Shown: positions 1 to 59,107 of the stretch, in pieces
Layout: every line of letters starts with the position of its first letter
Position numbering within the stretch: the first letter of the stretch is position 1
NCBI GenBank assembly: GCA_027490225.1
Contig: JAIXYK010000029.1
Coordinates: 1 to 59,107, forward strand
DNA: 59,107 nucleotides
Direction: 5' to 3'
Source of the DNA: Bacteroidota bacterium
Lineage (GTDB): Bacteria > Bacteroidota > Bacteroidia > M30B66
Made by a program: the position numbers and the translations under genes
The notes under the pieces: model-generated
Told to the model about the DNA's origin: nothing
Databases searched by the model: none
Seen by the model: only the letters and a program-made list of their open reading frames with translations

Positions 1-692
1 AATGTAGCTTGAGACCAAACAGTTCTCCAAGTGTCAACGTTAACGTTTGTGTAAGCATTGCTAAACATTGAAATAACATCAGCAGCATCTTCTGTTGGAG
101 TTGGTGCAGCAGTTAATGGCTCGTTATTAGTTGGGGTAGAAGCATTAAAAGTGATATTGTCAAAATAAACAATGTTATCTTGAGTTCTTGCGTTAAAATC
201 AGGGAAAACAATTATCTGACTTAACTGCCCTTCAGCTCCCGGAGGGTTAATAAAGCTAGAAAAGTCAAATGTAAGTTCTTCCCACTGGTTTATAAGTGTA
301 TTTGGCACTTTTATATCGCCTTGAGACCAGCCTGTAGCTGTAGCTAATTTAATTCCTACATCGCTAATTACTGATTTCCAAACCATAATTTTGATAGTAG
401 AAGTAGATGCATCTAATACAAACGGTCCTAAATCTGCGCCGCTGTTTGATTCGCAACCCGCATAAGGTTGTCCGCCCAATCTTGCTGTAAATTTAGCAAC
501 AGTTGCTGACGTATTGTTTCCTGCAGCATCTGGGTTAGGAATAATTTCTAATGCAGGATTATCTACATTTTCAAATGTTGTCCAGGTCCAAGCTGCACCG
601 TTACCACCAACTTCAAAGTTAATGGGTACATTTTGAGCAAAGCTCATAGATGATACAAGAAGCATCACCGAAGAAAATAAAGTTGTTTTCAT
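1..692 (-). CDS. Secreted carbohydrate-binding protein, C-terminus cut off by window edge
   Basis: I translated this edge-running frame by hand. It starts at the ATG complementary to 690-692 and stays open to base 1 (230 codons). It begins with a signal peptide (MKTTLFSSVMLL, then a hydrophobic stretch ending SFAQ). Next comes a beta-sandwich-like domain with the CBM-type phrase VYFDNITF, and then a linker that starts a second domain (AAPTPTEDAADVISMF). That second start closely matches the C-terminal domain of the glycan-binding lipoprotein at 10399-11805 (APVPTNNPNDVISLF). It is the last visible gene of the glucan operon, or has its own promoter. I infer a non-catalytic glycan-binding role; enzymatic domains beyond the edge cannot be excluded. 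Confidence 0.75.
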   Translation of the reverse strand, partial: MKTTLFSSVMLLVSSMSFAQNVPINFEVGGNGAAWTWTTFENVDNPALEIIPNPDAAGNNTSATVAKFTARLGGQPYAGCESNSGADLGPFVLDASTSTIKIMVWKSVISDVGIKLATATGWSQGDIKVPNTLINQWEELTFDFSSFINPPGAEGQLSQIIVFPDFNARTQDNIVYFDNITFNASTPTNNEPLTAAPTPTEDAADVISMFSNAYTNVNVDTWRTVWSQAT

Positions 693-712
693 GTTTAATT
701 GATTTATGTATT

Positions 713-742
713 TAAAATTAGAATTGTAATGCACTTTTGCAA
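713..742 (-). promoter_or_regulatory. Possible promoter of the left-edge gene
   Basis: On the minus strand TTG (740-742) is followed after 19 bases by TAATTTTA (713-720). This is one base off the Bacteroidota -7 box TAnnTTTG. It would start transcription about 15 bases ahead of the ATG. The match is imperfect and the gene may simply be read from the operon. Confidence 0.3.
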
Positions 743-755
743 GTGTTATCTTAAT

Positions 756-773
756 GAAGAATGTGCATTCTTC
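756..773 (-). other. Intercistronic stem-loop
   Basis: GAAGAATG, a 2-base loop and CATTCTTC form a perfect 8-bp inverted repeat between the cytoplasmic GH17 gene and the left-edge gene. A second, smaller one (CACTT-TTGC-AAGTG) lies at 732-745. Neither is followed by a T-run in the direction of transcription, so an ordinary terminator is unlikely. mRNA processing or a protein-binding site are alternatives. Confidence 0.45.
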
Positions 774-814
774 TGTTAGTTTTATGGGATTGTTTTTTTA
801 CATAGCTTATGTTT

Positions 815-1735
815 TTAAATGAATTCCTTAACAAATTTTAAGTTTTCTTGGCTGTCCCAGATTCCCCAATGAGCACCAACATCACCTTCACTTCCTACTT
901 TCCACGATTCATCAAAAGATGAGAAATAGAAAGTTTCGATGTTATCGTCGCTTGCCCATAAATGCGTATTAATAAAATACTTCAGTGCATTTATTTCAGA
1001 TGGAATAGAACCTCCAAGCGACTGTCCATTGCTCGGCCAACCTGTTTCTGTGATAATAACTTTTTTATTCCCACCAGCTAATTTAGCCTTATTGTACATG
1101 TCTTTCATATGTGCTAGCGAATAATCGAAAGGAGTTCCTTCCCAAAATGGATAACAATTACAAAGTATAACATCACAAATAGCAGTTATGTTTGGTCTTT
1201 GAACAAACTCATAGTACGCATCAACATAACCTACCGGAACATGCTTGACTTCATTTTTAACAGATTCTATACATCTTATGAGTTCCTTTTCTGTTAAGTC
1301 TTTTCTATACAAAACTTCATTACCAACAGCTGCAATATCTACGAATCCATCATTGGCCAATTGAATTAAACCATCAATTTCGGTTTTATTTTTTTCAATA
1401 TCACTGCCCAGCCATGCGCCAACTAGTGTTTTCAAACCATATTCTTTGGCTATTCTAGGAATTAACTCGTTGCCTTCTGTTGTTGAAAAAGAACGAATCC
1501 ATTGCGTATGTTTCTGCAATTTTTCAATTCTTCTGCGAATTTGCGTTTCGGTTAGTGTATCCCCAGGTTTTTGCCCCTCTTCGTAAGGACTAAAGCAAAA
1601 CCCATGCACTCCACTATGCAATACTTCCAAGAAAATATCTTGTATTTCGCCTTCCGATTTTTCTTCTAAAAAACCTTCTCTGTTTTTAAAACTTCGGCCT
1701 TTATTATTTAAAAATTGTTCTGGTCTGAATGACAT
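815..1735 (-). CDS. Cytoplasmic GH17-family beta-glucanase-like protein
   Basis: This is a GH17-type (clan GH-A) TIM barrel of 306 residues. The acid/base is expected at E140 in AAVGNEV and the nucleophile at E230 in IITETGWPS, both as in family 17 beta-1,3-glucanases. I chose the ATG at 1735. An ATG at 1819 would add 28 non-conserved residues and overlap the transporter gene by 59 bases. There is no signal peptide, so it should act inside the cell on imported oligosaccharides, unlike the exported GH17 at 4730-6043. It follows the symporter gene by 25 bases. Hydrolysis or transglycosylation of beta-1,3-gluco-oligosaccharides is inferred; the exact linkage cannot be read from sequence. Confidence 0.85.
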   Translation of the reverse strand: MSFRPEQFLNNKGRSFKNREGFLEEKSEGEIQDIFLEVLHSGVHGFCFSPYEEGQKPGDTLTETQIRRRIEKLQKHTQWIRSFSTTEGNELIPRIAKEYGLKTLVGAWLGSDIEKNKTEIDGLIQLANDGFVDIAAVGNEVLYRKDLTEKELIRCIESVKNEVKHVPVGYVDAYYEFVQRPNITAICDVILCNCYPFWEGTPFDYSLAHMKDMYNKAKLAGGNKKVIITETGWPSNGQSLGGSIPSEINALKYFINTHLWASDDNIETFYFSSFDESWKVGSEGDVGAHWGIWDSQENLKFVKEFI

Positions 1736-1760
1736 ATCAATTTGTGTTAACTTGTTAAAA

Positions 1761-3191
1761 TTACAGTTCGCCTCTTCGTTTAATGAGTTCTTCTTTGATT
1801 TCTTCAGCTTTCTGCTCATTCAAATCATAATTCCACATACACCAAATGGCCAATGCTGCAGTTACAGAAGGAATGATTACATCCATTAATCGTAAATTAT
1901 TCATCGTTTCAAGTGACTGATTTGTTAAGTTTTGATTAAACCCAACTACCTTTAAAACTACACCTCCTAATGCCAATGCCAATGCTTGTCCCAGCTTTAC
2001 CATCCACCAATAAACAGCTCCAAATGTACCTTCTCTGCGCGGCATTCCATTTCTTAATTCATCCAAATCGCACACATCGGCAGTCATTGACATCATCAAA
2101 GTAAAAAGGCCACCTAATCCAAAGGCCATGAATGGCACTGGTATAAAAACCATCCAAGGATGAGCAGGATTAAATCCCCACCATTTAAGAATATAACCAA
2201 ATATAGAAATTGCTGTTGAGATTATGAATGCCTTTCGTTTTCCAAATTTATTTGCCATAAAAGTAACAATAGGAATTACCCCAAATGCCGTGAGAATTGC
2301 ACTTACCGTTGCAAACCATGCAGGTAAAGTTCCCGCATCTGCATAACTGCCTTTGAACATGTAAAAAACAATGATAAAAAAACTAAAAGATGCAACCATT
2401 TGAAATCCATTAAACACCAAAAACGTTGCTCCGCATAAACGCATAAACGGGTCGTTTTTAGTCATATTCTTCATATCAATAAGCAACCTTTTCATATTTG
2501 TGCCAATGGTACTAAATGATATTTCAGCCCTGTTTTCAATATGTGTAGAGTCTATGCCAATACAAAAAATGGCCGGCAATAAACCAAGTACCACACAAAT
2601 TATCCCCACAATTATAGAAAGTTGTCTCACACCTTCTGCCTGATTTTCGAACAGATTTGGATTCGCAATAAGTACCCAAAACCAAGGAACTACCATCCAT
2701 GCAATTTGACCAATGGTTTGTGAAAAGCCCATTAATCGCGTGCGTTCTTTATAATCGCTGGTCATTTCATAACCAAGTCCAATTAATGGTGTAGCAAAAA
2801 TGGCATTCGTTAAAATAAATAAGATGGAAAAAATCAAAAAATACCAAAAATTGTAAACTGTACCATTCTCTGCATACAACTGCCATTGTACCGCAAACAA
2901 AATCCCGCAAAGCAAGGCTCCTACGAAAATATATGGCCTTCTTCTCCCCCAACGTGAATTGGTATTATCTGAAATAAATCCAATAATTGGGTCAGATAAT
3001 GCGTCAACAAAACGAGGAATAGCAGCTAATAAACCAGCCAAAGCAGGGTCGATACCAAACGCGGTAAGTAAAAAAAATGAAAAAACACCCAAAGCGCCAG
3101 GTAATAGATTATTTACCAAATGTCCTGCTCCAAAAGCTGCTTTTTGCATTAAAGGAATCTTGCTTCTTGTTGTTTGAGTTTCCGTTGACAT
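1761..3191 (-). CDS. GPH-family (MFS) sugar:cation symporter
   Basis: This 476-residue inner-membrane protein has about 12 hydrophobic segments. It carries the family signature between helices 2 and 3 (DPIIGFISDNTNSRWGRRRP), typical of glycoside-pentoside-hexuronide symporters related to MelB. In this operon it most likely brings gluco-oligosaccharides from the periplasm to the cytoplasmic phosphorylase and GH17. It lies 11 bases after the GH30 stop, and both neighbours are glucan hydrolases. Substrate (laminaribiose, gentiobiose or longer) is inference; the family assignment is firm. Confidence 0.88.
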   Translation of the reverse strand: MSTETQTTRSKIPLMQKAAFGAGHLVNNLLPGALGVFSFFLLTAFGIDPALAGLLAAIPRFVDALSDPIIGFISDNTNSRWGRRRPYIFVGALLCGILFAVQWQLYAENGTVYNFWYFLIFSILFILTNAIFATPLIGLGYEMTSDYKERTRLMGFSQTIGQIAWMVVPWFWVLIANPNLFENQAEGVRQLSIIVGIICVVLGLLPAIFCIGIDSTHIENRAEISFSTIGTNMKRLLIDMKNMTKNDPFMRLCGATFLVFNGFQMVASFSFFIIVFYMFKGSYADAGTLPAWFATVSAILTAFGVIPIVTFMANKFGKRKAFIISTAISIFGYILKWWGFNPAHPWMVFIPVPFMAFGLGGLFTLMMSMTADVCDLDELRNGMPRREGTFGAVYWWMVKLGQALALALGGVVLKVVGFNQNLTNQSLETMNNLRLMDVIIPSVTAALAIWCMWNYDLNEQKAEEIKEELIKRRGEL

Positions 3192-3202
3192 AGTTAATTT
3201 GT

Positions 3203-4726
3203 TTAGCTGGATTTAGAATTAGGTGAGATTAAAAGTGTTTGAATGGCCTTCCCTTGAATTTTAAAATCAATGGTTTTTTCATTAAGTTTTACTTGAATAT
3301 TCTCGGTTTTTTCATTCGGATTAAAAATGACTACAGCAATACTTTTATCGGGATTTTCGGCAGCTGTAACCATGATGTTGTTATTAGAATGTTTAAATCC
3401 TATTCGCTTTGCACCTGGTCTTATAAATTTGCTGAAATGCGCAATGGTGTAATACAATGGCGTAAAGTAAATTTCATTTTTCTCCTCATCAACAATTACA
3501 GGAGCTGTACACCAGTTTTTTGCCCAATTCGGACCGCCTTGTTTATTGAGCACCATGTTCCAATCAATCCAACCATCCACCCAATTATTGAGGCAACCAA
3601 TCATATCGCGGGCGTAACGGAATACGGGCACATATTTCGGATGTAAGTGTTTTAGATCCGCTGGAGCCCATGTAAAGCCCCAATCTTTTGCATCTTCTGA
3701 CCAATACCAGGCATCGTTTTTCCAACGCGGCACCTCCGCATCAATGCACCCTTCCGTTTGAATCAAGTATTTATTCGGCGCTTTGTTATGCGCATATTGC
3801 AATGCTTCTGGAAAATAATCAAAAGTACTTGCATACCAATGAACTGCGGTGCCATCAAAATATTGAGCTGCTTCAGCATCGTCATACATAGCGTCTACCC
3901 AAATTTTTAATTGCTCATCACGATTTTGATCAAAGCCTAAAATCTTTACCTGATGCCCGTCTTTTTTCAATTGAGTACCTAAGTGATTTTTTACAAAATC
4001 GTTCATTTCGGCTGGTGTATAATGCATACTTTCCCAATTGCTATCGTTGCCTAATGGCTCATTCTCCACCGTGATTCCCCAAATTTGTATTCCTTCTTTT
4101 TGATATGCTTGCAGGTATTTCGAAAAATACATGGCCCAAGTTGGATAATATTTAGGTAATAATTTACCACCACGCCAGCTATTGTTATCTTTCATCCATG
4201 GTGGCGCTGTCCATGGCGATGCAATTATTTTAAAACCATCTTTTGACTTTTCCTTTGCTGCTTTTATGATAGGAATAAGATCGTTTTTGTCTTCTTCAAC
4301 AGAAAAGCTTTGAAGTCCTAAATCATCAGGAACATTTGCATATGCATAGTTTCCCAATGAAAAATCGCAGGAATTAATATGCGTGCGGGTGAGCGAATAG
4401 TTTGCACCAGCTTCGCTAAAATATGCATCTAGAATTTTGTTCCTGTTTTCGGCACTTAGTTGTGTCAACAAATGCGCGGATGCTTCGGTAAAAGAACCTC
4501 CAAAACCAGTAATGGTTTGAAATGTTTCTTGTGGTAATAAGGTAATAACTGATGGATTGCCCGAGTTCGAAAAATCGCTAACAGCAGTTAATTGATTACC
4601 TGAAGCTGAAGTCTCATACAGCGACACATTCAATTTATTATTGTCGGCACAACTATTCATAAAAAGAATAATTAAGTTGCAGAAAATAAAAATGGAGATA
4701 TGTAAACGTATTTTCTTCATTTGCAT
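3203..4726 (-). CDS. GH30-family glucanase lipoprotein, probably beta-1,6-glucan active
   Basis: This 507-residue protein is a lipoprotein: a hydrophobic leader ends at LFMNSC, with the lipidated Cys at 26. The GH30 landmarks are GFGGSFTEASAHLL near residue 75, acid/base E223 in TVENEP, and nucleophile E325 in LIQTEGC. A C-terminal beta-domain ends the protein. Bacterial GH30 enzymes of this glucosylceramidase-like type often cut beta-1,6-glucosidic bonds, which would trim the side branches of laminarin. A start at the third codon (4720, MKKIRL) is equally possible. The start lies 3 bases after the upstream GH17 stop, so translation is probably coupled. Confidence 0.88.
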   Translation of the reverse strand: MQMKKIRLHISIFIFCNLIILFMNSCADNNKLNVSLYETSASGNQLTAVSDFSNSGNPSVITLLPQETFQTITGFGGSFTEASAHLLTQLSAENRNKILDAYFSEAGANYSLTRTHINSCDFSLGNYAYANVPDDLGLQSFSVEEDKNDLIPIIKAAKEKSKDGFKIIASPWTAPPWMKDNNSWRGGKLLPKYYPTWAMYFSKYLQAYQKEGIQIWGITVENEPLGNDSNWESMHYTPAEMNDFVKNHLGTQLKKDGHQVKILGFDQNRDEQLKIWVDAMYDDAEAAQYFDGTAVHWYASTFDYFPEALQYAHNKAPNKYLIQTEGCIDAEVPRWKNDAWYWSEDAKDWGFTWAPADLKHLHPKYVPVFRYARDMIGCLNNWVDGWIDWNMVLNKQGGPNWAKNWCTAPVIVDEEKNEIYFTPLYYTIAHFSKFIRPGAKRIGFKHSNNNIMVTAAENPDKSIAVVIFNPNEKTENIQVKLNEKTIDFKIQGKAIQTLLISPNSKSS

Positions 4727-4729
4727 GCA

Positions 4730-6043
4730 TCAGTGATGAATTATTATTTCGTGAGCAGAAACGGGCGCTTTTACAAATTTCAAAAGGCTATCTAAATTTC
4801 CATCGAAAGTTTTGGTGATAGGCTTCCCTCCTCTTGTTAAACCTTTGAATGTTCCTTTATCAACTTCATCCCAAATCATGTATTTAGCCTGAGAACGAGT
4901 ATTTATCAATCCAAAATGATTTTCAGAGCCCTGAGGATTTTTTGCGTCTTTCCAAGGCTCATCAAAAGCTTCAAAAAAGAAGCAAGCGATTCCTGATTTT
5001 TTTGTCCATTCGCGAATAAGCTTGTAATAAATTCCTGATTTGTATTGGTCGGCAGCCCTAGAACCTTCGTTGCCATAATGTTCATTAGAATAAGTGGCCC
5101 AACCTGTTTCACCAATATGAACGGGTTTGTTTATTTTTAAACCTCTCATATAATTAACAACGCTTTCATATTGTGACTTTGCGTACTGCAATGACCTGAG
5201 CATTGCTGCATCAATTTTTTCCAAATCAGATAAATTACTTTCACTTTCTGGAACAGCCCAAAACTGCGGATTGTAATGTGTATCATGCATAGGATAAGTA
5301 TGCATAGAAATGTAATCTACAGCTTTAATGAGCTGATTTAAGGTGTCATTGTGATATTCTGCACCACCTCCACCCCAGGAAGCAAAATTATCGGAGCTGG
5401 TAATCCATAAATCGGCAGGTAATTTTCCTTTTTTCTTCAAATCCTGAAGGTGATTTACCCAATTTAAAATAATGTGCGGTTCAACATAATAAGCTGTTGC
5501 CCATTTCACCATCGCTTCGTTGCCTACAGCTATAACTTTTACGATATCTGGATATTTATTGGCTAAAGCAACAGCACGTTCTATTTCAGAAGCATTTTGC
5601 TCACTTTCCTCATGGTGAAGAGGATTATCAGTGCGTGGATGCTTGCAATCAATCCAAGCACCAAGCATAAGATACATTTCAAAATCAGGATTTTCTGATT
5701 TCAATTTTGTAATGGCTTCAAGCAAGTTGGTTGCTTCCTGGTAAAATACATTATAGGTTCTCAGTATTTTAATGCCCATTGCCGATAGAATTTTTAGGTC
5801 TTCGGTTAACTCAGCCATTGTTGGTTCAATTTCTCTCGATGTATGGCGAAAACCACCAAAACTAATGGCCAAATAATCTGGGTTGCCTAATATTTCTTTA
5901 GCTGTCATATTTTTAGCTTTATTTTGTTGTTGTTGAGCTATTAAAGGAGCATTCAAAAAAGAAATCATTAATATCAACATACCTAAGCGTAAACCTGGAG
6001 TTGAAATGAATTTCCTTTTTAAAAATGCCATTTTTTCGCTCAT
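4730..6043 (-). CDS. Exported GH17-family beta-1,3-glucanase-like enzyme
   Basis: This 437-residue protein has an N-terminal basic-hydrophobic leader (residues 8-36, ending LNAPLIAQ), so it is exported to the periplasm or beyond. The TIM barrel carries acid/base E176 (IAVGNEAM) and nucleophile E312 (HIGETGWATY). It differs from the second GH17 in this operon by its leader and several insertions. Its ATG overlaps the stop of the phosphorylase gene as ATGA, a clear translational coupling. An internal start at 6031 (MAFLKRKF) would give a more normal signal peptide. The likely action is on the beta-1,3-glucan backbone or oligosaccharides in the periplasm. Confidence 0.86.
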   Translation of the reverse strand: MSEKMAFLKRKFISTPGLRLGMLILMISFLNAPLIAQQQQNKAKNMTAKEILGNPDYLAISFGGFRHTSREIEPTMAELTEDLKILSAMGIKILRTYNVFYQEATNLLEAITKLKSENPDFEMYLMLGAWIDCKHPRTDNPLHHEESEQNASEIERAVALANKYPDIVKVIAVGNEAMVKWATAYYVEPHIILNWVNHLQDLKKKGKLPADLWITSSDNFASWGGGGAEYHNDTLNQLIKAVDYISMHTYPMHDTHYNPQFWAVPESESNLSDLEKIDAAMLRSLQYAKSQYESVVNYMRGLKINKPVHIGETGWATYSNEHYGNEGSRAADQYKSGIYYKLIREWTKKSGIACFFFEAFDEPWKDAKNPQGSENHFGLINTRSQAKYMIWDEVDKGTFKGLTRGGKPITKTFDGNLDSLLKFVKAPVSAHEIIIHH

Positions 6044-9000
6044 CCTCTTAAATTTTGTTCTAAGACGAAAACATTGATTTTAGAAACTTTTCCTGTTCTT
6101 TTAAAAATCTCAGAACTTGTTATTTCATCAAGTAAAAAACCATCAAAATGAACTTTTAAACCATCATTCAAAATAATTTCTATTCCTGTTTTATCAGAAA
6201 TATTATAAACCACAGGCACCTGACAAATTGAAAAACCAATTGCATTCTCATTCATCTGAACAGCAATATCTTTATTTGTAATGTCAATAAAATGAGCAAT
6301 TTGTTCTTGTTTCAAAAACTCGCTTCTTCTCAAAATGAGTGGATTAAAACCTAATTTTCCATCTTCAATAAAAACTCCTAATTCTGCAAATCGCACTAAA
6401 ATATCTTCTTTCACTTGTCCGGTCATTCCTGGTTGCTGTGCGCCACGGTGCATGGGCGTATGCGAATAAGGATCGGTAGGGAAAGCGCCATAAACTTCAG
6501 GCGATTTATGAATGCCTATACCATCGCCTATTTCATAAAAATGTTTCAATAACTGATTCACAACTTCCTCCTCTACATTCAATTGAATGGCATTGGTACA
6601 AGCTTCCTGCACTGCGAGATAGAGTTTAGAAACCATATGCCAATAAATAGATCCTAAACCTTCATAAGCATAAAAAGTACCTGACCTTCCAGTAAATGAT
6701 TTATGGTTGAAAACAGCTTCGAAAATTTGAAGAATGAGCGTCCTTTCTTTGGATAACAAATCTGAATAAATCGAATTTTCCAATTCATTTAATGCAGCAT
6801 TTAAATCTCCTGCATTTTTAAAATTGCCATTGAAATGATGATTGCCCAGCACATCTTTCGTGATTATTTGGTGGTTATGTGCATTTACCAATTCCTGCAA
6901 TAGCTTCGATTGCTTTACCGATGCTTCAGAAATGCTATTCTTTTGCAAAAATCCAAGTAATGGTTTGTTGGGATACAACAAATAACTGTTTTGGTCGGCT
7001 CTGTAAAGTTCACTTTTTCTTAAAGAATCAAGCAACAATAAAGTTTCTTTACTACTCAAATATCCTGAACTAATTGCAGCTACCTGACCTTCTAACATTT
7101 CACTTAAATGGTCTAATGATAATTCGCCACTCTCATGAATTGATACCAAATTATAAGCATGATACAGATGATCCTTTCTTCGGTTTGCAGCAATTGTGTG
7201 CTCAAAATACTTTAATGAAATATTGATGAAATGTTTTAGCTCATCAACTTCTATTTCAGCTTTTTTGCCACTAAAACCTTGATTATAAATGGTCTCTCGG
7301 TAATTACTTCCAGCACCGCACAATGCATCAACTATGATTCTTCTGTCTTTATTGTTGATGGACGAAACAAGTAAATGTTGGTAAGAAGTAAGTGTATTAG
7401 CAATGTTTGTAAACAATTCTGCCAATTCTTCAGAAATATGAATTTCCGAAACTTCAACTTGAACAAGTACTTGCTCAAAGAAACTGAAGAACCTTCTTAA
7501 GTAATTCAAAGTAACCATCGAAACGCCATTGCCAACCAAAGCATTATTGGCGTCATTCCATTCTGGGCGCTGGGTATTCATCCAAATACCGCCTTCGGGA
7601 ATGAAATTGCTGGTTTTAGATAAAACTGTGGCCAATATTTTTTCGAGAAAATTTACATGGTATATTTCTCCGTTTTGTTTGGTCAAAAGTGAACCATCGG
7701 CGCCAATTTCAACTATTTTTTTACGAATCTGAATGTCTGATGTTTCTTCAAAATCAATTGTATTCTTTGGGTCAATAAGTATTTCGCTATAAGGCTTAAT
7801 TCTGTATGGAACATTGGCATAAACAAAATGAGCTGCATTTATAATGTTCGATAAAATCTTAGGATTTTTATTATGCGCGAATTCTAGGAATTTTAGTAGA
7901 TAGATAATTTGGTGGTCGCCCCAGTAGCCAATAAAAGACCAAGGATTTTCCGGCTCTACAATTTCCCAATCGAAGCCATCTTTTGTAATTCTGTAAGGAT
8001 TGTAACCATCGAAAGTAGATGCATTCAAAAACTTGAAAATCATGCCTTCAATAAACTCCGGATAAGCATGAACTAAAGCTTCCCAATTTTGGAAAATATC
8101 GCGCCAGTTACCTTCATAATCTAGAATCTTAGAACCATCTATTTCACTGTTTGTGTTGATAGAAAACTTATTCCAAGGACGGCTCGGGTCGCCATGTCTT
8201 CGGCTGAATTTCAAAGGCAAATATTCCTTACTCAAGCGAATCAAATCGGCATCATTACTTTTGGAAAGCATTTGTTCCAAATCTAACTGACTGAAATCAT
8301 CTGCTAAAGCATTTATAAAAGATGCATTAGCGCTAAAAACAGCTTTATTAGCTTTGACCAAATATGTAACGAAATCTTGCTTTTCGATTTGGTAATTGTT
8401 ATCGAAAATTCCACCACGCATGATGTTAAAAAGCACGTTCGACAAATGACGCGCATCTTTTAATTTATCGGCCGTATACTGCAAACCATCGGCTTGAGCA
8501 AGTAATTCCATCAAGTTTTTTGTACCTAATGCAATGTCTGATTCAAGTTTATTTTCAATTTCGTTGTTTGATGTTATTGACTCACAAAGATTAACAACTT
8601 GCGTTTGGTCTTGATTTACATTTGTAATGATTTTCCAGGCTTTTCTAGCATCATTTTTCAGGACAAAATCTGCACAAATAAAATAAGCGCCTTTCTCACC
8701 TTTTACATCTTTTTCTCCGTGAATTACTTTTTGATTTCTAAAAGCATCTAATTGTAAAGAAGACAAAAGATACGTTGGATTTTCAAGTCCCAAAGACCAG
8801 GCAATATTTGCTTTTAACGATTCACTGGGTTCTGCTTTATCTGAAATGATGGCACTCAACGCGAAAATCCCCAAGCCGGTTTTAGGCTCTAATTCACTTC
8901 TTTTATATGCATCCACCAGATTACTGGTGGTAGTTTGCAAATAGCTGTTAACACCAAAAGGCATTATGTTTTGAATTCCATCTACAACACTAATTTTATA

Positions 9001-9519
9001 ATCATTTCCAGAGTGATTGATCAGTTCTGCTTTTTTTACAAATCCAAACAGATTACTGGAATTCCATTGGTATCTAAAAGTGATACCTAAGTCGTAATTT
9101 GTTTCTTCGAAAATGACTTTATTCCCGCAAATATTCTTGTATAAATTTCTGGTAATCTTGTATTTAGATGTATTTCTATTGCTGTAAGGTTCCCAAACAA
9201 ATACTTGTCCATCAATATTGATTTGAAAAATGGATTTGCTTCCAGTGATATCAGCAAATTCAGCCAATTTATCGTCTGTGTAATAAGGAAACAAAGCGTA
9301 TTCAGGATTTTTTCGTCCTGCAGTTAGACCACCATTACTTACGATGTACATCCAATGATTGGAATTGCTCACGATGTTCATCAAAAATGGACGCATTAAT
9401 TGTTGATTCGAAATTTTGAAAAATGTTTCCTTCTCAATTTCCACCACTTGAATATCAACTACAGTGTTTTGGTTTTCAACACTTTCAGCTTCCATTAGTA
9501 TATTTTCGTTATTGGTCAT
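6040..9519 (-). CDS. Large beta-1,3-glucan phosphorylase-like protein (GH94/GH149/GH161 type)
   Basis: This 1159-residue protein has no signal peptide and is therefore cytoplasmic. Its length and architecture (N-terminal beta-sandwich, then a long alpha-rich catalytic region, then a beta C-terminus) fit the disaccharide/glucan phosphorylases of families GH94, GH149 and GH161. The motif PEWNDANNALVG carries the expected general acid at D656. Further conserved-looking stretches are HGDPSRPWNKF and YDYEGNWRD-like sequence near residues 450-475, and HRGAQQPGMTGQVKEDIL near 1030. The size and the beta-1,3-glucan neighbours favour GH149 or GH161. It would split beta-1,3-gluco-oligosaccharides with phosphate to give glucose 1-phosphate, saving ATP. 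Its stop overlaps the next gene start by 4 bases. The family choice is inferred and untested. Confidence 0.75.
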   Translation of the reverse strand: MTNNENILMEAESVENQNTVVDIQVVEIEKETFFKISNQQLMRPFLMNIVSNSNHWMYIVSNGGLTAGRKNPEYALFPYYTDDKLAEFADITGSKSIFQINIDGQVFVWEPYSNRNTSKYKITRNLYKNICGNKVIFEETNYDLGITFRYQWNSSNLFGFVKKAELINHSGNDYKISVVDGIQNIMPFGVNSYLQTTTSNLVDAYKRSELEPKTGLGIFALSAIISDKAEPSESLKANIAWSLGLENPTYLLSSLQLDAFRNQKVIHGEKDVKGEKGAYFICADFVLKNDARKAWKIITNVNQDQTQVVNLCESITSNNEIENKLESDIALGTKNLMELLAQADGLQYTADKLKDARHLSNVLFNIMRGGIFDNNYQIEKQDFVTYLVKANKAVFSANASFINALADDFSQLDLEQMLSKSNDADLIRLSKEYLPLKFSRRHGDPSRPWNKFSINTNSEIDGSKILDYEGNWRDIFQNWEALVHAYPEFIEGMIFKFLNASTFDGYNPYRITKDGFDWEIVEPENPWSFIGYWGDHQIIYLLKFLEFAHNKNPKILSNIINAAHFVYANVPYRIKPYSEILIDPKNTIDFEETSDIQIRKKIVEIGADGSLLTKQNGEIYHVNFLEKILATVLSKTSNFIPEGGIWMNTQRPEWNDANNALVGNGVSMVTLNYLRRFFSFFEQVLVQVEVSEIHISEELAELFTNIANTLTSYQHLLVSSINNKDRRIIVDALCGAGSNYRETIYNQGFSGKKAEIEVDELKHFINISLKYFEHTIAANRRKDHLYHAYNLVSIHESGELSLDHLSEMLEGQVAAISSGYLSSKETLLLLDSLRKSELYRADQNSYLLYPNKPLLGFLQKNSISEASVKQSKLLQELVNAHNHQIITKDVLGNHHFNGNFKNAGDLNAALNELENSIYSDLLSKERTLILQIFEAVFNHKSFTGRSGTFYAYEGLGSIYWHMVSKLYLAVQEACTNAIQLNVEEEVVNQLLKHFYEIGDGIGIHKSPEVYGAFPTDPYSHTPMHRGAQQPGMTGQVKEDILVRFAELGVFIEDGKLGFNPLILRRSEFLKQEQIAHFIDITNKDIAVQMNENAIGFSICQVPVVYNISDKTGIEIILNDGLKVHFDGFLLDEITSSEIFKRTGKVSKINVFVLEQNLRG

Positions 9520-9554
9520 TTAAATTGTAGCGCTAACTTTTGAATTGTACTTAT

Positions 9555-10388
9555 CTAATCTGCTTTTTGATAAGTTCTAACATAATCAACAATCATGGTT
9601 TGAGGAAATGGTGTTCCCGAAGTAGGAAAACCTACATAATTTCCGCCCACAGCAACATTGAGAATCATATAAAACGACTGATCGAACACCCAAGGGTTTG
9701 TAACGCTCTTTTTTTCAATGCGTTGAAAAAGAAAATCATCTACAAAAAAGTCGATTTTATCTTCATCCCATTCTGCAGCAAACAAGTGAAACTTTGCATC
9801 AAAACGGTCATTTGGTAATGCAAAACTTTTTGTTATTGGATTTCCTCCGGAATAACCTGGACCATGCAGCGTTGCTGCAACAATGTTAGGTGCTTGTCCG
9901 CGTAATTCCATAATATCAATTTCTCCGCATTGTGGCCAAGAAACTTCATCAATATTATCACCAAGCATCCAGAATGCTGGCCAAATACCAGGACCGTATG
10001 GTGTTTTTAAACGTGCTTCAATACGTCCATATTTTTGGCTATATAAACCTTTCGTTTTGATTCTTGCTGAAGTAATGTTATCTCCATTTCTTATAGCTGT
10101 AATTAACAAGTTACCAGCACCATCCAAAGAAACATTTTCTGGGCTATTGGTATAACTTTGTAATTCTTGATTTCCCCAGCCACCTTGACCATTTCCTATA
10201 TCATAAGTCCATTTAGTTGAATCAGGTTGACTTAAGGAATCACCCTCAAATTCATCACTCCAAACCAGTTTCCAACTTCTGTCGTCTAATTCTTGCGTTT
10301 CATTCTTTTTACATCCAAAACTCATTAAAATCACAAACAAGACTGCAATGTTGATTTTGAGGCTATTATTTATAAGTATCTTTTTCAT
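9555..10388 (-). CDS. GH16-family endo-beta-1,3-glucanase (laminarinase-like) lipoprotein
   Basis: A 277-residue surface or periplasmic lipoprotein with leader ending LMSFGC (lipidated Cys26). The catalytic motif GEIDIMEL gives nucleophile E156, D158 and acid/base E161. WPAFWML and the C-terminal VDYVRTY are further GH16 laminarinase landmarks. The reading frame is open upstream to 10454, but those 22 extra residues would sit in front of a complete lipoprotein signal and overlap the preceding gene. I therefore chose the ATG at 10388, 10 bases after that gene's stop. It should cut internal beta-1,3 bonds of laminarin-type or mixed-linkage glucan. Confidence 0.92.
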   Translation of the reverse strand: MKKILINNSLKINIAVLFVILMSFGCKKNETQELDDRSWKLVWSDEFEGDSLSQPDSTKWTYDIGNGQGGWGNQELQSYTNSPENVSLDGAGNLLITAIRNGDNITSARIKTKGLYSQKYGRIEARLKTPYGPGIWPAFWMLGDNIDEVSWPQCGEIDIMELRGQAPNIVAATLHGPGYSGGNPITKSFALPNDRFDAKFHLFAAEWDEDKIDFFVDDFLFQRIEKKSVTNPWVFDQSFYMILNVAVGGNYVGFPTSGTPFPQTMIVDYVRTYQKAD

Positions 10389-10398
10389 TTTGTATTTT

Positions 10399-11805
10399 TT
10401 AACGACGGAAATAAATGTTATCTGCATAGAAATTCGAAACGTTTGTACCTTCAAATATGAGCTGTCCTAAATGTGCTCTTGAAGCTAAACCTGTGAAATT
10501 AGCTAATGGAATATCCAAACTAATCCAGTTTTGGGTATTAATGGTTGGACTTGAAAAAGTAATTGTGTGATTGGTATCATCTCCTCCGTCATAAACACCA
10601 TTGGCTCCAAAGTCTACCAATTTTACTTTGAATTGAGTACCTGGAGCAATATCATTAGGAAAAAAGAGATCTAATCGAAGGTGAGTCATTGTTGTCGCAT
10701 CGATGATTGGGTCGGAAAATTGTACTCCTACGAAGTTAAAATTGGTATAGCTTAAAATATTATCTCCGCCTACAGTAAAATCTTCTGAAAGCGTTGTTTG
10801 AAAAGGCGCCCAATAACCATTGTAATAATCTACAGGCACATTTGGAAATGCTTCACTAAACAGCGAGATTACATCATTTGGATTATTGGTTGGAACTGGA
10901 GCCGTTTGAAAAGGTTCTCCAGTTATTATTGTTAATGAGCCTTTAGCTTCTTTCCCACCCATTTTAGCTGTAATAACGGCTGTGCCTGGTCCTCCAATCA
11001 CTGAAACAACACCAGTACTATTTACTGTGGCGATTTCCTCATTTGATGAAAAGAATTCAAAATATGATGCAACCAAATCTACAGTTTGATTCACCCCGTT
11101 TGGTAAGTTAAAAACTGATGATAAACCTCCAATTTGAGTTGTTATACCTGCGAATGAATTAATGGTATCTTTTTGTCCCAATAAAATAGCTGGTTGAGCG
11201 TGAGCAATTGTTCCTAATTCCTCAAACTTTACTTCATCAATCCAAAATGTATATCCATTGCCACTTTCAGCTCCTTCTGAATAGAAGAACATGCCCCTTT
11301 CTGCAGCAAATTTAGATGGGTCAGGAATTGGAATGTAGTATTTCTTCCAGTTTGTATTCACAGCCAAACCAGAAACTGAAGCTTGATATTTATTGGCCCC
11401 TAAATCATTTCCAATACCAACAATATCAATATTTGCAGATTGAGAAGCTTTAGCCCAAAACGTAAGGGCTGTATAACCTGATAAATTTCTACCAACTGTT
11501 GTGAAAAACGAACCACCTGCATATGCACCAACAGGGTCATTTACAGCTGGAACTTCAAAACGCATAGAAGCCGCTGAATTATTGTAGGTTACTTCTTTAT
11601 CCACCTGAAAAGCTTTTGGGTTTGATCCGCCAAAAGCAGCGTATATTAAATTAGCACTGAAACCATCAATAAAAACATTGGGGTCGGTTGGGTAATCTGG
11701 TGGAGTTAATTCTTCTAGATCCCTTTTACAACCTGCTAAACTAGTTAGTAAGACAATTCCGAAAATTAAAACGCTCTTGAATTGAAATTTTATAAATGTG
11801 TTCAT
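10399..11805 (-). CDS. Multi-domain surface glycan-binding lipoprotein
   Basis: A 468-residue lipoprotein (leader ends TSLAGCKRD) with no catalytic motif. Three parts can be seen. A beta-sandwich lies at about 40-200 (FWAKASQSANIDIVGIG and FWIDEVKFEE are typical of carbohydrate-binding modules). A bacterial Ig-like domain lies at about 210-300 (ATVNSTGVVSVIGGPGTAVITA). A second beta-sandwich at about 305-468 ends NFYADNIYFRR. The last domain recurs in the left-edge gene. Its position, 6 bases after the hydrolase-barrel gene and before GH16, fits a surface glycan-binding protein that plays the part of SusE/SusF. Binding to beta-glucan is inferred. Confidence 0.8.
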   Translation of the reverse strand: MNTFIKFQFKSVLIFGIVLLTSLAGCKRDLEELTPPDYPTDPNVFIDGFSANLIYAAFGGSNPKAFQVDKEVTYNNSAASMRFEVPAVNDPVGAYAGGSFFTTVGRNLSGYTALTFWAKASQSANIDIVGIGNDLGANKYQASVSGLAVNTNWKKYYIPIPDPSKFAAERGMFFYSEGAESGNGYTFWIDEVKFEELGTIAHAQPAILLGQKDTINSFAGITTQIGGLSSVFNLPNGVNQTVDLVASYFEFFSSNEEIATVNSTGVVSVIGGPGTAVITAKMGGKEAKGSLTIITGEPFQTAPVPTNNPNDVISLFSEAFPNVPVDYYNGYWAPFQTTLSEDFTVGGDNILSYTNFNFVGVQFSDPIIDATTMTHLRLDLFFPNDIAPGTQFKVKLVDFGANGVYDGGDDTNHTITFSSPTINTQNWISLDIPLANFTGLASRAHLGQLIFEGTNVSNFYADNIYFRR

Positions 11806-11811
11806 CTTGTT

Positions 11812-14800
11812 TTAGTTAAAAAGATTAAAATTTAAATAAACCCTTACTTCCCATTCGTTGCCATTTGGAAAACCAATTGCATTAGGATCAGGAACAAAGT
11901 CGCCCGCAGCATTTATAGAATAAGTGGGAGCATAGCGAGGCGAATATTTATTAAGTGTTCTGTATGTTCCCATCACACCCAAACGAGTTCCTGGAAAGTT
12001 TAACCAGTCAGGGTTGCCCAAATTAACTGATAAATCAAGCATACATTGCAGTGGATATGTTAAGTTGAAATCGCGGTGATAATCGAAAGGTCCCCAATCG
12101 TTGAAACGAATAAATGAGTTGATTTTAAATGTCTTGGCAATCACCCTTAAATCCATTCCATATCTTTTAATTAACCTCGGGTCACTACCATTAGCTTGTG
12201 CATCACCAGCATAAATGTTGGCAATAAACCCAAAATTCTTGTTAATTTTTGATACCAATCTGGTATTCACTTCCCACAAATCTTGCGCAGGAGCCGAACC
12301 AGGAAATGCAAAGAAAGTTCTACCATCACCAAAGATACCAATAGCTGCATCTTGAATAGTTGGTAAATGGCGAAAAACCAATCCTGCGCTAATCGCCATT
12401 TTAGCATCTTCAGACCTGTCGCTGTCCCAATTATACATCCATGTGCCAGGAGTTGGGTCATAGGTAAACAAAATCTCACCTGCTGTCATTTCTCTATTTG
12501 AGCGAACTGAAAATGGGTCTTCTAAAATATTTCTCGGTCTTCCCGGGGCTAAAACATCACCTGGAATTGGTCCCTCAATTGGCTTTTGCCAAATAAAATT
12601 AGGAGCAATTTGAAAATTACCAATGCTGTAAGTCATACCCGACAATACATTAACCTGATTTCCACTACCACTGTCTTTCAATCTCCATCCTGTAAAAGTT
12701 TGAGTTGCATCAGCAGTTGAGCCAAAAGCAACTAAACCCATTGCAGCAGTTTGAGCATACCAATTGAATCTGCCTCCTGTATATGTCAACTTAGCTTTTC
12801 CGCCCCAAGTGTCGCTTGATTTTACATTATCTTGATACACTTTTGTTTCACCATTTTCCAAACGAGCAACCTGAATATCTCTTCCTACTAGAGGCTGTCC
12901 TCCCCAAATTCCACCTAAATCAACACCTAACTTGCCAAATTTCCTACCCGCGTGCAAAGTTGCTCTTCTTGTTTTAGGTTGCGGAATTGCAAAAGAACTT
13001 CCAGTTAAACCTTGTTGTTGTAAGTCTTCATGAAATATTCCTGTGACTTTAAATTTAGCAATTTCTTTGCTGTATTTAAGCAATATTGCCGGATTAGCCC
13101 CCCACCAAAGCTGAGGACCAAATGCTACTTTAAAATTCTTTAAATGCTTTTTCCCAGTTACTTCAAATCCTAAAGGAGCCAAACCATTGTAGATATCTAT
13201 ATTAGGTCCATAATTAGCCTCAGGATAAAGTCCAAAGAAATCGCCTTCATAGCCCCAATGGTAATGTCCTGTTCTGTAGAATCCTTTTAAATCAAAAAGT
13301 TTGTGGTTCCATTCATAACTAGCTTGATAAACTTGGAATCTATTAATAGATTCTAAATTTACATTTCCATTAGGACCTACAACAGTAACAGGCCTGCCTC
13401 TATTTTCATAAAATATCTGGTCAATTGGGTTTTGTGCTACGTTACCCAACACGTTAAAATCTACTTTGGCCCTCATGTTTGGTGCTGGATTAGCTTCTAC
13501 ACCAACAAAAAACGACTCCATGTGGTCAAATCCTTGTTTATTTGGAAAAACAGGATTTGCAGGGTCAGCAACTTTAGGGGTAGTAATGAGCGAGCCTCCT
13601 GTAGAGTATGTGGTGAAATTGGCTGACAATCTGCTCAACCTGATTTTCTTCGTTTTCTCACCATCTAAAGCCGCTTTATCACCTCTAGCTTTCAATTCAG
13701 CATCTGCCAATGCTAAATTATTAAAGTAACCGTTTAATGCAGCGCTTGTTGTTCCTGCGGATAATGGATTAAACTGATGTACATTTTTCAAAACATAATA
13801 TGCAGCTCTTGGATAAAGCGAATAAAGACCTTGGCCATTAGTTGGACCTTTTGCACAGATTCCAAACCACTCCTCATTCATATTGTTTTCACCTTTAATA
13901 AAATCTTGTATATAACCACCATTCGACCAAGATGCATTGTTATCGTGAACGTCTAGATTACTTGTTTGCCCATATTTCCACCAACCATCACTAAACTGAA
14001 ATGTAAAACCTCCTAAGGAATTGTTTGCCTTACCTAAACCAGCAGCATTTTCATAAATATCTTTCCAGTTGCCCATTAAGTATTCAGCTTGTGCTTTTTG
14101 ATCTTCATCGTTGGCTATCGTATTAAATGCATCAGCTCCAAATTCAGTAAACAAAATAGGTTTACCATATTCATTTTTCACACGTGTAAATGCATCACCA
14201 AATGAAACCCCGCGATACATATTCGTTCCATAAATATCAACGTTTTTACATTCTCTTGCTACAATATCGAGAAATAATAAATCACCATTGCATATTGCCA
14301 CCGGGTGCGATAAATCGGCAGCTTTCATAGCAACAGCGGCCTTATCAAACAACTTGTACAGAGCATCAGCTTTTTTCGTCGATTTTCTATCAGCCATTGG
14401 AATGTCTTCCGTTTCTGCACCTTCCCAAAAAAGCCCGTAATTGTTCTCGTTACCTAATAAATAAAGTAAAAGCCCTGGTGTGTTTTTGTATTCAGCAGCT
14501 AATTGCGTTGTTTCTTTCAACAACAATTCCATTACCTTAGGATTGGAATAATCTGTATTTGGAAACCAGGTTCCGTCTAACGTAAGTCCATACCTGCCAA
14601 ATGAGTGATTGAGCATGGTATAAATTCCATATTGCTTGTGAATGTATTCAATCCATTGTTTAGGAATACCAGCGTAAACTCTGATGGTGTTAACTCCCAT
14701 ATTTTTCAGCAATGACATTTCACTGTCTAATGCTCTTTTTATGATATCATCAGATTGATTCCATAAAGAATATGAATAGTTGGTACCAATCGGGAAGTAA

Positions 14801-14949
14801 TCCCAATTTACGCCATTCACCATAAATGGCTTTCCATCAACAGTAAGTTTAATACCTGCATCGTTGCTTACTACTTCAACTTGGTTTTTCTGAGCAAAAA
14901 TCCCAACAGAAAGCGCACAACAAAATAATAGTAGGGTAAAGTTTTTCAT
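11812..14949 (-). CDS. Clan GH-A glycoside hydrolase fused to an outer-membrane beta-barrel-like domain
   Basis: A 1045-residue protein with a signal peptide ending at VGIFAQ (residue 20). Residues 25-400 are a TIM-barrel hydrolase resembling the GH2/GH5 side of clan GH-A: NGVNWDYFPIG, acid/base E168 in LLGNENN, nucleophile E269 in LFTEFGADAF. Residues about 435-1045 lack hydrolase motifs and consist of many alternating polar/aromatic strands broken by Gly/Asn/Asp-rich turns. The protein ends EVRVYLNFNLFN, with the aromatic last strand typical of outer-membrane barrels. I infer a surface hydrolase anchored by, or feeding, its own barrel. It is the first gene of the glucan operon. The linkage cut is unknown; beta-glucan is inferred from neighbours. 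Confidence 0.78.
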   Translation of the reverse strand: MKNFTLLLFCCALSVGIFAQKNQVEVVSNDAGIKLTVDGKPFMVNGVNWDYFPIGTNYSYSLWNQSDDIIKRALDSEMSLLKNMGVNTIRVYAGIPKQWIEYIHKQYGIYTMLNHSFGRYGLTLDGTWFPNTDYSNPKVMELLLKETTQLAAEYKNTPGLLLYLLGNENNYGLFWEGAETEDIPMADRKSTKKADALYKLFDKAAVAMKAADLSHPVAICNGDLLFLDIVARECKNVDIYGTNMYRGVSFGDAFTRVKNEYGKPILFTEFGADAFNTIANDEDQKAQAEYLMGNWKDIYENAAGLGKANNSLGGFTFQFSDGWWKYGQTSNLDVHDNNASWSNGGYIQDFIKGENNMNEEWFGICAKGPTNGQGLYSLYPRAAYYVLKNVHQFNPLSAGTTSAALNGYFNNLALADAELKARGDKAALDGEKTKKIRLSRLSANFTTYSTGGSLITTPKVADPANPVFPNKQGFDHMESFFVGVEANPAPNMRAKVDFNVLGNVAQNPIDQIFYENRGRPVTVVGPNGNVNLESINRFQVYQASYEWNHKLFDLKGFYRTGHYHWGYEGDFFGLYPEANYGPNIDIYNGLAPLGFEVTGKKHLKNFKVAFGPQLWWGANPAILLKYSKEIAKFKVTGIFHEDLQQQGLTGSSFAIPQPKTRRATLHAGRKFGKLGVDLGGIWGGQPLVGRDIQVARLENGETKVYQDNVKSSDTWGGKAKLTYTGGRFNWYAQTAAMGLVAFGSTADATQTFTGWRLKDSGSGNQVNVLSGMTYSIGNFQIAPNFIWQKPIEGPIPGDVLAPGRPRNILEDPFSVRSNREMTAGEILFTYDPTPGTWMYNWDSDRSEDAKMAISAGLVFRHLPTIQDAAIGIFGDGRTFFAFPGSAPAQDLWEVNTRLVSKINKNFGFIANIYAGDAQANGSDPRLIKRYGMDLRVIAKTFKINSFIRFNDWGPFDYHRDFNLTYPLQCMLDLSVNLGNPDWLNFPGTRLGVMGTYRTLNKYSPRYAPTYSINAAGDFVPDPNAIGFPNGNEWEVRVYLNFNLFN

Positions 14950-14982
14950 TCAATAGCTAATTTAAGTTAGAGATTAAGGTTG

Positions 14983-14997
14983 GTGTAATTTTTACAC
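14983..14997. promoter_or_regulatory. Palindrome in the leader of the glucan operon
   Basis: GTGTAA-TTT-TTACAC is a perfect dyad 34-48 bases ahead of the first operon gene. It may be an operator for a sugar-responsive regulator or a small RNA stem. The rest of 14950-15189 is AT-rich; I found no convincing -33/-7 promoter pair there. No regulator gene lies beside it in the window. Confidence 0.4.
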
Positions 14998-15189
14998 TGA
15001 ATTATTTCGCTAATCTATCAAACTAAACAGATATTGATACCTATACATTACATATACATTGAATACTTAAGCATATATTTACCTTCTATTATACTTATAT
15101 TCAAACACTTAACAAATAATTAATATGGATAACTTTACAAAATAATATGTATTGTGTATACTTATATTAGCTAAAACCTTTCATTAAAC

Positions 15190-15206
15190 GGTGTGAAATA
15201 AACACC
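15190..15206 (-). terminator. Weak hairpin after the SPFH operon
   Basis: GGTGT-7 bases-ACACC lies 35 bases downstream of the stop at 15241 in the direction of transcription. The stem is only 5 bp and the T-run after it is poor, so it is at best a weak terminator. Confidence 0.3.
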
Positions 15207-15240
15207 ATTCCATTCAAGCATAGAATTTTTAATTGTCCGA

Positions 15241-15747
15241 TTAAAAATCTTTGCCCAGACGAGCAATAGATTTTTGCGTCAATTCTTTATGAAGTTCTAT
15301 GTAATCTGCTTGCAAATCTTCATGCAGTTTATCAATACTCTTTTCAGCTTTTTCTAAACACCGGAAAATGAATTTCGATAATGCTGCATATCTAAACTGC
15401 GGTTTGTAATGTTCGTGAAAAGAACTCACTAGTTTTAACAATAATTCTACCTCCCCATTTCTATTGCCCGTAAATCTGTAATACTTGGTAATTAGTCTTA
15501 AGGATTTCCTTAACGATTTTAAAAGATAATATGGATGAGTAGCTGGTTGTAAAAACGGAGTCTCCATTTCATCTTTTAAATGTTCTGCGTAATTCAACGG
15601 GTCTTCGGCATCAAAAAGCAGGTAGCTCAAAAGCTCTTTATTTTCGACTTTGTGTTTTGCTAATCGAAGTACTATTTTCAATAATTCTGGAGGCGACAAA
15701 GCCTCTAACTCACGCTTTAGTTCCGTTAGTTTCTCCGTTCTCTTCAT
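15241..15747 (-). CDS. Uncharacterised helical protein, third gene of SPFH operon
   Basis: A 168-residue soluble protein, charged and almost wholly helical by composition (LKRELEALSPPELLKIVLRLAKH at the start). It has no signal peptide or membrane segment and no motif I recognise. Its start overlaps the end of the ribbon-helix-helix gene by 38 bases. No other Met occurs before residue 61, so the overlap is probably real and the two proteins are translationally coupled. A role with the RHH protein and the SPFH protein is suggested only by the gene order. Confidence 0.72.
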   Translation of the reverse strand: MKRTEKLTELKRELEALSPPELLKIVLRLAKHKVENKELLSYLLFDAEDPLNYAEHLKDEMETPFLQPATHPYYLLKSLRKSLRLITKYYRFTGNRNGEVELLLKLVSSFHEHYKPQFRYAALSKFIFRCLEKAEKSIDKLHEDLQADYIELHKELTQKSIARLGKDF

Positions 15748-15904
15748 TGTTTGATTTATTAATTCTACCAGCTTTTTTCAACGCCTCTTTAATTAACCAT
15801 TCTATTTGCCCGTTTGAGCTGCGAAATTCATCCGCAGCCCATTTTTCAACGGATTTCAGCATTTCTTCATCAATGCGCAAAACAAATGGTTTTTTCTTAC
15901 TCAT
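15710..15904 (-). CDS. Arc/CopG-like ribbon-helix-helix DNA-binding protein
   Basis: A 64-residue protein with the ribbon-helix-helix pattern: a beta strand (KPFVLRID), helix 1 (EEMLKSVEKWAADEF), the turn SSNGQ, and helix 2 (IEWLIKEALKKAG). A short polar tail follows. Such dimers bind operators in the major groove and often repress their own operon. Palindromes overlie the promoter of this operon at 16777-16824, which would suit autoregulation. It lies 19 bases after the SPFH stop. Confidence 0.8.
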   Translation of the reverse strand: MSKKKPFVLRIDEEMLKSVEKWAADEFRSSNGQIEWLIKEALKKAGRINKSNNEENGETNGTKA

Positions 15905-15923
15905 TATTTCAACTTCACATTTC

Positions 15924-16775
15924 TTAATGATTCAAAGTTCCAGCATTTATTACTGGATTGGTAGATTTTTCGGAACATAAAACAACCATTAAATTGCTCA
16001 CCATGGCTGCTTTTCGTTCATCGTCCAATTCTAAAATTTTCTTAGCAGACAATTGCTCTAAGGCCATTTCTACCATACTTACAGCACCTTCCACTATTTT
16101 AAATCTTGAAGCCACCACAGCTGTTGCTTGTTGGCGCTGCAACATTGCCCCAGCAATTTCAGCCGAATACGCCAAATTGCTAATCCTCGATTCGATTACT
16201 TCAATACCAGCAATCATCAAACGTTCTCTTAACTCTTCTTCCAATTGATGGTTAATTTCTTCTCCACCAGAACGTAACGACATGTCTTTATGCTCATCAT
16301 CAAAAGTATCATAAGGATATAATCCTGCAAGTTTCCTAATGGCTGATTCACTTTGAATCCTCACAAACTGCTCGTAGTTATCTACTTCAAAAGCTGCTTT
16401 AAATGTTTCAGACACTCTCCAAACCAATACAATTCCAATCAATATCGGATTTCCTAATTTATCATTTACTTTGATTGGTTGAGTTTCTAAATTTCTAGCC
16501 CTCAAAGAAATTTTCTTTTTAACAAAAAAGGGATTCATCCAAAAAAAGCCATTCTCTTTTACTGTGCCTTTATAAGACCCAAACAAGGTTACCACTGAAG
16601 ACTCATTTGGATTTATTACTGTTAAACCCGTTAGCAAGAATGTTCCTATAAATAAACATATTCCTCCAAACAAATAATAGTGAACATATAGTTCAAAACT
16701 TCCTATTGCAATTAGTGCCAAACAAACACTTAGTAATGCAAACCCAGCCATTGGCTTTTTTGTAATTTCTTTCAT
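15924..16775 (-). CDS. SPFH/band 7 domain membrane protein
   Basis: A 283-residue protein with two adjacent hydrophobic segments (about residues 9-29 and 33-53), then a band 7/SPFH domain (NESSVVTLFGSYKGTVKENGFFWMNPF, with ESRISNLAYSAEIAGAMLQRQQA later). A charged helical C-terminus follows. Stomatin-like proteins of this type oligomerise in the inner membrane and organise membrane patches or proteases. No NfeD partner gene is beside it; instead an RHH regulator and a helical protein follow in the same operon. The biochemical role is unknown. Confidence 0.87.
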   Translation of the reverse strand: MKEITKKPMAGFALLSVCLALIAIGSFELYVHYYLFGGICLFIGTFLLTGLTVINPNESSVVTLFGSYKGTVKENGFFWMNPFFVKKKISLRARNLETQPIKVNDKLGNPILIGIVLVWRVSETFKAAFEVDNYEQFVRIQSESAIRKLAGLYPYDTFDDEHKDMSLRSGGEEINHQLEEELRERLMIAGIEVIESRISNLAYSAEIAGAMLQRQQATAVVASRFKIVEGAVSMVEMALEQLSAKKILELDDERKAAMVSNLMVVLCSEKSTNPVINAGTLNH

Positions 16776-16776
16776 T

Positions 16777-16824
16777 TGATATCATTTTAATATCACAAAG
16801 GTATCAATTTAAATTGAAAACAAA
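16777..16824 (-). promoter_or_regulatory. Promoter of the SPFH operon with overlapping palindromes
   Basis: On the minus strand TTTG (16821-16824), a 17-base spacer and TACCTTTG (16796-16803) match the Bacteroidota promoter. The spacer contains a perfect 14-bp palindrome, TCAATTTAAATTGA (16804-16817). A second dyad, TGATAT-7-ATATCA, fills 16777-16795 between the -7 box and the start codon. Both positions are where a repressor would act. The RHH protein of the operon is the obvious candidate. Confidence 0.6.
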
Positions 16825-16886
16825 AATATTTTTTTCAAAATCGAACTTACCTTATTTTATTCTGTTATTTTTACCAATTAAACTTT

Positions 16887-17057
16887 ATGTTTCTAAAGAA
16901 AATCCTTTACTATCTAGACATTCGGACACTTTTTAAACCGAGTACAAAAGTTCGCAATGCGAATGTTAAATTCATGAATGGCATGAATAGAATCAGTATT
17001 TTCATGTTCCTTTTTGCAATAATAGTAATGCTGATAAGGTATTTCAGTAAGCATTGA
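16887..17057 (+). CDS. Small single-span membrane protein (56 residues)
   Basis: Found by hand translation. The frame reads MFLKKILYYLDIRTLFKPST, then a polar stretch, NGMNRISIFMFLFAIIVMLI as one membrane helix (about residues 35-51), and RYFSKH. The sequence has normal codon use, a basic N-terminus and a clean stop 51 bases ahead of ribF. It resembles short DUF-type membrane proteins of Bacteroidota, perhaps DUF6728, but I cannot confirm that without a search. Function unknown. Confidence 0.65.
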   Translation: MFLKKILYYLDIRTLFKPSTKVRNANVKFMNGMNRISIFMFLFAIIVMLIRYFSKH

Positions 17058-17108
17058 TTTCATTTTTTTTAGTAACGCAATTACTTTAGGTTTGCGGAAT
17101 TATTTTCT

Positions 17109-18044
17109 GTGAAGGTTTACCACGATATATATAGTTTCCCAAAACTTCCATTTCCGATAGTTACTACTGGTACATTCGATGGGGTGCATCTTGGGCATTG
17201 CACAATTTTAGAAAAATTAAAAAGTTACCGATTGGTTTCTGGTCATGAAACTGTTGTAATTACATTTAATCCACATCCAAGATTGGTACTTCAACCAAAT
17301 GATAACAAATTGGAACTGCTTAATTCTCTGGACGAAAAAATTGAATTGCTTTCAAAACAAGGTATAGATCATTTATTGGTTATTCCTTTTGATAAAAATT
17401 TTGCTGCACTTTCTTCCTTGGAATTCATTGAACAAATTCTTGTTAAAACAATAGGAACAAAAAAATTAGTAATTGGTCACGACCACCATTTTGGTAAAAA
17501 TAGAGAAGGAAGCTTTGAAAATTTACGTCAATCAGGTCCACAATATGGATTTGAAGTGGAGGAAATACCGGCAAAAGACATCAATCATGTGGCAATAAGT
17601 TCAACTAAAATCCGAGAAGCACTCCATAATGGAGATATTGTTACAGCAAATAAATTTTTAGGCTATCAATACAAGATGGAAGGAATTGTTGTTAAAGGGA
17701 GACAATTAGGTGATACAATAGGTTTCCCCACAGCGAACTTAGAAATAATCGGTCAAAGAAAATTAATTCCACAAAATGGCGTTTATGCGGTAACTGTTTC
17801 TATAGATAACAGTATATATCAAGGAATGATGAATATTGGAAATAGGCCTACTGTTGAAACCAATGGTGAAAGAAAAGTTGAAGTTCATATCTTAAACTTT
17901 TCAGGCAACTTATATGGAAAGAAATTACAAATAAACTGTGTTGATAGAATCCGCGATGAAAAAAAATTCACATCGTTGGATGAATTAAAATCTCAGTTAA
18001 AGGAAGATAAGAATCAAATAAAAAGCTTATTGAGTAGTGTTTAA
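17109..18044 (+). CDS. ribF: Bifunctional riboflavin kinase / FAD synthetase
   Basis: A 311-residue cytoplasmic enzyme that turns riboflavin into FMN and then FAD. The N-terminal nucleotidyltransferase half has TTGTFDGVHLGH near residue 20 and ISSTKIREAL near 165. The C-terminal flavokinase half has GRQLGDTIGFPTANL near 199 and NIGNRPTVE near 249. The start codon is GTG. A -7-like TAGGTTTG lies at 17087-17094, which would leave a very short leader. The next gene starts inside its last codons. Confidence 0.95.
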   Translation: MKVYHDIYSFPKLPFPIVTTGTFDGVHLGHCTILEKLKSYRLVSGHETVVITFNPHPRLVLQPNDNKLELLNSLDEKIELLSKQGIDHLLVIPFDKNFAALSSLEFIEQILVKTIGTKKLVIGHDHHFGKNREGSFENLRQSGPQYGFEVEEIPAKDINHVAISSTKIREALHNGDIVTANKFLGYQYKMEGIVVKGRQLGDTIGFPTANLEIIGQRKLIPQNGVYAVTVSIDNSIYQGMMNIGNRPTVETNGERKVEVHILNFSGNLYGKKLQINCVDRIRDEKKFTSLDELKSQLKEDKNQIKSLLSSV

Positions 18045-18630
18045 ATTCAAATATATTGTATTTTTTCTTTTGCTTTTTAATAGCACTTTTATTTGCGCTC
18101 AACCTGAGTACAAAGTAAAAGGCAGGATTTTTACAAGCATTAAAAAAGCAATGTTGGAGCCCGATTCTGTTGAACGGTTAAAATTAAAAAGGAAGGGATA
18201 CAAAGAGATTCCGTCAGAAATATTTAATTTTAAAAATCTAAAGGAATTAGATTTAGGCGGAAATAAAATAAAAAACATTGATCCGAAAATTGGCCAACTA
18301 TCAAAACTTGAAATTTTAAAACTCAATAGGAATCAAATAGTATTAATTCCTACTAGTATTTCGAAATTAGATTCATTGAAATATCTTGATGTGGGTTTAA
18401 ATAAAATTAATGCATTACCGGAAGAAATGAAAACGATGCAAAGTTTAGAATTTCTTCAGATCTGGGGAAATGAACTTACTGTTATTCCTGAACCAATAAG
18501 CAAAATGCCCAATTTGAAATGGTTAGATATGAGAGCAATCATTTTGACTGAAACTGAAAAGGAAGATATTCAGAATGATTTCCCTCAAGTAAAAGTATTG
18601 TTCTCTCCAGGTTGCAATTGCGGAAAGTAA
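18037..18630 (+). CDS. Exported leucine-rich-repeat protein
   Basis: A 197-residue protein with an N-terminal signal peptide (KYIVFFLLLFNSTFICAQ) followed by about five leucine-rich repeats of roughly 23 residues (LKELDLGGNKIKNI, LEILKLNRNQIVLI, LKYLDVGLNKINAL, LEFLQIWGNELTVI, LKWLDMRA). It ends in GCNCGK. It begins at a GTG that overlaps the ribF stop by 8 bases, so translation is coupled. LRR proteins of this kind usually bind other proteins; the partner and role are unknown. Confidence 0.85.
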   Translation: MFKFKYIVFFLLLFNSTFICAQPEYKVKGRIFTSIKKAMLEPDSVERLKLKRKGYKEIPSEIFNFKNLKELDLGGNKIKNIDPKIGQLSKLEILKLNRNQIVLIPTSISKLDSLKYLDVGLNKINALPEEMKTMQSLEFLQIWGNELTVIPEPISKMPNLKWLDMRAIILTETEKEDIQNDFPQVKVLFSPGCNCGK

Positions 18631-18689
18631 TTCCCCAAAAGCACTTTAATAACTCAATTAAATTTCCAAGATATTAATTATTCAACATA

Positions 18690-18720
18690 AAAAAAGCCTT
18701 GCAACAATGTTACAAGGCTT
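18690..18720 (-). terminator. Rho-independent terminator of the cold-shock gene
   Basis: AAGCCTTG (18694-18701) pairs perfectly with CAAGGCTT (18713-18720) around an 11-base loop. Read on the minus strand it is followed directly by seven or more T. It lies 27 bases after the cold-shock stop codon and also separates it from the convergent LRR gene. Confidence 0.85.
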
Positions 18721-18746
18721 AGAAATGCTTGGAAAGTTATGGGATC

Positions 18747-18941
18747 TTAACCTACTTTCTTTACGTTCACTGCGTTAAGACCTTTTTTGCCTTCTTGTAA
18801 TTCGAAGGTTACGTTGTCATTTTCGCGGATTTTGTGCACCAGACCTGATACGTGTACAAAAAATTCTTTGTCTGATTCTTCGTCTTTAATGAAACCGAAT
18901 CCTTTGGTCTCATTGAAGAACTTTACTGTTCCGTTTTTCAT
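18747..18941 (-). CDS. Cold-shock domain protein (CspA family)
   Basis: A 64-residue single OB-fold RNA/ssDNA-binding protein. RNP1 is KGFGFIKDE at about residue 14 and RNP2 is FFVHVSGL at about 27; the protein ends NVKKV with the usual family length. It acts as an RNA chaperone in the cytoplasm. It is a single-gene unit with its own promoter at 18965-18992 and terminator at 18690-18720. Confidence 0.96.
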   Translation of the reverse strand: MKNGTVKFFNETKGFGFIKDEESDKEFFVHVSGLVHKIRENDNVTFELQEGKKGLNAVNVKKVG

Positions 18942-18964
18942 TTATTCTAAAAATATTATTTGCA

Positions 18965-18992
18965 CAAATGTAATCTTTTTTTGATTTGCAAA
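18965..18992 (-). promoter_or_regulatory. Promoter of the cold-shock gene
   Basis: Minus strand TTTG (18989-18992), 16 bases, then TACATTTG (18965-18972), a perfect TAnnTTTG box. The spacer is a little shorter than the usual 17-21. The leader to the ATG would be about 17 bases, shorter than in many cold-shock genes. Confidence 0.55.
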
Positions 18993-19010
18993 TTATTTTT
19001 AATTAATTAA

Positions 19011-20252
19011 TTAAAACTCCCATTCTGTAAGACTTATAGAAGCTTTTTCTAACTCTCTCCAGAAATTAGGATATGACTTTTCAATAACTTTAGGATTTCT
19101 TATTGCAATTTTATTGACTTTCAATACAAGCGGAGCAAAGGATAAAGCCATCCTATGATCGTTGTAAGTATCAATTATCACGAGTTTACTAAAATCAGCA
19201 AATCTCGCATCAATCAATAATTCACCATCCACAGGTTCAGAAATCCTGACATTCATTTTTTGAAGCTCATGTTTCAATGCTTCAATTCTATCTGTTTCTT
19301 TTCCTCGCAAGGTGCTTAACCCAGTTAAATGCCCTTTTATTCTTAAGCCTGTTATCGTTACTGCTAATGTTTGCGCTATATCAGGTTGATCAATACAGTC
19401 GAAAGTAAATAGATTAACATATTTATTCGTTTTTTCCAATAATAAACCTTCTTCTTTTTGTGTGGTTGAAACGCCAAGCAAACTAAAGATATCGGCAATT
19501 AAACTATCACCTTGAAAACTGCTCAACTTTAATCCTTCAAGCATTACAGAAGCTTTTGGCGCCAAAGCAACAATGCTATACCAATAAGAAGCTGAACTCC
19601 AGTCTTTTTCAACTATCACTTCAGTCGGTGTCCAATTCTGTGGATAAACCCTAAATACCTGATTATTCTCCTCTAATTGAAAATTTAAAAACCTAAGCAT
19701 CTTTATGCTCATGTCTAAATAAGGCTTTGAGACAATTTTACCAATTACTTTTACTTCTATGCCTTGAGACAGGTATGTTCCCAATAACAAAAGTGCGCTT
19801 AAAAATTGGCTGCTAATTGTACCATTTAATTCAATAGGAACGGTCTTCAACTGTTTCCCTATGATTTGAATTGGTAACTGATTTTCATTTTCTAAATATG
19901 TAAGGTCAGCTCCCAATTTTCGAAGAGCATTCACTAATTCTGAAATTGGTCTTTGTGTTAACCTGTTGGAGCCCTTTAAAACACCTACATAACCAGGAGT
20001 AGCTGCAAGTGCTGTAAGCGCAAATCTTGAGGTAGTACCTCCTTCGCCAGCATCAGAAATTGGTGGTAAGTTTCTTAGTATCTCAGCTAGATTTATTGTG
20101 TCAGCAGCATCAGAATGGGCTATTCCTTGGATAATATTACCAGAAAAATATTCGAGCAAAAGCAAGCGATTACTTAAACTCTTGGAACCAGGCAGTTCAA
20201 CTATAGCTTTAATAGGTAAACCTGAATATCCAATTTCAAGCGTTTCAGACAT
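19011..20252 (-). CDS. aroA: 3-phosphoshikimate 1-carboxyvinyltransferase (EPSP synthase)
   Basis: 413 residues, cytoplasmic. It joins shikimate 3-phosphate and phosphoenolpyruvate in the shikimate pathway. Landmarks are LPGSKSLSNRLLLL near residue 22, GEGGTTSRFAL near 68, LSTLRGKETDRI near 309 and YNDHRMALSFA near 345. Its start overlaps the aroB stop by 8 bases, so the two form an operon (aroB first). Confidence 0.95.
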   Translation of the reverse strand: MSETLEIGYSGLPIKAIVELPGSKSLSNRLLLLEYFSGNIIQGIAHSDAADTINLAEILRNLPPISDAGEGGTTSRFALTALAATPGYVGVLKGSNRLTQRPISELVNALRKLGADLTYLENENQLPIQIIGKQLKTVPIELNGTISSQFLSALLLLGTYLSQGIEVKVIGKIVSKPYLDMSIKMLRFLNFQLEENNQVFRVYPQNWTPTEVIVEKDWSSASYWYSIVALAPKASVMLEGLKLSSFQGDSLIADIFSLLGVSTTQKEEGLLLEKTNKYVNLFTFDCIDQPDIAQTLAVTITGLRIKGHLTGLSTLRGKETDRIEALKHELQKMNVRISEPVDGELLIDARFADFSKLVIIDTYNDHRMALSFAPLVLKVNKIAIRNPKVIEKSYPNFWRELEKASISLTEWEF

Positions 20253-21282
20253 TTTCTAAATAATAAGTTAGGCTTTTAATAATTTCTAATTCCTTGTCTT
20301 CATAATTTAATAATACACTTCCAGGTTTGGTTAACAAGCTAAATGTAATATTAGATTGATTGTTCTTTTTATCGTGTTTCATTAAACGAATCAATTCGTC
20401 AATGTCGCTTATTTCAAAATCAATTCTAGGAAATATTTCAGTTATATAACTGAATATTTGATTAAAACATATTTCTGATAATAGTTTTTGATTACAAAAT
20501 GAAGCAAGATGAGATTCTATGATTATACCAGCAGCAACGGCATCTCCATGCAAAACAGGTCTTCCTCTTTCTATGTAAAATGCTTCTAATGCATGGGCTA
20601 CAGTGTGTCCAAGATTCAAAGTAGCCCTTTTACCTTTTTCTTTTAAATCATCTTGTACAAAGCGTTTTTTAATTGCTATATTTTCATTGATAATTTCACT
20701 CCAATCTTCAATTTCAAAAGGATTTAGAAACATCAACTTATCAAACGAAACTTCACTGTCAATAAGATAATGCTTAACAATTTCTGCAAAACCACATCTT
20801 AACTCATTTTGAGGAAGTGTTGAAAGAAACTCAGGATAAATAAAACATGCTTTAGCTTCCTGGAAAACGCCAATCGAATTTTTATATTGATTTAAATTAA
20901 TGCCAGTTTTCCCACCAGTGCTTGCATCTACTAATGCTAACAATGAAGTTGGAATATTAATAAATGAGATTCCTCGCATATAAGTTGCGGCAACAAATCC
21001 ACCTAAATCACACACCACTCCTCCACCAACATTTAATAAAAGTGTATTCCTATCAGCATTTTGTTCTATCAGAGATTCCCAAAGGCCCGAAGCTATTTCT
21101 ATGGATTTACTTTCTTCTCCAGGTTCTATTTCAAGAATTTGTGCTTCCTTAAGAATCTCAATATTTGCAATTAAAATTGGAACACAATACTGAAGCGTAT
21201 TCGTATCAGATAATATAAAAATTGAAGATGGATTCAGTTCGAAAAGAAATTTACTAAAAGAACTGAAATCTTTAATAATCAT
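20245..21282 (-). CDS. aroB: 3-dehydroquinate synthase
   Basis: 345 residues, cytoplasmic NAD- and metal-dependent enzyme of the shikimate pathway. It shows LNVGGGVVCDLGGFVAATY near residue 83, PTSLLALVDASTGGKTGIN near 111, and the metal-site segment RATLNLGHTVAHALE near 224. It is first in the aroB-aroA operon and has a good promoter at 21305-21333. Confidence 0.95.
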   Translation of the reverse strand: MIIKDFSSFSKFLFELNPSSIFILSDTNTLQYCVPILIANIEILKEAQILEIEPGEESKSIEIASGLWESLIEQNADRNTLLLNVGGGVVCDLGGFVAATYMRGISFINIPTSLLALVDASTGGKTGINLNQYKNSIGVFQEAKACFIYPEFLSTLPQNELRCGFAEIVKHYLIDSEVSFDKLMFLNPFEIEDWSEIINENIAIKKRFVQDDLKEKGKRATLNLGHTVAHALEAFYIERGRPVLHGDAVAAGIIIESHLASFCNQKLLSEICFNQIFSYITEIFPRIDFEISDIDELIRLMKHDKKNNQSNITFSLLTKPGSVLLNYEDKELEIIKSLTYYLENV

Positions 21283-21304
21283 AAACTAGGTTTTAATAAT
21301 TCAA

Positions 21305-21333
21305 CAAATATATTCATCTGTAATTAATGTCAA
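21305..21333 (-). promoter_or_regulatory. Promoter of aroBA
   Basis: Minus strand TTG (21331-21333), an 18-base spacer and TATATTTG (21305-21312) give a full Bacteroidota-type promoter. It places the start site about 15 bases ahead of the aroB ATG. Bases 21334-21566 upstream of it are AT-rich; I see no gene, RNA or repeat there beyond a short ACCGTAAATTACCGT direct repeat near 21487. Confidence 0.6.
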
Positions 21334-21566
21334 TTCTTATGTTAAAACTTATGTAATTTATCAGTTGAATAAACACAACACTAGAAATACAAAACAAAAT
21401 TGAGCTCTAAAATATGCAATTGTTAAAAAAGTATTTTTTATTTAGGCCGTATTTTTAAAAAATAATGAAGACTTAAGGTTATAACCGTAAATTACCGTAG
21501 TGAGATTTTAATGTTTAAACAAATTACTAAACTAAATTTTATAAGAAATTAAATGAATATTAATTA

Positions 21567-21599
21567 AAAAAGCCGAAGTAACTTAATACTTCGGCTTTT
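21567..21599 (-). terminator. Terminator of the rpoBC-DUF3467 transcript
   Basis: AAAAAGCCGAAGTA and TACTTCGGCTTTT form a stem of at least 12 bp around a 6-base loop. T-runs lie on both sides, so it can work in both directions. It sits 19 bases after the DUF3467 stop. Confidence 0.9.
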
Positions 21600-21617
21600 C
21601 AATTTTATATTTCTCAA

Positions 21618-21932
21618 TTACGCTTGGGCAGTAGGACCTCCAAAATTCATTGGAATTGGGGGCATTGTATCTGCTTTAATTGTACCATTCGCATTTTCAT
21701 ATTTTGCAATGTTTTCTTTTAAAGCTTGCAACAGTCTTTTGGCATGTTGCGGCGTTAAAATAATGCGTGACTTTACTTTTGCTTTTGGCACGCCAGGAAG
21801 CATTTTTATAAAATCTACGACGAACTCTGAATTAGAATGCGTAATAATTGCAAGATTTGAATACACACCTTCTGCAATTTCTTCAGAAAGCTCTATGTTC
21901 AGTTGACCATCTTGAGGTTGCTCTTCGTTCAT
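21618..21932 (-). CDS. DUF3467 protein downstream of rpoC
   Basis: A 104-residue small cytoplasmic protein with LSEEIAEGVYSNLAIITHS near the N-terminus, KSRIILTPQHAKRLLQAL in the middle and a Pro/Gly-rich tail. This pattern is that of DUF3467, often found just after rpoC in Bacteroidota. It starts 18 bases after the rpoC stop and shares its terminator. Function unknown; linkage suggests a tie to transcription. Confidence 0.85.
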   Translation of the reverse strand: MNEEQPQDGQLNIELSEEIAEGVYSNLAIITHSNSEFVVDFIKMLPGVPKAKVKSRIILTPQHAKRLLQALKENIAKYENANGTIKADTMPPIPMNFGGPTAQA

Positions 21933-21950
21933 AATTTCTTTTTATAATTA

Positions 21951-24900
21951 TTATTGAGCAACTTCTTCTTCTCTTCTTTTCTTTGAAGCCATTAACACAT
22001 TGAACTCTTCTTGAGAACCTACAACGATGTTTTCGTATTCTCTCAAACCTGTACCAGCTGGAATTAAGTGACCAACAATTACGTTTTCTTTCAAACCTAA
22101 TAGATCGTCTGATTTTCCGCTGATTGCAGCTTCGTTCAATACTTTCGTAGTTTCCTGGAAAGAAGCTGCAGATATGAAGCTCTTTGTCTGTAATGAAGCA
22201 CGTGTAATACCTTGAAGTACTTGAGTGGCCGTTGCTGGAACAGCATCTCTTGCTTCTATCGTTTTCATATCCTTACGTTTCAACATAGAGTTTTCATCTC
22301 TTAATTTACGCGCAGTGATAATCTGACCTGGTTTTACAGCGTTAGAATCTCCTGGTTCTAAAACTACTTTCTTATCGAATATATAGTCGTTTTCTTCTTT
22401 GAAATCTAACTTATTAATAGTTTGACCTTCTAAGAATTTAGTATCTCCTGGATCTTCAATTAACACTTTACGCATCATTTGGCGTACAATTACCTCAAAG
22501 TGCTTATCATTGATTTTCACACCTTGTAAACGGTACACTTCCTGAATCTCATTTACCAAGTACTCTTGTACTTTAGTTGGACCTTTGATAGCTAAAATAT
22601 CGCTTGGAGTAGTTGCACCATCGCTCAATACCTGACCTGCTTTCACATAGTCATTTTCCTGAACTAAGATGTGCTTACTTAAATTGATTAAATATTTCTT
22701 TTGCTCACCTGTTTTAGATTCGATGATTACCTCACGGTTACCACGTTTCACTTTTCCAAAGCTTACAATACCATCTATTTCAGAAACTACAGCAGGATTT
22801 GATGGATTACGTGCCTCAAATAACTCAGTTACACGAGGAAGACCACCGGTGATATCACCTAATTTTCCACTTTGACGTGGAATTTTCACCATGATTTCAC
22901 CAATTTTAACTTTCTGACCATCATTTACGATGATATGCGCACTCAATGGCAATGAGTAAGAACGAACTACTTCTTTAGTGCTGTCAAGAATCTTGATAAT
23001 TGGATTCTTAGTTTTATCTCTACGTTCGATGATTACTTTTTCACGGAAACCTGTTTGCTCATCGCTTTCTTCTCTGTAAGTAACACCTTCTTCTAAATCT
23101 TCGAAACTAATTTTACCTGAAGTTTCAGAAATAATTACAGCGTTATATGGATCCCAATCGCACACTAAATCGCCTTTTTTCACTACTGTACCATTTTTAA
23201 TGTACAATGTAGCTCCATAAGGAATGTTAGCAGTAGTTAAAATCAAATTAGTATTTTGATCAATGATGCGCATTTCTGCAGAACGACCAACTACAATTTC
23301 AGCTTTTCCAGTTTCTTCATCTTCTTTTACTACAGTTCTAAGTTCATCAATTTCTAATAAACCATCGTACTTAGCTTCAACTTTTGAAGAAGCAGCTGTA
23401 TTAGAAGCTGTTCCTCCAACGTGGAATGTACGCAATGTTAACTGTGTTCCCGGCTCACCGATAGACTGCGCTGCAATAACACCAACTGCTTCACCTTTTT
23501 GAACCATTCTTCCTGAAGCAAGATTTCTTCCATAGCATTTCGCACATACACCTTGTTCAGATTCACATGTTAATACAGAACGAATTTCTACAGATTCAAT
23601 TGGTGAGCTTTCTATTCTTCTTGCGATATCCTCAGTAACTTGCTCTCCGCTTTTTACTAATAATTCTCCAGTAGAAGGATTATAAACATCATGTAATGAA
23701 GTTCTTCCTAAAACTCTGTCATATAAACTTTCTACAACCTCTTCATTATTTTTTAGAGGAATGGCTGTAAGTCCGCGCAATGTTCCACAATCGTTATCAC
23801 TGATGATAACATCTTGTGAAACGTCAACCAAACGACGCGTTAAGTAACCAGCATCGGCTGTTTTCAAAGCTGTATCGGCCAAACCTTTACGTGCACCGTG
23901 AGTTGAAATAAAGTACTCCAAAATCGAAAGACCTTCCTTGAAATTAGAAAGAATTGGATTCTCGATAATTTCACCTCCTGAAGCGCCAGATTTTTGTGGT
24001 TTTGCCATTAATCCGCGCATACCAGATAACTGACGAATTTGTTCTTTAGAACCACGCGCTCCAGAATCCAACATCATATAGATTGGATTGAAACCTTGAT
24101 TATCGTTTACCAATTGGTTCATTAAACGCTGCGTTAAACGAGAGTTTGTATGCGTCCAGATATCGATAATCTGATTGTAACGTTCGTTGTTTGTAATGAA
24201 ACCCATGTTGTAGTTTGAAACTACTTCTTCAACTTGAACATTTGCATCTTCAATCATCTTTTCTTTATCCACTGGTACAATTACATCACCAAGGTTAAAT
24301 GAAAGACCGCCTCGGAATGCCATAGCAAAACCTAATTCTTTGATGCTATCTAAGAATTTGGCAGTAGTTGCCATTCCTGTTTCCTTCACGATGTTACCAA
24401 TGATGTCGCGTAACGATTTTTTCGTCAACAACTCATTAATATAACCAACCTGTTGAGGAACAACCTGATTGAATAATACTCTACCTACAGTAGTTTCGAT
24501 AATTTTCTTTAAAAGAACATCACCTTCTTTAACAGTAGTTTTTACTTTTATGTGCGCATGTAGGTCAACTCTTTTCTCATTGTAAGCAATAATTACTTCT
24601 TCTGGAGAATAAAAAGTAGAACCTTCACCTTTAATTACACGTGTTTCATCAGTTTTACGGCCTTTGGTCATGTAATAAAGACCCAAAACCATGTCTTGAG
24701 ATGGAACAGTGATAGGAGCTCCATTCGCAGGATTTAAAATGTTATGTGAAGCAAGCATTAACAACTGAGCTTCCAAAATCGCTGCGTTTCCAAGCGGAAC
24801 GTGAACAGCCATTTGGTCACCATCGAAATCGGCGTTGAATGCAGTACACACTAATGGGTGTAACTGTATTGCTTTTCCTTCAATTAATTTCGGTTGAAAT

Positions 24901-26252
24901 GCTTGAATACCAAGCCTGTGTAATGTTGGGGCACGATTCAAAAGAACTGGATGTCCTTTTAGAATGTTTTCCAAAATATCCCAAACTATCGGTTCTTTTT
25001 TATCTACAATTTTCTTTGCTGACTTTACAGTTTTTACAACACCACGCTCAATCATTTTACGAATGATAAATGGTTTGAAAAGCTCTGCAGCCATATCTTT
25101 TGGTAAACCACACTCGTGCAGTTTTAACTCAGGCCCAACGACGATTACCGAACGAGCAGAATAATCGACACGTTTACCTAATAAGTTTTGACGGAAACGA
25201 CCTTGCTTACCTTTTAATGAATCAGATAAAGATTTTAGGGCTCTGTTTGATTCAGTTTTTACTGCATTCGACTTGCGAGAATTATCTAATAAAGAATCAA
25301 CCGCTTCCTGAAGCATCCTTTTTTCGTTACGTAAAATAACCTCTGGAGCTTTAATTTCGATCAAACGCTTCAAACGGTTATTACGTATAATAACACGACG
25401 GTAAAGGTCATTCAAATCTGAAGTTGCGAAACGACCACCATCCAAAGGAACTAAAGGACGCAATTCTGGTGGAATTACCGGAATCACCTTTAGAATCATC
25501 CATTCTGGTCTGTTTATTTTACTTCCTTCATTAGACATTCTAAAAGCTTCAACAACCTGAAGACGCTTTAAAGCTTCATTTTTACGTTGTTGAGAAGTCT
25601 CAGTATTTGCTTTGTGACGCAAATCATAAGACAATTCTTCTAAGTTTAAACGAGAAAGGAGCATGTATAATGCATCAGCTCCCATTCTAGCAATGAATTT
25701 GTTTGGATCAGCATCATCTAAATATTGATTTTCTTTAGGAAGATTTTCAAGTACTTGAAGGTACTCTTCTTCTGTTAAGAAATCCATGTAATTTAATCCA
25801 TTCTCACCAGCTAAACCGGCTTGAATAACTACATAACGTTCATAATAGATGATAGCATCTAACTTTTTGGTAGCTAAACCAAGAAGATATCCAATTTTAT
25901 TAGGAAGTGAACGGAAAAACCAAATGTGAGCAACAGGAACAACCAATTGGATGTGTCCCATTCTTTCACGTCTAACCTTTTTCTCTGTTACTTCCACACC
26001 ACAACGGTCACAAATGATTCCTTTATATCGGATTCTTTTGTATTTTCCGCAATGGCATTCATAATCTTTTACTGGACCGAAAATACGTTCACAAAACAAA
26101 CCACCCATTTCTGGTTTGTAAGTTCTGTAGTTGATAGTTTCCGGTTTTAGAACTTCCCCATGACTTTGATCTAAAACATCTTCTGGAGATGCTAGAGAAA
26201 CAATGATTCTTTTGAAGTTACTTTTAAGTTTTACGTCTTTGCGTAAGGCCAT
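21951..26252 (-). CDS. rpoC: DNA-directed RNA polymerase subunit beta'
   Basis: 1433 residues, of normal length for Bacteroidota. The N-terminal zinc site is CHCGKYKR...CDRCGVE (residues about 65-86). The catalytic Mg motif [12 protein letters not shown] is near 460. The second zinc site is [13 protein letters not shown] near 900. The trigger-loop-side sequence [14 protein letters not shown] is near 930. It follows rpoB, with a strong hairpin between them. Confidence 0.98.
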
Positions 26253-26280
26253 AATTGTTTGTATGCTTTAAGGAAACAAA

Positions 26281-26307
26281 GACCCAACGACATTCTGTCG
26301 CTGGGTC
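26281..26307 (-). other. rpoB-rpoC intercistronic hairpin
   Basis: GACCCAGCGACA, a 3-base loop and TGTCGTTGGGTC (minus strand) give 12 continuous pairs with one G-U wobble. Only TTTGTTT follows. It sits between the rpoB stop (26317) and the rpoC ATG (26252). It may be a partial terminator, an RNase site or a stability element. Confidence 0.75.
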
Positions 26308-26316
26308 GAGGAATAT

Positions 26317-29300
26317 TTATTCTAAAGTGATTTTTAAACCTAAACCACGAAGTTCATGTAACAATACATTGAATGATTCAGGAATACCTGGCGTTGGCAT
26401 GTTATCACCTTTAACGATTGCTTCGTACGCTTTAGCACGTCCAATAACATCATCAGATTTAACTGTAAGAATTTCCTGCAAAATGTTGGCAGCACCAAAT
26501 GCTTCGAGTGCCCAAACCTCCATCTCACCAAAACGCTGACCTCCAAATTGTGCTTTACCACCAAGAGGTTGCTGAGTAATTAATGAATATGGTCCGATTG
26601 AACGAGCGTGCATTTTATCATCCACCATGTGTCCAAGTTTCAACATATAAATCATACCAACTGTTGCTGGTTGATCAAAATGTTCTCCGGTACCTCCATC
26701 AATCAAGAAAGTTCTACCATAACGAGGAATACCAGCTTTATCAGAGTATTCATTAATTTGGTCAAGCGTTGCACCGTCGAAAATTGGAGTTGCGAATGTC
26801 ATTCCCAATTCTTTTCCAGCCCAACCTAACACAGTTTCATAAATCTGACCAAGGTTCATCCTTGAAGGTACACCTAATGGGTTTAATACAATATCAACTG
26901 GAGATCCATTATCTAAGAAAGGCATTTCTTCTTCACGTACAATTCTTGCTACAATACCCTTATTTCCGTGACGACCAGCCATTTTATCACCCACTTTCAA
27001 CTTACGTTTCTTAGCGATATAAACTTTTGCTAACTGAACGATACCTGCAGGAAGTTCATCACCTACAGTTGCAGCAAACTTCTTACGTTTTGCAATACCA
27101 TTCAAGTCATTGAAACGAATCAAATAATTATTCAAAAGAATTTTAATTTGATTGTTTTTGTCTTTATCTGTCGTCCATTTATTTGGATTTACTGAAGAAT
27201 AATCAATGCTTTGTAGCATTTTAACAGTAAACTTAGAACCTTTAGGAATCAACTCTTCTTTGAAATTATTGAAAATCCCTTGAGATGTTTTACCATTTAC
27301 CAAAGTGAATAATTTTTCAATCATTCTGCTTTTCAATTCTACAATTTCCTTGTCGCGTTCCTGGTCTATTTTAACCAACGTTGGTTTCTCTTCGTTTTTA
27401 GACTTACGATCTTTAATAATTCGAGAGAATAACTTCTTGTCAATCACAACACCATTTAAAGAAGGAGGTGCCTTTAAAGAAGCATCTTTCACATCACCTG
27501 CCTTGTCTCCGAAAATAGCTCTTAAGAGTTTTTCTTCTGGAGATGGATCAGTTTCACCTTTTGGAGTGATTTTTCCAATTAAAATATCACCTGGTTTAAC
27601 ATCTGCTCCAACGCGAATTAATCCGTTTTCATCTAAGTCTTTAGTTGCTTCTTCACTAACGTTAGGAATATCAGCAGTCAACTCTTCAAGTCCACGTTTC
27701 GTATCACGAACTTCTAAAATAAACTCTTCGATGTGCAAGCTTGTAAATACATCTTCACGTACAATACGCTCAGAAATCACAATTGCATCCTCGAAATTAT
27801 TTCCTTTCCAAGGCATGAATGCTACTTTCAAGTTGCGACCTAAAGCTAATTCTCCGCCTTGTGTTGCGTAACCTTCGCATAAAACTTGTCCAAGACTCAC
27901 TTTTTCACCTTTTGCTACAATTGGCTTTAAGTTGATAGTAGTATTTTGGTTTGTTTTACGGAATTTAGTGAGTTTGTATGATTTTACATCATCGTCGAAA
28001 CTTACCAATCTTTCATCATCTGTTCTTGAATAACGGATAACAATTTCGTTGGCATCTACCCATTCAACAATTCCTTCACCTTCTGCATTAATCAACACCC
28101 TAGAATCACGCGCAACAGCTGCTTCTAAACCTGTCCCTACAAGAGGAGCTTCAGGATTTAACAAAGGAACTGCTTGACGCATCATGTTAGAGCCCATCAA
28201 TGCACGGTTCGCATCATCATGCTCCAAGAAAGGAATAAGAGATGCTGCGATTGAAGCAATTTGATTTGGAGCAACGTCCATTAATTTTATTTCTTTCGGT
28301 TCTACAACCGGGAAGTCACCAGCAAATCTTGCTTTAACTCGGTGATCTTTGAAGTTTCCTCCATCATCAATGTCAGTTTTAGACTGCGCAATGATTGAAG
28401 TTTCTTCTTCTTCCGCGCTTAAATAAATAATAGGTTTATCCAAATCGACTTTACCTTCTGTGACAGTATGGTAAGGCGTTTCAATAAAACCTAACTTATT
28501 AATTTTTGCAAAAACGCATAAAGAAGAAATCAAACCGATGTTTGGACCTTCAGGTGTTTCGATAGTACACAAGCGACCATAATGCGTATAATGCACATCA
28601 CGTACCTCGAAACCTGCTCTTTCTCTGGATAAACCGCCTGGACCGAGTGCAGAAAGACGACGCTTGTGCGTAATCTCCGACAAAGGGTTGGTTTGATCCA
28701 TAAATTGTGAAAGCTGGTTGGTACCAAAGAATGAATTGATAACACTTGACAAAGTCTTCGCGTTAATTAAATCAGTTGGAGTGAAAACCTCGTTATCACG
28801 AACATTCATTCTTTCACGAATAGTTCTTGCCATACGAGACAAACCAACACCGAACTGTCCATATAATTGTTCACCAACAGTTCTAACACGACGATTACTC
28901 AAGTGATCAATATCATCCACATCAGCTTTTGAATTGATCAATTGAATAAGGTAACGAATGATACAGATAATATCTTCTTTCGTTAATACACGAGTATCAG
29001 AAGGTGTGTTTAGATTTAATTTTTTATTAATTCTGTAACGTCCAACATCACCTAAGTCATAACGTTTATCAGAGAAAAATAATTTATCGATAATACCTCT
29101 TGCAGTTTCCTCATCAGGTGGTTCTGCATTTCTTAATTGACGGTAGATATGTTCCACCGCTTCTTTTTCAGAATTTGAAGTATCTTTTTGTAAAGTATTG
29201 TAAATGATTGTGTAATCAGCAGCATTAATATCATCCTTGTGAAGAATAATAGATTTTACTCCAGATTCAAGAATCAATTCTAAGTGTTCTTTTTCAATAA

Positions 29301-30138
29301 CGATTTCACGATCGATGATAACTTCATTTCTTTCAATAGAAACTACCTCACCAGTGTCCTCATCAACAAAATCTTCAATCCAAGTCTTTAAAACCCTTGC
29401 TGCAAGTTTTCTTCCAACTGCATTTTTAATTGAAGTTTTACTTACCTTAAATTCATCGGCAAGACCGAAAATTTCAAGGATATCTTTGTCGCTTTCGAAA
29501 CCGATTGCACGAAGAAGTGTCGTTACAGGCAACTTTTTCTTACGATCGATATAAGCGTACATTACGTTGTTTATATCAGTAGCAAATTCAATCCATGATC
29601 CTTTAAAAGGAATTACACGAGCTGAATATAATTTTGTACCATTTGCGTGACGGCTTTGGCCGAAGAAAACGCCTGGTGATCTATGAAGCTGAGAAACTAC
29701 GACACGTTCAGCACCATTCACTACGAATGTACCTTTTGGAGTCATATAAGGAATTGTACCAAGATATACATCTTGAACAATTGTTTCAAAATCTTCGTGT
29801 TCTGGGTCTGTACAGTATAGTTTCAACTTAGACTTAAGTGGAACACTATATGTTAAACCTCTTTCCAAACATTCTTCAATAGAATATCTTGGAGGGTCGA
29901 TAAAATAATCGAGGAACTCTAACACGAAATTGTTTCGTGCATCAGAAATAGGAAAGTTCTCTGCAAATACTTTGAAGAGACCTTCATTCTGACGGTTTTC
30001 AGGAGTTGTTTCCAACTGGAAAAAATCTCTGAAAGATTGAACCTGAACATCCAGAAAGTCTGGGTAATCTACCGGTAATTTACTGGAGGCAAAACTTAGC
30101 CTTGCTGGGCGTTTTTTAATGTATGTCAAGGGACTCAA
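26317..30138 (-). CDS. rpoB: DNA-directed RNA polymerase subunit beta
   Basis: 1273 residues. Landmarks are [16 protein letters not shown] near residue 25, [27 protein letters not shown] near 470 (the rifampicin region), [22 protein letters not shown] near 770 and [24 protein letters not shown] near 1195. The start codon is TTG at 30138: an in-frame TAA lies two codons upstream and there is no ATG before the conserved region. Another TTG three codons later is also possible. Downstream of rplL, separated by a hairpin. Confidence 0.98.
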
Positions 30139-30177
30139 ATTTTAGGATAAAAAAAAACAAAAATAAAGATGTGACAA

Positions 30178-30218
30178 AACAGCTAAAGACCTCAATAAAA
30201 ATTGAAGTCTTAGCTGTT
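30178..30218 (-). terminator. rplL-rpoB attenuator-like hairpin
   Basis: AACAGCTAAGAC...TTCAAT pairs with ATTGAGGTCTTTAGCTGTT over about 17 bp, and TTTTG follows on the minus strand. Placed between rplL and rpoB, it looks like the partial terminator known at this junction in Escherichia coli. There it lowers rpoBC expression relative to the ribosomal proteins. Strength here is unknown. Confidence 0.75.
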
Positions 30219-30235
30219 AAATTTGTGCGAAAGTA

Positions 30236-30616
30236 TTATTTAACTTCCACTTCAGCACCGGCTTCAGTCAGTTGCGATTTTAATGCTTCTGCTTCTTCCT
30301 TGCTTACACCTTCTTTCAACGGTTTCGGAGCACCGTCTACTAAATCTTTTGCTTCTTTCAATCCTAGACCAGTAAGTTCTTTTACAAGTTTTACTACGGC
30401 AAGTTTTGCAGCACCAGCAGATTTAAGAATTACATCAAAAGATGTTTTCTCCTCTGCAGCAGCTCCAGCACCAGCTCCACCCGCAGGTGCAGCAACAGCT
30501 ACTGCAGCAGCAGCTGGTTCGATTCCGTATTCGTCTTTAAGGATTTGAGCAAGTTCGTTTACTTCCTTTACAGTTAAATTTACTAACTGTTCCGCGAAAG
30601 CTTTCAAGTCTGCCAT
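30236..30616 (-). CDS. rplL: Ribosomal protein bL12 (L7/L12)
   Basis: 126 residues: N-terminal dimerisation helix ([21 protein letters not shown]), an Ala/Gly/Pro hinge (residues about 35-53), and the C-terminal factor-binding domain (KIAVVK-like [28 protein letters not shown]). It is the multi-copy stalk protein of the large subunit. It lies downstream of rplJ, as usual. Confidence 0.98.
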
Positions 30617-30673
30617 TGTATTTGATTTTAAATTGATTATTAAATTGAGAATTGTTTATTTTTGAGTTGAGTA

Positions 30674-31195
30674 TTAGTTACTTCTTTCAGATAAAGTTTT
30701 AACAATACCTGCGATTTTGTTACCACCCGATTGAAGAGCAGAAATAACATTTTTAGCAGGAGACTGTAACAATCCGATAATTTCTCCAATAACTTCATTT
30801 TTAGTTTTGATCGAAATCAAAGCATCTATTTGATTATCACCAATGTAGAAAGATTCTTCTACATAAGCAGCTTTCAAAAGCGGCCTTTCATTCGTTCTGC
30901 GAAACTCTTTAATTACTTTAGCTGGTTCGTTCACTGAATCCGTAAACATTACAGCACTTGTTCCTTTCAAGACAGGATATAGTGGAGAAAAGTCGGATTC
31001 AAGTCGCTCGAAAGCTTTCTTTAAAAGAGTATTTTTAACTACTGTTAATTCGATTTCTTTTTTAAAGCAGGTTCTACGAAGTATATTCGTTTTTTCTACT
31101 GTAAGTTTCGAAGTATCAGTAATATAAAAGTTCTTCGTGTTGCTTATTTTTTCAACCAGTGCATTAATAACCTGGTCTTTTTCTTCTTTCTTCAT
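30674..31195 (-). CDS. rplJ: Ribosomal protein uL10
   Basis: 173 residues. It has the N-terminal rRNA-binding domain (FYITDTSKLTVEKTNILRR, VVKNTLLKKA) and a C-terminal helix for binding bL12 dimers. It is the base of the ribosomal stalk. In the order rplJ-rplL; in many bacteria the L10-L12 complex represses its own mRNA. Confidence 0.96.
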   Translation of the reverse strand: MKKEEKDQVINALVEKISNTKNFYITDTSKLTVEKTNILRRTCFKKEIELTVVKNTLLKKAFERLESDFSPLYPVLKGTSAVMFTDSVNEPAKVIKEFRRTNERPLLKAAYVEESFYIGDNQIDALISIKTKNEVIGEIIGLLQSPAKNVISALQSGGNKIAGIVKTLSERSN

Positions 31196-31221
31196 AATTT
31201 TTCTGAATTAAAAGTGAAGGC

Positions 31222-31917
31222 TCAGGCCCCTACTGATTTAAGGTCAATAGAAACAGAAGGACTCATAGTACTTGATAAGAAAATACTTTTCACATAAGTT
31301 CCTTTTGCAGAAGAAGGTTTTAATTTCATTATTGTTGAAATCAATTCTTTTGCATTTTCATGAAGCTTATCTGGTGAAAAGGAAGTTTTACCAATTGCAG
31401 CGTGCACGATACCGGTTTTATCTACTTTGAAATCAATTTTACCGGCTTTTACCTCGGTTACTGCTTTTCCAACTTCAATAGTTACGGTACCTGTTTTAGG
31501 GTTTGGCATTAAACCACGTGGACCTAGGACACGTCCTAGAGCACCAACTTTGGCCATAATGCTCGGCATGGTGATGATAACATCAACATCCGTCCACCCA
31601 CCTTTGATTTTCTCAATGTAATCGTCTAATCCTACAAAGTCTGCTCCTGCAGCTTTTGCTTCATCTTCCTTGTCAGGAGTACAAAGCACAAGCACACGAA
31701 CAGTTTTACCTGTACCATGAGGAAGAGATACAATACCACGTACCATTTGATTGGCTTTACGTGGATCAACCCCTAACCTTACCGCCAAGTCAACTGATGA
31801 GTCGAATTTTGTGGATGAGATTTCTTTTACCAAAGCAGCGCCTTCGAGTAGGCCATAGGATTTCTCCTCGTCTACCTTACTTAATGCTACTTTTCTTTTT
31901 TTCGTCAATTGTGCCAT
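31222..31917 (-). CDS. rplA: Ribosomal protein uL1
   Basis: 231 residues with the two-domain L1 signature ([25 protein letters not shown] near residue 118). It binds 23S rRNA at the E-site stalk and, in many bacteria, the leader of its own operon. A structured leader before rplK is present at 32416-32455. Confidence 0.97.
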
Positions 31918-31940
31918 TTCTCCAGTGTTATTTTAATTAC

Positions 31941-32378
31941 TTAAAAAGGACGCTGACCTTCAACAGTGATACCCATACTGCGCGCTGTTCCAGCAACCAT
32001 GCTCATTGCAGATTCAACTGTAAAACAGTTTAAATCTGGCATTTTGCCTTCTGCTATGTTTCGAACAGTATCCCAGTTAATAGTCGCTACTTTTTTACGA
32101 TTTGGTTCCGGAGAACCACTTTGTAATTTTGCAGCTTCTTTTAATTGAACAGCAACAGGAGGAGTTTTGATGATAAACTCGAAAGATTTATCAACATACA
32201 CGGTAATAATTACCGGTAATACTTTTCCAGCCTGATCCTGAGTGCGGGCGTTGAACTGCTTACAGAAATCCATAATATTCACACCTTTCGCACCGAGAGC
32301 CGGTCCGATTGGTGGTGAAGGATTCGCTGCACCGCCTTTCACCTGTAATTTAATGAGTGCACCTATTTCTTTAGCCAT
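31941..32378 (-). CDS. rplK: Ribosomal protein uL11
   Basis: 145 residues, of standard length, with the Pro-rich [18 protein letters not shown] at about 17-34 and the rRNA-binding C-terminus ([12 protein letters not shown]). It sits at the GTPase-associated centre of the large subunit. First gene of rplK-rplA; 23 bases before rplA. Confidence 0.98.
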
Positions 32379-32415
32379 TTTTATTTATTATAGATATGCG
32401 CAGGAATCGTTATTG

Positions 32416-32455
32416 TTGAGGACGGGAAGCATTATGTCCGCAAGGACTACCTCAA
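32416..32455 (-). promoter_or_regulatory. Structured leader of rplKA, candidate L1-binding site
   Basis: Between the nusG stop and the rplK start, TTGAGG and CCTCAA bracket an inner GTCC-4-GGAC stem, with a long one-sided bulge. A short interrupted helix just ahead of rplK is the usual place and general shape for L1 feedback control. The L1 consensus was not matched base by base. The T-run lies on the other strand, so this is not a terminator for the operon. Confidence 0.45.
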
Positions 32456-32479
32456 TTTTTAACAATCACCCTACTATTT

Positions 32480-33031
32480 TTATTCTTTTTCCACCTGCAT
32501 ATAGTTTAATTCTAGTGGAGTTTTACGTCCAAAGATTTTTACCATTACAGTTAATTTTTTCTTTTCTTCATTAATCTCTTCAATAGTTCCTGTGAAACTA
32601 TTAAAAGGACCATCAATCACCTTCACAGATTCTCCAAGAATGAAAGGAATATTTAGTTCCGCGTCACTTTCAGATAACTCATCCACTTTTCCAAGTATTC
32701 TATTTACTTCAGCCAGTCTTAATGGAATTGGTTGACCTTTATCTCCTAAAAATCCGATAACTCCTGGAATATTTTTAAGTATGTGAGGTATTTCTCCAAT
32801 CATATAAGCTTCAATCATGATATAGCCTGGAAAATAACTTCTTTCCTTACTTATCTTTTTTCCATTTCTTATTTGATAAACCTTTTCAGTTGGAATCAAA
32901 ACCTGTGAAATGTAGTCACTAAATCCGTGATGAACGATTTCAGAGTCAATGTAATCTTTTACTTTTTTCTCTTTACCGCTCACTGCACGAAGCACATACC
33001 ACTTTTTGGCATTTGATATTTCCTCTGTCAT
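32480..33031 (-). CDS. nusG: Transcription termination/antitermination factor NusG
   Basis: 183 residues. The NGN domain (KKWYVLRAVSGKEKKVKDYI, FPGYIMIEAYM) is followed by the KOW domain near residue 128 (GESVKVIDGPFNSFTGTIEEI). It binds RNA polymerase and links it to ribosome and Rho. It starts 9 bases after the secE stop. Confidence 0.97.
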   Translation of the reverse strand: MTEEISNAKKWYVLRAVSGKEKKVKDYIDSEIVHHGFSDYISQVLIPTEKVYQIRNGKKISKERSYFPGYIMIEAYMIGEIPHILKNIPGVIGFLGDKGQPIPLRLAEVNRILGKVDELSESDAELNIPFILGESVKVIDGPFNSFTGTIEEINEEKKKLTVMVKIFGRKTPLELNYMQVEKE

Positions 33032-33040
33032 ATTATAAGT

Positions 33041-33235
33041 CTATTTAAAGAGGTCGTAAAAAAGTTCCATACTATTACTGAAAGTGATATCCATTGCAAA
33101 AATAACGAGTGCAATAATAACAGATGAAATCATTACCAATATTGCAGATGACTGTAAGTCTGACCAGGTAGGCCAGGTTACTTTGTGCATCAACTCATTA
33201 TAAGATTCTTCGAAATATGTTTTAATCTTCGACAT
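33041..33235 (-). CDS. secE: Preprotein translocase subunit SecE
   Basis: 64 residues: an amphipathic helix with the family motif LMHKVTWPTWSDL, then one membrane helix (SAILVMISSVIIALVIFAMDI). I chose the ATG at 33235 (MSKIKTYF). The frame is open further upstream to 33280 but that part runs into tRNA-Trp. It stabilises SecY in the inner membrane. Confidence 0.94.
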   Translation of the reverse strand: MSKIKTYFEESYNELMHKVTWPTWSDLQSSAILVMISSVIIALVIFAMDITFSNSMELFYDLFK

Positions 33236-33249
33236 AAAGTCTTTTTTTG

Positions 33250-33322
33250 CACGGGAGGCTGGACTCGAACCAACAGCCAATGGTTTTGGAGACCACTACT
33301 CTACCAATTGAGCTACACCCGT
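33250..33322 (-). tRNA. tRNA-Trp (CCA)
   Basis: Cloverleaf on the minus strand: acceptor ACGGGTG, D arm GCTCAATTGGTAGAGT, anticodon loop CTCCAAA with anticodon CCA, T arm GTTGGTTCGAGTCCAGC. One T-T mismatch occurs in the acceptor stem. It lies between tuf and secE; the 3' CCA is not fully encoded. Confidence 0.93.
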
Positions 33323-33409
33323 TTGTTTTTTTAGAACTTTTTCCTTTTATCCATTTCCCAACAGATGATGAAAAAAATACTTCTTTTTATATGCTTTTAT
33401 ACAGTCAGA

Positions 33410-33439
33410 AAAGGTGCACAGGAAAACCTGCGCACCTTT
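33410..33439 (-). terminator. Terminator after tuf
   Basis: AAAGGTGCGCAGG, TTTT loop, CCTGTGCACCTTT (minus strand) form a 13-pair stem with one mismatch, followed by a short T-run. It is 20 bases past the tuf stop and separates the tRNA-tuf unit from tRNA-Trp-secE. Confidence 0.88.
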
Positions 33440-33458
33440 AAATAAACTGTATGAAAAA

Positions 33459-34646
33459 TTATTTAATAATCTCGATCACCTGACCAGCTCCAACAGTACG
33501 GCCACCTTCGCGAATTGCGAAACGTAAACCTTTGTCCATAGCTACAGGAGCGATTAAGCTAACTGAAATTGTAACGTTATCTCCAGGAACAACCATTTCA
33601 CGTCCTTCAGGAAGAGTAATTTCTCCTGTAACGTCAGTTGTACGTAAGTAAAACTGAGGACGGTATTTGTTATGGAATGGAGTATGACGTCCACCTTCTT
33701 CTTTTTTAAGGATGTAAACCTCTGCTTTGAAATCAGTATGAGGAGTGATAGAACCTGGTTTAGCGATAACCATTCCACGACGAATCGCTTCTTTATCGAT
33801 ACCACGTAATAACAAACCTACGTTATCACCAGCTTCTCCACGATCCAAAATCTTACGGAACATCTCAACACCTGTAACAGTAGAAGTTAATTTTTCTGAT
33901 TGCATTCCCATAATTTCAACAGTTTCACCAGAATTGATGATACCTGTTTCGATACGTCCAGTAGCAACAGTTCCACGACCAGTGATAGAGAATACATCTT
34001 CAACTGGCATTAGGAAAGGCTTTTCAACTTGACGTGGAGGAATTGGAATAAATTCGTCTACAGCAGCCATTAATTCCATAATTTTAGGAACCCACTTAGA
34101 ATCGTTATTCAAACCACCTAAAGCAGAACCTCTAATGATAGGAGTATTATCACCATCAAAATCATAGAAAGATAATAATTCACGAATTTCCATTTCAACT
34201 AAGTCTAACAACTCTTCGTCGTCAACCATGTCAACTTTATTCATGAAAACAACAATTTTAGGAACACCAACCTGACGAGCAAGTAGGATGTGCTCACGTG
34301 TCTGAGGCATTGGACCATCAGTAGCAGCAACTACAAGGATAGCACCGTCCATTTGAGCAGCACCCGTAACCATGTTCTTTACATAATCCGCGTGACCTGG
34401 ACAGTCAACGTGAGCATAGTGACGGTTAGCAGTTGAATACTCAACGTGAGAAGTATTAATTGTAATACCACGCTCTTTTTCTTCAGGAGCGTTGTCAATT
34501 GAATCGAAAGAACGGGCTTCTGACAAACCTGCGTTTGCTAAAACTGTAGTAATAGCAGCAGTAAGTGTAGTTTTACCGTGGTCAACGTGACCAATGGTTC
34601 CGATGTTTACGTGTGGTTTAGAACGGTCGAATTTTTCTTTAGCCAT
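33459..34646 (-). CDS. tuf: Elongation factor Tu
   Basis: 395 residues. P-loop [10 protein letters not shown] at about 19-28, switch [14 protein letters not shown] near 81, NKVD near 136, then two beta-barrel domains ending [11 protein letters not shown]. It delivers aminoacyl-tRNA to the ribosome. Cotranscribed with the four tRNA genes upstream, from a strong promoter. Confidence 0.99.
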
Positions 34647-34717
34647 GGCTAGTTGTTTTATTTATTGTTATTGTTATTGTGTTTAATTTAAAATCTTTTT
34701 AATATTTCAAGAGTAAG

Positions 34718-34789
34718 AGCCAATGACGGGAATTGAACCCGTGACCCCTTCCTTACCAAGGAAGTACTCTACCCCTGAGCTACATCGGC
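34718..34789 (-). tRNA. tRNA-Thr (GGT)
   Basis: Acceptor GCCGATG/CATTGGC, anticodon stem-loop CTTCC-TTGGTAA-GGAAG with anticodon GGT, T loop GGTTCAATTCC. Last tRNA before tuf. Confidence 0.95.
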
Positions 34790-34830
34790 TAGAAAAGAGA
34801 GGTGAGATTCACAATGAATTTCACCTTTCG

Positions 34831-34903
34831 AGCGGAAGACCGGGCTCGAACCGGCCACCCTCAGCTTGGAAGGCTGACGCTCTACCAAATGAGCTACTTC
34901 CGC
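34831..34903 (-). tRNA. tRNA-Gly (TCC)
   Basis: Acceptor GCGGAAG/CTTCCGC, anticodon stem-loop TCAGC-CTTCCAA-GCTGA with anticodon TCC, T loop GGTTCGAGCCC. Confidence 0.96.
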
Positions 34904-35001
34904 TTATCCTCTTTTCAAAGCCAATGAGATTCATCAAGGATGATGCACCAAAACTTGGTCTGTTTCTTCGGATTCAATTTTTCGAATCTCTTTTCTATTG
35001 G

Positions 35002-35084
35002 TGGGGAGAGAAGGATTCGAACCTTCGAACTCCGAAGAGGACAGATTTACAGTCTGGTGCCGTTGGCCACTTGGCTATCTCCCC
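35002..35084 (-). tRNA. tRNA-Tyr (GTA)
   Basis: Acceptor GGGGAGA/TCTCCCC, anticodon loop CTGTAAA with anticodon GTA, and a long class II variable arm before the T arm, giving 83 bases. Confidence 0.96.
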
Positions 35085-35118
35085 TACCTCTTGAAAGTTT
35101 TCACTTTTAAAGAACGTG

Positions 35119-35191
35119 AGCCGAAGAAGGGACTCGAACCCCCGACCAGCTGATTACAAATCAGCTGCTCTACCAGCTGAGCTACTTCGGC
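35119..35191 (-). tRNA. tRNA-Thr (TGT)
   Basis: Acceptor GCCGAAG/CTTCGGC (with one G-T possible), anticodon stem-loop GCTGA-TTTGTAA-TCAGC with anticodon TGT. First gene after the promoter at 35253-35283. Confidence 0.96.
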
Positions 35192-35252
35192 TTTTACCAT
35201 CTTTGAAGGGTTTGCACATGTGATTCATGACATACCCTCCGAAAAAGGTGTG

Positions 35253-35283
35253 CAAATGTAGGAAAGAAATCATTCCCACCAAA
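35253..35283 (-). promoter_or_regulatory. Promoter of the tRNA-tuf operon
   Basis: Minus strand TTTG (35280-35283), exactly 19 bases, then TACATTTG (35253-35260). This is a full match to the Bacteroidota sigma consensus. Transcription would start near 35246, about 55 bases ahead of tRNA-Thr(TGT). Confidence 0.8.
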
Positions 35284-35347
35284 CAATTCTAATAAAATAT
35301 ATGAAGATTATTTAGAAAATAACATCAAGTCTTTCTTTATCAGAATA

Positions 35348-35647
35348 TTAAATCTGTTTTTGTTTCTCTTTATGTTTAATAATCTGGTTTTTTAGCGCAT
35401 CTACAGACTGATCTGTGGCTTCTTCGAAGCTTTTACATTGCCTTTTTGCATATAAATCGTTGCCAGGAACATGTAATCTAATCTCAGCAATCTTATTTTC
35501 GTTGTTTGTTGCTTTATCAATTCTTAAAGTAACATCAGTTTCTATAATTTTATCATATTGACTTGTTAATTTTAGAACTTTACCTTCAATAAAGTCGATT
35601 AATTTTTGGTCGGCATCAAAATGCACTGATTGAATGTTAACTTTCAT
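35348..35647 (-). CDS. hpf: Ribosome hibernation promoting factor, short form
   Basis: 99 residues of the RaiA/HPF/S30AE fold: MKVNIQSVHFDADQKLIDFIE, then VTLRIDKATNNENKIAEIRLHVPG and a conserved KSFEEATDQSVDALKNQI helix. It binds the 30S subunit decoding site in resting cells. The long-form dimerisation domain is absent. It lies just upstream of the tRNA-tuf operon, but that operon has its own promoter. Confidence 0.9.
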   Translation of the reverse strand: MKVNIQSVHFDADQKLIDFIEGKVLKLTSQYDKIIETDVTLRIDKATNNENKIAEIRLHVPGNDLYAKRQCKSFEEATDQSVDALKNQIIKHKEKQKQI

Positions 35648-35720
35648 AAAGTTTGATTTATATAATTAATGTCATCATACTGATGACTTAGAAAAGTGTT
35701 ACGCAATAATAGCTAAATTA

Positions 35721-35728
35721 TATATTTG
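35721..35728 (+). promoter_or_regulatory. -7 box ahead of the dehydrogenase gene
   Basis: TATATTTG is a perfect TAnnTTTG box 61 bases before the GTG start at 35789. I see no TTG/TTTG at the right distance upstream, so the call rests on one element. Confidence 0.35.
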
Positions 35729-35788
35729 TAAAAAAAATCTTTACCTATAAATTAATTTATTTTAAAGTTTATTTTACCTTTTCTGAAC

Positions 35789-36874
35789 GTGACTTTTTCC
35801 TACAACGACCTTTTATCATTTACCCAGAGCATTTTTATCAAAGCTGGTTGCAATAACAACGATGCTGAAAAAGCCAGTATAGCTTTACTTTCGGCAGATT
35901 TACGTGGAATTGATTCACATGGAGTTGCAAGGCTAAGCGGCTATATTCGACTTTGGGAAAAAGGAAGAATTAATATGCAGGCTAATTTTAAAATTATCCA
36001 TGAAACGCCTTCTACTGCTACAATTGATGCTGATGGAGGTTTAGGATTAGTAGCTGGTGGTTTCGCAATGAATATTGCGTTAAATAAAGCCAAAAATGTT
36101 GGTACAGGTTGGGTCGCAGTTAAAGGTTCTAATCACTTTGGCATTGCTGCTAGGCATGCAATGATGGCGCTTGAAGAAAATATGATTGGAATTGCAATGA
36201 CAAACGCCAGTCCATTAGTTGCTCCAACTCATTCCACTAAAAGAATGCTGGGAACCAATCCAATGGCCTTCGCTATTCCTGCAATGCATGAGCCTGCTTT
36301 TGTAGCCGATTTTGCAACCACAACAGCCGCAAACGGAAAACTTGAAATTCTTCAACGTAAAAATTTATCAGCACCCAATGGTTGGATTCAAGATAAAAAT
36401 GGTGATAATTCATTCGATCCTAATGAACTTTCGAAAGGTGGAGCATTATTGCCACTTGGTGGAGACCGGGAACACGGCAGCCATAAAGGTTTTTGCTTAG
36501 GTGCTGTAGTAGATATTTTTTCAGCGGTTCTATCTGGAGCTAATTATGGTCCATGGGTGCCTCCATTTGTAGCATTTTTAGAACCTCCAGCAAATCCAGT
36601 TGGAAGTGGAATAGGTCATTTTTTCGGAGCTATGCGCATTGATGCTTTTAGGCCAGCTGATGATTTTTTAAACAATATGGATAATTGGATAAAAGCATTT
36701 AGAGAAGCGCCGTCTATAGTAGGACAGCCAAGTGTTGTTATTCCTGGTGACCCAGAAAGAATTGCTCAGGCAGAACGAACTTTAAATGGAATACCAATAA
36801 TTGATAAAGTAGTAGAAGACTTAAAGCAATTGGGAGAAAGAATGAACATTGCATTCCCTCTCCCAATTCAATAA
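35789..36874 (+). CDS. Malate/lactate/ureidoglycolate-type NAD(P)-dependent dehydrogenase
   Basis: A 361-residue cytoplasmic enzyme of the LDH2/MDH2 family, distinct from the classic Rossmann-type malate dehydrogenases. Landmarks are LRGIDSHGVARLSGYI near residue 39, VKGSNHFGIAARHAMMALEE near 111, MLGTNPMAFAIPA near 151, and GDREHGSHKGFCLGAVVDI near 225. Start codon GTG. It is a single gene, convergent with the next one. The exact 2-hydroxy acid substrate cannot be read from sequence. Confidence 0.87.
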   Translation: MTFSYNDLLSFTQSIFIKAGCNNNDAEKASIALLSADLRGIDSHGVARLSGYIRLWEKGRINMQANFKIIHETPSTATIDADGGLGLVAGGFAMNIALNKAKNVGTGWVAVKGSNHFGIAARHAMMALEENMIGIAMTNASPLVAPTHSTKRMLGTNPMAFAIPAMHEPAFVADFATTTAANGKLEILQRKNLSAPNGWIQDKNGDNSFDPNELSKGGALLPLGGDREHGSHKGFCLGAVVDIFSAVLSGANYGPWVPPFVAFLEPPANPVGSGIGHFFGAMRIDAFRPADDFLNNMDNWIKAFREAPSIVGQPSVVIPGDPERIAQAERTLNGIPIIDKVVEDLKQLGERMNIAFPLPIQ

Positions 36875-36916
36875 ATAAATAATTTTATTCCGCCTTCTTT
36901 TTTTATTTGCGAATTA

Positions 36917-38707
36917 TTAAAGCACTATCAGCTTTTTAGATATAACAGCATCCTTATTATTGAAAGTTAGAAAATATAGACCAGCACTCAATTGCTTTTG
37001 AAACGTTGTTGTTGAACCTACAATAACTTCTTTGCTAACAGTTTCTCCGAAAGCGTTTATAATTGTAAGTGAAATTTCACTTGTCCAATCAGGAAAATCA
37101 ATATTTATTGTTCCATTTGATGGATTTGGATACACAGTAATAGCAGATTCATCCTTCGTAACTTGTTTTTGAATGTTATTAATTACAGTGTTATTTCCTG
37201 TGCAAAGTGGAATTTTATATAACTCGAGTCCTGTTTGACCATTATTCCCCATAAATACTAAACTTCCATTTAGCTCAATTAACGATGGTTCCCAAAAACC
37301 CATTCTTATAAACCCACTATTTGCATTGGAATTTGTATCTAAAAGTAATCCAGAACCACTTACTGTGCCATCCGTTACACCAATATTGTAGTTAAAACTA
37401 CCAGTAAAATTGGTCATGTTTAAAATATCAAAATACAATTGGTCACAATGAATATTTGAATTCAAAAGTGTTGGACTTGTTATGCTTGTTAAATTTCCCG
37501 GTGGATTGTTAGAAAGAAACACCAGTTTTTCGGCATTATTTGTATTAACATCGTAACTAAAAATGTTCACTTCTTGTCCATCGTTAGTTCCCGCAAATAT
37601 TAGTTTATTGCCCATAGAAACTAGGTAATCTCCTATTCCTGGAAGAGGTCCTACATTAAAATCAACCAACAATGAAGTGCCAGCAGTTGATCCATCAGTT
37701 CTGTAAATCTCTGCTCCATTATCAATTGTTTTAGCAATAAAATATGTAATTCCTGCAATAGTAGTAAAACCAGTAAGGCTTTTTATCGAACCTCCAATTC
37801 CTTGGTTTATATCTTTCAACATAAAAGTACCTTCAATAGTTCCATCACTTACCCAAGGTTCTGCTCCGTGTATACTATCGTTTGCAAAAAAATATGCTTT
37901 TTGACCATCAGAATGAAATTTAGTAAACCCATCGCTAAAAGTCAAGAAATCTCTTTGTCCTGGATTTATATTTTTCAAAAGTAAAGTTCCGGCTGGAGTT
38001 CCATCTGTAACGTACAATTCATCTCCTAAGGCATCAGTAGAGGCTGTAAAAATTATTTTATTGTTTGCAACGCGTGTAAAATGTCCCGGGTGTGCAAAGG
38101 CTCTGCTTGAACTGATATTTGTTGGATTAAAGTCTTTTAAAGAATATGTTCCTTGTGGAGTTCCGTCGCTGATATAAAGGTTGCTTTTTACTATAGTTGT
38201 ATCACCAGAAAAAATAAAATGAAGTGAATCGAGTTGAATTATGTTGGGGTAATATAAATTATCGTAATAACTTCTAAAGCCAATGTTTTTAAATAAATTA
38301 GTTCCAGCTGTGGTTCCATCTGTGCTCCACATAATTTCAGTTCCACCAATTCCAGTATATGCATGGAAATAAACTTTATCCCTGAAAGTAAAAAAACTTC
38401 GACAATAGGAAGAAGCGGTAGGGTTTATATCCTTTAACAAATTTGTTCCTTCGTTGGTTCCATCTGTTACGAACACTTCATAATCTCTGCTATTAGTATC
38501 TGTAGGCAATGCAAGTGAATTTGCACCCCTGAAAATTATTTTATCACCTAATTTAGCAGCAATAAAATCATCGTTTGCAAACATGGAGTTGTTAAGCGAA
38601 GAGCCACTGCCAGGAAAGACATCTTTAATTAAAGTTGGGAAGTTACTTTGAGAATATGTAGGATTTAAAAGTTGCAAAAACAACGAAAGAGAGACTATGT
38701 ATTTCAT
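36917..38707 (-). CDS. Secreted ELWxxDGT-repeat protein with type IX sorting domain
   Basis: 596 residues from the ATG at 38707 (the open frame extends 12 residues further without a signal). The signal peptide is KYIVSLSLFLQLLNPTYSQ. The body holds about seven ELWxxDGT-type blade repeats (VFVTDGTNEGT, MWSTDGTTAGT, LYISDGTPQGT, LYVTDGTPAGT, PWVSDGTIEGT, IYRTDGSTAGT, IGVTDGTVSGS), suggesting a propeller. The last 80 residues are a type A type IX sorting domain (VYPNPSNGTINIDF, ending KKLIVL). Function unknown; it would be exported by the PorX-controlled system. Confidence 0.9.
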   Translation of the reverse strand: MKYIVSLSLFLQLLNPTYSQSNFPTLIKDVFPGSGSSLNNSMFANDDFIAAKLGDKIIFRGANSLALPTDTNSRDYEVFVTDGTNEGTNLLKDINPTASSYCRSFFTFRDKVYFHAYTGIGGTEIMWSTDGTTAGTNLFKNIGFRSYYDNLYYPNIIQLDSLHFIFSGDTTIVKSNLYISDGTPQGTYSLKDFNPTNISSSRAFAHPGHFTRVANNKIIFTASTDALGDELYVTDGTPAGTLLLKNINPGQRDFLTFSDGFTKFHSDGQKAYFFANDSIHGAEPWVSDGTIEGTFMLKDINQGIGGSIKSLTGFTTIAGITYFIAKTIDNGAEIYRTDGSTAGTSLLVDFNVGPLPGIGDYLVSMGNKLIFAGTNDGQEVNIFSYDVNTNNAEKLVFLSNNPPGNLTSITSPTLLNSNIHCDQLYFDILNMTNFTGSFNYNIGVTDGTVSGSGLLLDTNSNANSGFIRMGFWEPSLIELNGSLVFMGNNGQTGLELYKIPLCTGNNTVINNIQKQVTKDESAITVYPNPSNGTINIDFPDWTSEISLTIINAFGETVSKEVIVGSTTTFQKQLSAGLYFLTFNNKDAVISKKLIVL

Positions 38708-38762
38708 AAGAGCAAAGTTCCATGAAGCTGCAGTTTGCCACAATACCGTAAAACACGTAAAT

Positions 38763-39263
38763 TTAATCTGCTCGTTTTCCCAATTCTATCGCATCTAGAT
38801 TGCTTATTTTTCCATTATCAACCGTAAACCTTAATATCGTTTTTACTTGATGGAATCCATGATTACCGCAAGCTCCAGGATTCATAAACAATAAATTATT
38901 TTGTTTATCGGGCATCACTTTTAAAATGTGAGAATGCCCACAAATGAATAAATCTGGTTGATTTTCCTTAATTAAATGTAAAGCTTTTGCGGAAAATTTC
39001 CCTGGATAACCAGCAATATGTGTTATTAAGACTTTAACTCCTTCTATTTCAAAACTTACGTTTAAAGGGAAACAACGCCTAATTTCAGCTCCATCAATAT
39101 TGCCAAAAACAGCTCTCAAAGGTTTTATCGCTGAAAGCTTATCAGCAAGTTCTAAAGTGCCGATATCTCCAGCGTGCCAAATTTCATCGCAATCTGCTGC
39201 ATATTTTACCACTTTAGGGTCCAGAAAACTATGCGTATCAGAAATTAAACAAATCCTTTTCAA
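38763..39263 (-). CDS. YfcE/MJ0936-type metallophosphoesterase
   Basis: 166 residues with the five metal-site blocks of small calcineurin-like phosphoesterases: LISDTHSF, WHAGDIG, VFGNIDG, VLITHIAGYPGK, FICGHSHI. Phosphodiesterase activity is expected; the natural substrate is unknown. It begins 2 bases after the ABC ATPase stop and is the last gene of the lipid A operon before the ELWxxDGT gene. Confidence 0.9.
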   Translation of the reverse strand: MKRICLISDTHSFLDPKVVKYAADCDEIWHAGDIGTLELADKLSAIKPLRAVFGNIDGAEIRRCFPLNVSFEIEGVKVLITHIAGYPGKFSAKALHLIKENQPDLFICGHSHILKVMPDKQNNLLFMNPGACGNHGFHQVKTILRFTVDNGKISNLDAIELGKRAD

Positions 39264-39265
39264 AT

Positions 39266-39874
39266 CTAAAGCTGGATTGACTTGTTACAAAACTGATATT
39301 CTTGTTCGATGTTATTTGAGCTAACGATTATTGTTCTGTTTTCAGAAAATCTGTTTATCAAATCTGTGTACCAGTTTGAAGCTTGTTTATCGAGATTAGA
39401 AAGAGGTTCATCCAACAACAAAAAAGAGGTATCACTTAAAATAGCCAATAGCAACTTCACTCTTTGTTTCATTCCACTTGAAAAATATCCTATTCTTTTG
39501 TCTGCTGCATGTTGCAAACCCGAGAGGGAGATCATTTCATTAATTGTTAATTGATGCATCGACTTTTTCAAAGAAAAATGAAAATTCAAGTGTTCTTTAA
39601 GTGTAAAATCTTCTATCAATTCTAGGTAAGGAGATGCGAAGCTTAAGTGCTGGTATACTTTTTCAGAATCTATTTCCAGTTTATTGACTGACCATTTAAT
39701 GGAACCTTCAGACGGTGAAATTGCACCAGAAAGAATTTGCATTAATGTAGATTTCCCACTTCCGTTTGCGCCCAGAATTACGAGCTTATCGGAAAGGATA
39801 ATTTCCTGATTTATATTCTTAAATATCCAGTTGAAGTTATAACGCCTACCAATTTGATTTAGAATGATTTCCAT
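39266..39874 (-). CDS. ABC transporter ATP-binding protein
   Basis: A 202-residue single nucleotide-binding domain: Walker A GANGSGKST (35-43), signature YFSSGMKQRVKL, Walker B FLLLDEPLSNLD, and the switch region TIIVSSNN, where the usual His is replaced by Asn. No permease gene is adjacent. It lies 13 bases downstream of lpxA, so it may work in the envelope, but its partner is unknown. Confidence 0.88.
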   Translation of the reverse strand: MEIILNQIGRRYNFNWIFKNINQEIILSDKLVILGANGSGKSTLMQILSGAISPSEGSIKWSVNKLEIDSEKVYQHLSFASPYLELIEDFTLKEHLNFHFSLKKSMHQLTINEMISLSGLQHAADKRIGYFSSGMKQRVKLLLAILSDTSFLLLDEPLSNLDKQASNWYTDLINRFSENRTIIVSSNNIEQEYQFCNKSIQL

Positions 39875-39887
39875 TCACCAATCTCAA

Positions 39888-40673
39888 TTAATCTTCTGAA
39901 GTATACCCACGCATAATTCCGCGGTTTGCTTTCTGAATGAACCCAACAATTGAATTCCGTTCTTCACTTCCATCTATTTCGCTATCAATTCTTTCTAAGG
40001 CCTTTGACGTATTTAATTTACTAAGATATAACAACCTATATACATCTTGAATTTGATTTATTTGTTCAGAAGTATAGCCTCTTCTTTTTAACCCAATTGA
40101 ATTGATACCTGCATATGAAAGAGGTTCTCGCCCAGCTTTAACAAAAGGTGGAACATCTTTTCTTACCAAAGAACCGCCTGAAACCATTGCATGCATTCCG
40201 ATATGAACAAACTGATGTATAGCCGACATTCCGCCAATAACAGCATAATCATCAATAACCACATGTCCTCCCATATTTACTGCATTTGCAATCACACAAT
40301 TGTTTCCAACGATACAATCGTGTGCAATGTGCGTGTAAGCCATGATAAGTGTGTTTTTACCGACAGAGGTTGTCATTCTGTCTACAGTACCGCGATTAAT
40401 GGTTACACACTCTCTAATTGTAGTAAAATCTCCAATTTCGGTTGTGGTTTCTTCACCTGAAAACTTTAGATCTTGGGGTACAGCTGAAATTACAGCACCA
40501 GGAAATATTTTGCAAGACTTACCAATTCTTGCACCATTCATAATGGTAACATTAGGACCAATCCAAGTATCATCACCAATTTCTACATCGGCATAAATAG
40601 TTGTGAAAGGTTCAATTTGAACATTTTTGCCAATTTTGGCATCGGGATGAATGGAGACGAGAGATGAGGTCAT
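39888..40673 (-). CDS. lpxA: UDP-N-acetylglucosamine acyltransferase
   Basis: 261 residues: a left-handed beta-helix of hexapeptide repeats (IGKNVQIEPFTTIYADVEIG...) with the catalytic-His segment AYTHIAHDCIVG, and a helical C-terminus. It makes the first acyl transfer of lipid A synthesis in the cytoplasm. Same operon order as lpxD and lpxC-fabZ. Confidence 0.95.
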   Translation of the reverse strand: MTSSLVSIHPDAKIGKNVQIEPFTTIYADVEIGDDTWIGPNVTIMNGARIGKSCKIFPGAVISAVPQDLKFSGEETTTEIGDFTTIRECVTINRGTVDRMTTSVGKNTLIMAYTHIAHDCIVGNNCVIANAVNMGGHVVIDDYAVIGGMSAIHQFVHIGMHAMVSGGSLVRKDVPPFVKAGREPLSYAGINSIGLKRRGYTSEQINQIQDVYRLLYLSKLNTSKALERIDSEIDGSEERNSIVGFIQKANRGIMRGYTSED

Positions 40674-40710
40674 TCGAAAATTTCGGTGACAAAGGTAAAA
40701 AGATTCGGTA

Positions 40711-42120
40711 TTAATTACTCAATCCCTTTTCTTTTACTATTTGAGCCATCATTTCTGCTTCAGTAACTACTTTGTTATTAACATATGCAGCGCCGCGCAT
40801 ATGACAAATTCCTCTTCTGATAGGTGAAATTAATTCTAATTTAAACACTAATGTATCGCCTGGAATTACCTTTTGCTTAAACTTCACATTATCAATTTTC
40901 ATGAAGTAAGTGATGTAATTTTCTGGATCAGGAACTGTATTCAAAGCCAGAATTCCACCACATTGAGCCATTGCTTCAATAATCAATACGCCCGGCATAA
41001 TAGGATTTCCAGGAAAATGCCCTTTGAAGAACTCCTCATTCATGGTTACGTTTTTCAACCCTACCACGTGAGTTTCGCTCATTTCCATTATTTTATCGAT
41101 CAATAAAAATGGCTGACGGTGAGGCAAAATTCTTTGAATATCGTTGATGGTATACAAAGGATTCTGAAAAATATCATATGCAGGAGAGTCGTTTCTTTTT
41201 GACTTTTCGAGCTTTATTAATTGCTTTATCTTCTTCGCAAACTCGATATTTGCAGCATGTCCGGGACGTGTTGCAATGATGTGAGCTTTTATTGGTTTTC
41301 CTACTAGCATTAAATCACCTACTACATCGAGTAATTTATGGCGAGCGGCTTCATTTTGATGCGTAACTTCAATGTTATTGAGAACACCTTCAGTATTTAC
41401 ATTGATATCATCTCTGCCGAATAACTTTTTCAATTTTTCTAGTTCACTATTTTGCAAAGGCCTATCCACATAAACAATTGCATTACTCAAATCACCTCCT
41501 TTAATTAAGTTATTATCTACCAGCATGTTTAGTTCGTGTAAAAACACGAATGTTCTGCAAGCGGCGATTTCTTCTTCAAAGTCATTTATGTCGTTTAGCT
41601 GAGCATGTTGAAATCCAAGAACTTTAGAGTTGAAATCTATCATTACCTTCACTTTGTAATCTTCTGAAGGCACAGCAATGATTTCAACGTTTCTTGAAGG
41701 ATCGTTATAAAACACATTCGTTTTTAATTCATAATACTCACGGTCAGCTTCTTGAACTTCAATTCCTGCTTCTTTTATTGCTTTTAAGAAGAATTGCGCA
41801 CTACCATCTAAAATTGGAATTTCAACTCCTGAAACTTCAATCAAAAGATTGTCTATTTGCAAACCACCGGCAGCCGCCAAAGCATGTTCTACTGTTGAAA
41901 TTTTAACACCATTTAAAGAAAGCGTTGTTCCTCTGGCAGTATCACTTACCAAATCTACATCAGCTGGAATTAGAGGCTGTCCCTCCAAATCTGTTCTTTT
42001 AAAAATAATACCGTGATTTATGGGAGCTGGACAAAATGTTACTGTAACAGTTTCTCCTGAATGTAAACCTACTCCAGTTAAACTTGCTCTGGAGCGGATT
42101 GTTTGTTGCTTATCAGCCAT
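40711..42120 (-). CDS. lpxC/fabZ: Bifunctional LpxC deacetylase / FabZ dehydratase
   Basis: 469 residues. About 1-300 is LpxC, the zinc deacetylase of lipid A synthesis (TVEHALAAAGGLQIDN with a zinc His, EVTHQNEAARHKLLDVVGDL). About 310-469 is FabZ, the 3-hydroxyacyl-ACP dehydratase (RILPHRQPFLLIDKI, and HFPGNPIMPGVLIIEAMAQ with the active His and Glu). This fusion is a known mark of Bacteroidota. Its start overlaps lpxD by 8 bases. Confidence 0.96.
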   Translation of the reverse strand: MADKQQTIRSRASLTGVGLHSGETVTVTFCPAPINHGIIFKRTDLEGQPLIPADVDLVSDTARGTTLSLNGVKISTVEHALAAAGGLQIDNLLIEVSGVEIPILDGSAQFFLKAIKEAGIEVQEADREYYELKTNVFYNDPSRNVEIIAVPSEDYKVKVMIDFNSKVLGFQHAQLNDINDFEEEIAACRTFVFLHELNMLVDNNLIKGGDLSNAIVYVDRPLQNSELEKLKKLFGRDDINVNTEGVLNNIEVTHQNEAARHKLLDVVGDLMLVGKPIKAHIIATRPGHAANIEFAKKIKQLIKLEKSKRNDSPAYDIFQNPLYTINDIQRILPHRQPFLLIDKIMEMSETHVVGLKNVTMNEEFFKGHFPGNPIMPGVLIIEAMAQCGGILALNTVPDPENYITYFMKIDNVKFKQKVIPGDTLVFKLELISPIRRGICHMRGAAYVNNKVVTEAEMMAQIVKEKGLSN

Positions 42121-43159
42121 TTTTCTGTGGTTGTAATTCTTTTACTAATTTTTCTAATTCTTCAATTCTGTTTTGCAATTCAGGCAATTTTCTAAACCCT
42201 ATATAGGATTTCTTATAATCACCAATAAAATAAGCTGGAGAACCTTGCAAAATATCTCCTTCGTTTAATATGCTTGTACCAATACCAGATTGAGCAGCAA
42301 TTTTAACTTTATCAGCAATTACTAAATGTCCAACAATACCAACCTGACCTCCAATCATACAAAATTTTCCAATTTTGGTAGAACCTGCTATTCCAGTTTG
42401 TGCAGCAATTACAGTATGTTCACCTATTTCAACATTATGAGCAACCTGAATTAAGTTATCTAATTTAACTCCTTTTCTAATGATAGTAGAACCCAATGTT
42501 GCCCTATCCAAAGTTGTATTAGAGCCAATTTCAACATGGTCTTCAATTATCACATTTCCGATTTGAGCTACTTTAATATAGTTACTGTCATCTTGTGGCG
42601 CAAAACCAAATCCGTCGGCACCAACAACAACCCCAGCATGAATCCTGCAATTCTTTCCAATATGACAATCAGCATATACTTTTACACCTGGAAATAAGAT
42701 AGTTCCATCGCCAATACTTGCATTATCGCCAACATAAACGCCTGGATATAATTTTACATTATTACCGATTACAGCTTTTTCTCCGATATATACAAATGCT
42801 CCTACATAGATGTTTTCTCCCAATGTAGCTGTTGTAGAAATAAAATTAGGGCTTTCTATTCCAGTTCTATTGTGTAAAATTTGATTGTATGTTTCAAGCA
42901 ATTTGGCAAAGCTTTTATAAGCATCCTTTACTCTTACAAGTGTCGAATTTATTGGCTTTTCCGCAACAAAACTCTCATTTACTATTACTAAAGAAGCTTT
43001 AGTTGAATAGATAAATTCTTCATATTTTGGGTTTGCTAGAAAAGTAAGTGTTCCGGGAATACCTTCTTCAATTTTGGCAAGGTTACTAACTTTTACCTGC
43101 GGATCACCTTCAACGGTTCCTTCAAGCAGTTCTGCTATTTGTTGGGCTGTAAATTCCAT
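42113..43159 (-). CDS. lpxD: UDP-3-O-acylglucosamine N-acyltransferase
   Basis: 348 residues: an N-terminal uridine-binding domain (VSNLAKIEEGIPGTLTFLANPKY), then hexapeptide repeats with the catalytic-His region near residue 240 (DNLIQVAHNVEIGEHT), and a C-terminal helix. It makes the third step of lipid A assembly. It starts 6 bases after the HD gene stop and overlaps lpxC-fabZ. Confidence 0.95.
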   Translation of the reverse strand: MEFTAQQIAELLEGTVEGDPQVKVSNLAKIEEGIPGTLTFLANPKYEEFIYSTKASLVIVNESFVAEKPINSTLVRVKDAYKSFAKLLETYNQILHNRTGIESPNFISTTATLGENIYVGAFVYIGEKAVIGNNVKLYPGVYVGDNASIGDGTILFPGVKVYADCHIGKNCRIHAGVVVGADGFGFAPQDDSNYIKVAQIGNVIIEDHVEIGSNTTLDRATLGSTIIRKGVKLDNLIQVAHNVEIGEHTVIAAQTGIAGSTKIGKFCMIGGQVGIVGHLVIADKVKIAAQSGIGTSILNEGDILQGSPAYFIGDYKKSYIGFRKLPELQNRIEELEKLVKELQPQKNG

Positions 43160-43165
43160 ATGACG

Positions 43166-44413
43166 CTATTGTGTTTCTAATTCCTTTGGAAAACACAGAA
43201 AATATTTCTTTGTTGATTCTGTTAATACATTGAGCCTAAATTGTTCTGAAGCTTGTCTTACGTCAATTACGTTCCCATTTTTAAGAATAATATTGATTTT
43301 CTCTTCACCAACTTTATAAGCACTATTCATAATTTCACCAGTAAAAACAAAATAAGCTGCATCTGAAGTTTGATTTTGTGCAAGCTTCAAGCGGTTCTTA
43401 TACCCTTGAACTACTTGTTCATCAAATGGATTTGCGTCTAATTTTATTTTGTACAATTTCCTGTTAATTAACCTGTGACTTAATTCGGATAAAATTGAAT
43501 CGGGGTGATGCATCCAACTTTTGGCCGATGCAAATATATCATAATCATCTAAGCCAGAAAAGTTGTTGAGTAGTTCTATTTTTTCAACATTCTTATAATC
43601 ATTTTTATCAGGATTTAAAAAGAATGAGAGCGATTTAGTAGCATCTACAACTACACCCTGATTGCTCAATTGCTTTGCTCTTTTAAGTGTATTTACAAGC
43701 AGATTTTCGGCACTTAATACCGTTTTATGCAAGTATACTTGCCAGTACATTAATCTTCTTGCTAGAATAAATTTTTCGATACTGTAAATGCCTTTTTCTT
43801 CAACAACCAATTCATCATCAACCACTTCCATCATCTTAATTATCCTATCTGCTCCAACTGTTCCTTCTGCCACACCCGAATAAAAACTATCACGGTTTAA
43901 ATAATCTAATCTGTCAACATCTAATTGACTGGAAACCAGCTGGTGTAAAAATCGTTTTGGATATTTACCTGTGAAAATTTGAATAGTTAAATCAAGTTGG
44001 CCATTAAACTGAACATTCAACTCGTTCATAAATAGCAACGACAACTGTTCGTGGTGTAAGTCAGGAACGATAGAGTTTTCGAGTGCATGTGAAAAAGGAC
44101 CATGACCAATATCGTGTAACAAAATTGCAGCTTGCGCAGCAGTGGCTTCTTCTTCTGTTATTTCATGGCCACGTTGCTTCAAAACTTCAATAGCAAGCCC
44201 CATCAGGTGCATTGCGCCAATGGCATGGTGGAAACGCGTATGTGTAGCACCAGGATATACATAATCTGTAAGTCCCAATTGCTTAATGCGTCTCAATCTT
44301 TGAAACCAAGGATGTTCTATTAAATCGTACAAAAAAGCATTCGGAATCGTAATAAATCCATAGATAGGATCATTGAAAATCTTTTTTTTATTACGCGTAA
44401 GGTTCGGCAACAA
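43166..44413 (-). CDS. HD-domain phosphohydrolase
   Basis: 415 residues with an HD-type metal site: FQRLRRIKQLGLTDYVYPGATHTRFHH near 35-60, ILLHDIGHGPFSHALE near 97, QLDVDRLDYLNRD near 163. It resembles deoxynucleotide triphosphohydrolases of the dGTPase/SAMHD1 type. First gene of the lipid A operon and divergent from porX. The true substrate is not known. Confidence 0.9.
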   Translation of the reverse strand: MLPNLTRNKKKIFNDPIYGFITIPNAFLYDLIEHPWFQRLRRIKQLGLTDYVYPGATHTRFHHAIGAMHLMGLAIEVLKQRGHEITEEEATAAQAAILLHDIGHGPFSHALENSIVPDLHHEQLSLLFMNELNVQFNGQLDLTIQIFTGKYPKRFLHQLVSSQLDVDRLDYLNRDSFYSGVAEGTVGADRIIKMMEVVDDELVVEEKGIYSIEKFILARRLMYWQVYLHKTVLSAENLLVNTLKRAKQLSNQGVVVDATKSLSFFLNPDKNDYKNVEKIELLNNFSGLDDYDIFASAKSWMHHPDSILSELSHRLINRKLYKIKLDANPFDEQVVQGYKNRLKLAQNQTSDAAYFVFTGEIMNSAYKVGEEKINIILKNGNVIDVRQASEQFRLNVLTESTKKYFLCFPKELETQ

Positions 44414-44442
44414 TATTATTAAAATTTAGAAGTTTAGACAGC

Positions 44443-44450
44443 TACTTTTG
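44443..44450 (+). promoter_or_regulatory. -7 box ahead of porX
   Basis: TACTTTTG is a perfect TAnnTTTG box 26 bases before the porX ATG. No clear TTTG occurs at the expected distance, so this is a partial match in a 63-base divergent intergenic region. Confidence 0.4.
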
Positions 44451-44476
44451 ATGCCGACAAGTTATATAAAATTTAA

Positions 44477-46030
44477 ATGGACAAAATAAACATTCTTTGG
44501 GCCGACGATGAAATTGAATTACTGAAGCCACACATATTATTTTTAAGAGAAAAAGGGTACGATGTATCCACAGCAAATAGTGGCGATGATGCCTACGATT
44601 TAGTAAAAGAGCAAGATTTTGATATTGTATTTTTGGACGAGAACATGCCGGGAATCAGCGGACTGGAAACACTTTCAAGAATTAAACAATTAAAAAACGA
44701 CCTTCCAGTTGTTATGATTACCAAGTCTGAAGAAGAACACATCATGGAAGATGCTATTGGTTCTCAGATTTCAGATTACTTAATAAAACCAGTAAATCCT
44801 AACCAGATTTTACTGTCTTTGAAAAAGATTTTGGAAAACAAAAGGTTGATTCGCGAAAAAACTTCCAGTGCTTACCAGCAAGAATTCAGAAGTATTGGCA
44901 TGAGCATGAGCGATAGGTTGAGTTATGAGGAATGGTTGGAGGTATATCAGAAATTGGTTTTCTGGGAATTAGAATTGAGCAAAACCAAAGAAGAAGGCAT
45001 GGAAGAAATTCTTCGTATGCAGAAATCTGAAGCCAATGCATTGTTTTCTAAGTATGTAGCAAACAATTACCAAGGTTGGGTAAGCGGCAAAGACCCGAAA
45101 GCCCCAATCATGTCGCACTTGCTTTTTAAGCAACGCGTTATTCCTGAAATTGATAAAAATGAATCAACGTTTCTGATTTTAATTGATAACATGCGTTACG
45201 ACCAGTGGAAAGTAATGCAACCTATTATTACAGAATATTTTAAAGTTGATACAGAAGAGCTATACTGTTCAATATTACCTACAGCTACGCAATATGCCAG
45301 AAATGCATTTTTCGCTGGTTTGTTGCCGAGTGAAATCGAAAAACGCTACCCAAAACATTGGTTAAACGATGAGGACGAAGGCGGGAAAAACTTGTCTGAA
45401 GAATTTTTTATGCAAGAACAATTAAAGCGTTTGGGTAAAGATGTAAAGTCATCTTATACGAAGGTTACAAATTTTCAAGCAGGTAAGAAATTGGCCGAAA
45501 GTATCCCAAATTTAATGGGAAACAAGTTTAACGCTATCGTTTACAACTTTGTAGATATGCTTTCGCATGCCCGCACAGAAATGGAAGTAATACGCGAATT
45601 AGCCGACGATGAAAAAGCCTACCGTTCCATAACTGTTTCTTGGTTAGAGCATTCTCCCCTACTCGATATTATTAAGCAAATTGCCGAACGCAAAGGAAAA
45701 TTAATTTTGACCACCGACCATGGAACCATTCGCGTTACAGAACCAAGCAAAATTATTGGCGACAGAAATACCAATACCAATTTGCGCTACAAGCAAGGCA
45801 AAAATCTAAATTACGAAAAGCGAGATGTGTATGAGGTAAAAAATCCTGCAGACATATATATGCCGAAACAACATGTGAGTACCTCTTTTGTATTTGCCAA
45901 AGAAGACAAATTTTTTGCTTACCCTAACAACTACAATTACTTTGTAAATTATTACCGCAACACATTCCAACATGGCGGTATTTCCTTAGAAGAAATGTTG
46001 ATTCCCTACATTTCATTAAGTGTAAAGTAA
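44477..46030 (+). CDS. porX: PorX: type IX secretion response regulator with PglZ phosphatase domain
   Basis: 517 residues. Residues 1-120 are a receiver domain with phosphoacceptor D54 (FLDENMPG), acidic pair D10/D11 and K104 (YLIKPVNP). A helical linker follows. Residues about 200-517 are a PglZ/alkaline-phosphatase-like domain (ILIDNMRYDQWKVM, TTDHGTIRV, and YRNTFQHGGISLEEMLIP). PorX controls expression and function of type IX secretion in Bacteroidota, usually with the kinase PorY, not seen here. Two cargo-like proteins are in this window. A hairpin terminator follows. Confidence 0.95.
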   Translation: MDKINILWADDEIELLKPHILFLREKGYDVSTANSGDDAYDLVKEQDFDIVFLDENMPGISGLETLSRIKQLKNDLPVVMITKSEEEHIMEDAIGSQISDYLIKPVNPNQILLSLKKILENKRLIREKTSSAYQQEFRSIGMSMSDRLSYEEWLEVYQKLVFWELELSKTKEEGMEEILRMQKSEANALFSKYVANNYQGWVSGKDPKAPIMSHLLFKQRVIPEIDKNESTFLILIDNMRYDQWKVMQPIITEYFKVDTEELYCSILPTATQYARNAFFAGLLPSEIEKRYPKHWLNDEDEGGKNLSEEFFMQEQLKRLGKDVKSSYTKVTNFQAGKKLAESIPNLMGNKFNAIVYNFVDMLSHARTEMEVIRELADDEKAYRSITVSWLEHSPLLDIIKQIAERKGKLILTTDHGTIRVTEPSKIIGDRNTNTNLRYKQGKNLNYEKRDVYEVKNPADIYMPKQHVSTSFVFAKEDKFFAYPNNYNYFVNYYRNTFQHGGISLEEMLIPYISLSVK

Positions 46031-46053
46031 AACAAGATTTAAAGTTAAAAATG

Positions 46054-46081
46054 AACGCTCCTAATTGGGGCGTTTATTTTT
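46054..46081 (+). terminator. Terminator after porX
   Basis: AACGCTCC, a 5-base loop, GGGGCGTT, then TATTTTTT. It lies 24 bases after the porX stop and overlaps the 3' end of the convergent methyltransferase gene. It may also work on the other strand. Confidence 0.85.
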
Positions 46082-46804
46082 TAGAAGCACAGCACTTCCT
46101 TGCCAATCTGCAATTGGAAGAAACGATTCTGGAATACTTTGTTCAAATTCCGATACAGCTTTAGCAACGCCTTCCCAGGTGTGATTTACATCATGTATGA
46201 GAATTATTCCACCAGCAGAAAGCTTCGGGTAAAAATATTCCAAAGCTGCCTTAGTTGGTAGGTACAAATCCGCATCAATATGCACAAAGGCAAACTGTTC
46301 TTCCTTAACGTTTGCAGCAGATTCAGGGAAGTAGCCTGCATAAAACTCCACATTACTTTCAGCGCTAAAAAGTGCTTTCACCGCAGCTAAACTTGTGTCT
46401 GAAAAATTACTGGTGTTATATTTAGCTCCGGTATTTTGTTCAGTTTCCAAGTCTTTCGAAGCAAAACCATCAAACGTATCGAACAGCAGCAGCTTTCTAG
46501 AAATGTCCATTTGATGCATAAAAAAAGCTGTTTCCCCTTTATAAACGCCTAGTTCAGCGAATGCGCCGGCAACTTTATTTTTCTTTAATTGCTCTATATA
46601 AAACCAGATGCTGTAGAACCGCACCTTGTCGCGATAGGTTTTTTCAATCTTTTTCAAAGCATCCGAAACTTCTCCTTTCTTCACAGCTTCTTCCCATAGA
46701 TAAGGTTTAGAGATTTTAAACGACCAGTTGGTTTCCAGCAGTTTAAAACCAATAAATGCAGCAATTAAAAGTAAAAGCAGGCTAATAAACTGAAAGGTCG
46801 TCAT
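46061..46804 (-). CDS. TylF/MycF-like SAM-dependent methyltransferase with N-terminal membrane anchor
   Basis: 247 residues. An N-terminal hydrophobic segment (FISLLLLLIAAFIGFKLL) anchors it in the membrane. The catalytic part shows FAELGVYKGETAFFMHQ, LLFDTFDGFASKDL, FVHIDADLYLPTKAALEYFYP and LIHDVNHTWEGV, the pattern of macrocin O-methyltransferase-like enzymes. It probably methylates a sugar or polysaccharide; the substrate is unknown. It sits alone between porX and a repeat element. Confidence 0.82.
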   Translation of the reverse strand: MTTFQFISLLLLLIAAFIGFKLLETNWSFKISKPYLWEEAVKKGEVSDALKKIEKTYRDKVRFYSIWFYIEQLKKNKVAGAFAELGVYKGETAFFMHQMDISRKLLLFDTFDGFASKDLETEQNTGAKYNTSNFSDTSLAAVKALFSAESNVEFYAGYFPESAANVKEEQFAFVHIDADLYLPTKAALEYFYPKLSAGGIILIHDVNHTWEGVAKAVSEFEQSIPESFLPIADWQGSAVLLKNKRPN

Positions 46805-46849
46805 TTGTTTAATAAGGTAAAGTGCGTAAAACTAATAAAATTCTTTTGG

Positions 46850-46932
46850 GCGTGCCCCTTCGGGTCGCGTGCTCGGCTATAGTTACCTTCCTGCGTCAGG
46901 TAAGCTATTTGCCTCGCCCGCTCACGCAGGCA
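46850..46932. repeat. GC-rich REP-like palindromic element
   Basis: A GC-rich island in AT-rich DNA, beginning TTTTGGGCGTGCCCC and containing GGGTCGCG. It has a hairpin ATAGTTACCT/AGGTAAgCTAT (46879-46908) and CCTGCGT...ACGCAGG pairing at 46890-46930. It resembles parts of the elements at 51371-51477 and 55445-55491. The rest of the 232-base gap 46805-47036 shows nothing further. Confidence 0.6.
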
Positions 46933-47036
46933 TTTGTGTTACATTCTACTTTTGTTTAATTATTAACAATTTAACGCTTCATGGATTTCAATATGTTAGA
47001 TAATTTTCTACTTTAGCAATAATATAAACCATCACT

Positions 47037-48020
47037 ATGAAAAATATTTACAGTTATATTCTTACACTGTTCGTAGGCTTAATGACAATCAACACAACTA
47101 AATCTCAGGAATTCGCTCCAATTGGTGCCACTTGGCATTACAGTGTTTCAAAAGGATATGGAGCTCTTACAACCTATAGAAAGTGGACGGTTGTTTCTGA
47201 TTCTAATCTTATAGAAGGCCGTTATTACAAAAATATTGAGGAAATACCTACTCCTCCATTGTTAAACACAAGTTTAGGAATTTATGTCCGTGAAGAAGAT
47301 GATAAAGTTTACGTTTCAAATCCTAACGGCGGAGAACTTTTGATGTGGGATAAAAGCCCAGAAATTGGAGATATTTGGTATTATCCTTATAAAGATAGCA
47401 TGGATGTGAATTTTTACTATACACCTATGTCAGACGATAATCCATTCGATTCAATTCCGCAAATTCCATTTGATTCAATTGCCTTGCGAATTGAAACTAT
47501 CACAGATACAGTTTTCAATGGTCACACTGCAAAGATTATTGGATATTCAAAAAAGTTAAGGTATCAAGAGGATTTTTATTTTAACGACTACATTTTCGAA
47601 CCATTTGGATTTCTACAAACATTGTTTTTATTTGGAACCACTGCTTGGAATGACATTGAAATTCCTAATAGTTTAAACTGTTATGAAGATGATTATTGGG
47701 GTTTAATAAATTGGAATTCACCCTTCCCTTGCAATTACATTAATGGTGTTGGATTTCAAGAAATTTCAGAAAACGAAATTCAATGTTTCCCTAACCCATC
47801 TAATGGCAACTTCAACATAAACATCATTCAAAAAGGCTATTATTATCTAAAAATATATAATTCTGTTGGGCAATTAATAACACAATGCTCAGTTGGAATG
47901 GGCAACACAAACATCAACCTGCAAAGTAATAATGTTGTAGCTGGTTTGTACTTTGTGGAAATTAGTAACGAGCATCAGCAAAGGTTGAAGATAGAGAAAT
48001 TGGTGGTGGCTGCGGAGTAA
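47037..48020 (+). CDS. Secreted protein of unknown function with type IX sorting domain
   Basis: 327 residues. Signal peptide MKNIYSYILTLFVGLM..KSQ. The middle is beta-rich with no known motif (GATWHYSVSKGYGAL, SLGIYVREEDDKVYVS). The last 75 residues form a type A sorting domain (CFPNPSNGNFNINI, VAGLYFVEI, LKIEKLVV). It should be carried across the outer membrane by the type IX system. Role unknown. Confidence 0.85.
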   Translation: MKNIYSYILTLFVGLMTINTTKSQEFAPIGATWHYSVSKGYGALTTYRKWTVVSDSNLIEGRYYKNIEEIPTPPLLNTSLGIYVREEDDKVYVSNPNGGELLMWDKSPEIGDIWYYPYKDSMDVNFYYTPMSDDNPFDSIPQIPFDSIALRIETITDTVFNGHTAKIIGYSKKLRYQEDFYFNDYIFEPFGFLQTLFLFGTTAWNDIEIPNSLNCYEDDYWGLINWNSPFPCNYINGVGFQEISENEIQCFPNPSNGNFNINIIQKGYYYLKIYNSVGQLITQCSVGMGNTNINLQSNNVVAGLYFVEISNEHQQRLKIEKLVVAAE

Positions 48021-48023
48021 CAG

Positions 48024-48110
48024 GGCTTCTAGAGCCTCAGCCACCGAGCTACAAGCTCAGCCTTATCCGCTGGCTGAGGCCCTCGAAGCCAACGGGGAAG
48101 GCTAACGAAG
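48024..48110. repeat. Large GC-rich inverted repeat after the type IX cargo gene
   Basis: Two 20-base arms (48024-48043 and 48071-48090) are inverted copies with two or three mismatches: GGCTTCTAGAGCCTCAGCCA and TGGCTGAGGCCCTCGAAGCC. Between them lies a second dyad GAGCT-3-AGCTC, and AGCCTT/AAGGCT flanks further out. It can fold into a strong branched hairpin just 4 bases past the stop codon, between two convergent genes. Confidence 0.7.
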
Positions 48111-48140
48111 TCTGCGGTTAAAGTTATAGTGATACTCAAA

Positions 48141-49265
48141 CTAAACTTCCAAAAACTCTCTAAAATTCCCCTTGTGCACCAGCATAGGTTGTACACCATA
48201 AGTTCCTGTAAATGTTTTAGAAAACCTTATTGTGTTTGGTTGTTTCCACTTAAACTCAAACGCCGAGAGGTCAGTTCCTATTTCTTCAACCAAATCAATT
48301 TCTTGTTGTTGCTTGGTGCGCCAAAAAAACATTTGTGCTCTTTTTCCTTCGTAGGTATTGTATTTTAATCTTTCGCTCATCAAAAAGTTTTCCCATAAAA
48401 TACCAACATCATTTCTAAGTTCTAATGGCTTTAGGTTGCCTATTAATGCGTTTCGTATGCCGTTATCGTAAAAATAGAGTTTTTTAGATTTTTTAATTTC
48501 GTTTCTCAAATTCCTGCTAAAAGAACCAACTGGAAATATTACAAATGCTTTTTCGAGCAAGTCGATGTAGAAGCTTACCGTTTTGCTATCAATTTTTAGC
48601 AATGCGCTCAACTCATTGTAATTTACTTCGCTGCCTACTTGGTAAGCTATCGCTTGAAGCAGTTTGTTTAAAATCTCAGGTTTTCTGATGTTTCCATAAG
48701 CTAAAACATCTTTAAATAAATAACTATCTGTTAACTCCAGCAGCAGGCGTTCTTTAATTTCTTCCTGCATTATTATGTCTGGGTAAAAGCCAAACACCAA
48801 TCGCTTTTCTAATTCTTGCTGAGATTTTAGGTATCCCAAATTTATTTCTAGCTCTTTCCATGAAATTGGCCAAAGGTTAAAAGTAAATTTTCTGCCTGTA
48901 AGTGATTCACCAGTTTGCTGCGTTAACTCGAAAGCGGAAGAACCACTCAATATGAGTTGAACATCTTTAATGTTATCTACGATGAGTTTTGCGATTAATC
49001 CAATATCTGGTATTCTTTGCGCTTCGTCAATTACAACAATTTTATTTCCGCCTACTATTTGTTTTAGTTTCGATAATTCCGCACTGCTAAACATTTCTCT
49101 CACGAGGGCATCATCTGCATCGAGAAAAAGATGCTCTTTAGAATATAAATTAACAATTTCCTTTATGATTGTTGTTTTCCCAACTTGTCTGGGACCAATC
49201 ATAACTATGGCCTTCCCTAAAAATAAATAGGATTGTATCTGTTTAACAATCAATCTTGCTATCAT
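48141..49265 (-). CDS. AAA ATPase with DUF4143 C-terminal domain
   Basis: 374 residues. Walker A GPRQVGKTTIIKEI near residue 24, Walker B KIVVIDEAQRIPDIGLI near 75, sensor LILSGSSAFEL near 105, then a winged-helix-like region and the DUF4143 nuclease-like end (FWRTKQQQEIDLVEE and FEFKW, with the E-x-K-like pattern). Such ATPases are common, often variable between strains, and of unknown function. A 32-bp tandem repeat array lies 34 bases before its ATG. Confidence 0.9.
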   Translation of the reverse strand: MIARLIVKQIQSYLFLGKAIVMIGPRQVGKTTIIKEIVNLYSKEHLFLDADDALVREMFSSAELSKLKQIVGGNKIVVIDEAQRIPDIGLIAKLIVDNIKDVQLILSGSSAFELTQQTGESLTGRKFTFNLWPISWKELEINLGYLKSQQELEKRLVFGFYPDIIMQEEIKERLLLELTDSYLFKDVLAYGNIRKPEILNKLLQAIAYQVGSEVNYNELSALLKIDSKTVSFYIDLLEKAFVIFPVGSFSRNLRNEIKKSKKLYFYDNGIRNALIGNLKPLELRNDVGILWENFLMSERLKYNTYEGKRAQMFFWRTKQQQEIDLVEEIGTDLSAFEFKWKQPNTIRFSKTFTGTYGVQPMLVHKGNFREFLEV

Positions 49266-49299
49266 TTTGAATTTGATTTTTGTCGAACCTTAACACAAA

Positions 49300-49414
49300 G
49301 ATATAACTTTTACGGAACATAATCCCGAATAGTTATAACTTTTACGGAATATATTCCCGAATAGTTATATCTTTTGCGGAACATATTCCCGAATAGTTAT
49401 AACTTTTGCGGAAC
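49300..49414. repeat. 32-bp direct tandem repeat array upstream of the ATPase
   Basis: Three full 32-bp units (49300-49331, 49332-49363, 49364-49395) and a 19-base partial unit (49396-49414), with 2-4 changes between units. Each unit holds AGTTATAACT (palindromic in the inner copies) and a GGAAyATATTCC dyad, perfect in the second unit. No spacers separate the units, so it is not a CRISPR array. Its place in front of the ATPase start suggests an operator array or recombination site. Confidence 0.85.
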
Positions 49415-49583
49415 TCAAATATCAAGACAATGGGTTCTAAAAAAATTAGATGCACATGAAAAAATTGGATTTATGGGAAAGACGCTTTTAGAAAACAATT
49501 TCTACATTTATTTATAAGTTGATTAACAAACTTAATATGCATATAAACACAATTTAACAGAACTTTGCAGAAACTTCTAAAAA

Positions 49584-50012
49584 GTGAAAATTACATTTGA
49601 ATGCAGCGCCGTGGCAGAATTAAGTGAGGCGGCAGAAATCTTGGTGAATTACTTTTCTACTCAAAAGCATTTTGCTTTTTACGGAGAAATGGGTAGTGGC
49701 AAAACTACTTTGATAAAGGCAATTTGTGCAGAATTGGGTGTAAAAGATGTAGTGAATAGTCCTACTTATGGCTTGGTTAACGAATACAAAACAGGAAATG
49801 GTAGCAAAATTTACCATTTCGATTTTTACAGATTAAATTCCATAGAAGAAGCATTAGATATTGGTGTGGAGGATTACTTAAATTCTAACAGTTATTGTTT
49901 AATGGAATGGCCCGAAAGAATTGCTGCGCTTTTGCCTGAAACAATTGTGAATGTCCACATTACAATTAAAGATGAAGTGAGGGTCATAAGCATGGAGTTG
50001 GTAAAGAATTAA
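49584..50012 (+). CDS. tsaE: tRNA threonylcarbamoyladenosine biosynthesis ATPase TsaE
   Basis: 142 residues with P-loop GEMGSGKTTLIKAI near residue 36, NSPTYGLVNEY near 59 and HFDFYRL near 75. It is part of the TsaB-TsaD-TsaE complex that adds t6A37 to tRNAs reading ANN codons. Start codon GTG. It is 116 bases ahead of ald. Confidence 0.94.
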   Translation: MKITFECSAVAELSEAAEILVNYFSTQKHFAFYGEMGSGKTTLIKAICAELGVKDVVNSPTYGLVNEYKTGNGSKIYHFDFYRLNSIEEALDIGVEDYLNSNSYCLMEWPERIAALLPETIVNVHITIKDEVRVISMELVKN

Positions 50013-50127
50013 TCTCTTAGTCCTTGCAGACTCAATTTTTGAAAACACGTTAACAATTCAAATCTAAACAGGTTTTATTTCTTGATTTGAAAGTGTATCT
50101 TTCAATCGTTTTTTTAATCACACACAC

Positions 50128-51354
50128 ATGACTGAAAATCGCAAATCGGTGGCGCGGATAGCGCAAGCCGGTATGATGATGCCCCAGGAAGAAATGCTGG
50201 AAGTGGCTCGCAAGGCTTCTCAATTGCATATCGGTATTCCAAAAGAAACTTCATTTCAAGAAAAAAGAGTGTCTTTAGTTCCTGCTGCGGTTGCAGTTTT
50301 GGTTAACAATGGGCACAATGTAATTGTAGAATCTGGGGCAGGTATCAATTCTAACTTTCAAGACAAAGATTACAGCGATGCTGGAGCCCAGATTGCCTAC
50401 GGTCCAGAAGAAGTTTATACATCTAATATTGTATTGAAAGTTGCGCCTCCCACTTTTGATGAAATAGAAATGATGAAGCAAAAACAAGCTTTGATTTCTG
50501 CTTTGCAGTTAACAGTTCAACAAAAGAATTTTTTCAATCATCTGATTTCTAAAAAAATTACAGGACTTGCGTTTGACTATATAAAAGACCGTTCTGGAAT
50601 TTATCCCGTGGTGCGTTCTATGAGTGAAATTGCAGGAAACACTTCTATATTGATTGCAGCTGAATATTTGAGTACCAATAATAATGGGAAAGGAATGATG
50701 CTGGGCGGAATTTCAGGAGTACCACCAACAGAAGTTGTAATTATTGGAGCTGGAACTGTGGGCGAATTTGCGGCGCGTGCAGCAGTTGGTTTGGGTGCTT
50801 TGGTAAAGATTTATGATAATTCTCTGTATCGTTTGCGTAGATTACAAAACGATTTAGGTATGCGTTTATATACCTCAATTATAGAACCCAGAGAATTAGA
50901 AAATGCGCTAAAAACTGCTGATGTGGTAATTGGTGCATTGCGTGCCAAAGAAGGCAGAACCCCAATTGTTGTTTCTGAAGAAATGGTGAGCAACATGAAA
51001 ATAGGTTCTGTAATAGTTGACATTAGCATTGACCAAGGTGGTTGCATAGAAACATCAGAAGTTACGAATCATGCAAGTCCTGTGTTTAAGAAATATGGCG
51101 TAACGCATTATTGTGTTCCAAACATTGCATCGCGGGTGGCACAAACTGCATCTTATGCGCTGAGCAATATTTTTACACCTATATTACTAGACATGGGTGA
51201 AAAAGGCGGTTTTGATAATTATTTACGTTCAAATCCTGGTGTGCGCAATGGTGTATATATGTATAATGGCATATTAACACATAAGTACATTGGCGAAACG
51301 TACAATATACCTTACAAGGATTTGGATTTGTTGATTGCAGCTACACAGTTTTAA
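50128..51354 (+). CDS. ald: Alanine dehydrogenase
   Basis: 408 residues. Substrate-binding PKETSFQEKRVSLVPAAV near the N-terminus, and the NAD-binding VVIIGAGTVGEFAARAAVGLGA near residue 200. About 35 extra residues precede the usual family start. It interconverts L-alanine and pyruvate plus ammonia. It follows tsaE and is convergent with the second amino-acid dehydrogenase gene. Confidence 0.92.
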   Translation: MTENRKSVARIAQAGMMMPQEEMLEVARKASQLHIGIPKETSFQEKRVSLVPAAVAVLVNNGHNVIVESGAGINSNFQDKDYSDAGAQIAYGPEEVYTSNIVLKVAPPTFDEIEMMKQKQALISALQLTVQQKNFFNHLISKKITGLAFDYIKDRSGIYPVVRSMSEIAGNTSILIAAEYLSTNNNGKGMMLGGISGVPPTEVVIIGAGTVGEFAARAAVGLGALVKIYDNSLYRLRRLQNDLGMRLYTSIIEPRELENALKTADVVIGALRAKEGRTPIVVSEEMVSNMKIGSVIVDISIDQGGCIETSEVTNHASPVFKKYGVTHYCVPNIASRVAQTASYALSNIFTPILLDMGEKGGFDNYLRSNPGVRNGVYMYNGILTHKYIGETYNIPYKDLDLLIAATQF

Positions 51355-51370
51355 ACTTAATGAAATGCAC

Positions 51371-51477
51371 TCGGCAGCGGTTGAGCGGCCTGTTTGAGCT
51401 CTTTTGAATTGCCAAGGGTTTAAACCCGTGGTAATTCAAAAAGCGAGTAGCGAAAACGCGACCTTTAGGTGCCGCCC
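51371..51477. repeat. Palindromic element between ald and the Glu/Leu/Phe/Val dehydrogenase
   Basis: The core 51402-51441 is a near-perfect 40-base palindrome (TTTTGAATT..GGGTTTAAACCC..AATTCAAAA). GC-rich flanks include, on the minus strand, TTTTGGGCGGCACC and GGTCGCG, like the elements near 46850 and 55445. It can act as a bidirectional terminator for the two convergent genes. Confidence 0.7.
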
Positions 51478-51484
51478 AAAAAAA

Positions 51485-52711
51485 TTACACCAATTGCTCC
51501 AGTGCGATTCTAAATGCTTCGCGAGAGAAATGCAATCCGTTTGAACTTTGGGGCGCAACTTTAACAATTGCTTTGCGAATGGTTTCGGAAGCATCATTAA
51601 ATATAGCAGCATCTGAAATTTCTGCATTTTCTGTCATGAGGTAAGCGAAAACCCTTGCCATACCGCAGTTTGAAATAAAATCTGGAATTACGGTTAGTTG
51701 CTCATCGGCCATTTCCATGATAGGGCCAAAAAATATTTCTTTATCGGCAAAAGGTACATTTGCACCACTTGCAATAACTTCCATTCCAGCAGTTTTCATG
51801 CGGGTAACTTGGTCTTGGGTCACTAAGCGTGAAGCTGCAGCTGGAATAAAAATATCTGCAGGTAAATCCCAAATTTGTGCATTTATTTGCTCGAAGCTGA
51901 GCATGTTATCAGCTACAAGTGTATTTGCTTTTTTATCGAGAAACAGTTTTGTAACTTCTTCGAAAGTAAATCCTGCGTTATTGATTACACCTCCATTGCG
52001 GTCGATGATTCCAACGATTTTAGCGCCGCTTTTAGACAAATAATAAGCAGCTGCAGAACCAACATTTCCCCAACCTTGAATAATTACGCGCTTGCCAGCG
52101 ATATTTTTATTGTATGCATCATAGTAATGTACAACAGATTGTGCTACACCGTAGCCAGTAATCATATCGGCTACAACGAGTTTTTTAGAAGGCTCGGGTG
52201 TGTAGTTCAAATCTTCCAACACTTTAGAAACACCAGCTCTTAGCTGACCAATTCGGCGAATTTTATCTTTTTCGGCGCCACCAAAATGACCGTTAACCAC
52301 GCCTTCTTGTGGATGCCAAAGGCCATATTCTTCGGTAATTGGAATAACTTCGTGTATTTCATCTACATTTAAGTCGCCTCCTGTACCATAATAATTCTTT
52401 AGTAATGGCATTACGGCTTTATACCAACGTTTCAATACATCAATTTTGCGCGGGTCGGCAGGATCGAAATTGATACCCGATTTTGCACCACCAATTGCGG
52501 GACCTGAAACGGTAAATTTAATCTCCATAGTCTTGGCGAGGGACTCCACTTCGCGCTTATCGAGACCTTTTCGCATGCGTGTTCCTCCTCCGGCAGCGTT
52601 CCCGCGGAGCGAATTTATGACAATCCAACCTTCGGCTTCGGTTTCAGCATCTTTCCATTCAAATACGATTTCTGGTTGTTTTTGCTCATAAATACGGAGA
52701 AGTTCTTTCAT
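51485..52711 (-). CDS. Glu/Leu/Phe/Val family amino-acid dehydrogenase
   Basis: 408 residues: catalytic-Lys segment GPAIGGAKSGINFDP near residue 75, GTGGDLNVDEIHE near 111, and the NAD(P)-binding VIIQGWGNVGSAAAYYL near 208. It oxidatively deaminates an amino acid or fixes ammonia in reverse. Glutamate is the most likely substrate, but leucine or another cannot be ruled out. A -7 box TACTTTTG lies 22 bases before the ATG. Confidence 0.9.
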   Translation of the reverse strand: MKELLRIYEQKQPEIVFEWKDAETEAEGWIVINSLRGNAAGGGTRMRKGLDKREVESLAKTMEIKFTVSGPAIGGAKSGINFDPADPRKIDVLKRWYKAVMPLLKNYYGTGGDLNVDEIHEVIPITEEYGLWHPQEGVVNGHFGGAEKDKIRRIGQLRAGVSKVLEDLNYTPEPSKKLVVADMITGYGVAQSVVHYYDAYNKNIAGKRVIIQGWGNVGSAAAYYLSKSGAKIVGIIDRNGGVINNAGFTFEEVTKLFLDKKANTLVADNMLSFEQINAQIWDLPADIFIPAAASRLVTQDQVTRMKTAGMEVIASGANVPFADKEIFFGPIMEMADEQLTVIPDFISNCGMARVFAYLMTENAEISDAAIFNDASETIRKAIVKVAPQSSNGLHFSREAFRIALEQLV

Positions 52712-52733
52712 TTTTTTATTATTTTTGGGTGTG

Positions 52734-52741
52734 CAAAAGTA
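52734..52741 (-). promoter_or_regulatory. -7 box of the amino-acid dehydrogenase gene
   Basis: TACTTTTG on the minus strand is a perfect TAnnTTTG box at the right distance from the ATG at 52711. The -33 side has only T-rich sequence without TTG. Confidence 0.45.
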
Positions 52742-52836
52742 TGATTTGAAATGATATTAAAGAAAACTTTTGGAATTTAAGATTTTATGTATTTTAGTCC
52801 TGAAAAATAACCCTAAAAAAACACAACACTAACCCA

Positions 52837-53151
52837 ATGGTAACCAAGTCTCCAAAGGCAATGAAAGGCAAAGGTGATCAAGCTTCTGAGCAGACACCTT
52901 TCAGACGTTTAAAACCAATTTCTCCTAAAGAAGAGAAAAATTGGCGCGCTCGTTTAGATGAAGATTTAGACGATGATGAAGATTTAGATGATGAGGATTT
53001 AGACGACGATGATGATTTCGACGAGATAGATTCTGATGACGACGACGACGACGATTTTAACCTGGATGAAGATATTTCAGACCCGGCGTTTGTTGAAGAC
53101 GATGATGACGATGATGATGACGACGACGTTTTTATTGACGATGGATTCTAA
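52837..53151 (+). CDS. Small protein with extremely acidic C-terminus
   Basis: 104 residues. The first 40 are basic (MVTKSPKAMKGKG..RRLKPISPKEEKNWRARL). Of the last 64, 44 are Asp or Glu, in runs up to ten Asp. There is no signal peptide. The charge split suggests a disordered protein that can bind basic partners or mimic nucleic acid, but no function is known. It ends 5 bases before the convergent anmK. Confidence 0.75.
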   Translation: MVTKSPKAMKGKGDQASEQTPFRRLKPISPKEEKNWRARLDEDLDDDEDLDDEDLDDDDDFDEIDSDDDDDDDFNLDEDISDPAFVEDDDDDDDDDDVFIDDGF

Positions 53152-53156
53152 TACAA

Positions 53157-54233
53157 TTACAAATGTATAACACCTGAACAGGAGTCTTTTTTAGCGCCTG
53201 TTACAGCTTTCAATATATTTGTTTTATTGTTTAATCTTAAAAATCCGAGGAAACCAAAAATTATGGCTTCCTTATAATTTATCACATTCAACTCGGGTAC
53301 ATATATATGTGCCCGGGTTTTTTCTTGGATTGAATTGATTAAAAAAGTATTGAGTGCACCACCGCCGGTAACCAATGCATTTTTAGTATTTGATGGAATG
53401 GCAGCGGCAATTTGTATTGCAGCGTGCGCAGTTATTGTTGCAATTATATCTTGAACATTTATCTCCTTCTCAAATTGGTGAATAACTGGTGTAATTTGGC
53501 CCCTAACCCACTCTGCGCCAAGACTTTTGGGAGCTTTTTGTTTATAAAACTCAAGTTCATTTAATTGCTTCAATAATTCCGAACTAACATTTCCAGCTTT
53601 TGCAATATTGCCTTGATCGTCGTAAGGCAGATTTATTTTCTTGCATAAATCATTTAAAATGATGTTTACAGGACAAATGTCGTAAGCAATTATTTGGTTT
53701 TGTTCTTTTATAGAAATATTAGCAAATCCGCCGAGATTAATGCAGACCTCATAATCACTAAAAAGATATAAATCTCCAATTGGTACAAGCGGCGCGCCTT
53801 GTCCGCCATGTGCTACATCAGTTTGTCTAAAATCTGAAACAGTAGTAATACCTGTGTTTGCGGCGATAGTTGCCCCGCAACCTATTTGTAAAGTATAGCC
53901 CAATTGAGGTTGATGAAAAACGGTATGTCCATGAGAAGCAATAAAATCAGGTTTCAGATTTTTCCTTTTCAAGAAAGTAATTATTTCTTGGACACAGAAG
54001 CGTGCAAAATCAATATGAAGTTCTTGTAAGGCTCTTCCGCTTAGATTTTCGGCTTGTAAAAGTCGATTTTTCCAAGAATCTGAATAATAAATAGTGTGAG
54101 CATCAATAACTTTATACTGATATTTATCATTATTTTGATCGTAGTAACAAGCAGCAATATCAAGCCCATCTAGAGAAGTACCTGACATTAAACCAATACC
54201 TAATTTTTTTTTTTCAGAACTAAGTGCAATCAT
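53157..54233 (-). CDS. anmK: Anhydro-N-acetylmuramic acid kinase
   Basis: 358 residues of the ASKHA fold: LGIGLMSGTSLDGLDIA at about 11-27, FIASHGHTVFHQP near 102, VSDFRQTDVAHGGQGAPLVPI near 137, and LVTGGGALNTFLI near 285. It phosphorylates and opens recycled anhydro-MurNAc in the cytoplasm (peptidoglycan recycling). Divergent from the acyl-CoA dehydrogenase gene across 63 bases. Confidence 0.94.
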   Translation of the reverse strand: MIALSSEKKKLGIGLMSGTSLDGLDIAACYYDQNNDKYQYKVIDAHTIYYSDSWKNRLLQAENLSGRALQELHIDFARFCVQEIITFLKRKNLKPDFIASHGHTVFHQPQLGYTLQIGCGATIAANTGITTVSDFRQTDVAHGGQGAPLVPIGDLYLFSDYEVCINLGGFANISIKEQNQIIAYDICPVNIILNDLCKKINLPYDDQGNIAKAGNVSSELLKQLNELEFYKQKAPKSLGAEWVRGQITPVIHQFEKEINVQDIIATITAHAAIQIAAAIPSNTKNALVTGGGALNTFLINSIQEKTRAHIYVPELNVINYKEAIIFGFLGFLRLNNKTNILKAVTGAKKDSCSGVIHL

Positions 54234-54296
54234 TTTTGTTATTTTTCAAGATTTACCGCTATTTTTACCCACCTACAAATAAAATAAAACTATCCA

Positions 54297-55436
54297 ATGC
54301 GTATACAATTATCCGAAGAACATTTGATGATACAAAAGGCTGCAAGAGATTTTGCACAGAATGAGTTAAAGCCTGGAGTGATTGAGAGAGATGAAAAACA
54401 AGAATTCCCTGCAGAACAAATAAAAAAATTAGGAGAGTTAGGTTTTATGGGAATGATGGTTGATCCAAAATATGGAGGAAGCGGCATGGATACCATTTCA
54501 TATGTTTTGGTAATGGAGGAACTTTCGAAAATAGATGCATCAACTTCTGTTGCCGTTTCGGTGAATAATTCTTTGGTATGTTGGGGTTTAGAAACATTTG
54601 CAAACGAAGAGCAAAAACAGAAATACTTACGCCCACTAGCAACAGGAGAAAAGTTAGGTGCATTTTGTTTATCTGAACCAGAAGCAGGCAGCGATGCCAC
54701 TTCACAAAAGACTACAGCCGAAGACAAAGGAGATTATTACTTATTAAACGGAACTAAAAACTGGATTACAAATGGAAGTTCTGCTTCAACATATATTGTA
54801 ATAGCTCAAACACACCCAGAAAAAGGAAGTAAAGGAATAAATGCTTTAATTGTAGAAAGAGGCATGGAAGGCTTTATAGTGGGTGCTAAAGAGAATAAAT
54901 TAGGCATCAGAGGTTCAGATACACATACTTTATTGTTTAACGATGTAAAAGTGCCCAAAGCCAACAGAATTGGAGAAGACGGTTTTGGTTTTAAGTTCGC
55001 CATGAAATCTTTAGCAGGCGGAAGAATTGGTATTGCTGCGCAAGCTTTAGGAATTGCAGCTGGTGCCTTTGAATTATCTTTAGATTATTCAAAAATTCGT
55101 TCTGCATTTGGAAAAGTAATTTCTCAACACCAGGCCATTCAGTTTAAATTGGCCGACATGGCAACAGAAATTGAAGCAGCGAGATTATTGGTTTACAAAG
55201 CAGCTTGGTTAAAAGACAATCATTTAGATTACGGACAAGCAAGTGCCATGGCTAAGTTATATGCTTCAAAAGTTGCCATGGAAGTAACCGTAGAAGCTGT
55301 GCAGGTGCATGGAGGTTATGGTTTCGTAAAAGAATACCATGTAGAACGCTTAATGCGCGATGCAAAAATTACCCAGATTTACGAAGGCACGAGTGAAGTG
55401 CAAAAAATAGTAATTTCAAGAGGATTACTGGCTTAA
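54297..55436 (+). CDS. Acyl-CoA dehydrogenase
   Basis: 379 residues, flavoprotein of the short/medium-chain type. FAD- and substrate-binding segments are CLSEPEAGSDATSQKTTA near residue 122 and KNWITNGSSA near 153. The catalytic Glu is in QIYEGTSEVQKIVI near 362. It carries out the first step of beta-oxidation or branched-chain acyl breakdown. A GC-rich palindrome starts 9 bases after the stop. Confidence 0.94.
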   Translation: MRIQLSEEHLMIQKAARDFAQNELKPGVIERDEKQEFPAEQIKKLGELGFMGMMVDPKYGGSGMDTISYVLVMEELSKIDASTSVAVSVNNSLVCWGLETFANEEQKQKYLRPLATGEKLGAFCLSEPEAGSDATSQKTTAEDKGDYYLLNGTKNWITNGSSASTYIVIAQTHPEKGSKGINALIVERGMEGFIVGAKENKLGIRGSDTHTLLFNDVKVPKANRIGEDGFGFKFAMKSLAGGRIGIAAQALGIAAGAFELSLDYSKIRSAFGKVISQHQAIQFKLADMATEIEAARLLVYKAAWLKDNHLDYGQASAMAKLYASKVAMEVTVEAVQVHGGYGFVKEYHVERLMRDAKITQIYEGTSEVQKIVISRGLLA

Positions 55437-55444
55437 GATTTTTT

Positions 55445-55491
55445 GGTGCCCTGACCTCTCGTTGGCCGGGCACCGCGCTTTCGTTTCGCGG
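55445..55491. repeat. GC-rich double hairpin element
   Basis: GGTGCCC (55445-55451) pairs with GGGCACC (55468-55474), and CCGCG (55473-55477) pairs with CGCGG (55487-55491). The element starts with a T-run and shares the GGGC..CCGCG layout with the elements near 46850 and 51477. It may also end the acyl-CoA dehydrogenase transcript. Confidence 0.65.
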
Positions 55492-55525
55492 AGCTCCATT
55501 CAATCGCTGGTCCTTGGGTAAGGGG

Positions 55526-55672
55526 AAAGTATAAAGTTGAAAGTATAAAGTTGAAAGTATAAAGTTGAAAGTATAAAGTTGAAAGTATAAAGTTGAAAGG
55601 GGAAAGGATAAAGGGGAAAGGATAAAGGGGAAAGGGGAAAGGATAAAGTACAAAGTTGAAAGTAAAAAGGGG
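55526..55672 (+). repeat. AAAGnnn heptad array (21 copies)
   Basis: Five exact copies of the 14-mer AAAGTATAAAGTTG (55526-55595) are followed by 11 more heptads of the form AAAGGGG, AAAGGAT, AAAGTAC, AAAGTTG or AAAGTAA. All keep a strict 7-base period with AAAG. One strand is nearly all purine. It is non-coding; the frames open on the other strand here are low-complexity artefacts. The whole 365-base gap 55437-55801 consists of repeat elements. Confidence 0.92.
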
Positions 55673-55700
55673 AATGTTGGAATGGTAACTATTTAAAAAA

Positions 55701-55741
55701 CCTCCGTGAACTCTGTGCAACAACCTCCGTGCTCTCTGTGC
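55701..55741. repeat. Two copies of CCTCCGTGnnCTCTGTGC
   Basis: An 18-base motif occurs at 55701-55718 and 55724-55741, differing only at its two middle bases. Each copy is itself a double CTCyGTG. It follows the heptad array and precedes the end of the flippase gene. I recall similar sequences scattered in other bacterial genomes but cannot confirm that here. Confidence 0.7.
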
Positions 55742-55801
55742 TAAAAAAATGAGCGAAGCGAAGCCAGCAAAATAAAAACGAACTGTGCATTGAATTTAGA
55801 A

Positions 55802-57274
55802 TTACTTTTTCTTTGTAAACTGTTTCAAAACCGGGATTAAATCTTCTGCAGCGCGTGAATACCAAATAAAGATGAAATAGAGTGTGCCGGCCAAAATGGT
55901 GTGAAATGAACAATCTATCCAAACATTTCCCCAAAGAGGTAAAAAACTTGTAAGTGCATAAGTTGCAATAATAGCAGCAGTTATATACAACGTTCGCAAA
56001 TCAAAAGGCTGCAACTTGAATTTCACTTTAATGTACAACCATTTAAAGGCATTGTACAATAAACTTGCAGCGCATGTTGCCCAAGCAGCTCCTTCTATTC
56101 CCCAGATTGGAATAAATGTATATAATAAAACTAAGTCTATAATTGCTACAGAAACCAATGCAATTGAGCCTGCAGTGAATTTCTCGGAAGTAAAAATAAT
56201 AGAAGAGTTTGAACCTGTCATTAAGTTAAACAAAGCAGATAAACTCAAAATTGAAATTACGGGAAGTCCTTGATAATATTCAGCTGGCAACCATTTCAAA
56301 ACATAAGGTGCATTTAAAGTAATCAGCAAAAACAATAAGCCTCCCAATAAATAAAGATATCTGGCCGATTTGTAATAAATATCTTGAATATTTTTAATAT
56401 CGTTTTTCTCCCATGAATTTGAAATCTGAGAATTTGCTACTTTATCTAATGCATTTATGGGAGCTTCTATAAAAATAGGAATAAATGCTGCAATACCATA
56501 AATACCAACTAATGCTAATGGTACGAACTGCCCTAAAATAATTACATCCATTAATTTTATAGCCATTGAAGCAATACCAGCTAAAAAAACCATCCAAGCA
56601 TATTTTCTTATTTCTTTGAGAAATTGTGGGGTAAGTAATGCTCTATCTGGTTTGAATGAAATATTGCCAATTTTTATCAATTGATAGAGCACCAAAAATA
56701 GCTGTGTTAGATAGGTTCCTACGAAGGAAAGGACGAAAAATTCAAGAGAAATAAATCCGGAAGCGTATATGAAAATGAGAAAAATAAACAATAAACGAAT
56801 AATAACTTCTTGTCCAAGAGCCGGCAATAATGGGCGAAAAATTGAGTAGAGGTAATTATTAACTATTGCTAATAAAGTTAAAATAAGGGAAAGCGGGAAT
56901 ACCAAAGAAAAGTAGTTGGCAAACAGAGGAGATTCTTCTACATATTGAGCAACTATAAATGGTTTCAAAAGCAACAAAAGAGGAAAGCAAATAAGAATTC
57001 CAATGGCCGGAAAAAGCAAGATAAAACCTAAAAAGCCATGGTGTTTTGAAGTAGCATCTCTAAAGCGAGGAAAGTATCGAGCAATCACATTTCCAGCACT
57101 CATTGGCAAAACTGTAGAAACAAGAAATGAAAATGAAAAAAGTACGCGCGTTAAACCGACTTCTTCGGCAGTGAGGAAATTTGGTTGCACCCAAAGTAAA
57201 CTGATACAGCCAATAAAAATACCTGCATAAGTAATAACGGTGCTTTGAATACCTTGTCTTTGAATGATGCCCAT
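55802..57274 (-). CDS. Polysaccharide flippase-like membrane protein (MOP superfamily)
   Basis: 490 residues with about 14 hydrophobic segments and the layout of Wzx/PST exporters (GIQSTVITYAGIFIGCISLLWVQPNFLTAEEVGLTRVL at the N-terminus, PINALDKVANSQISNSWEKND in the middle). It probably moves lipid-linked glycans across the inner membrane. It is divergent from a methyltransferase and glycosyltransferase pair, which fits a surface-polysaccharide cluster. Confidence 0.85.
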   Translation of the reverse strand: MGIIQRQGIQSTVITYAGIFIGCISLLWVQPNFLTAEEVGLTRVLFSFSFLVSTVLPMSAGNVIARYFPRFRDATSKHHGFLGFILLFPAIGILICFPLLLLLKPFIVAQYVEESPLFANYFSLVFPLSLILTLLAIVNNYLYSIFRPLLPALGQEVIIRLLFIFLIFIYASGFISLEFFVLSFVGTYLTQLFLVLYQLIKIGNISFKPDRALLTPQFLKEIRKYAWMVFLAGIASMAIKLMDVIILGQFVPLALVGIYGIAAFIPIFIEAPINALDKVANSQISNSWEKNDIKNIQDIYYKSARYLYLLGGLLFLLITLNAPYVLKWLPAEYYQGLPVISILSLSALFNLMTGSNSSIIFTSEKFTAGSIALVSVAIIDLVLLYTFIPIWGIEGAAWATCAASLLYNAFKWLYIKVKFKLQPFDLRTLYITAAIIATYALTSFLPLWGNVWIDCSFHTILAGTLYFIFIWYSRAAEDLIPVLKQFTKKK

Positions 57275-57417
57275 GGTTGCGGGGACAAAAATGATAAGAA
57301 AATTTGACTTCTTGCTAAACTTTCTTTTCGACTTTAAATTCGCTTGTTCTTAAAACATTTCAAACTCCTTAAAAGTATTAAAACGAAATGCCTATTTTCG
57401 CTTTTTAAATTTCTATT

Positions 57418-58320
57418 TTGAAGAATATTATTTACCAAATTATTTACCAGTCAACAATAAATGCTTTTTTAATTGCGATAATAAAACCCATTAAAAATTT
57501 ATTGCCAAAAAAATATTGGCTTTCTCCAGGAGATAAGGTTAGATTTAGGTTGAAAAATGGTAAAATTATTACGATGAAAACCAATCAAACTTCCTTTGTT
57601 ACGTGGAATATTGAGTGGTATGGATATGATAATTATGAATATGTTTCCATATTTGAAGCAATTGCCCCTAAAATAAATTCTTTTTTAGATGTTGGTTCGA
57701 ACACAGGATTGTATTCTTTAATTTTGGCTGGATCTAATAATTCATCAAAAATATGGGCATTTGAACCTTCGCCTGGCCCTAATAGATTTTTACAAAACAA
57801 TATTTTACTAAATGGTTTTGATGGAAAAATTAAGGCCGAATCCATTGCGTTAGCAGATCAAAATACAGAACTTGAATTTGTTTCTGCGTATTCTGAGAAG
57901 TTTGCATATTTAAAGGATGCTACATTAGGAGGTTCTGGTCATATTTCGGGAGCAAGAGATGAGACATCTTCTTTAAAGTTTAAAGTTCAGGCTATGACTT
58001 TAGATAAATATGTTATTGAAAACAATATTTCTCAAATCGATTTGATGAAATTAGATACAGAAGAAACAGAACATTTAATAATTAAAAAAGGAGTCGAAAC
58101 AATTAAAAGATTTAATCCGATAATAATTTGCGAAGTATTTTCCCCACAAATGGCTGATGATTTAATGGAACTGTTGTTTCCCTTAGGTTATAGCGTTTTC
58201 CAAAGTAAAAAACAATATTTAACGCCAATTGAAGCAGTTCAATTTAAAAATGGAGAAGTTGCTGATTGCTTTTTTGTCCCCAAAGAAAAACTAAATATTA
58301 TTAGTGCTTTTATAAAATAA
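57418..58320 (+). CDS. FkbM-family methyltransferase
   Basis: 300 residues. SAM-binding FLDVGSNTGLYSLIL near residue 91, acidic loop WAFEPSPGPNRFLQNNI, and the FkbM-type QIDLMKLDTEETEHLIIKKG near 206. The start codon is TTG at 57418; an in-frame stop lies four codons upstream and no ATG is available before residue 53. It probably methylates a sugar in a surface glycan. The next gene starts 2 bases after its stop. Confidence 0.87.
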   Translation: MKNIIYQIIYQSTINAFLIAIIKPIKNLLPKKYWLSPGDKVRFRLKNGKIITMKTNQTSFVTWNIEWYGYDNYEYVSIFEAIAPKINSFLDVGSNTGLYSLILAGSNNSSKIWAFEPSPGPNRFLQNNILLNGFDGKIKAESIALADQNTELEFVSAYSEKFAYLKDATLGGSGHISGARDETSSLKFKVQAMTLDKYVIENNISQIDLMKLDTEETEHLIIKKGVETIKRFNPIIICEVFSPQMADDLMELLFPLGYSVFQSKKQYLTPIEAVQFKNGEVADCFFVPKEKLNIISAFIK

Positions 58321-58322
58321 TC

Positions 58323-59107
58323 ATGTCTGTTAAATTAAAAATTATTTATGTAACAGCATTTAATTCCTCATTCATTAATAAAGACAGGATTTTATTAGAA
58401 AAATATTTTGAATTAATACCTTTCTTTTTTAACCCTTTACCGAAGTGGAAGACTCCATTTTCACTCATTAAACAGCTATTTAAATTAATTATAGAAATTA
58501 GTTCTGCTAATTGCGTTGTATGTCAATTTGCTGGATTTCATACTGTTTTCCCTGTTTTAATTGGGAAGTTATTTAAAAAGAAAGTATACATTATATTATT
58601 GGGCGCAGAATGTCATAATTACCCTAAAATACAGCATGGAAATTTTCGAAAAAAAATTCTCGGGAAGGCAACTTCGTATTCTCTTAAAAATGCATTTAAA
58701 TTATTGCCGATAGACTATTCCCTGGCCAATTGGGAAAACAATTATGATGATGAAGAGCCTAAATTTCAAGGTTTTTTGAATCTTGCTAAGCCATGTAAAA
58801 CACCTTTTGAAATAATTCCTCATGGTTTTGACGATATAAAATTTAATTATTTACCAGAAAATAAAATTAAAAAATCCTTCCTTACCATTTCTTCTTCTGT
58901 TGCTCCTCCAGTATATTACAGAAAAGGAATTGATTTAATTATTGAAGTTGCCCCATTTTTTCCTGATTGTAATTTTTCTATTTTATGCAGAAATGATTAT
59001 TTAAAAATTGATGAACTTCCCCAAAATGTTTCTTTATTGGATGCGGTTCCTTATGATAAATTAGGGGAGAAAATTGCGGAATTCGAATATTATCTTCAAG
59101 TTTCTAT
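58323..59107 (+). CDS. Glycosyltransferase, C-terminus cut off by window edge
   Basis: I translated this edge-running frame by hand: 261 codons from the ATG at 58323 with no stop. It shows KIIYVTAFNSSFINKD, then CVVCQFAGFHTVFPVLIGKLF, VYIILLGAECHNYPK, IPHGFDDIKF, and YRKGIDLIIEVAPFFPDCNF, an order like that of GT4-type (GT-B fold) glycosyltransferases. It forms an operon with the FkbM gene. Donor and acceptor are unknown. Confidence 0.75.
   Translation, partial: MSVKLKIIYVTAFNSSFINKDRILLEKYFELIPFFFNPLPKWKTPFSLIKQLFKLIIEISSANCVVCQFAGFHTVFPVLIGKLFKKKVYIILLGAECHNYPKIQHGNFRKKILGKATSYSLKNAFKLLPIDYSLANWENNYDDEEPKFQGFLNLAKPCKTPFEIIPHGFDDIKFNYLPENKIKKSFLTISSSVAPPVYYRKGIDLIIEVAPFFPDCNFSILCRNDYLKIDELPQNVSLLDAVPYDKLGEKIAEFEYYLQVS

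Follow-up and report, generated by a model that had tools for sequence, protein, structure and literature searches.

A 32-bp repeat array before a Bacteroidota DUF4143 ATPase gene is probably an operator read by the ATPase itself

The controller (C) proteins of restriction-modification systems and the autorepressors of toxin-antitoxin systems belong to mobile genes that arrive with an operator and a regulator of their own and, once transferred, control themselves. Self-regulation by way of an operator is already known as a kind of control. These regulators are small dedicated DNA-binding proteins, whereas at the locus described here a putative effector, an ATPase-nuclease, would be its own regulator. 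Among proteins with a AAA+ core, those of the Orc1/Cdc6 group bind ordered origin boxes. A described promoter array of similar layout is that of RptR, which binds three direct repeats that have a palindromic core and so represses a defence-island promoter (PMC12255303). RptR is also a dedicated small regulator, in contrast to the AAA+ protein proposed as reader here.

The ATPase belongs to a group known as PDC-S01, an ATPase fused to the PD-(D/E)XK superfamily and listed as a candidate phage-defence gene. PDC-S01 is reported to be among the putative defence genes found most often in bacteria and archaea, ranking fourth among defences across prokaryotes, and most PDCs still await validation (PMC12988326). 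One AAA_14/DUF4143 gene, TT_P0211, is up 6.6-fold in plasmid-bearing Thermus thermophilus with Argonaute present (PMC4406477), which may be an indirect effect. In those parts of the PDC-S01 literature that were accessible, no mention of a DNA target, an operator array or autoregulation was found. An array or code is likewise unreported for DUF4143, COG1373 and PDC-S01 in the literature searched, which left out most subscription papers and preprints.

The gene lies in a contig of 59,107 nucleotides from a Bacteroidota bacterium (the window, meaning the whole stretch of DNA that was analysed). The original prediction, made from the letters alone, described three and a half near-identical 32-bp units before the ATPase start. 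These units are real: Tandem Repeats Finder places an array at 49302-49414 with period 32, 3.5 copies, 92% matches and a score of 191. Its parts and the adjoining promoter box are as follows.

49302-49414, minus strand: 32-bp tandem array of 3.5 units, reading towards the gene TTCCGCAAAAGTTATAACTATTCGGGAATATG
49384-49415, minus strand: unit 1 (distal), dyad axis 49399/49400, outward half-sites TAACTTTTGCGGAACT and TAACTATTCGGGAATA
49352-49383, minus strand: unit 2, dyad axis 49367/49368
49320-49351, minus strand: unit 3 (proximal), dyad axis 49335/49336, which precedes the start of the -7 box by 32 nt
49304-49319, minus strand: terminal half-unit, dyad axis 49303/49304, at the edge of the -7 box
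49296-49303, minus strand: candidate -7 promoter box TATCTTTG, which fits the Bacteroidota consensus TAnnTTTG

Three full copies on the minus strand match TTCCGNAAAAGTTATAACTATTCGGGAA with 0-1 mismatches, at a chance expectation in the window of 0.00. Read towards the gene, the array repeats TTCCGCAAAAGTTA, the main dyad axis and TAACTATTCGGGAA-TATG, and a second dyad lies 16 bp off. The two dyads per unit that had been predicted are thus present, with axes alternating every 16 bp. The gap between array and ATG had been given as 34 bases and measures 36. The repeat occurs nowhere else in the window, as predicted, and nowhere else in the 3.77-Mb genome. When that genome was searched for a 17-base core with up to two mismatches, three matches fell in the array and one elsewhere, the latter an isolated half-site; the reversed control pattern gave one match per strand in the same search.

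The -7 consensus of Bacteroidota is TAnnTTTG (PMC7366714; PMC9723704). The last half-unit reaches into the box at 49296-49303, and the array therefore overlaps the core promoter. The promoter was called by consensus only. An E. coli-type promoter scan was uninformative for this phylum. Its position bears on the idea that the repeats act as leader RNA hairpins and control the gene at the RNA level. The units are indeed palindromic, but their place is on the -7 box or upstream of it, so that they would precede the transcription start and go untranscribed from that promoter, and their conserved core is AT-rich. This explanation is scarcely credible.

Other repeats and genes were seen around the locus. 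An inverted repeat with 23-nt arms, 87% complementary, occupies 48024-48090 between the convergent ends of the ATPase gene and a gene for a Por secretion-tail protein. A 517-aa fusion of a response regulator with a PglZ domain is encoded near the ATPase gene at 44477-46030. A 14-bp minisatellite at 55520-55674 (GAAAGTATAAAGTT, 5.4 perfect copies followed by degenerate ones) lies between two gene ends.

The ATPase (P0001) and the parts of its gene referred to below are these.

48141-49265, minus strand: AAA_14/DUF4143 ATPase of 374 aa, assigned by Pfam and by PADLOC (PDC-S01)
49170-49196, minus strand: Walker A motif, residues 24-32 GPRQVGKTT, with G24, G29, K30 and T31 invariant or nearly so in the alignment
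48471-48680, minus strand: winged helix domain, residues about 196-265, from the AlphaFold model, with a fold like 2fna/2qen
48582-48590, minus strand: putative specificity residues 226-228 (D S K), where the predicted recognition helix (227-239) starts, covarying with half-site bases 12, 10 and 11
48141-48440, minus strand: C-terminal domain with the PD-(D/E)XK-like signature D324...E337-x-K339, from conserved residues and weak fold matches

Both Pfam matches exceed their gathering scores (AAA_14: 1.1e-27, 97 bits, cut-off 27; DUF4143: 1.3e-41, 142.4 bits, cut-off 28.1), and the PDC-S01 model PDLC04789 of PADLOC matches over 372 residues (E 1.2e-154, 512.9 bits). A sequence search of solved structures found no DUF4143 member, and a profile search matched other AAA+ and P-loop proteins. 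In the AlphaFold model (mean pLDDT 90) the top fold matches are the archaeal ATPases 2fna (SSO1545) and 2qen (PABY2304), with Z scores of 16.2 and 16.4 over ~250 residues, followed lower down by STAND proteins, clamp loaders and Orc1/Cdc6 (2qby). P0001 thus has the AAA+ core and winged helix of a STAND/Orc1-Cdc6-like fold. In 2fna and 2qen the AAA+ core is followed by a winged helix, as in P0001, and the best alignments end at about residue 276, before the C-terminal domain. The family of P0001 differs from the archaeal ATPases, STAND proteins and Orc1/Cdc6 in that its sites lie at its own promoter and its specificity residues are variable.

The catalytic signature of PD-(D/E)XK nucleases, D...(D/E)-x-K, is present in P0001. 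Its D, E and K are invariant in a 43-row alignment of the C-terminal domain; in a 62-row alignment D324 is invariant and E337 and K339 are conserved in at least 90%. When the C-terminal 99 residues were modelled alone, the matches were mostly PD-(D/E)XK nucleases (Can2, TnsA, Hjc, McrC), each of them weak, with no Foldseek E under 0.001 and VIA Z no higher than 7.1. A defence role is possible through the assignment to PDC-S01, but anti-phage activity is untested.

With up to three mismatches, the window motif was absent from 295 other genomes of the phylum. As its letters are not conserved there, the promoters of homologs were fetched and read (80 homologs at 50-57% identity and ten from the same order). 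The letters of the repeats differ widely among these promoters and the period is kept. Across 89 homologous upstream regions the mean self-match score reaches 14.4 at lag 32 and stays near 4.3 at the other lags from 14 to 60; in 152 control promoters from the same contigs it is 4.55 at lag 32. This contrast is if anything understated, because some of the controls belong to the same gene family. The lag is exactly 32 in 35 of the 38 homologous regions above threshold. An absence of repeats before orthologous genes would have refuted the original prediction; most homologs have 32-bp-period arrays or dyads, in different letters.

Tandem copies are not always found. Many homologs without them keep a single 32-bp palindrome, such as TAATGACCAATAGTTATAACTATTGGGCATTA in L096. 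Promoters carry from 1 to 5 units, and since 44 of 95 have only one, an array is not obligatory. Unit number also changes quickly, as two proteins 99.5% identical (L062 and L067) have four and three units, respectively. A strong dyad or tandem was detected in the 120-bp upstream regions of 73% of close homologs, 69% of distant ones and 73% of genes from plasmid or phage records (n=11), against 23% of controls (n=122). About a quarter of close homologs fall below both the dyad and the tandem threshold, and comparable dyads occur in 19% of control promoters. Five of the eight tandem-bearing control promoters belong to other AAA_14 genes, and those that were tested match PDC-S01 models. Looking blindly for such arrays thus leads back to the family.

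The register with the promoter is conserved as well. Of 82 promoter matches, 73 have their main dyad axis no more than 3 nt from the start of the -7 box, modulo 32, a range that covers 7 of 32 phases. The sites thus overlap the gene's own core promoter, as expected of an operator, with the promoters again called by consensus only. The motifs also appear to be private. In six further genomes, two other motif types searched with up to three mismatches matched at the cognate promoter only, as judged from locus coordinates; in two more the pattern used had no match. Repeats at random places away from the ATPase gene would have counted against the original prediction, and none were seen in the host's own genome or in the six others with a motif.

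The same searches bear on a reading in which the array is a transposon end or homing site, cleaved or mobilised by a nuclease-like ATPase. The weak resemblance of the C-terminal domain to PD-(D/E)XK nucleases including TnsA would suit such a role, as would the presence of the DUF4143 ATPase gene on many plasmids. However, the motif stands on one side of the gene only, while a transposon or integron end would be expected on both; no second copy of the repeat beyond the gene was found, which goes against the mobile-end reading raised in the original prediction. Exact patterns of two motif types were absent from a viral contig collection, and the conserved promoter register also counts against this reading. 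A cleavage or mobility site is highly unlikely.

Evidence on the identity of the reader comes from the variable letters. The half-site motif was found by expectation-maximisation (EM); it is 16 bp long, read outward from the axis, and runs approximately TAACTTTT[N][G][T][C/G]A[T/A]TA. Its core is conserved and bases 9-12 differ most between clades. Pairwise differences at the variable bases were compared with every protein column in 95 sequences, with whole-protein distance controlled. The best three columns of the whole protein are adjacent: 228 (partial r 0.50), 227 (0.48) and 226 (0.41), with 231 in seventh place. In the AlphaFold model residues 226-228 stand at the start of helix 227-239, which is predicted to be the recognition helix expected in a winged helix domain.

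The associations amount almost to a code. Sequences with D or E at 226 have G at base 12 in 45/45 cases, those without in 0/50. K228 goes with G at base 11 in 11/11, against 1/84 without it, and K227 with G at base 10 in 73/77, against 3/18. By MI-APC over all 16 x 374 base-residue pairs, (12,226), (11,228) and (10,227) rank 1, 2 and 5. Contacts of Lys with G are frequent in protein-DNA complexes, as are acidic residues that face the C paired with G. The window protein itself (D226 S227 K228) has half-sites with G12, G11 and a mixed base 10, as the code predicts.

Kinship was controlled with a tree built without residues 215-240, on which phylogenetically independent pairs were scored for each of 633 residue states. 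D226 ranks first for G12 (7/8 pairs concordant, 0 against) and K228 first for G11 (6/6), while K227 is second for G10 (5/7) behind residue 344; the 95th percentile of all residue states is 0.33. There is a caveat of circularity, as the training-set centres came from an EM motif that included the variable positions. With bases 9-12 masked in the motif, D226-G12 still holds in 45/45 and K228-G11 in 11/11, and K227-G10 holds in 71/77 versus 3/18.

A held-out set comprised 54 previously unused homologs, mostly 45-65% identical to the training set. For 226-G12, 228-G11 and 227-G10, accuracy was 0.91, 0.91 and 0.73 at confident sites (n=33; p 1e-6, 6e-5 and 0.013) and 0.85, 0.83 and 0.72 over all 54. 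The third of these rules is the weakest of the code. The exceptions are L238, L259, L250, L288 and the pair L268/L276, and some of them may be register errors. The last two have N226 H227 H228 and half-sites with TGGAAGTT; in the assumed register these depart from the code, and a shift by one base may be the reason.

Across about 150 relatives, then, the letters of the putative operator match three residues of the protein's own helix, on covariation alone. The code holds over independent pairs and mostly in held-out homologs, and from this it is inferred that the ATPase very probably recognises its array directly. The original prediction, that the array either serves self-control by binding or is targeted by the protein itself, is supported in that the letters covary with the protein's own predicted recognition helix.

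Paralogs were also examined. The host genome has five DUF4143 genes. One of them (L103, G000:C8, about 1-900) has a different, near-perfect period-33 array before its start, with four copies of ttaacccccaatctgtgacattaaaaccaaata; another (L100/L192, C4:932; G000:C4, about 1.5-2.8 kb) has another 32-bp array, built on acatttattcatttgaatttatgtt; and L102 has a 22-bp-type repeat. In 80 genomes of the phylum, more distant DUF4143 genes have dyads or arrays immediately ahead of the start codon, with a period of 32, 33 or 22. Such differences matter for the possibility that a different host regulator binds the array and the ATPase does not touch it. Dedicated regulators are usual at promoter arrays, as with RptR in its defence island (PMC12255303). 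Against this, the letters change with the recognition-helix residues of the gene product itself, in independent pairs and held-out sequences as well; paralogs in one genome carry different arrays; and the motif was not found elsewhere in the genomes searched (the host's own and six others). A separate host regulator is very doubtful, and direct reading by the ATPase remains the preferred explanation.

Within one genome the triplet 226-228 differs in 23 of 24 paralog pairs. Extra selection for orthogonality between paralogs was considered and rejected: 1/24 pairs share the triplet against 0.99 expected from equally divergent pairs, so there is no excess. As the differences are no commoner than in equally diverged pairs from other genomes, such selection is not shown.

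Further repeats and palindromes were seen in the wider family. A separate group of eight DUF4143 genes (L102, L130, L158, L159, L164, L166, L169, L292) has in common a class of short palindromes around TTGAGTAAATTTACTCAA, and in several of them the period is 22 bp; L291 from Collinsella has a 46-bp perfect palindrome with ACTCAGTATACTGAGT. Among 22 genes from plasmid or phage records, which span several bacterial phyla and one archaeon and include the 11 of the 120-bp comparison, 12 have a dyad that is significant by shuffling (p<0.05), and some of these dyads adjoin the ATG. Four DUF4143 genes of proteobacterial plasmids (L196, L197, L198, L202) have a common dyad close to CCTTGCA...TGCAAGG. 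Because it abuts the ATG, an effect on translation is also possible there.

Taken together, the array is probably a private operator of the ATPase gene, read by the winged helix of the ATPase and repressing that gene, although there are no binding or expression data. The support is comparative and computational (array architecture, promoter register, motif privacy and the residue-to-base code). In the proposed mechanism the recognition helix would read 16-bp half-sites through residues 226-228. The half-sites stand head to head every 16 bp, and the resulting 32-bp palindromic units keep register with the -7 box; the protein, once bound, would therefore stand in the way of RNA polymerase and keep expression of its own gene low. 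Additional units would increase affinity or cooperativity, and cooperative assembly on multi-unit arrays is inferred.

The sign of regulation is a separate inference. The ATPase could instead activate its own promoter from the array in a positive feedback, like STAND activators of the MalT type. STAND ATPases are among its fold relatives and some units do lie upstream of the promoter, but a dyad axis coincides with the -7 box, as does a half-site in the window, and protein bound there would block the polymerase. Activation is thus improbable without being negligible, and autorepression is the likely sign because the array sits over the promoter.

What would lift repression is a matter of conjecture. 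Given the PDC-S01 assignment, derepression by invading DNA or phage is a natural guess. A more elaborate and rather doubtful version is that the ATPases form an ordered, ATP-dependent sentinel complex on the array, and that a change triggered by an invader frees the promoter and arms the nuclease. If that were true, the family would be a large set of orthogonal, self-addressed switches spread by horizontal transfer.

The new element relative to known autoregulated systems is an effector ATPase-nuclease that acts as its own sequence-specific regulator with a readable code, where both binding and regulation are inferred. The DUF4143 family, barely covered in the literature searched, gains a specific DNA site and, at three base pairs, a residue predicted to read each of them. 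Naturally diversified operator-repressor pairs with a predictable code are on offer as well. The finding also suggests a way for a mobile and potentially harmful ATPase-nuclease to remain silent after reaching a new host, and for one genome to hold many paralogs.
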